Below the pieces are notes generated by a model. It made no database searches. It was not told where the DNA came from and worked only from the letters and a program-made list of their open reading frames with translations. DNA of 28,147 bases from the IMG/VR virus record IMGVR_UViG_3300005613_000332, positions 1 through 28,147 of that record. One strand, written 5' to 3'. The number at the start of each line of letters is the position of its first letter. The first letter of the stretch is position 1. This document shows, one piece after another, positions 1 through 28,147 of this stretch. Position numbers and translations under genes: made by a program. This DNA comes from a virus.

Positions 1-44
1 AATACTTAGTAAGCTTGGCATGGCAGGACTAGCACAGGGTAGAC
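1..44. repeat. Left copy of terminal redundancy
   Basis: These 44 bases match the last 44 bases of the window (28104-28147) at 39 positions. Most differences can also be explained by one inserted G, one lost T and two substitutions. Both copies lie in the same frame and encode ILSKLGMAGLAQGR here and ILRKLGMAGTAQGR at the other end. A gene open at the right end therefore continues without a break at the left end. The simplest reading is a circular or permuted molecule whose ends overlap imperfectly. A true terminal repeat or sequencing noise at the contig ends are alternatives. Confidence 0.8.
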
Positions 45-1450
45 AGGCAAGATATGCAGGTGCAGGGCTTTATAAGTTTGGTCAATTCCTTTCAGGGGAA
101 ACTATTAGAAACAAACCTCTTTTAGCCTCTTTTGTTAGAGGTGGATTAGGGGAACTACCTACAGAGCTAATAGCAGAAGGGTTGAGATATGAAGATACTG
201 TAAACACAGGTGGTGAATATGATGTCGGTATGGCTCTTGGTATGCTTGCTCTTGGTAGTGGAATTAGAACAGGGATAGACTTTGCAGGGGGAAGGATTCG
301 AGCAAAGAAAGAAGGGGCGATAGATTCATTCAGGGAAGTGGATATAGCAGAAAGTGGGTTAATAAATCAGGCGGACTTGGCACAAACTAATTACTTGATC
401 GCTAGTAAAATTGATGATGTTTCAATACCAAGATTAGAGGAGCTTAAAACTAAATCAATAAACTTTAAGATAGTCTCTAATGCTATAGACAGCGTGGATA
501 ATGCTATTAGAGAGGGTAAACTAGACTTCTTATTAGATCAAAACGCTAAAGCTAATTTCTTAGATAACCTTGATGGTGCAAGAAAGATTACTACACAATT
601 CGCTACAGACTTTAAGTTACTTTTGAAGGATTTAAACGTATTCGAGGAAGTGAACGCTAATCAAACTACTAGCGTAGACATATCAAGTAGGACGATTAAA
701 AGCCTTGATGTTGAAATAGCTAAGAAGAGATTAGAACTCGACAATACTCTTGAAGTTGGAGCTAGAGACTTGGCACAAAAAGAACTAGATAGTTTACTTT
801 ATGCGAAAAACCAGATACTAGCAGGGGACATAGATTTAATAGCAGGGGATAGGTTAGAAGGGTTAAAGAATGTTGATACCTTTGAGCAATTCCAAGATAT
901 TTACCAGAATATAGTTAGAAAACTAAAGAGAGGTAAAAAAACAGGATATCAAGACTTCTTAACAGCACAAGGGGAAGCGAGAAACGGCTTACTTGATCTA
1001 TTCTTTATCAATAGAACAGCAGGAAAAGCTTTAAACTTTGAAGAGGCTTTAAACCTTAACCAGAACGATTTAAGAAAGGCTTTTAATTCTCTTCAAACTG
1101 TAAGGGGGATTGATGACAGTAAATTATTCAGTGCAAGTAAATCTGAAATAGCTAGTTTATATAAAGACTTGGACGAACTAGAAGCAGAGGGCATCACTGG
1201 AAGAGAGCAAGCGCAAATAATGGAAGATATTGACAGTCGAGTTAATAATATTAAAGGTGATACCGCAAGCGAACTAAACATTATAGACCCAGAAGCAGAG
1301 GTTTATATAGATGCAGAGCTTAGAAATAGTCCACTTGAACTAGATAAAGAGCTTAGTAAAATAGAAGAGGCGATAGATAAAGACACCTTGAGATTAGAGC
1401 AAAAACAAGAGATGATTCAATGTTTAATTAATTTAGGAGCAACAGGCTAA
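2..1450 (+). CDS. Internal virion (ejection) protein, 3' part
   Basis: This is the C-terminal 482 residues of a protein whose N-terminus lies at 27526-28147; joined across the ends it would be about 675 residues. The reading frame is open from base 2, so the ATG at base 20 is internal. The first 90 residues are glycine- and alanine-rich with hydrophobic stretches (for example ALGMLALGSG). The remainder is charged, helical and coiled-coil-like. Size, composition and place between the 980-aa lysozyme-domain protein and the 850-aa protein fit one of the large inner-core proteins that T7-type phages eject to build a DNA channel through the envelope (T7 gp15/gp16 role). The stop overlaps the next ATG (TAATG at 1448-1452), so the genes are translationally coupled. 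I recognise no enzymatic motif. Confidence 0.7.
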   Translation: MLSKLGMAGLAQGRQARYAGAGLYKFGQFLSGETIRNKPLLASFVRGGLGELPTELIAEGLRYEDTVNTGGEYDVGMALGMLALGSGIRTGIDFAGGRIRAKKEGAIDSFREVDIAESGLINQADLAQTNYLIASKIDDVSIPRLEELKTKSINFKIVSNAIDSVDNAIREGKLDFLLDQNAKANFLDNLDGARKITTQFATDFKLLLKDLNVFEEVNANQTTSVDISSRTIKSLDVEIAKKRLELDNTLEVGARDLAQKELDSLLYAKNQILAGDIDLIAGDRLEGLKNVDTFEQFQDIYQNIVRKLKRGKKTGYQDFLTAQGEARNGLLDLFFINRTAGKALNFEEALNLNQNDLRKAFNSLQTVRGIDDSKLFSASKSEIASLYKDLDELEAEGITGREQAQIMEDIDSRVNNIKGDTASELNIIDPEAEVYIDAELRNSPLELDKELSKIEEAIDKDTLRLEQKQEMIQCLINLGATG

Positions 1451-4002
1451 TGAGTGAATGTATTAAAAGAGTAGGGGCAAGATTAGGGATTGATGAGAAA
1501 GCCTCAGAGGAACTATTCAGCGAAATATTAAAGGATAGTAAGAACCTTGATGAGATATTAAACCTTGAAAAAGCCAATATTAACAAACTTGCAGAAGAGC
1601 AAGCATTAAAAGCCGTTAGAAAGAAAAATGCCAAGCTAGATTTATATAAAACTCACATGAAAGCTAAAGAAGTTATAGCAAGGTTTAAAGACACCAAGAA
1701 GGGGCAAGGCTTAAATGCTTACAGAGAAGAGATTAATAATTTTGTTGATAGATATTCAAGCAGGGAAGTATTAGAGAAAGAGCGATTAAGTGTATTACTT
1801 AAAGACAGCCTAGAGCAAGAAGGGTTAAACTTTGATGATGTGGTGCAAGGGAAACTTGACGAAGCACAAATAAGTCTCTTCTACTCTGAAATATCAGTAA
1901 GCCCAGAAGGAAGATTTAGGGCAAGTGCAGATATAAGCCCAGAGACTAAAGCGGAGTATAGTACAGCTAAAGCCTTGTTTAAATTTCAAGAAAAGCTTAA
2001 AAAACTAGAGATTGGTGCAGGGAAAAGAATATCTAAAAGTGGTACTGATTTATTACCAGTAACTTGGGTAACGGAAAAGATAGATACCGATAGGGCAAGT
2101 GGACTATTTAGACAGAGACTAAAAGAATATATAGACTTTCAGAGAATGGGTATCGGTGATATTGATTCCTTTCTTGATAAGTATGAAGGATATATATATT
2201 CAACTAACCCACGTGAGACATTTTCAGAACTAGATATAGCACAGTTTGAGAATGTTTTTATAAAGCCAGATCAATACCATATCGCTATGTCTACCTATGG
2301 CAAAGGGGGAATTATGACGGCTCTTAAAGAGAATATATTAAGAACCGCTAAAACTTTAACCCAGTATGAAACTTTAGGTACTAATCCAAGCAATAGTTAC
2401 GATAAGTTATTTGGTAAAGATGGACTTATTGAAAAGTATATAGATAACCTAGAAGATACGGAGCTTAGAAACTCTTTACAGTCAGCAAAAGCAAGGAAAG
2501 CAAGATTAGAACTAGCAGAGAAGAGAAAAGTATCTATATTCCCAGTGTCAGCCAAAAATAAAACATTGGCAAAGATCACAAACATAACTAGAAGTATCTC
2601 AGGAGCTACAAAGTTAGGACAGGTAGTTTTATCAGCTTTCCCCGATCTTGCAACACCAGCCGTTACTAGAAATATGTTTTATTCAGAGAAAGGGATTAAA
2701 AGCATGATTACTATGGGCGAAAACTTATTAAGCCCATTAAAGAAACTTATAGGGGTTTACGGAGATGATACCGCTAGGCATGTAGCCAGTAGCCAAAGAC
2801 AGGCTTTAAATAGTGCCTTTAGCTCTTTCCTTTCTGATATCTCAGAGAATAGACTACTTAACCCAGTCTTTGATGAGTCAGTAGATAATGCACTAGCAGG
2901 CAAGATGGATTTTAGGGATTTATTCAGTGGGAAAGCCGTTGATTATGCAACAAATAAATTAAACCGATTCTCTAACGCCTTATACAAAATGACAGGAGCG
3001 GACACTTGGACGAGTAACAGAATAGCAGATAGCTATACCGATATCGCTCACGACTTGGGGTATATAGCAGATAAATCTTTTGATTCTCTTTCAGCTTTCC
3101 AGAAAGATGTTTTAAGGTCAATGGATATTAACGCTACCTCTTGGAATGTTCTAAGAAAGTTTAGTGTAGAAGATAATGGGGTTAGATATATATTGCCAGA
3201 AGCCTTTGACGACATAGGGCAAGAAGATTTAACGACATTGTTAAAAGCAGGCTTTATTAAGCAGGCAAATAAGGAAAGTGCAAGCACAGCTTTACGATCT
3301 TCTTTTGGCTTACAGTCTAAGAGAAGGGTATTACAAAGCTCAGCCTCAGCTAGAAATATAATAGTAGGGGATTCACAAGCAGGAACACTAGGCGGTGAAT
3401 TTACTAGAGCTTTTGGTCAGTTTAGCTCTTTTGGGGTTGATCTATGGGCTAATGTTGTTCTACCTACAGTAAACAAAGACGGGGGGAAACTAACTTTAGG
3501 CATGGCTTTTGGTGCTACCTTTGCTTATAACTTGATTAGTGATATTCTAAAAGATTTTATAAACAATAGACAGCCAGCTTTATTAGTGGGGGAAGATGAT
3601 GAGAAGTTAGCGACCCTTGGGGATATGGCGGTGCGATCGCTAGGAATTCCATTTATGAGTGTTGGCGAGAATATAGTGCTACCAGTCTTGCAAGGTGAAA
3701 AATATAAGATCGCTAGTGGGGTAGGTAAATCAGTTAGTGGTACTAGCTTAGGAGTCTTAACAGGAACAGCAGAAGTAATAGGCGAAACTACAAAGGTAGT
3801 TACTGGAGAAGAGGAACTCGGAGCGACAATAAGTAGAAGAGCGTTAGATACAGGTAGAGGGATTATAAGAACTAGCCCAGTAGGGATAGCTATAGATTCT
3901 TACCTTGGTGGAGTTATATATGAAATGTTTAGCCCCGACTATGTAGACGAAATGGAAGCTAAGAGAGAGAAATACGGAATAGAACCAATAATCGGAGAGT
4001 AA
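1450..4002 (+). CDS. Large internal virion (ejection) protein
   Basis: An 850-residue protein, last in the ejection-protein block. The start ATG overlaps the previous stop and has an AGGAG about 11 bases upstream. Residues 1-350 are highly charged, with long predicted helices. The C-terminal third becomes hydrophobic: around residues 680-705 there is a possible membrane-inserting helix (MAFGATFAYNLISDIL), then glycine/serine/threonine-rich segments near 750-800 (VSGTSLGVLTGTAEVIG). A soluble helical body with a late hydrophobic region is common in podovirus ejection proteins that leave the capsid and enter the cell envelope. No lysozyme or protease motif was seen. The assignment rests on size, composition and context, not on a recognised domain. 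Confidence 0.65.
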   Translation: MSECIKRVGARLGIDEKASEELFSEILKDSKNLDEILNLEKANINKLAEEQALKAVRKKNAKLDLYKTHMKAKEVIARFKDTKKGQGLNAYREEINNFVDRYSSREVLEKERLSVLLKDSLEQEGLNFDDVVQGKLDEAQISLFYSEISVSPEGRFRASADISPETKAEYSTAKALFKFQEKLKKLEIGAGKRISKSGTDLLPVTWVTEKIDTDRASGLFRQRLKEYIDFQRMGIGDIDSFLDKYEGYIYSTNPRETFSELDIAQFENVFIKPDQYHIAMSTYGKGGIMTALKENILRTAKTLTQYETLGTNPSNSYDKLFGKDGLIEKYIDNLEDTELRNSLQSAKARKARLELAEKRKVSIFPVSAKNKTLAKITNITRSISGATKLGQVVLSAFPDLATPAVTRNMFYSEKGIKSMITMGENLLSPLKKLIGVYGDDTARHVASSQRQALNSAFSSFLSDISENRLLNPVFDESVDNALAGKMDFRDLFSGKAVDYATNKLNRFSNALYKMTGADTWTSNRIADSYTDIAHDLGYIADKSFDSLSAFQKDVLRSMDINATSWNVLRKFSVEDNGVRYILPEAFDDIGQEDLTTLLKAGFIKQANKESASTALRSSFGLQSKRRVLQSSASARNIIVGDSQAGTLGGEFTRAFGQFSSFGVDLWANVVLPTVNKDGGKLTLGMAFGATFAYNLISDILKDFINNRQPALLVGEDDEKLATLGDMAVRSLGIPFMSVGENIVLPVLQGEKYKIASGVGKSVSGTSLGVLTGTAEVIGETTKVVTGEEELGATISRRALDTGRGIIRTSPVGIAIDSYLGGVIYEMFSPDYVDEMEAKREKYGIEPIIGE

Positions 4003-4032
4003 TATTTGATTCTACATACCCACTATGTGATT

Positions 4033-4103
4033 TATAGGTAAAAATCTTAAAAAATTACCCATAGTTTTGGTATATGGGTAAAATATCTAAAAAATTACCT
4101 ATA
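4033..4103. repeat. Nested palindromes and 40-bp direct repeat
   Basis: Two units repeat with an exact 40-bp period; 4048-4068 and 4088-4108 agree at 20 of 21 bases. Each unit is bounded by arms, in the order TATAGGTAA (4033-4041), TTACCCATA (4055-4063), TATGGGTAA (4073-4081), TTACCTATA (4095-4103). The outer two are perfect inverted complements, and so are the inner two, whereas the arms within each unit differ by one base. The nesting suggests compensatory change, hence either cruciform or RNA pairing or paired operator sites. It lies between the ejection genes and the replication genes. Confidence 0.8.
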
Positions 4104-4106
4104 GTT

Positions 4107-4134
4107 TTAATTCCCCCGAATTCGAGGGAATTAA
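4107..4134. promoter_or_regulatory. 28-bp near-perfect palindrome (operator-like)
   Basis: Arms TTAATTCCC (4107-4115) and GGGAATTAA (4126-4134) are perfect inverted complements around a CGAATTCG core (4117-4124). Only the pair 4116/4125 is mismatched. No T-run follows on either strand, so a simple intrinsic terminator is less likely than a dimeric repressor or initiator site. It sits 30 bp upstream of the predicted promoter of the replication module. Confidence 0.7.
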
Positions 4135-4163
4135 GTAATTTAATACTAATATTACAAAAATAC

Positions 4164-4191
4164 TTGCTAATGTAAAATATTGTGCTATTAT
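4164..4191 (+). promoter_or_regulatory. Promoter of replication module, probably leaderless
   Basis: TTGCTA (4164-4169), a 16-bp spacer and TATTAT (4186-4191) preceded by TGC, resembling an extended -10. The ATG at 4199 follows after 7 bases with no Shine-Dalgarno, so transcription would begin at or next to the start codon. Confidence 0.5.
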
Positions 4192-4198
4192 TAATAGT

Positions 4199-4390
4199 AT
4201 GAAGTTAAGCAATCCAAGAAAAAGATTTTATATCAAAGATTTACAAGAGGCATACGATAAACAAGGTTTATTCCTTCACTTCTATAGCGCATGCCGTGAA
4301 CTAGGTATAGACATCAAGAGAGGCGGAACTAAGTTTATCCGCTTTGATACTATGGTAGAGCTTGAGAATATGATAGCGAGGGCTTTATAA
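4199..4390 (+). CDS. Small winged-helix-like protein
   Basis: A 63-residue basic protein opening the replication module. The segment around residues 26-55 (YSACRELGIDIKRGG, then KFIRFDTMVELENM) has the spacing of a MerR/excisionase-type small winged helix: a helix, a glycine turn, then a strand with positive residues. I cannot assign it to a family with certainty. It has no ribosome-binding site, and the TATTAT hexamer 7 bases upstream suggests a leaderless message. The stop is immediately followed by the ATG of the next gene (4391), so the two are probably coupled. It could regulate its own promoter through the palindromes at 4033-4134; that is inference. Confidence 0.6.
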   Translation: MKLSNPRKRFYIKDLQEAYDKQGLFLHFYSACRELGIDIKRGGTKFIRFDTMVELENMIARAL

Positions 4391-4987
4391 ATGGAAGTGT
4401 TTAGTATAGTAAACTTACCTAACTTAGAGGTGGGATATAATCAGCTAAAAGCCTTCTATGAGCTTTCAAGAAAGGTTAGCCCGATCTTAAAGGTTGCTTA
4501 CGTAGGTGAAGAGAAAAGATTTATTACAGCGATAAGCTATAAGGAGCTAGCAAAAGATTTAGGGTTAGAAGATGGTGAAGCTATAGATTTACTTACTAAT
4601 GCTTTAACCCTTCTATCTGAACTAATAGAGGCAACAGATAGTAAAGTGCTAGGCAAAGACGATAAAGATATTATGTTCTTACTAGCATTTAATAAAGAGA
4701 AGGCGCAAGCGTTCTATTACTTTGAAGATGAAAAGTTACTAGAGGCTTTAAAAGTAGGGGGCTTTGAAATGTTCACTCTAATAACTCACTTACTAGAGAA
4801 TGGTGGAGCTTACACGTTCCCTATCAAAGAAGTTTACGACTGGCTAAAAATTAAACCATCTTATCAGGTGCAATTTTGTATCTTGAGAGATAGATTTATA
4901 GATCAGTTTAATAAGAGAATGAAAGGAGGGATAAAGCTCAATGTAGAAAGAATATACAGAGGCGTTATTAAAGTATCGGTAAAATAA
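4391..4987 (+). CDS. Putative Rep-like replication initiator
   Basis: A 198-residue protein directly downstream of the small wHTH-like gene and upstream of the DnaD-like and primase-helicase genes. The C-terminal half (about residues 125-198) reads like the second winged helix of plasmid Rep_3/RepA-type initiators: helix FEMFTLITHLLENGG, then EVYDWLKIKPSY, then the helix CILRDRFIDQFNKRM, then strands with alternating basic and hydrophobic residues at the very end. The N-terminal half could be a first winged helix. If correct, it would bind iterons, and a seven-iteron array exists at 18104-18239, although iterons usually lie next to their rep gene. A generic phage replication or transcription factor is the alternative. 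The family call is by eye and moderate at best. Confidence 0.5.
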   Translation: MEVFSIVNLPNLEVGYNQLKAFYELSRKVSPILKVAYVGEEKRFITAISYKELAKDLGLEDGEAIDLLTNALTLLSELIEATDSKVLGKDDKDIMFLLAFNKEKAQAFYYFEDEKLLEALKVGGFEMFTLITHLLENGGAYTFPIKEVYDWLKIKPSYQVQFCILRDRFIDQFNKRMKGGIKLNVERIYRGVIKVSVK

Positions 4988-5045
4988 AAAAGGAAAAAAA
5001 GAAAAATGGAAAAAAGAGTAGTAGGTAAATATAGGAGCAGGACAC

Positions 5046-5573
5046 ATGACAGAAAGAATAAAATTATTAAGTATTCTTATGGGACGTTACAGCGAAGAGC
5101 AAGGTATGCCGTACCATGAGATTGAACGCAAAGCAGATTTTGATAAAGACATATTGAATGAAGCGATAGAGGGGTTAATTAGAGACTATAAAGTTAAAAG
5201 AGTAGGCGAGGTCTACCACTTAACTAGCCCGATAAGAGAGTCTCAGGGTATGGGTAACAAAACAGATATTAAAATGGTAGCCTATGAACTTACAGCGATA
5301 TGGCAAGAGCTTACAGGGAAATTACCAACATTAGCAAGATATCCCCTAGAGCGTGCCCTTGAGAGATACACCGTCGAGCAAATAAAAAGAGCTTTAGTGT
5401 GGTTTCTTCACAAGCCAAACAGAAAAACAGTTATAGAAGAGAGTAAAAAATTAGGTTGTCAGAATGAGACAAAGAAAGACTATAAAGATTTATACTTTGA
5501 TTTCTCATTCCATTTCTTACCAATGACATTACTTAACAAGTGGGTAGAACTATCAAGCAAGGGAGATATTTAA
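5046..5573 (+). CDS. DnaD-like replication accessory protein (putative)
   Basis: A 175-residue protein. Residues 1-60 look like a winged helix (short helices, then KVKRVGEVYHLTSP as the wing). Residues 75-135 (AYELTAIWQELTGKLP, then LERYTVEQIKRALVWFLHK) resemble the helical C-terminal domain of phage DnaD-type replication proteins, which load or steer the helicase on DNA. It is encoded just before the primase-helicase gene, the usual place for such a factor. The start ATG at 5046 has AGGAG about 8-10 bases upstream. The assignment is by pattern and neighbourhood only. Confidence 0.5.
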   Translation: MTERIKLLSILMGRYSEEQGMPYHEIERKADFDKDILNEAIEGLIRDYKVKRVGEVYHLTSPIRESQGMGNKTDIKMVAYELTAIWQELTGKLPTLARYPLERALERYTVEQIKRALVWFLHKPNRKTVIEESKKLGCQNETKKDYKDLYFDFSFHFLPMTLLNKWVELSSKGDI

Positions 5574-5575
5574 AC

Positions 5576-7822
5576 ATGAAATACGGACTTAACACAAAAA
5601 TTAAAGATAAAAAGTACCAACACCAAGCGCATAACTCTTGGATTAACCAAGATGGCGATATGGGGTCTTTGATGGAAAATATAGTTTCAGGACATGCCGT
5701 AACACCTGCGATATTTAGCGGAGAAAAAAACGACAACAATTTTATCAGCTCTGAACTTATCTTTCTTGACTTTGATAATGTAACAAACTTAGACGAAGTG
5801 CTAAATAAAGAGTTTACTGTAAAATATGCAACAGCTTTTTATTTAACACCAAGTGCAACAGCAGAAGCGATAAAGTTTAGACTTGTTTTCAACTTAGATA
5901 AAGTTATCCAAGATAAAGAAGAGTACAAAACAGCAGTTTTAGGTCTATTAACTTTATATCCAGAAGCAGATCAATCTTGCAAAGATGCCTCACGTTGCTT
6001 TTTTGGTAACTCAAACCTTCAAGAAGAGAGCTTTAAATCCCTATTCGACTTTAATGTGTGGGAAATATACAAAAATAAGAGTAAAGCCCCGGTTTCTGAA
6101 CTACTAAAACACGGAAACAACGCTAGAAGCCTAGAGGTTACACGTTTTGACAGGGTACAGTATGATTACAAGCGAGACCTAGATTTAGACCTTTATAACG
6201 TAAGAGAGGCGTTATCTTTTATACCAAGTCAAGGGGATTATGAAGATTGGCGCAATATTGCATGGGGTTGCATTAATCATTTTGGAGAGGGGCAAGGAAA
6301 AGCTCTTATAAATGAGTGGAGTCCAGATTTAAAGCAGAAAGGGAAACACTTAGACGACCTAGCGAAAAAGAGTAGGAAATCACACACTTTAGGAACAGTG
6401 TTTTATATCGCTATGAAGTTTGGGTACACACCCCCTTTAGTAGTTTCCTCTCTAATAGCAGGAGAGGTAAAAAAAAACATTGGCGAGTTGTTAGCAGGGA
6501 TAGTTAATAATCTTGACGACCCAGCTTTTAGGGGCTTTATCGCAAAAGTGCCAGTAAGCTTATTTGACGAGGATAAAGAAGAGCAAGAAATCTTCAAGGA
6601 TATTCAGGCGGTTAAAAGTAAGCAAGAAGCGTTAATTAGAATAGCTAACAAAAACTTCGCTCTAAAGCCTCAAACTAGACCATTTACTGCCGATATGCTA
6701 GTCGGTATCATTCAGGCGATATTAGACGGCTTAGTTATCATTGGTAGAGAGCAAGTTATCCTCAATGGTGGATTAAGTAAAGACTATGGCGAGCTAATTT
6801 CTGATCTTTCAAAGGTTGATAAGAAATACAGAATTAAAGACATTGGCGGAGAGGTTAAAGAAGTGAACGAACCAGAGGAGCATATAGCAGACCTATTAGA
6901 CTTCTTCTCACAAGAAGATAACTCAATTAAAACAGGGTACACCGATCTCGATATAATCCTTCAAGGTTTACCACTTGGTGGGGTTACTGTACTTGGAGGC
7001 TCTACTGGCTCAGGGAAAAGTACACTTGCTTTAAATATTGCAACAAGAATTGGAGCTTCTAATCAGAACCCGATCGCTTTCTATAGCTATGAAATGAAAG
7101 CTAGGGAACATGCTTTAAGAACCTGTAGCTACCTATGTGCCGAGGACACAAAGAAAGTTAAAGAAAACTTTAAAGACAAGAAAGGGGTAGACAAGTACCA
7201 AAGAGCTTTAAGAGCTATAAAACATATTAATATAGTCCACTGCCCTTCTTTTACAGTCATGGATATTGTAGACCACTTGAAAGAGTTTAAGAAAAATAAC
7301 CCAGATTGTAGAATGGCGATAGTAGACCACTTACATTTAGTAAAGCCAGCACCAGAATTTGCAAATAGGGCATTAGTGGAACAGTTAGGCGAAACAACAT
7401 CAACCCTAAAAAGAATTGCCAGTGAACTTGACATTAATATCATGTTACTAGCTCAGTTATCAAGACAAGAGAAAGGAACAGCTTACAGAAATCCTACCCT
7501 TTCTGATCTAAGATCATCAGGAACTATAGAGCAAGATGCCAACCAAGTAATTCTAATAGCAAGAAACACTGATCCTACTAGCCATGCCGAGGAAACAGGG
7601 CAAGAGAAAGGGAATTATAAAATGTATGGGAAAGAGGTTAAGCAAACTAAAACCAAAACCCCTAAACCATCAGAACCAGATATCATAGTGGCTAAGAATA
7701 GAGAAGGCGGTACTGGAGTTGTTGGCTTTACCTTTATCGGACAAACCTATACTTTCAAAGAAAGAGATCAAGATATAGACTTGAGATTAGAAGAGCTTAG
7801 AGATAAATTCTTAAATGCTTAA
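5576..7822 (+). CDS. Bifunctional primase (AEP-type)-helicase (DnaB-type)
   Basis: A 748-residue fusion of the two replication-fork activities. Residues 55-145 carry an archaeo-eukaryotic-primase-like core: FLDFDN with the metal-binding D65 and D67, a KFRLVF strand, and DASRCFFG with D137 and R140. Residues 208-282 resemble a PriCT-type domain (SQGDYEDWRNIAWGC). The C-terminal half is a RecA/DnaB-type ATPase with Walker A GGSTGSGKST (474-483, catalytic K481), Walker B IVDHLHL (D584) and a downstream AQLSRQ motif. I chose ATG 5576 over the upstream in-frame GTG at 5540 because it avoids overlapping the previous gene and has GGGAG upstream. It does the work of T7 gp4 with a differently folded primase. 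Its stop overlaps the opposing tail gene at a shared TTAA. Confidence 0.88.
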   Translation: MKYGLNTKIKDKKYQHQAHNSWINQDGDMGSLMENIVSGHAVTPAIFSGEKNDNNFISSELIFLDFDNVTNLDEVLNKEFTVKYATAFYLTPSATAEAIKFRLVFNLDKVIQDKEEYKTAVLGLLTLYPEADQSCKDASRCFFGNSNLQEESFKSLFDFNVWEIYKNKSKAPVSELLKHGNNARSLEVTRFDRVQYDYKRDLDLDLYNVREALSFIPSQGDYEDWRNIAWGCINHFGEGQGKALINEWSPDLKQKGKHLDDLAKKSRKSHTLGTVFYIAMKFGYTPPLVVSSLIAGEVKKNIGELLAGIVNNLDDPAFRGFIAKVPVSLFDEDKEEQEIFKDIQAVKSKQEALIRIANKNFALKPQTRPFTADMLVGIIQAILDGLVIIGREQVILNGGLSKDYGELISDLSKVDKKYRIKDIGGEVKEVNEPEEHIADLLDFFSQEDNSIKTGYTDLDIILQGLPLGGVTVLGGSTGSGKSTLALNIATRIGASNQNPIAFYSYEMKAREHALRTCSYLCAEDTKKVKENFKDKKGVDKYQRALRAIKHINIVHCPSFTVMDIVDHLKEFKKNNPDCRMAIVDHLHLVKPAPEFANRALVEQLGETTSTLKRIASELDINIMLLAQLSRQEKGTAYRNPTLSDLRSSGTIEQDANQVILIARNTDPTSHAEETGQEKGNYKMYGKEVKQTKTKTPKPSEPDIIVAKNREGGTGVVGFTFIGQTYTFKERDQDIDLRLEELRDKFLNA

Positions 7823-10800
7823 ACTGTTTGAATTTCAGTATCGAAATAAATACCATTCATCTGTAACGGAGTCGGTAAAGTTTGAGTAACTTCTATCTCG
7901 ATAAGGGAATCAGCGTCAGTATTTAAAGAATCATCTTCAAAAACACCAGTATAAAGAGAATCAGAAGGGGTAGGCTTAACACTTACCTCTTTTGGCGTTT
8001 CACCGACTACACCGATAGAAAAATTAGCACTATCCACTAAAGAATAAAATGCACGCTTAACCATTTTGGTATCTTTAATTCTACTGTTTTGGGTAGATAC
8101 TTGATCTAAAGGTCTAAACCTTACAAAGCTATAGAATGGAATACCCACTTGATAGCGATTAGTGCCAGTAAAGATAGTACCACCGCCAATATCAGAATTA
8201 TTATCAAATACTTCATAAGTGCCAAGGTCAATTAAAACTTGATCGTCAGATAAGGTAGAAACATCAAAAGTAGTGCCAGCTTCATACGTTACTGCTTCAC
8301 TTAAAAGAAACTCATTAGGGGCAACACTTATAAGCTTAGAATAAGGGGCATAAGATAAAGAACTGCTCTTAGTATAATCAATATCTGATCTTGGGTATAA
8401 ATCACCAAAGCTCAACACTTTACCATCTCTAGTAGTTACGACTATACTTTCTTTTCCTTCAAATTCAGCATTATATATAAATTTAGATACATATTGTGCC
8501 TTTAACCCATTAGGTAACACTATCCTTGACCATGAAAAAGAAGTTTCATCACCATTAATACTACAAACTGCGATATTACCACTATTTAAAGTTAGCCAGA
8601 TCATTTTGAACGGATACTCGATATATTCCATGGACACCACGCCATCTTGTAATATCTCTCTATTATCCCCGACTAAATCAGCAGTAAAACCACCAAGTCT
8701 AAACTCATACCTTAGTTGATATAAGCCAGTAGTAGTAGAATCAATAAAATATAAAAACTTGCCAATAACAGGCTTAATCTTGGCACTACCAATGGCATGT
8801 TGATTTTGAATAGTAGCAGTTTCAGGGGTCAATAAAGCCTCTCTATTCCCACCTGCACCAATTAATTCACCACTCAAAGCATTACCCACTTGTAAACCTT
8901 GATAAGTAGCAGCCCATCTTGCCGATTGTGATACCCCTTCAACCCCTTCAATAGCAATACCAGAATCTGCACGAACCACTAAAGAAGCATCATCAATATC
9001 AGGGAAATCAGGACTAAACCTAAATAAATCACCAGAAACAGTAGCCCATCTTTTACCACCCCTAAAAAACCATAATCTATTTTGATGGAACGCAACAGTA
9101 TCAGGATAAGCCCCTTCATACCATGAACTTAAACGCCAGTTTTTAGTATGTGAACCTAGACCCTCTTGGAGTAAAGCATAACCATCTAAAACAGTAGCAT
9201 TAAACCTAGCTGCAAACTCACCCGGAGCTGCGCTAGATACACTGTTTATCTGCAATACTGCGACTTGAACAGTACCACCACTTCTTTGCTCTAATCTAAC
9301 TTGCCTTTTTTGAGTAGCCCAGATATCTAAAAAGAAATCATTTCTAGTGTTATCTGTTTTATCTACTGCGATAAGATCATCTGTACCCTCAAAGCCATCA
9401 CCAATAGCAGTAAAACCATTACCTGCCCTTATTTTAAACCTTGGGTCAGTGTTCTTTTCTTCCCATGGGCCATCTTCAGCGACATACAGCTCAGCTTCTA
9501 AACCAGAAGTAGCTTGAATATCAGGCGATACAATATTTTCAGTTTCAGTAGAGGTTAAAGAAGAGGAAATAAGGGTTATGCTATTCGTGCCAGTGCTAGT
9601 AGCTGCTATATCCCATGTGCCGTTAAGATCAAAGCCCCAATTAGTATCAGGGATATCATACTCATATAGATTATTAGTAGATTGACCACCTACAAACATC
9701 TTAGTACCATCAGGTTTAAAAGCTATAGAATAAGGCGAGCTATCTTGAGAATTAACGCTAAAAGATTGACCAGAATAATCTAAGCTAGAAACAGTGAAAG
9801 GGGTTGGCATTAAATACTCATAAACTGTATCAGTGTTAGCACCTACCATATAAAGTTTAGTACCATCAGGTTGAACTGCTATGCCTCTAGGGATTGAATC
9901 TTGAGAAGTTATATTGTGAAAACTACTAGCATAAGAAATAGTATCTAAATCAGCACTAGAGGTTAAGTTGTATTGATAAATCCTATCGTTGAAAGAACCT
10001 AGCATAAATAAGCGAGTGCCATTTGCTACAAGCTCAACATCTACAGGGATTGAATCTTGACCACTTACACTAAAAGACTTATTCGCATAAGACATAGTAG
10101 CAACAGAATAGCCAGTGCTTAATGAGTATTGATAAAGAGAATCTGTATTACTTCCAACAGCTATTAAAGCCTTGCCATCTTCCGAGAAAGTAAAACTTTC
10201 CATTGAAGAATCTTGAGTCGATAGATCAAAAGTAGCACCAGAAGCAACAGCCGTTGCAATATCCCATGCCGTTGATAAATTATACTCAGTCAAAACTTCA
10301 GCACTATTTAAAGTAAATAATTTAGTGCCATCAGGGCTAAACTTGGCTTTCTTAAATACCCCGCCTATAGATAGAAAGTTACTAGAATAACTAGCTTCAG
10401 TTATACGCCAAGCATCTGTAACATCAGGAACACCAGATAAGGTTAAAAAATCCGAGTTTGTAGCTTCATCAGGGAATGTTTCATCAGTGAAATAAACTCT
10501 TATAGACCTTAAACTTTGATCCCCAGTATCTCTATAAACTTTAATGTACTCAGGGTTTACACCCACCATGTCAAAAGACAACTTAATCAATAAAGGTTGT
10601 TTTGTTATATGAGTAAAAATTATAGTGTCTCTAACTTGAGCGAAATCTAACTCTTTAATAACACTTGGAGTAAACCAATTACTTGAGTTTTGATCTAACG
10701 GAGTAAACGACTGAACTGCACCGCTTGGAGCGATTATACTAACTTGCCCTGTAGGCTCTAAAACAACATTAAAAGTAACATTATTTTCTAAATAGAAAGA

Positions 10801-10998
10801 TATCGTGCGAGAATTAGCCGTAAAACTACCTAACAACTTATTGCCAGAACTACGAACCCAACCACCTTCAGGTTGCACTATGATATTTTCTGCTCTTGCT
10901 AATCCCGTTATATAGCTATCATTCGTAAAATTACCAGATAAGTGCCTTGAATATTCACCACTTGCAAAATTACTATAATTTATGCTCTCTCTTGCCAT
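7819..10998 (-). CDS. Tail tubular protein B / tail nozzle with beta-propeller insert
   Basis: About 1059 residues, well above the roughly 800 of T7 gp12. The N-terminus (MARESINYSNFASGEYS and the following WVRSSGNKLLG) and C-terminus (PTPLQMNGIYFDTEI) follow the T7 gp12 nozzle pattern. Counting from the upstream TTG at 11007, residues 208-455 hold five tandem repeats of about 52 residues. Each has DGTKLF or a variant (near 226, 277, 329, 381, 433), a YxYxLST strand and a QDS turn, as in beta-propeller blades. The propeller is inserted in the nozzle and probably sits on the outside, perhaps for receptor or fibre contact. I chose the ATG at 10998, which overlaps the preceding stop as TAATG, rather than the TTG three codons upstream. 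It is the last gene of the minus arm and no terminator was seen. Confidence 0.88.
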   Translation of the reverse strand: MARESINYSNFASGEYSRHLSGNFTNDSYITGLARAENIIVQPEGGWVRSSGNKLLGSFTANSRTISFYLENNVTFNVVLEPTGQVSIIAPSGAVQSFTPLDQNSSNWFTPSVIKELDFAQVRDTIIFTHITKQPLLIKLSFDMVGVNPEYIKVYRDTGDQSLRSIRVYFTDETFPDEATNSDFLTLSGVPDVTDAWRITEASYSSNFLSIGGVFKKAKFSPDGTKLFTLNSAEVLTEYNLSTAWDIATAVASGATFDLSTQDSSMESFTFSEDGKALIAVGSNTDSLYQYSLSTGYSVATMSYANKSFSVSGQDSIPVDVELVANGTRLFMLGSFNDRIYQYNLTSSADLDTISYASSFHNITSQDSIPRGIAVQPDGTKLYMVGANTDTVYEYLMPTPFTVSSLDYSGQSFSVNSQDSSPYSIAFKPDGTKMFVGGQSTNNLYEYDIPDTNWGFDLNGTWDIAATSTGTNSITLISSSLTSTETENIVSPDIQATSGLEAELYVAEDGPWEEKNTDPRFKIRAGNGFTAIGDGFEGTDDLIAVDKTDNTRNDFFLDIWATQKRQVRLEQRSGGTVQVAVLQINSVSSAAPGEFAARFNATVLDGYALLQEGLGSHTKNWRLSSWYEGAYPDTVAFHQNRLWFFRGGKRWATVSGDLFRFSPDFPDIDDASLVVRADSGIAIEGVEGVSQSARWAATYQGLQVGNALSGELIGAGGNREALLTPETATIQNQHAIGSAKIKPVIGKFLYFIDSTTTGLYQLRYEFRLGGFTADLVGDNREILQDGVVSMEYIEYPFKMIWLTLNSGNIAVCSINGDETSFSWSRIVLPNGLKAQYVSKFIYNAEFEGKESIVVTTRDGKVLSFGDLYPRSDIDYTKSSSLSYAPYSKLISVAPNEFLLSEAVTYEAGTTFDVSTLSDDQVLIDLGTYEVFDNNSDIGGGTIFTGTNRYQVGIPFYSFVRFRPLDQVSTQNSRIKDTKMVKRAFYSLVDSANFSIGVVGETPKEVSVKPTPSDSLYTGVFEDDSLNTDADSLIEIEVTQTLPTPLQMNGIYFDTEIQTV

Positions 10999-11606
10999 TA
11001 ATGCCAATTCCTATCACGAGTCCAATTACCACTAAGTTTAGCCTTATATGGAGTCCTTGCTCTTGAACGAGAAGAAGCGATAGCCTGCCTCTCTTCACCC
11101 TTATTCGCTAAATATTCAGTGCTATTAAGATTATGATAAACACTTGGAGCGCATAAAGTGGCTAAACGAAATGCCACCGCTTCACCAAAGGTAGTAGGAC
11201 CATCTTCAGGAGCATTTAAAGTCTTTGTATATTCAATAAAAACAGTCTCAGAATTAGTAGTTAAAACATCACCTACCAATTCATAATCAAGTAAGTTATC
11301 TTCTACATTCTCATACTCAAAGCCACTAGGGTTAGTGTAAGCAAATCTAATTAGTGCCAAGTCAGCAGGTAAAGAATAACTACGAGAAAAACGACCCACT
11401 AAATCATCATCTACTAAATTAGCAGAAATATCAGCGTAAGCCGTTGCAAAATCCCATTTCTGAGATATTAAGGTTGAATTTAAAGCTGCATTATAAACAG
11501 CATTTAGTTTTATGACAGTTTTGTCAGTGCTTGCCAAGTCAGTTATCGGAGTTTGTCCTAACTGTACTAATGCAATATTATAAATCTCTAATTTTGTTAA
11601 TCCCAT
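10998..11606 (-). CDS. Tail tubular protein A (adaptor)
   Basis: 202 residues, close to T7 gp11 (196). The start MGLTKLEIYNIALVQLGQTPI matches the typical opening helix of podovirus gp11/gp4-type adaptor proteins, followed by an NxxYNAALNSTL helix and a strand-rich middle. It forms the ring between portal and nozzle. It lies between the capsid and nozzle genes, as in T7 (10-11-12). No clear Shine-Dalgarno precedes ATG 11606. Instead the region between capsid and this gene is a hairpin plus pyrimidine tract, so expression may be limited by read-through of that terminator and by weak initiation. Confidence 0.9.
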   Translation of the reverse strand: MGLTKLEIYNIALVQLGQTPITDLASTDKTVIKLNAVYNAALNSTLISQKWDFATAYADISANLVDDDLVGRFSRSYSLPADLALIRFAYTNPSGFEYENVEDNLLDYELVGDVLTTNSETVFIEYTKTLNAPEDGPTTFGEAVAFRLATLCAPSVYHNLNSTEYLANKGEERQAIASSRSRARTPYKAKLSGNWTRDRNWH

Positions 11607-11634
11607 AAAAGAAAGAGGGGAATTTCACCCCTCT
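11607..11634 (-). terminator. Intrinsic terminator after the capsid gene
   Basis: On the minus strand AGAGGGG (11634-11628) pairs with CCCCTCT (11620-11614) across a 7-base loop, followed by TTTCTTTT up to the next start codon. The T-tract is interrupted, so it is probably leaky. Its place, directly after the major capsid gene and before tail tubular A, is that of the T7 T-phi terminator. Confidence 0.7.
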
Positions 11635-11645
11635 AATTAGTTAGG

Positions 11646-12623
11646 TTATACACCAGAATCTACAACATTACTTGCCGTTCTTATTTCAACAACTTTCTTA
11701 TCGTCAATTCTAACTGCGCCAAGTCCACCAGTAATACAGATAGTGGTAGCAAATCTACGTTCAGGGTTTTCACCGATTTTCACGTTCAATCTTTCATTCA
11801 TAAAACAGCCTAAACCGCTCATTGGGAACATTAAACATGATCTGAAAGCATTACCTGCACCTGCTGGGTCAGTCTCTTCAAGTAAAGAAGACCTAAATAC
11901 ATCTACACCTGCAACAGAACCAACATAACCATTACCGATAATTGGCTTATCGTATGGGTATTGGCTTGTATAGTCATTAGATGCAAATTGGTCAATACCA
12001 AGTAAATCAACTTCTTCATCAGGGCCGATTACCATACTGATACGCTCACCCGGCTTCATAGCATGATTTCTTAGGATTGTTGCTCTAGCACCTAAAATCT
12101 TATCAATCGTTAGTCTAGTAGCACCAGTACCATGAGTATCGGTAGAAGTACCATTACCTGCACCAATAGGATCACCTGCAACATACTTTAAATCAACAGT
12201 TTGAGTAGCAGTAGGGAATACTGTACTTGTTCCTGCATCTTTACCATCTGTAGCCGTTCCTAAAGCTGCTGCAATAGCAACTTCATCAATTTTACGCTTC
12301 CATGCTGCAACACCTAAAGAAACATAATCAGAAGTTGGGTCAATCAACGCTCTTGATAAGTCAATATGTGGATCAACAAACAAATCTACTGCGTAAGTAG
12401 TGAAGTCCACTGATCTCTTGCTATGTGTAGGGTTAGCGTAACTATTCGCTTGGTTAGCGGTTGAATAGTTAGTCATTGTTACAGAACCAGAACGATCAAA
12501 GAATTTACGCTCAGATTTTGCATCACCCTTCATTACAATATTTTCAAATACAGAATACTCTTGCTGCGCCAGTAAAATCAGGTTATTAGTGTATTCCTGT
12601 ATGTGTAATTGATTAGTAGTCAT
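11646..12623 (-). CDS. Major capsid protein
   Basis: 325 residues. The opening (IQEYTNNLILLAQQEYSVFENIV), the middle FFDRSGSVTMTN region, the long helix LTIDKILGARATILRNHAMKPGERISMVIGP and the late GNGYVGSVAGVDVFRSSLL segment match the HK97-fold capsid proteins of podoviruses (N-arm, spine helix, A-domain strands). It assembles the icosahedral shell on the scaffold. AAGGA lies about 9 bases before ATG. A 107-bp gap with hairpins separates it from the terminase, and a terminator follows it. Both are consistent with separate, high-level expression. It uses many CGT arginine codons, as highly expressed genes often do. Confidence 0.88.
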   Translation of the reverse strand: MTTNQLHIQEYTNNLILLAQQEYSVFENIVMKGDAKSERKFFDRSGSVTMTNYSTANQANSYANPTHSKRSVDFTTYAVDLFVDPHIDLSRALIDPTSDYVSLGVAAWKRKIDEVAIAAALGTATDGKDAGTSTVFPTATQTVDLKYVAGDPIGAGNGTSTDTHGTGATRLTIDKILGARATILRNHAMKPGERISMVIGPDEEVDLLGIDQFASNDYTSQYPYDKPIIGNGYVGSVAGVDVFRSSLLEETDPAGAGNAFRSCLMFPMSGLGCFMNERLNVKIGENPERRFATTICITGGLGAVRIDDKKVVEIRTASNVVDSGV

Positions 12624-12730
12624 TTTTATATATCCTTTTAATTAGACTATTAAAAATTTATAGTTATCCCATTAAGGGGCTATATACTAGAATTCACTGT
12701 TACCCTGCAAGCAGGACAGCTTAATACTTA
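12624..12730 (-). promoter_or_regulatory. Regulatory gap upstream of capsid gene
   Basis: This 107-bp gap is the longest in the minus arm. On the minus strand it contains a hairpin (CTGT..CCTGC-TT-GCAGG..ACAG, about 12718-12696), a weaker CCC/GGG hairpin near 12668-12678 followed by AT-rich sequence with a TATAAA, and the capsid ribosome-binding site. It could hold a weak terminator for the terminase transcript and a capsid promoter, like phi10 in T7. No clear -35 was seen. Confidence 0.4.
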
Positions 12731-14239
12731 TTATACACACTTTCCTAATGTATGATGAAAACTGTGAGTAGGTAAATCTCTTGCCATCTCTCTACGCTTA
12801 ATAAATAAATTGTCTAAAACATCTTTCTCATACAATTTAACACTCATCGCTATAACCCGATAACAATCTGCACCATGAGAGTGCTTATCATGTACCGCCT
12901 TATCAGTATACACACCATGACGATTACGCTCACGCTTATAATTCATTAAATCATTAACCAACTGATTACAGCCAGTCCTACTAATCCTACATCTTGGTAA
13001 AACTTCCTTCGCTAAATTGATCTGCTTTATTCGCTCACTTGCTTTAGGAATTACTCGAACTTCATAACCCATTGCACGCAAAGTTTCAACCCTACTTTCT
13101 AAACGATCAATCTTATCCTGCTTACGCTTCGCATCATGGGGTAAAAACCAACACGATATACGATAATCACGCTCAACCCTATCCAACATATAACCAATCG
13201 GTTTACGATTAAAGCGATACTCTTTATGTAAACGAACCTCAAAAGAATCATCTATACGACTAGCAGAATAGACACATAATACACTTTGGTCATCACCCTG
13301 CCCGATATCCATTCCGCAAAAATAATGATCCCCTAAACAATCTAAACTACCCTCAACAATAAAACCAGAAGAACGTAACTCACTTACAATATCACCATAA
13401 AATGTTCCACCGCCAGTAGTTACCCACTTACAATAAAATTCCCTGTCAGCATCTTCCCGTGATATTTCACCTATCTCAACTTCCCTTGCCACCTCTTCAG
13501 GATCTACTATCTGCTCACCATTGTTATAATATGTATCCTCAATAGTTAAATGCCAAGTCTTACGATTTTCCATTCGATTATATCGCTCAAATCTTTCATA
13601 CGCTTCCCCTAAATTCCAAGGAGTGCCAATAAGAAAACTAAATCCCTTACTCTGCTTTAATATCGGTTGAAATATCTTTCCATATACACCCTCTAACCAT
13701 ATTGGGTACTCATCTGCAATTAATCCCTCACAATTTAAACCCCTTAAATGATTAGCCGTTCCATCTGAACCCTTTACGCCAATTAAACGATACTTTGCAC
13801 CATTCTTTAACGTCAATTCCATTCGAACATTATCCTTCTTTAACCATAACTCTTTAGGGATTAACTCTAAATAACTGATCGGCTTTGCATTAGGGTCTCT
13901 GCTTATCTTACCGACACCATTCCATACTACACGTCTTGCCGTCTCTTGGTCAGGGAAAGCATGAATATATGTACCACCACGCTCTATCATATGAGGTACA
14001 ATTATCCCGATTATTAAACTTACCGTCTTCCCACTTCGTCTATGACTTAAAGCATAACCATGACGATCACCTAACAACTTTCCATTCGCATCACGAGGAC
14101 AAAAATACTCATGCCACTCATACTGATACCATGTAGGCTCAAAGACACCCCACAAATTTCCAGATATCTTACCACTTGGATTGAATATCTCTACATCAGA
14201 ATCATAATCATTTGGGTTATAACTCTCATCTGATATCAT
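12731..14239 (-). CDS. Terminase large subunit (DNA-packaging motor)
   Basis: 502 residues. The ATPase domain carries SHRRSGKT (Walker A, residues 65-72, K71), LIADE (Walker B, 173-177, D176/E177) and the coupling motif IGTPWN (near 204-209). The RNase H-like nuclease domain has GMDIGQGDD (D311), PHDA (D369) and HSHGADC (D458), the three-acid pattern of viral terminases. It cuts and pumps the genome through the portal. ATG 14239 overlaps the upstream stop as TGATG; an in-frame GTG lies just before. Its position between scaffold and capsid is unusual. It shows more CGN arginine codons than the ejection genes. Confidence 0.93.
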   Translation of the reverse strand: MISDESYNPNDYDSDVEIFNPSGKISGNLWGVFEPTWYQYEWHEYFCPRDANGKLLGDRHGYALSHRRSGKTVSLIIGIIVPHMIERGGTYIHAFPDQETARRVVWNGVGKISRDPNAKPISYLELIPKELWLKKDNVRMELTLKNGAKYRLIGVKGSDGTANHLRGLNCEGLIADEYPIWLEGVYGKIFQPILKQSKGFSFLIGTPWNLGEAYERFERYNRMENRKTWHLTIEDTYYNNGEQIVDPEEVAREVEIGEISREDADREFYCKWVTTGGGTFYGDIVSELRSSGFIVEGSLDCLGDHYFCGMDIGQGDDQSVLCVYSASRIDDSFEVRLHKEYRFNRKPIGYMLDRVERDYRISCWFLPHDAKRKQDKIDRLESRVETLRAMGYEVRVIPKASERIKQINLAKEVLPRCRISRTGCNQLVNDLMNYKRERNRHGVYTDKAVHDKHSHGADCYRVIAMSVKLYEKDVLDNLFIKRREMARDLPTHSFHHTLGKCV

Positions 14240-14577
14240 CACTCACCCTCTCGATAATCTGAATCTACATCAATTAAACGTACCTTACCATCTGAACCGA
14301 TCTCTTTACGCTTCACTGGAACATAATACCTTATCTCTTCCGTTGAACTCTCAGAACTCTCTTCCTCTCTTTGTAAACTTCCCTGTAAATTACTTAATAT
14401 CTTATAACGTAACTCACGGCTTTTTAAATTCTGAGAAACTATAAAACTCTTCTCTAATTCATCTGAATCTACTACACTCTCACCTGCTTCCAACTCAGAA
14501 TGTAACTCAACTAAACGACTAACTGGATCAAATCCACTCTGTGCCAATATCTCAGCTATTCGCTTCTTTCCCTTCAT
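14239..14577 (-). CDS. Probable terminase small subunit
   Basis: 112 residues directly upstream of and coupled to the large terminase (TGATG overlap). The N-terminal segment RIAEILAQSGFDPVSRLVELHSELE has the pattern found in several podovirus small terminases (AxxLxxxGFDPxxxLxxL), followed by helix SRELRYKILSNLQ and an acidic, strand-forming tail. Small terminases form the ring that recognises the packaging site. The call rests on that motif and the gene order, not on a confirmed family match. Seven of its nine arginines are CGN codons, unlike the AGA-rich ejection genes. ATG 14577 itself overlaps the preceding stop as TGATG. Confidence 0.6.
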   Translation of the reverse strand: MKGKKRIAEILAQSGFDPVSRLVELHSELEAGESVVDSDELEKSFIVSQNLKSRELRYKILSNLQGSLQREEESSESSTEEIRYYVPVKRKEIGSDGKVRLIDVDSDYREGE

Positions 14578-14882
14578 CACAATAATCCAAGTATCTTATC
14601 TACCTCTGCTTTACGTAACTTTAACTGCTTCTCTGCCACCCTTGCACTATCTGTATAATCCAATACACTACGTAAATTATCACCTAAACGCTTATACTTT
14701 ATCCGTAAATCTGCTTCCGCTTCCTTTAATGTTTGATAATTATTCGATATGTTACGAAAACTGAACTTTACCCCACGTAATTCCTTCGATAAACTTGAAT
14801 ACTCACTGCACAACTCTTCGTATAATTCCCACTTGGAATCATCGCTTAGTTTGTTGAATTGGGGTTTGGTTTTCTTGTTCAT
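14577..14882 (-). CDS. Small coiled-coil protein of the terminase block
   Basis: 101 residues, almost entirely charged helix with heptad-like spacing (for example LKEAEADLRIKYKRL, then VAEKQLKLRKAEVDKIL). It is coupled to the small terminase gene. I recognise no family; a packaging accessory, a second scaffold or core protein, or the real DNA-recognition subunit are all possible. No Shine-Dalgarno precedes ATG 14882; the upstream minus-strand sequence is C-runs and A-runs (CCCCAACCCCAAAAAATT). Six of seven arginines are CGN, the same bias as its downstream neighbour. Confidence 0.65.
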   Translation of the reverse strand: MNKKTKPQFNKLSDDSKWELYEELCSEYSSLSKELRGVKFSFRNISNNYQTLKEAEADLRIKYKRLGDNLRSVLDYTDSARVAEKQLKLRKAEVDKILGLL

Positions 14883-14982
14883 AATTTTTTGGGGTTGGGG
14901 TTTAAATATACTACTTCTCTCTTCAAATCCCCCCCTACCACCTCTTTTAAACTACTAGCAACTTAGCTACAGAAATGAACCC

Positions 14983-15816
14983 TTATAGCTTAGCGGTCTG
15001 TAATAGTTTTTTAATTTTATCTCTAGTCTCCGCAGGTAATGATCTTCCTGCATCTCTGAACCATGCTTGCTTGATACTTGGATCTTTAAATAGATTATCT
15101 AACTCTTGTTCAGGCGAGATATTAGAAGCATGTGAAGGAGCTGGAGTAACTTCTTTTTTGTTGTCATAAGTCTTAGTTAATAGTGTGATTAACTCAGGTT
15201 TATCTTTAACTTGAGAAAGAATAGTGTTTTGATCTAATCCGTTACGCTCTGCAAGGTCTTTAATCTTCGCTTCTATAACCGGGTACTCTTCCCCGTAACT
15301 CTCTTTAATTTGGTTTACCTTAGCTTCATAAGCTTTAACTTGTTCTTGTTCAATGTTAGCGGATAGAGAAGCTAATCCATTAACAACAACTTTCGCTTGC
15401 TTATCTGTAAGTTTCCCATTATGTAGAAGTGATTGAATCTGTGGAGCTAACTCTTTATCGAACTCAAATGTTTCATTCTCTAGTGAGTATTTATCAGGGG
15501 AATCAAATGCCCCAAGCTTTGAGTAAAGTTTATCCCATGCTTCGGTATCATCATCTTTAGGTATAGAGATTTTACCACCGAGTGCTTTCTGTGCATGAAT
15601 GTATGAGTTGGCAAGGGCATTAAAATCTTTAAAGTCTTGTAATGGCTTGGCAAGGTCTTTATCTTCTAAACTTTCAATAAAAGAAGATTTAAGGTTAATG
15701 AAGGGGTTATCTTCTTGCGAGTTATTCCCTTGAATGTCAGTAACTTGGACTTCCATTTCTGTAACTGTAGTATCTGCTTCGTTTACGTCTAGTGTTTCTA
15801 TATTTGTATCTTCCAT
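14983..15816 (-). CDS. Capsid scaffolding protein
   Basis: 277 residues, acidic N-terminus (EDTNIETLDVNEAD), then the segment ALANSYIHAQKALGGKISIP, which is characteristic of podovirus scaffold/assembly proteins, then long helices and a basic C-terminal tail (RDKIKKLLQTAK) of the kind that binds coat protein. It templates procapsid assembly and then leaves. AAGGA precedes ATG 15816. In T7 the scaffold gene directly precedes the capsid gene; here three genes including the terminase separate them. Confidence 0.8.
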   Translation of the reverse strand: MEDTNIETLDVNEADTTVTEMEVQVTDIQGNNSQEDNPFINLKSSFIESLEDKDLAKPLQDFKDFNALANSYIHAQKALGGKISIPKDDDTEAWDKLYSKLGAFDSPDKYSLENETFEFDKELAPQIQSLLHNGKLTDKQAKVVVNGLASLSANIEQEQVKAYEAKVNQIKESYGEEYPVIEAKIKDLAERNGLDQNTILSQVKDKPELITLLTKTYDNKKEVTPAPSHASNISPEQELDNLFKDPSIKQAWFRDAGRSLPAETRDKIKKLLQTAKL

Positions 15817-15825
15817 AATTAATCC

Positions 15826-16104
15826 TTATCCTGCGGTAACGTCTAATTCCTCTATTTCAAATCTTTGAAGTATATACTTGGCTAAAGCTCTCATTCCTTC
15901 CACTGCGAACATCTTATCGGAGCTTGGCAAGTTGTTAAGGTCTAACCCTGTAGCATCTCTTAACCCAGCCTTGGTAAGAATATCAATCAGGATAAGTCTT
16001 TTGTCTTTAGCAGGTATAGCTTTGTAAGCTCTTGAAGTATCTTCTTTAAACTTATCGGCTTTCCCTTCGTATTCATCAAGTATTAACTTTGCGACTGATC
16101 TCAT
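15826..16104 (-). CDS. Small protein between portal and scaffold
   Basis: I chose the ATG at 16104 (92 residues, MRSVAKLILDEYEG...) over the upstream 16155 start, because the latter overlaps the portal gene and adds an uncharacteristic basic stretch. The predicted fold is all helical with a conserved-looking DxxNLP loop. No family recognised; small head-assembly or head-completion proteins occupy this place in many podoviruses. No Shine-Dalgarno is present. A TATACT hexamer (16116-16111 on the minus strand) lies 6 bases before ATG, suggesting an internal leaderless promoter. Confidence 0.6.
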   Translation of the reverse strand: MRSVAKLILDEYEGKADKFKEDTSRAYKAIPAKDKRLILIDILTKAGLRDATGLDLNNLPSSDKMFAVEGMRALAKYILQRFEIEELDVTAG

Positions 16105-16147
16105 AATATTAGTATAACATTTTTTATTAGTAAGTTGTAATTTTGTA

Positions 16148-17761
16148 CTATACACTCAATTCCTGCGTTACTTGAGCGAGTTTAACGAGGTTATCAATCT
16201 GTGGGTTAATTTTAGCAGCTTCCCTTTCTTTCTCGATTGTAGCGTTATCTGCGAGTATATCAAGAGAGATATCTGCTTTGTCTAATATATGGTTCATTAA
16301 CTTTTGCTTATCAAAGTAAGCAAGAACTTGCTCAGGAACTTGTTTAAGATTAGTAAGACTTAGTAATACTCTTTCTAATTTTTGAACTTCTATTTGTCCT
16401 TGCATTTCTCTTAGAGCAGAAGTGAAGGTTACATCAGGCTCAATAGATTTATCAATTTCGATATACTTCCATTCTGTAAGTTTATTAGAAGCAAAGAGGA
16501 AAGCAGGGGCTAAAAACTCATTATAGATATTAGTAATAATAATGGATAGCTTAGATATTCTATTTGATTGATTAATCTGTGCTTCGGTAGCGGATATTTC
16601 TGCTCTTTTCTCTTCCGTCAAAGCATCTGCATAGAAGCTAGAAGCTATTTGTTGCCTTCTTCGATCTTCCATTTCTAAAGAGACTGGAATATCTTTAACT
16701 GCGACTAACGGCTCAGGTTTAGTAAGTCCAGTACCTAACGCTGCATCTGAAAGGTTAATGTAATTTAACGCTCTTGGTGATAAATCTAACTGTGGTTTAT
16801 CCATGAGATCATAAGGCACGATAAAAGGTGGAGTAACCATTGATTCCCCTGCGGATAGATTAGTTTCAATCATTCGATTAAGAGTTTTAATATCTGGTAA
16901 CGCTCTATGTGCTGGACCTCTTCCATAATATGCACCATTTAATCTCTTCCAAGATGGAGCTAAAATTGGGAAATGCTCTAATTCATCAATTCTTAGAATA
17001 ATATTCATATCGTAATAAATATGAACACTGGCATAATCTTTTTTAACTTTAATTCCAAGAGAGGCTAATCTTGCTCTTGAAGTAGTAATTTGTAACACTT
17101 GAACATCTGATACTCTTTGATGCTCATGTTTAAATTCATTCTTTTCATTATCTGTAAATTCTGAATCTTCTAGGTTGTTATAAAGACTTAGAACATTATC
17201 CCTAGTCATTTTCATTAACCTAAAGAAATAAGAAGGGGTATCGTCTAATTCTCTTTCGATAAAACACTCTTCTACTGGCAACCTATGATACTTCATAGTT
17301 TTTCTTCCAGTGGCTTTAGTAAAGTCCTGTCCCATGTAAACAAAAGACTGCCCTCTGTAAACTAAATCTTCACATACCTTAGTAACTGTAGGGTAGAAGT
17401 TAGAAGCATTAGAGGCTAAGAACCTGTGTACCTTCTCACTTGCTGTTTTTAATTGTCCTGCTAACTTTAAATAGTCTGCGGAGTTTAAATCAATTTCAGG
17501 ACTTGAAGTGGATAAGCTACCCCAGTCTTTACGACCAACTAACATATTAACTAAAGAGTTTGCCAAGTCTTCTGCATATCTTTCTGGTGAAGCGTCTAAA
17601 ACTTCATCTCTATCAACGTATCCATCTGAAGTGGTAGTTTGAAATCCTCTACTCTGTGGGAATAAATGCTCTGCTATTTCGTCCCATTCACTCTCAAAGT
17701 TTACTCTCTTCGTTTTAACCTTATCAAATAAAGAAGTAACTAAATCTAATCTTGTTTTCAC
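16148..17761 (-). CDS. Portal (head-tail connector) protein
   Basis: 537 residues, nearly identical in length to T7 gp8 (536). The N-terminal WDEIAEHLFPQSRGFQ, the LANSLVNMLVGRKDWGSL segment and the later RGPAHRALPDIKTLNRM helix follow the T7-type head-to-tail connector family. The dodecameric ring nucleates the procapsid, passes DNA during packaging and ejection, and binds the tail adaptor. It starts with GTG at 17761, sharing the G with the upstream stop (TAGTG), with GGAAGGG about 8 bases upstream. The coding sequence uses mainly AGA for arginine. Confidence 0.9.
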   Translation of the reverse strand: MKTRLDLVTSLFDKVKTKRVNFESEWDEIAEHLFPQSRGFQTTTSDGYVDRDEVLDASPERYAEDLANSLVNMLVGRKDWGSLSTSSPEIDLNSADYLKLAGQLKTASEKVHRFLASNASNFYPTVTKVCEDLVYRGQSFVYMGQDFTKATGRKTMKYHRLPVEECFIERELDDTPSYFFRLMKMTRDNVLSLYNNLEDSEFTDNEKNEFKHEHQRVSDVQVLQITTSRARLASLGIKVKKDYASVHIYYDMNIILRIDELEHFPILAPSWKRLNGAYYGRGPAHRALPDIKTLNRMIETNLSAGESMVTPPFIVPYDLMDKPQLDLSPRALNYINLSDAALGTGLTKPEPLVAVKDIPVSLEMEDRRRQQIASSFYADALTEEKRAEISATEAQINQSNRISKLSIIITNIYNEFLAPAFLFASNKLTEWKYIEIDKSIEPDVTFTSALREMQGQIEVQKLERVLLSLTNLKQVPEQVLAYFDKQKLMNHILDKADISLDILADNATIEKEREAAKINPQIDNLVKLAQVTQELSV

Positions 17762-18003
17762 TATTTAACCCTTCCTTTAAGTAACCTTCTACTTTCTCTT
17801 CTTGGTTCATCTGATAAACCAATTCTTTCCCTTGCTTGTTTAACCTCTTCTATTGGACTAAGCTCTCTCTCTGCTTCAAACTCGGTTACTCCAAGTCTAG
17901 TAGATAACTCTTCTATATTTGAAGCCAAGTTGTTTCTAGCACGCTTTAAAGTCTTCCCTATTGTTCCTGAAGCTATTATGTCGTCTGGTACTCCTGTCTG
18001 CAT
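17761..18003 (-). CDS. First gene of the head operon, unknown small protein
   Basis: 80 residues, basic at the C-terminus (ESRRLLKGRVK), with amphipathic helices and LSTRLGVTEFEAERELSP in the middle. I recognise no family. As the gene before portal it may be a small head protein or regulator. Its stop overlaps the portal GTG. The ATG lies 7 bases after a perfect TATAAT. The intervening AAGGATT is too close to the ATG for a normal Shine-Dalgarno, so a leaderless start is plausible. Confidence 0.6.
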   Translation of the reverse strand: MQTGVPDDIIASGTIGKTLKRARNNLASNIEELSTRLGVTEFEAERELSPIEEVKQARERIGLSDEPRRESRRLLKGRVK

Positions 18004-18016
18004 AATCCTTATTATA
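18004..18016 (-). promoter_or_regulatory. Promoter -10 of the head-gene arm
   Basis: TATAAT on the minus strand (18016-18011), 7 bases before the ATG at 18003. No TTGACA-like -35 was found. A 13-base motif (TAGGTAAAAATCT, minus strand, 18047-18035) lies 18 bases upstream and recurs exactly at 4035-4047. Confidence 0.5.
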
Positions 18017-18050
18017 CATTAAACCTGAATAGATAGATTTTTACCTAAAT

Positions 18051-18096
18051 ATTAGATGTACTAATAAATTTCTACTGTTCTATTAGATATACTAAT
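18051..18096. promoter_or_regulatory. Two operator-like inverted repeats
   Basis: ATTAG-ATGTA-CTAAT (18051-18065) and ATTAG-ATATA-CTAAT (18082-18096) are each an inverted repeat with a 5-base spacer. They differ at one base and are 31 bp apart, about three helical turns. This is the pattern expected for two repressor dimers on the same DNA face. They lie between the head-arm promoter and the iterons. The two ribbon-helix-helix proteins at 20233 and 21193 are possible ligands. Confidence 0.6.
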
Positions 18097-18103
18097 TAAT
18101 TAC

Positions 18104-18239
18104 TGATGACATTGTACTCAAATTGATGACATTGTATTCAGATTAATGACATTGTATTCAGATTAATGACATTGTATTCAAATGATGACATTGTACTCAG
18201 ATTGATAACATTGTCTTAAAACTGATGACATTGTCTTCA
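18104..18239. repeat. Array of seven iterons
   Basis: Seven direct copies of a 17-base core, consensus TRATRACATTGTMYTMA, start at 18104, 18124, 18144, 18164, 18183, 18203 and 18223, a regular 20-bp (once 19) spacing. The central ACATTGT is unchanged in all seven; the second through fourth copies are the most alike. Regular, same-orientation repeats of this size in a non-coding, AT-rich region next to divergent promoters are typical of replication-initiator iterons or of partition/centromere sites. A multi-site operator is the alternative. Confidence 0.9.
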
Positions 18240-18588
18240 AAACAAATGATTATGGGTGTTTATAGGGGAAAATTTAGTTAGAGAGAGTGATATGTTTTTG
18301 AATGTTTAAACAGAAGCTCAATCAACCTAATACTATTAACCAATACCTGAAGGGATAAAATACAGAAACTCAATCAACCATTAACTAATCTGAATAACTA
18401 ATTAACCAATACCAATTACTATTTACTCCAAGAGGTTAAATATCCATTCAACGATACAACTATCCCAAAATCAATTTTAAATCCAACCTAAGCGATTCTA
18501 ACCACCTTACAATTAACTTTTAACCTGAAGGGTAGACGTTAAATTTCAATACTCTTAAAAATAAAATTAATTAGTAACTTGATTTTAC
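18240..18588. other. Non-coding G-poor tract
   Basis: No gene seen. The plus strand of about 18301-18525 has roughly 50 C but only about 15 G, so it is unlikely to fold on itself and would be single-stranded if melted or transcribed. A 17-base element (CAGAARCTCAATCAACC) occurs at 18311 and 18363 with one mismatch. TGAAGGG elements occur at 18348 and 18526. It sits between the iterons and the structured modules, where an origin unwinding or priming zone could be. Confidence 0.5.
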
Positions 18589-18650
18589 GATTGCATAGCT
18601 CTGTTGAGCCCCTTTATGGGGTGATGGCTAAGTAAGCTAGATGCAAAATC
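18589..18650. ncRNA. Structured module, copy A (unknown RNA or DNA element)
   Basis: Bases 18589-18611 are identical to 18730-18752. The module folds with an outer stem TTGCAT/ATGCAA (18591-18596 with 18641-18646), an inner stem AGCT/AGCT (18597-18600 with 18635-18638), and an apical hairpin GCCCC-TTTAT-GGGGT (18608-18622). The linkers are CTGTTGA before the hairpin and a 12-base strand beginning GATG after it. I recognise no Rfam-type family. The strand is undetermined. Confidence 0.6.
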
Positions 18651-18670
18651 ATAATCAAAGAATAAGTGCT

Positions 18671-18683
18671 TGAAGGGTAGATT
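18671..18683. repeat. TGAAGGGTAGATT element
   Basis: Related copies at 18526 (TGAAGGGTAGACG), 18671 and 18804 (TGAAGAGTAGATT) bracket the two structured modules at intervals of 145 and 133 bp. Together with the modules this makes a diverged tandem duplication with a unit of about 140 bp. Confidence 0.6.
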
Positions 18684-18729
18684 GATAAGTAACTCTTAAC
18701 CTTGCAATATTATCAATTAAACACGATAT

Positions 18730-18788
18730 GATTGCATAGCTCTGTTGAGCCCTCTAGGGCGATGAACATAGAAGCTCAATGCAAGATC
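18730..18788. ncRNA. Structured module, copy B
   Basis: Second copy of the module, 141 bp downstream of copy A. The outer stem TTGCAT/ATGCAA (18732-18737 with 18779-18784) and AGCT/AGCT (18738-18741 with 18773-18776) are kept. The apical hairpin is GCCC-TCTA-GGGC (18749-18760): different loop, same stem. The linkers keep CTGTTGA and GATG, and the 3' linker is again 12 bases. The stem survives while the loop and linker change, which argues for selection on structure. Confidence 0.6.
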
Positions 18789-18828
18789 ATTCTCTTTGTG
18801 GTATGAAGAGTAGATTTTAACTCCATGT

Positions 18829-18860
18829 AAAAAACAAAAAAAAGATACTTTGGTATCCTT
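18829..18860 (-). terminator. Minus-strand intrinsic terminator in the control region
   Basis: On the minus strand AAGGATAC (18860-18853) pairs with GTATCTTT (18848-18841, one G-T wobble) across a 4-base loop, followed by a T-rich run interrupted by one G (TTTTT, then GTTTTTT, down to 18829). No gene ends here, so it would stop a minus-strand RNA that begins somewhere in 18861-19438. Confidence 0.6.
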
Positions 18861-19399
18861 CCGAGATTTAATATTCAGAGATTAATATTCAAAAAATTCT
18901 TGGTCTAAAAATAGACATAGTATGGGCTAACTGAGGGAATGATCCATACTGTAACTTACTACTCATACAATTTAATTTACTTTGTTTTTAACATCTTCCC
19001 AGCCCCTGAAGGTCTAGGGAGAGTTAAACAAGTAATAAGTTATAATTTGATAAGAGATTTATTTAAGGGATTTATTTAATCGGTTATAAATAACCTCTAT
19101 GTATAATGTACTTTAGCATACTTTCTTGGTCTTTGTCTAGTCTCTTATTTTTGTATGAATAACTAATACTTAGTGCTAGTCTTCAAATATCCAATTATTA
19201 AGATTTTATTTAGCAAAATTGACGTAATTATCTTATAAAAGTAAATACAGTATATTAATATTTAATGTTCATAGCTTCATAGTATATGGACGTTATGTAC
19301 TTATATTTCAATATAGTTTATATTCTATAGTCCTTATTATAATAACCAATAAATCTTTAATAATTATTTTATAAAAACATTACTATATAATTATCCTTA
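18861..19399. other. AT-rich non-coding stretch
   Basis: No convincing gene on either strand. It contains a 14-bp inverted repeat GGTTATAAATAACC (19082-19095), a TATAAT at 19102-19107, TTGACG at 19219-19224 without a good -10 partner, and GATTTATTTAA twice near 19054-19079. Another diverged TGAAGG element is near 19014. It may contain the start of a minus-strand RNA ending at 18829, and early plus-strand promoters. Confidence 0.45.
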
Positions 19400-19408
19400 T
19401 GCTATAAT
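19400..19408 (+). promoter_or_regulatory. Promoter of the early plus-strand operon
   Basis: Extended -10, TGCTATAAT, the closest match to consensus in the region, ending 30 bases before the first gene. The -35 region (near 19380) is a poor match. The leader includes AAGGAG at 19425-19430, so this operon uses ordinary ribosome binding. Confidence 0.55.
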
Positions 19409-19438
19409 TAGTTATATAACTTAAAAGGAGTTAATTAT

Positions 19439-20233
19439 ATGTTAGATGAACAGGAAAGCATAGAATACCTAGCTCAGCAGTTAGGGAAAATATATAACAA
19501 AGATGCGATAGAGCAGATAAAGAGAGAGGTAATAGAGATAGCGAACGAGCAAGAACTTTTGCCAAGTCAAGTAACAAGATTGGTTACGGCTTGTAAATGT
19601 GGTTTCCCTAAATCTGTATTAGCTTTTATCGCTCAAAGAGAGCATTGTCCAGAGCAAATATCAATCCTTTCTAGTATATTCAAGAACCTTGAAGATGAAG
19701 AAAAGCAAGACTTGATAATGTTCTTATCCGAGGATAAATTCTTTAAGGCAATAGTATCACTATCTACCTTTACTATTCTTTTAGATGAAAGCTCAGGCGG
19801 TAGTCTTGAATTTGCCAAAGAGAATTTAACTAAATTAAGAGACGGCTTGAAGGGTGGTAATATTAGCGAAAAAAGAGCGCAAGATGGCTCAGAGGCGTTA
19901 ATAGAGTTAATGGCTTATGTAAGCAAAAGCAATTCAGCAGCAGCGGTTAGTGCTTTAATTGACTTTATAGTGCATATTGTCAAGGTAGATACACCAATGA
20001 ATAAATCATGGAAGATTGCTAAATTTAAAAGCTCTTTAGCGAAAATAGAAGCGAGGGCATTAGTCGGTACAGGGCTTAAAGTTGGAGGGGATTTCTATGA
20101 TGCACTAAACGAGAAGATTCTATCTACAATTACTAAAAACATTGGGCTTACTAACAAGCAAGTATACGATAAGTTATTGCTAGTAGCTCAGGTAGAAAAT
20201 ACAAGATATACAAATCAAAAGGAGACAATATAA
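19439..20233 (+). CDS. Unknown helical protein, first early gene
   Basis: 264 residues, soluble and almost entirely helical, starting 8 bases after AAGGAG. No domain recognised. Segments such as YLAQQLGKIYNKDAIEQIK and LTKLRDGLKGGNISEKRAQ are amphipathic, and the C-terminal 80 residues are basic. It is the largest early gene and is coupled to the ribbon-helix-helix gene (TAATG overlap at 20231-20235), next to the control region. A role in host takeover, replication or partition is possible but not shown. Confidence 0.7.
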   Translation: MLDEQESIEYLAQQLGKIYNKDAIEQIKREVIEIANEQELLPSQVTRLVTACKCGFPKSVLAFIAQREHCPEQISILSSIFKNLEDEEKQDLIMFLSEDKFFKAIVSLSTFTILLDESSGGSLEFAKENLTKLRDGLKGGNISEKRAQDGSEALIELMAYVSKSNSAAAVSALIDFIVHIVKVDTPMNKSWKIAKFKSSLAKIEARALVGTGLKVGGDFYDALNEKILSTITKNIGLTNKQVYDKLLLVAQVENTRYTNQKETI

Positions 20234-20682
20234 TGGCGAAGAAACAAACAATATTCCAAATAGAGGAAGTGATAGCAGAAAGGTTAAAGTCTTTATCTTC
20301 TAGCACAGGGGTATCTATGGTAAAGATAGTAGAGAAAGCCCTACTGTTATTTATGGAGCAAATAGAGCAAGGGAATAATACGTTACTTTTTGCTAGTAAT
20401 GAAACAATGCCAAGCACAGTAGACTTAAAACCCCCTTCAAGCCCTACAGCAGATTCAGGTAGATTAGACCAAATGGAAAGCAAGCTAAAAGAGATAACAA
20501 GAAAGGTATCTGAAGTTGATTGCTATACCGAGAAGTTAGGCGAAGACTTAATGTCTCTTGGTGGTATAGGGGATAGGGTAGATGTCTTAGAGAGAAAGTC
20601 ATATATCTTCTTAAACATTGACGAAGATACGACACTTGAAGATATCAAACAACAATTTAAAGAAATAGAAGGAGATAGTTAA
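20233..20682 (+). CDS. Ribbon-helix-helix protein with coiled-coil tail
   Basis: 149 residues. Residues 3-45 have the RHH layout: strand KKQTIFQI, helix EEVIAERLKSLSSSTG, turn, helix SMVKIVEKALLLFMEQ. A low-complexity linker (70-80) leads to a heptad helix around 82-125. RHH proteins bind DNA as dimers, as in Arc, CopG and ParG-type factors. A DNA-binding head plus oligomerising tail next to a repeat-rich intergenic region suggests a transcription or partition factor. Candidate targets are the ATTAG-N5-CTAAT sites or the iterons. Confidence 0.65.
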   Translation: MAKKQTIFQIEEVIAERLKSLSSSTGVSMVKIVEKALLLFMEQIEQGNNTLLFASNETMPSTVDLKPPSSPTADSGRLDQMESKLKEITRKVSEVDCYTEKLGEDLMSLGGIGDRVDVLERKSYIFLNIDEDTTLEDIKQQFKEIEGDS

Positions 20683-20684
20683 TA

Positions 20685-20882
20685 ATGTTAGATGTAAACG
20701 AAGCGGAAATGGTCTTAGAAGCGATTTTCAATTACAAGACAGAAACAGAGAAAAAGCTTGAAGAAATGGAAGCGAAAATATTAGCAAAGTATGAAGAGTC
20801 AGGAGTGCATTTTAAAGCAGTGCGTGAATTACTTGATTACTTATTAGAAGGAACAGGAAACGAAGGAGAAGATAATGAATAG
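20685..20882 (+). CDS. Small acidic coiled-coil protein
   Basis: 65 residues, nearly all helix (MVLEAIFNYKTETEKKLEEME), with acidic C-terminus. GGAGATAG lies just upstream of ATG 20685. The 3' end overlaps the next gene by 8 bases. No family recognised; it may partner with the coiled-coil tail of the preceding RHH protein. Confidence 0.6.
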   Translation: MLDVNEAEMVLEAIFNYKTETEKKLEEMEAKILAKYEESGVHFKAVRELLDYLLEGTGNEGEDNE

Positions 20883-21177
20883 TACAGTCGATAAGAAATT
20901 AGATAAAGCAAAAGTTTCTATAACTTTGATTACTGGAGCGAAACATAGCTTTGAGTATGCCAAAAAAGAAAACACACCAGATGGGGACGTTCTTTACTAT
21001 GAGCATATATCAGAAGAAATAATAGACCCGCCAGTGGCGATATGGGATAAGCAGTCTAAGTTATTTACAATATATACTTATGGGAAAGACTACTATAACG
21101 AGTTAGTTATCAATACTAATCATGTAGTTTCTTATCACGTGATTACAGGACAACAAGAACCAAATTACTTAACATAG
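20875..21177 (+). CDS. Unknown small early protein
   Basis: 100 residues, alternating strands (KVSITLITGAKHSFEYAKK, then LFTIYTYGKDYYNELVI), no signal peptide. The start overlaps the previous gene and is served by GGAGAAG. No family recognised. Confidence 0.6.
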   Translation: MNSTVDKKLDKAKVSITLITGAKHSFEYAKKENTPDGDVLYYEHISEEIIDPPVAIWDKQSKLFTIYTYGKDYYNELVINTNHVVSYHVITGQQEPNYLT

Positions 21178-21192
21178 AAAGGAGATACAACA

Positions 21193-21417
21193 ATGAGTAA
21201 GACAAAGACACAGAAAAAAGCACAGAGAAAAACAAAAGCCTTAGGAATAAGATTAACACCAGATCAGAAAAAATTAATCGACTTTAGGGCTAAAATATTA
21301 GATATGACGACAACGGATTATTTGACATGGTTAGTAGAAAGAGATGCAAAGAGGGTAGACCTTGCAACATTCTTAAAACTAACATTCAAGTCGATCTTTA
21401 ATAAGGAGGTTAAATAA
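21193..21417 (+). CDS. Small ribbon-helix-helix (antitoxin-like) protein
   Basis: 74 residues. A lysine-rich N-tail precedes ALGIRLTPDQKKLIDFRAK and ILDMTTTDYLTWLVE, the strand-helix-helix pattern of DUF1778/CopG-type RHH proteins. No toxin-like partner is adjacent, so it is more likely a phage regulator than half of a toxin-antitoxin pair. AAAGGAG lies upstream of the ATG. The stop overlaps the next ATG (TAATG). Confidence 0.6.
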   Translation: MSKTKTQKKAQRKTKALGIRLTPDQKKLIDFRAKILDMTTTDYLTWLVERDAKRVDLATFLKLTFKSIFNKEVK

Positions 21418-21554
21418 TGGATTCAGATATGTTTTTTGCCCTTTCAGGTACTCTTATGGTTATGTTCGCAATAGGGATAATACCGATATTAATAGGATTC
21501 ATGGGTATTGGTTTAGTAGATAATAGAGGAGTAGATCATGGAAAGAAAGCGTAA
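21417..21554 (+). CDS. 45-aa membrane protein (holin-like candidate)
   Basis: A short gene with a very strong ribosome-binding site (AAGGAGG, 7 bases before ATG 21417) and a start that overlaps the preceding stop as TAATG. The product is nearly all membrane segment, FFALSGTLMVMFAIG, then IIPILIGFMGIGLV, followed by a short charged tail (DNRGVDHGKKA). It overlaps the start of the next gene (21538). The length, hydrophobicity and translational coupling suit a small holin, antiholin or inner-membrane takeover peptide; function not demonstrated. Confidence 0.7.
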   Translation: MDSDMFFALSGTLMVMFAIGIIPILIGFMGIGLVDNRGVDHGKKA

Positions 21555-21975
21555 AAAAAGAATAGGCGACTGGACATTCTCAGTCTCAAAAGTGAGAAGA
21601 GAGGAACAGCAAAAAGAGCTTGACAGGAAGAATAAAACAGGGGATTGGTTTAATCCAGTTAAAGTAGAAGTGGTTAAGCAACCCCTAAAGATGCAACGAT
21701 TCCCAGTTAAGAGAATAGCTCTTGCTTTATTGACATTAGTAACTCTTTCAAATCCATCATTCGCTATGTATGGGGGGTTTAGTGAGCAAGACAATGACCC
21801 ATACGGCTTTAATGAGCTTGGGGGAACTTATGAAAGAGCAAACACGTGGTTGGATAACCAAAACGCTAAACTAGATTCTCGACTTGAGGCATTCAAGTAT
21901 GGTAGCGAGGGGATAGTAAGATCAAGATACCCAGATAGTTATAAGAGAAATTGGCGAGGCGAGGAACAGTGGTAA
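21538..21975 (+). CDS. Basic protein with internal signal-peptide-like segment
   Basis: 145 residues from ATG 21538, behind GAGGAG. The first 50 residues are very basic (ERKRKKRIGDW). In the middle, QRFPVKRIALALLTLV and then TLSNPSFA followed by MYGG looks like a complete signal peptide with an AxA-like cleavage site. The second half is hydrophilic (ERANTWLDNQNAKLDSRLEAF). The protein is either a type II anchored protein (cytoplasmic basic head, periplasmic tail) or is also made from the internal Met before QRFPVK as an exported form. This would suit a spanin or envelope-acting protein; no family recognised. Confidence 0.6.
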   Translation: MERKRKKRIGDWTFSVSKVRREEQQKELDRKNKTGDWFNPVKVEVVKQPLKMQRFPVKRIALALLTLVTLSNPSFAMYGGFSEQDNDPYGFNELGGTYERANTWLDNQNAKLDSRLEAFKYGSEGIVRSRYPDSYKRNWRGEEQW

Positions 21976-22018
21976 AATATAAGCGTAGCTACAAGATAAC
22001 GATAACAAGGAGACATAT

Positions 22019-22324
22019 ATGTACAACGTGAAAGAAATAGTAGACGGGAAGATAGAATTTAGTGAATTTGATGCCCCAGAGTCATTAGTAACTTTATTCC
22101 CAGAAGGGTGCGACTATCTAAAAGATAGAACAGTAACTTACAAAGGTAAAAAGTATTTAGTAGAAAAATATACTACTAATGGCTTTTATACAGATGATAT
22201 TTTAACTCATGGCGATAAAGCTTATCAGCTAAAAGAGTGTTTAAAAATCATAATTGCCCCAGTAACTACAACAAAAGCAAGTAAGTCAAAAGGAGATAAA
22301 GGTGGTGATGCTAATGGTAACTAA
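22019..22324 (+). CDS. Unknown small protein
   Basis: 101 residues behind a good AAGGAG. A strand-rich globular part (KEIVDGKIEFSEFDAPESL, then VTYKGKKYLVEKYTT) is followed by a lysine/glycine-rich tail (KASKSKGDKGGDANGN). The short KGKKYLVEKY module resembles small beta-barrel head or tail accessory proteins, but I cannot assign it. The tail overlaps the start of the next gene. Confidence 0.55.
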   Translation: MYNVKEIVDGKIEFSEFDAPESLVTLFPEGCDYLKDRTVTYKGKKYLVEKYTTNGFYTDDILTHGDKAYQLKECLKIIIAPVTTTKASKSKGDKGGDANGN

Positions 22325-22631
22325 TAGAAATGCCGTATCTTTCCAAATTGGTACTATCCCATTAAGAGCAGGACAAGACACTCTAAACTCAGGAAACAGA
22401 GTATCAGTGCCAGCCCCGAACGATACTATCGCATGGGTAACTTTTGTTTCAGATACTTACATTCGTAAATTCGCTAATGCTACAGAAGCAGCAGCAGTAG
22501 ACGTAAGTGGGACAGATGGAGCGACTAAAGGTACTTTATTCCCAGCAGGGACAGTCTTACCTATGGCTTTTAACAGAGGTGAAGTGGTGAAGATTGACAC
22601 AGTAGGGGAAGTAGAGTATAATTTTATGTAA
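22314..22631 (+). CDS. Beta-rich protein, possible virion decoration protein
   Basis: 105 residues if started at ATG 22314 (AGGTGG 8 or so bases upstream); in-frame ATG 22308 and GTG starts further up are alternatives. It is rich in T, V, A and G with strands such as VSFQIGTIPLRAG, DTIAWVTFVSDTY and GEVVKIDTVGEVEYNFM. No charged helices. Composition is like small head-decoration or fibre proteins. It is the last gene before a strong terminator. A virion role is inference. Confidence 0.55.
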   Translation: MVTNRNAVSFQIGTIPLRAGQDTLNSGNRVSVPAPNDTIAWVTFVSDTYIRKFANATEAAAVDVSGTDGATKGTLFPAGTVLPMAFNRGEVVKIDTVGEVEYNFM

Positions 22632-22644
22632 GTCCTGTTGTATC

Positions 22645-22673
22645 TTGACTGTAAATAAAACCTACTCTATACC
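22645..22673 (+). promoter_or_regulatory. Possible sigma-70-type promoter inside terminator region
   Basis: TTGACT (22645-22650), a 17-bp spacer and TATACC (22668-22673). A start near 22680 would fall in the terminator loop, so the new RNA would lack the 5' arm of the hairpin and escape termination. That would let the sigma-like gene be expressed independently of the early operon. Confidence 0.4.
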
Positions 22674-22699
22674 GCTCTTAATTGGGCGGTATTTTTTTT
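22669..22699 (+). terminator. Strong intrinsic terminator of the early operon
   Basis: ATACCGCTC (22669-22677) pairs with GGGCGGTAT (22684-22692; one T-G wobble) across TTAATT, followed by a run of eight T. It separates the early operon from the sigma-like and ejection genes. Confidence 0.9.
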
Positions 22700-22715
22700 G
22701 TTATCATTAAGTAAA

Positions 22716-23462
22716 ATGGAAGATAAGGAATTAATCAAAAGAGTTATAGAGCAGAAAGATAAAAAAGCTTTAGAGATTTTAACCAAGAAGTATCAAAACT
22801 TAATCTATTCAATAGCTTTAAAATATTATGCCAAGCAAGACAAGAAGATGGGGTTATTAACAGTAGATGACCTATTCCAAGAGTTATATATTACATTCTT
22901 ACAATCCTTGGCTAATTACAAGGGGGATAGTGAAGCTAATTTCATCACTTACCTTTATAGATGTTTAACCCTTTCTTGCCATAAGATACATAAAAAGAAT
23001 AAGGGGTTAATAAATATCCCGATCGAGTTACAAGATGCAATATTCCATCTAAAGAAAGTTTATGAAGAGAATGAAGGGGCGACACTAGAGGAAGCGCAAG
23101 AGTTATTAAAAGATAAGTATTTTGCCAAGAGAAAAACAGTTTTAAAGACAGCGAACGCAATACTTGATATATCCGTTGTAAGTTGCAATATTAAAACAGG
23201 GTCAGAAGAGAATGAAGAGATTATAGATAGCGTAATGTCTAAAGATGATGATTTTGTAAAAATAGAAACTCAATTTGATCTTGATATCATAACTAGCGAC
23301 TTAACCGAGGAAGAGAAGGGGATATTTAATAATTGGCTAGAAACTGGAACTCTCAGTATAAAGAACAGTAAAAAACTTGCCAGTGAAATTAATTGTAAAA
23401 ATGGTAGTTTAGGTGGTAAAGTGCAAAAATTTAAAAAACACCTTAAAAAACTTTACGGCTAA
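22716..23462 (+). CDS. Sigma-70-like transcription factor
   Basis: 248 residues from ATG 22716; a longer TTG start at 22698 would lie in the terminator T-run. Residues 15-95 match sigma region 2: ALEILTKKYQNLIYSIALKYY, the DDLFQELYITFLQSL core-binding helix (DLxQE signature) and FITYLYRCLTLSCHKIHKK, which corresponds to the -10-recognition part. Residues about 170-248 may be a region 4-like helix bundle ending in basic residues, but it is divergent. It should redirect host RNA polymerase. Placed between early genes and virion genes, it is a natural late-gene switch. No Shine-Dalgarno; TATCAT lies 8 bases before the ATG. The stop overlaps that of the opposing membrane gene. Confidence 0.8.
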   Translation: MEDKELIKRVIEQKDKKALEILTKKYQNLIYSIALKYYAKQDKKMGLLTVDDLFQELYITFLQSLANYKGDSEANFITYLYRCLTLSCHKIHKKNKGLINIPIELQDAIFHLKKVYEENEGATLEEAQELLKDKYFAKRKTVLKTANAILDISVVSCNIKTGSEENEEIIDSVMSKDDDFVKIETQFDLDIITSDLTEEEKGIFNNWLETGTLSIKNSKKLASEINCKNGSLGGKVQKFKKHLKKLYG

Positions 23463-23746
23463 TTACCGCCTATTAACATATCTTGCCTAGTTTTAATTTC
23501 TGTTAATTGTTGAAGGATTAAATTATTGGTTTCAGTAATTTTAATTAACGCTTGATCTTGAGAGTTAAGCCTATCTTTAATTTCTTCTTCTTTATCCCTA
23601 ACCCTTTCAAACAGAGGTAACACACAATAGTGGTGATATATGGAAATAGAGGCGATAACAAAAGAAGCCCCAGTAATTAAAGAGGTTATTGCTAAAGCCG
23701 AAACTTGCCAGCCATTTATCTGTAACATTTCTGAGTCTAACACCAT
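23459..23746 (-). CDS. Single-span membrane protein with coiled coil (lysis candidate)
   Basis: 95 residues from ATG 23746; an upstream ATG at 23755 would give 98. A single membrane helix (VSALAITSLITGASFVIASI) is followed by a long charged helix with heptads (RVRDKEEEIKDRLNSQ, then LILQQLTEIKTRQDML). The layout recalls small phage holin-like or spanin-like proteins, but no family is certain. It is the only minus-strand gene inside the plus arm. A perfect TATAAT ends 7 bases before ATG 23746, with no Shine-Dalgarno, so it likely has its own leaderless transcript. Its stop overlaps the sigma gene's stop (CTAA, 23459-23462). Confidence 0.65.
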   Translation of the reverse strand: MVLDSEMLQINGWQVSALAITSLITGASFVIASISIYHHYCVLPLFERVRDKEEEIKDRLNSQDQALIKITETNNLILQQLTEIKTRQDMLIGGN

Positions 23747-23772
23747 ATATATCATTATAACTACAAATGAAG

Positions 23773-23778
23773 TAGAAT
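23773..23778 (+). promoter_or_regulatory. -10 element of the ejection-protein block
   Basis: TAGAAT followed by 7 bases and ATG 23786; no Shine-Dalgarno. Divergent from the TATAAT (23759-23754, minus strand) of the membrane gene, so a gap of about 40 bp holds two back-to-back leaderless-type promoters. Confidence 0.4.
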
Positions 23779-23785
23779 TTAGGTT

Positions 23786-24172
23786 ATGAGTAGCGCAAGA
23801 TTAATAATCCAAGACTTAAAAGAAGGGGATTTTAATTTCAGTGATGAAAATGTGCCAAGTAATGTAGATAGACTTATTATATTTTCTGAGTGTATAAAGG
23901 GGAAGTCTAAAGTTATAGCAAAAGCCTATAGTATGAAAGATCGAAGTATTGGTATCTGCGAAAATGGGTTAAGAAAAAGTAAGTTTAAACTATCAATCTT
24001 GAAATATATTAAGAAAGTGCTATCAGAAAGCAAGCAAAAATTCATATCAGTATGTGTAGCAGATGAGAAACTAGCAAATAAATTATCTAAGTTTTTAGGG
24101 GGGAAGAGAGTAGGGTTGAGAATTAAGGCTACCTTAAACATAAATCCCTTGTATAATGTTTATATATGGTAG
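23786..24172 (+). CDS. gp13-like protein, possible GNAT fold
   Basis: 128 residues, directly before the gp14-like gene, the position of T7 gene 13. The C-terminal half (KFISVCVADEKLANKLSKFLGGKRV, then YNVYIW) has the shape of a degenerate acetyltransferase-type end: strand, helix in which neighbours are compared, then a closing strand. The family link is weak and mostly positional; many podoviruses carry such a small protein ahead of the ejection proteins. The 3' end overlaps the next gene by 7 bases. Confidence 0.5.
   Translation: MSSARLIIQDLKEGDFNFSDENVPSNVDRLIIFSECIKGKSKVIAKAYSMKDRSIGICENGLRKSKFKLSILKYIKKVLSESKQKFISVCVADEKLANKLSKFLGGKRVGLRIKATLNINPLYNVYIW
24152..24157 (+). promoter_or_regulatory. 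TATAAT 8 bases before the gp14-like gene
   Basis: Perfect TATAAT inside the end of the preceding gene, 8 bases before ATG 24166. No Shine-Dalgarno is present before this ATG, which supports a leaderless start. Confidence 0.45.
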
Positions 24173-24591
24173 ACCCAGTAACAGCAGGAATAGCGGTAGC
24201 AGGATTAGCCTCTCAGATCGGTGGGGGGATAATGAAAGCCCAGAGACAGAGGGCTATCGGTGAATTTAAAGCCTTAAACATTTTAGAGCAGAAAAAGATA
24301 TTCAAGTTTAGAAGTGCCAGAAATATATCAAAGGGCTTAGGGGAGCAAATTGCCGGCTCAGCAGGGTTAGGGCTTGCATTATCAGGCTCAACACTTGACG
24401 GAGTTATCGACACTTTATTTGATGCGAACCTAGCGAGACAAGAGGAACTTTCAAAGTTTAATAGAGAAATGGACAAAGTAAGAACAGTAGGGGAAGTTGA
24501 AGGGGTAGCAAGTACAGGTGCAGGCGTTGGCGGTGCAATTCAGTCAGGGCTAGGATTATTTACTAAGATGAGAGCAGGGGGTGCAAGCTAA
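24166..24591 (+). CDS. Internal virion protein, gp14-like
   Basis: 141 residues. The N-terminus (DPVTAGIAVAGLASQIGGGI) and C-terminus (GAGVGGAIQSGLGLFTKM) are hydrophobic and glycine-rich, flanking a charged helical middle (QRQRAIGEFKALNILEQKK). This is the usual look of small ejection proteins such as T7 gp14 that insert in the outer membrane. It precedes the larger ejection proteins, in T7 order. All eight arginines use AGA/AGG. The stop shares a base with the next ATG (TAATG). Confidence 0.75.
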   Translation: MVDPVTAGIAVAGLASQIGGGIMKAQRQRAIGEFKALNILEQKKIFKFRSARNISKGLGEQIAGSAGLGLALSGSTLDGVIDTLFDANLARQEELSKFNREMDKVRTVGEVEGVASTGAGVGGAIQSGLGLFTKMRAGGAS

Positions 24592-27533
24592 TGGGTGCAG
24601 AAATATTTAGTGCGTTAGGATCAGGGCTAGTTAATGTAGCAGAAAATGAAATTAAGATCGACAATGAGCGAAAACAAATAGAGAGAGGAACAGAAGCATT
24701 AAAGAAAGCTAATGACTTCTTACTGGAGCAAGAAAGGAAGACCGAGGAAAAACTACAAACATGGGACGTAAACGAAAGTTTACAAGATGATGTTAGTAAG
24801 ACTTATGATTCAGATGAGCAGGCTTTTTTATCAACAATAGAAGATGACAGAATAAGACGAACTACACAAACGATACTTGATAGAAGGAAGGGAACTTTAT
24901 TAAATTCACTTCAAGATAAAGAACTTCAATACAAGAAAGTTAAAACCAAGAATAATGCAGATACTATCTTTTCAGATCAGGTAGGGCGAGTATTTGAAAA
25001 CCCAGATAAAGAAACAATAGATACAGAGCTTGAAAACCTTAATTCAATCTATGCAGGGCTTGACCCATCTATAAGGCAAGCAACAATTCAGGATAGAGCA
25101 AACGATCTTTATACGACATTAGCAGATTCAAGAATTTCTAGGTTATCACAAGCTTATGCAGATTCAGAGATTACAGGCGAGGAATTGCTTGAAAAAGAAA
25201 AAGAGATTCAGCAGTTAATTTTGTCAGATAACAGAATATCAGGACAGGTTAAAGCGAACCTTGCTAAACAGATTAGTAATAAGATCACTAAAACAGCAAG
25301 TGCCTTAAAAGCTACAAATCAAAAAGCATTAGAAAGTAAACTAAATGCAAACTTGGAATTAGTAGCACAAGGTAATGCAGAGCTTGACCCAGTGTTAGTA
25401 GAAAGATATGAAAAAACTTTAACAACGGACGAGGACAGAATACAGTTTAAAGCACAGGTAGAAACAGCAAACTTAATGAGCAGTGTATTTTCTGAACTTA
25501 AAGAAGGGGACACCGAGGCATTAGATGATATTGAACTTGAGTTACAAACTAAGATTAGTCAGGATCAGGCTAATAATGACTATGAAGCGTTAGTAACACA
25601 CAGTAAGCAGTTACAAACCTTTCAGCAAGCTAAAACTAAAGCGACTGCTCTTTTAAAGTCAGACCCTAGAGGATTCTTTCAAGCAGATCAAGAGCTTAAC
25701 TATTTAAAACAGATAGGCGATAAGGAAGCAGAGTTTAGTTTACTTTATGATAAGTCAATTAGAGCAGGTTTAGATGAGACTGAACTTAGCCCAGTATCAA
25801 GTCAAGAGCTTAATAACTACAAAGCACTATTAGTTAGTGCAACACCAGAGAACTTGGCGAGCTTGGAGCAAGAGCTTAACCAGTGGGATTTTAGGAGCGA
25901 TAAACTTTCTTCTTCTATTGGTACACCAAAGCAATTAATTATTCAAAAGCTAATGCAAGATAAGCAAATCCCATTAACAGGAAAAGAGCTATTAATGTAT
26001 GGTACAGATTCAACACCAGAAGCATTAGAGCTTAGAAATATTGCTTTAGCAGAGAAAGGTAGCACAGATGGGTTAAGGGATATTGTTACAGGTACAGGTA
26101 ACTCAGATATTAACAAATTAAGAGACGGTTTAGGGAAGAGAGCAGATATAGCTTCTCAAAACCTTTACGCTCAAACTTTAACCATGGCTATAGATTTAGC
26201 AAGTAAGATGGAAAACTTACCACAATATGCCCCACTTAGTAAGGAAGAAAGAGTGCAGAAAGCGGTAGACCTTACAATCAAGCAAGTATATGATCTTGAC
26301 GCAAAGGATTACGAAGGGAATAAAATGATAGTGCCAAAGACTGTTAAAGAGAAAGGGAACTTTATCGACTTGGTAACTAATCCAAGCAATAGAGAAAGTG
26401 CAGTTAATTACACTATCGAAAAAGCAAAAGATGTAGACATTGATACTATACTGGAGCAAAAGAATTTCTTTAATAGTAACTTCATGGACGATTTACAGAG
26501 AGAGTATGAGAACCAAGGGGGAACAGTTGGGGCATTTAAGCCAGAACAGCAAGCGGTTAATCTTGTTTCAGATAGTGCAAACTTTATTAAAGAGCAAGAA
26601 GGATTTATTCGAGAAGCTAAAGTAGATATAGATAGATTCACTAACGGCTATGGGACAGAAGCTACCTTTGAAGGGGAAGTTATCACGCAAGCAGAGGCGC
26701 AAAGAAGGTTAGATTCTAAAGTTAGTGAGATTAAACAACAGATTGATCTTTTAAACGATCAGAGGGTTAAGAAAGGGAATACAGCACTAACTAAAAATCA
26801 ATATACAGCATTAACGAGCTTGGTATTTAATGTTGGTAGTCTTGGCGAAAACTTAACTAATGCCATTATTTCAGGTAGAGATGATAAAGCAGTAGACTTT
26901 ATGAAACTTTATAACAAAGCAAAAGCCCCAGATGGAAGATTTACAGAACTTACAGGCTTAACGGCTAGAAGAGAAAGAGAGGCAGAGCTTTACTTATCAC
27001 AGAGTGAACCAGTAAACACCGAAAACTTACCAAGCGGTATGTTAGAAAAGCCTAGTATGGATTTCTTATCAGTCTCAAAGCAAGACAGAGAAGCAGGTTT
27101 AACAGCTCTTAGATTTAAAGGGAAATACTATGTAACACCTACTAGCTTTGATGGTACTAAACTGAGTAATGTTGAAATCAAAGATCAATATTTGGTAAAT
27201 AATAAACACTTAGGGGCATTTGACACTAAGGAAAGTGCCAGTAAGGCGTTAGATATTATCGCTAGTAACTTAAAGGGAACACAAGAAGATTACGAAGCGA
27301 AGCAGGATTTAATGAGACGAACTTTACTAAAATTCTTAGAGAATAAGAGTGTTTTTAGGTTAGTCGGAGCAGGGGAAAAAGCGAGACTATATGTAAAAGA
27401 TTCAGGGGGTTTATATCAGCCTTTACCGATAGGCAAGGGGGAGAAGGGGGAAGTTAGATATCTTGAAGTGGACGTAAACGAAGTGGATAAGATGAGTTTA
27501 CAAAGATTCTTAGGAGCTAACACTAATGGCTAA
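24591..27533 (+). CDS. Internal virion protein with GH24 lysozyme domain
   Basis: 980 residues. Residues 1-640 are a long charged helical region. Residues about 660-800 form a GH24 (phage lysozyme) domain. It starts with the helix NFIKEQEGFI (catalytic E670); D679 and T684 in RFTNGYGT complete the E-D-T triad at nearly the spacing of T4 and lambdoid lysozymes, one residue short between D and T. A later LTKNQYTALTSLVFNVG helix is typical of the family. It would open peptidoglycan locally during DNA ejection, the task done by a transglycosylase in T7 gp16. The last 170 residues are unassigned. No separate endolysin was seen, so this domain may also serve lysis. The 3' end overlaps the next gene by 8 bases. 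Confidence 0.85.
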   Translation: MGAEIFSALGSGLVNVAENEIKIDNERKQIERGTEALKKANDFLLEQERKTEEKLQTWDVNESLQDDVSKTYDSDEQAFLSTIEDDRIRRTTQTILDRRKGTLLNSLQDKELQYKKVKTKNNADTIFSDQVGRVFENPDKETIDTELENLNSIYAGLDPSIRQATIQDRANDLYTTLADSRISRLSQAYADSEITGEELLEKEKEIQQLILSDNRISGQVKANLAKQISNKITKTASALKATNQKALESKLNANLELVAQGNAELDPVLVERYEKTLTTDEDRIQFKAQVETANLMSSVFSELKEGDTEALDDIELELQTKISQDQANNDYEALVTHSKQLQTFQQAKTKATALLKSDPRGFFQADQELNYLKQIGDKEAEFSLLYDKSIRAGLDETELSPVSSQELNNYKALLVSATPENLASLEQELNQWDFRSDKLSSSIGTPKQLIIQKLMQDKQIPLTGKELLMYGTDSTPEALELRNIALAEKGSTDGLRDIVTGTGNSDINKLRDGLGKRADIASQNLYAQTLTMAIDLASKMENLPQYAPLSKEERVQKAVDLTIKQVYDLDAKDYEGNKMIVPKTVKEKGNFIDLVTNPSNRESAVNYTIEKAKDVDIDTILEQKNFFNSNFMDDLQREYENQGGTVGAFKPEQQAVNLVSDSANFIKEQEGFIREAKVDIDRFTNGYGTEATFEGEVITQAEAQRRLDSKVSEIKQQIDLLNDQRVKKGNTALTKNQYTALTSLVFNVGSLGENLTNAIISGRDDKAVDFMKLYNKAKAPDGRFTELTGLTARREREAELYLSQSEPVNTENLPSGMLEKPSMDFLSVSKQDREAGLTALRFKGKYYVTPTSFDGTKLSNVEIKDQYLVNNKHLGAFDTKESASKALDIIASNLKGTQEDYEAKQDLMRRTLLKFLENKSVFRLVGAGEKARLYVKDSGGLYQPLPIGKGEKGEVRYLEVDVNEVDKMSLQRFLGANTNG

Positions 27534-28147
27534 TATAACACCGATAAACACCTTTGATACAGGGTTTAACCCAGAAGATATAGATTATGGCTATGTTGAA
27601 GAGTTTAAGACTAGAGCAGCTAGAGCTTTTGAAGATGCTCAGTACACGTCAAGGATATTAGGGGAAGCACAAGAGAAAATACAAGATAGAACGATTGACC
27701 TTAACAGTTTTGCTAGTGATTTAATTTCAAACCCGATTGAAGCGATAGAGAAGGTGGGGGAAACTTTCACAACGGACACAGGGGGCTATAATAACCCTTT
27801 ACTTTCAGCAGAGGAAGCTAATGCTAAATATGGGTATGAAAACCTTAGTTTTGACGAACCTATCAGGGAAAGTATTGCAAAGGGTAGATATGAGTTTAGG
27901 AAGAGACAGACAGAAAGATCAAGAGCGTTAGATGTCTTTGAACGTGATAATTCTTTTGGTGCTAAAAGTTTAAACCTACTAGAAGAGCTAATAGTAGGCA
28001 CAGGCTCAGACCCAGCTACCTATGTAACATTTGGGTTAGGTGGAGCAATTAAACAAGGGGCAAGAGCAGGCTTGTTAGCTCTAAAAAATCCCAGTGTGGC
28101 TAAAATACTTCGTAAGCTTGGCATGGCAGGGACAGCACAGGGGAGAC
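27526..28147 (+). CDS. Internal virion (ejection) protein, 5' part
   Basis: The N-terminal 207 residues of the protein continued at base 2 of the window. ATG 27526 has AGGAG (27513-27517) 8 bases upstream and overlaps the preceding gene. It begins MANITPINTFDTGFNPEDID, followed by charged helices and, near residues 165-195, a glycine/alanine-rich hydrophobic stretch (VTFGLGGAIKQGARAGLLAL). The last 14 codons duplicate codons at the left end in frame, which is how I join the two parts into about 675 residues. Confidence 0.75.
   Translation, partial: MANITPINTFDTGFNPEDIDYGYVEEFKTRAARAFEDAQYTSRILGEAQEKIQDRTIDLNSFASDLISNPIEAIEKVGETFTTDTGGYNNPLLSAEEANAKYGYENLSFDEPIRESIAKGRYEFRKRQTERSRALDVFERDNSFGAKSLNLLEELIVGTGSDPATYVTFGLGGAIKQGARAGLLALKNPSVAKILRKLGMAGTAQGR
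28104..28147. repeat. Right copy of terminal redundancy
   Basis: Matches bases 1-44 at 39 of 44 positions, same frame. See the left copy for interpretation. Confidence 0.8.

Follow-up and report, generated by a model that had tools for sequence, protein, structure and literature searches.

Two diverged copies of a hairpin-forming module in the putative replication origin region of a small tailed phage

Introduction

What is the role of a hairpin-forming module of about 65 bases that occurs as two diverged copies in a long non-coding stretch of a small tailed phage? The phage is represented by an IMG/VR virus record of 28,147 bases, which was analysed over its whole length and is referred to below as the window. 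A sequence-only reading of the window had placed the two copies at 18589-18650 and 18730-18788, assigned them to no known family, and proposed that their structure is under selection, in a setting such as an origin or copy-control region. Here, the repeat itself, its surroundings, the replication genes of the phage, and the occurrence of the module elsewhere were analysed computationally, and the possible roles of the module were weighed against each other.

The phage genome and its relatives

According to an annotation of the window by profile and tblastn matches, the gene set is podovirus-like. The head-tail connector/portal protein matches PHROG 332 (E 3e-62), and further genes encode a large terminase, a sigma factor, an RHH/Arc-like protein, and a DnaB-type helicase, with a lysozyme domain located within one large protein. 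Capsid and tail genes were recognised from their tblastn similarity to pelagiphages and to Alteromonas phage ZP6. Relatives were sought using the portal, the MCP, a portal alignment, a portal motif peptide, and a DNA pattern for the portal motif; those found were of the pelagiphage type only, and none of them contained the module. Because the best protein relatives were only 25-29% identical, and no close relative was present in the collections searched, the phage was treated as an orphan lineage. The ends of the record (1-45 and 28104-28147) show an imperfect overlap of about 40 bases with a few mismatches, which lies inside one reading frame; the genome is thus probably near-complete or complete, and circular or terminally redundant, with a probable assembly error at the record ends.

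The duplicated module

The two modules have the following coordinates and composition.

18586-18652, plus strand: module copy 1, a hairpin with stems TTGCAT/ATGCAA, AGCT/AGCT, and GCCCC/GGGGT, and an internal loop of CTGTTGA opposite GATG plus 8 nt
18727-18790, plus strand: module copy 2, with stems as in copy 1, except for a top stem of GCCC/GGGC, and a shorter apical loop (TCTA)

The duplication is real, and the coordinates originally given for it were right to within a few bases. The 23 leading bases described as identical form an unbroken match (18589-18611 and 18730-18752), which extends to 25 of 26 positions between 18586-18611 and 18727-18752 at a spacing of 141. This is the longest exact repeat in 18251-19438; in 300 dinucleotide shuffles of that region, the longest repeat averaged 10.9 and never exceeded 15. 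The three common stems and the 12-nt 3' linker that had been described were recovered as a core of 14 pairs present in both copies, TTGCAT/ATGCAA (6), AGCT/AGCT (4), and GCCC/GGGY (4), and as a linker of GATG plus 8 nt. Loop and linker sequences vary as reported, the apical loop being 3 nt shorter in copy 2. One pair does change from G-U in copy 1 to G-C in copy 2, but it is the basal pair of the top stem rather than an apical pair. Stops are present in all six frames within 121 nt around each copy, and a coding role for the module was rejected.

The following boxes accompany the modules.

18526-18536, plus strand: TGAAGGGTAGA box upstream of copy 1 (11 bases)
18671-18681, plus strand: TGAAGGGTAGA box upstream of copy 2 (11 bases)
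18804-18814, plus strand: TGAAGAGTAGA box downstream of copy 2, a near-copy with 1 mismatch

The TGAAGGGTAGA box sits about 60 bp 5' of each module, and shuffling produced an identical 11-base run at matching distances ahead of the two modules in only 6 of 3000 trials. The bracketing elements that had been proposed are present at 18526, 18671, and 18804. The intervening 5' flanks, in contrast, align no better than shuffles (291/1000), so that the tandem repeat of about 140 bp that had been inferred appears, as judged from these alignments, in the box and module only. Across the genome, with up to 2 mismatches allowed, TGAAGGGTAGA has 14 matches where 9.1 are expected, which is no clear enrichment outside the array.

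Searches for homologues and related RNA families

The statement that no family matches agrees with a search of Rfam 15, which gave no family at or above the gathering threshold anywhere in the window; permissive Rfam searches returned chance-level matches only, and a known RNA family was rejected at both settings. No tRNA or tmRNA was found. Module patterns (an exact 21-mer, a gapped architecture pattern, and a 16-mer) were searched in IMG/VR viral contigs, a 17-mer was searched in GTDB genome contigs, and blastn was used against phages and plasmids. No second genome with the module was found in IMG/VR, GTDB genomes, phages, or plasmids, the matches being chance-like and the rest of the module absent from them. 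A covariance model, of the kind that had been suggested, was built from the two copies; beyond them, its best score in the window was 9.8 bits (E 1.9), which leaves no third copy, and contigs of distantly related phages, 504 kb in all, gave no match.

Conservation of the fold

Relative to the common core, the copies differ in 1 of 28 paired columns and in 16 of 38 unpaired columns (Fisher p 0.0004), a contrast for which the 14-pair core was picked using both copies; when the minimum-energy fold of copy 1 itself was used, the same contrast was not significant (p 0.14). All 14 pairs survived in 11 of 5000 random mutants with an equal number of substitutions. The sole change at a paired position is the one-sided G-U to G-C change, with no compensatory change, and the folding energy is barely better than that of shuffled sequences (z about -1.8 to -2.0 on either strand), the two strands being equal. 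The proposed selection on structure is therefore partly supported, in that the differences avoid the common core, and is not established, given two copies, one one-sided change, a weak folding z, and no homologues for covariation. Conserved sequence alone, such as that of a protein-binding DNA dyad, would produce the same pattern.

Surroundings of the modules

The modules are located within a region with the following further features.

18004-19438, no strand assigned: non-coding region of 1.4 kb between leftward structural genes and rightward genes
18104-18239, plus strand: seven iteron-like 20-bp direct repeats, consensus TGATGACATTGTATTCA (0.09 matches expected by chance)
18836-18860, minus strand: terminator-like hairpin followed by T8, beside copy 2 (context, with a putative association only)
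19301-19400, no strand assigned: AT-rich stretch (84-90% A+T)

The portal, terminase, capsid, and tail genes run leftward from the non-coding region and the other block runs rightward. Cumulative GC skew across the window is lowest at 18525 and highest at 7974; since the skew switch coincides with the coding-strand switch, it is not independent evidence of an origin. No DnaA box was found in the non-coding region, and no plus-strand intrinsic terminator follows either module. From its sequence features the region looks like a replication origin, and the origin or copy-control setting proposed earlier fits the iterons, the GC-skew minimum, the AT-rich stretch, and the diverging gene blocks.

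Several other features were observed in the non-coding parts of the genome. A long stem-loop at 18950-19045 forms better on the minus strand (19045-18950), and an extended -10 type promoter-like site, overall not above chance, is located at 19139-19110 on the minus strand. The minus-strand hairpin with T8, taken together with the long minus-strand stem, hints at a separate minus-strand non-coding transcript within 18831-19139 that would end just before the modules. The plus strand of 18300-18525 is strongly C-rich and G-poor (52 C, 16 G), with degenerate CAATCAACC / ATTAACCAATACC repeats, and an adjoining 50-bp stretch has 16 G and no C. A second non-coding gap (4003-4198), ahead of the putative replication genes, has strong hairpins, one of them a near-perfect TTAATTCCC...GGGAATTAA palindrome, as well as a AAAAAATTACC(C/T)ATAGTTTT repeat in two copies.

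Replication proteins

The protein encoded at 5540-7822 has a DnaB_C domain (E 3e-49) and a PriCT_2 match slightly under the curated cut-off. An iteron theta origin combines an array of direct repeats of about 20 bp, here in seven copies, with an AT-rich unwinding stretch, DnaA boxes, and a cognate Rep initiator gene, the last of which was not recognised here; the Rep_3 initiator (PF01051) was not found in the phage. By eye, the sequence order of the 198-aa protein encoded at 4391-4987 resembles that of a two-winged-helix plasmid initiator. Compared with Rep_3, this protein gave an hhalign P of 0.05, within the range of shuffled controls, and single-sequence structure predictions for it and for the product of 5046-5573, just before the helicase gene, were unusable (pLDDT 41-42). 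In phages and plasmids, no homologue was found. Neither profile nor structure comparison supports 4391-4987 as a Rep_3 initiator, and it was rejected as such.

Possible roles of the module

The reading that we favour, tentatively and with a probability of about 0.4, is that the modules are a duplicated cis-acting hairpin or dyad in the origin and control region of the phage. Each module would be an inverted repeat that forms a hairpin once the DNA is single-stranded; its simplest role would be that of a loading or priming site, or of a dyad for an initiator or regulator, at which the phage's own replication proteins, among them the DnaB-type helicase with its primase-like parts, would act together with the iterons close by. 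The repeat is real and keeps all 14 core pairs in both copies, and the common dyad lies at the GC-skew minimum, in non-coding DNA that carries iterons, in a phage with a helicase gene; we infer the origin function of the region, the action of the dyad at the DNA level, and the identity of its partner protein. Also counted in favour were the skew maximum, the AT-rich stretch, the DnaB_C domain of the helicase, and the lack of a plus-strand terminator, and the equal folding of both strands is expected if DNA symmetry matters. Against it were counted the lack of an identified initiator, of a DnaA box, and of a homologue in the collections searched.

The next most likely reading, though rather doubtful, is that the modules instead encode structured non-coding RNA, either as plus-strand siblings or as a single leader RNA with two domains, with a role in copy control, antisense regulation, or processing. 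Internal loops of RNA commonly have tandem G-A / G-A next to a stem rich in GC, as do the modules, whose stems are kept while the apical loop and linker vary. The G-U/G-C pair would be tolerated in a plus-strand RNA, whereas the minus strand would give C-A, and the terminator-like site and long stem close by on the minus strand suggest that this region gives rise to non-coding transcripts. An RNA is, however, harder to reconcile with the lack of an Rfam match, a plus strand without a terminator after either copy, a folding z of only about -1.9, and the lack of a homologue for covariation comparison in the collections searched.

An operator-like inverted repeat for a phage regulator, which would control the diverging gene blocks and form a hairpin only incidentally, is unlikely. 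Both arms are conserved as sequence and not via covariation, box and module are co-spaced, the modules are located between diverging genes, and candidate binders are available, for example the RHH/Arc-like protein encoded at 20233-20682 or an initiator. The flanking gene starts, however, are about 600 bp away on either side, the half-sites are about 35 nt apart, which is long for a simple operator, and an operator would not account for the conservation of the top stem and internal loop that separate the arms.

It is also possible, though improbable, that the modules are a functionless leftover of a tandem duplication, whose conservation would reflect only a recent origin or patchy gene conversion. 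There are only two copies in one genome, their folding significance is weak, and the paired/unpaired contrast is lost with the fold of copy 1, yet the changes avoid the common core, and box and module have stayed alike although the flanks that separate them are no more similar than expected by chance. Very little probability is given to the modules being founders of a new class of phage RNA, which might process itself, given its hammerhead-like topology, and in which a unit RNA of about 141 nt would control the adjacent iteron origin.

A degenerate or divergent hammerhead-like self-cleaving RNA in tandem can practically be dismissed: the arrangement AGCU-CUGUUGA-stem-GAUG-N8-AGCU has the type I strand order of phage hammerheads and matches C3 U4 G5, G8 A9, and G12 A13 (the CUG..GA / GA core letters), and phage hammerheads may come in close multiples and have rare core variants (PMC3088659), but A6 and A14 of the core CUGANGA...GAA are both U, the third of the three stems (stem III) is missing, and the Rfam models RF00163 and RF02276 gave no match even at E 10.

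Comparison with known replication elements

The modules and their surroundings share traits with known kinds of replication element. Single-strand initiation or primosome assembly hairpins are known as the phiX174-type PAS and as RSF1010 ssiA/ssiB; the modules resemble them as imperfect hairpins of 50-70 nt in a replication region, a likeness of form and setting, and here both copies are on the same strand. Iteron theta origins of plasmids and extrachromosomal prophages, such as the RepA/iteron origin of phage P1 (PMC7157519), are alike in their direct repeats of about 20 bp, their AT-rich stretch, and a skew minimum within non-coding DNA, whereas here there is no recognisable initiator gene, and such origins do not normally include paired hairpin modules preceded by a box. 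The RNA-based prophage origins of mycobacteriophages, which require an expressed RNA (PMC7157519), are alike in that a non-coding region is proposed to drive phage replication; there, the RNA is expressed, whereas the present region has iterons and is known from sequence alone.

On present evidence, the module is known from a single genome and is not assigned to any class. Should it prove functional, this pair of hairpins in the replication or control region of a very small tailed phage would be of a kind not described before, and would offer a starting point for work on how replication starts in such phages without a recognisable initiator.
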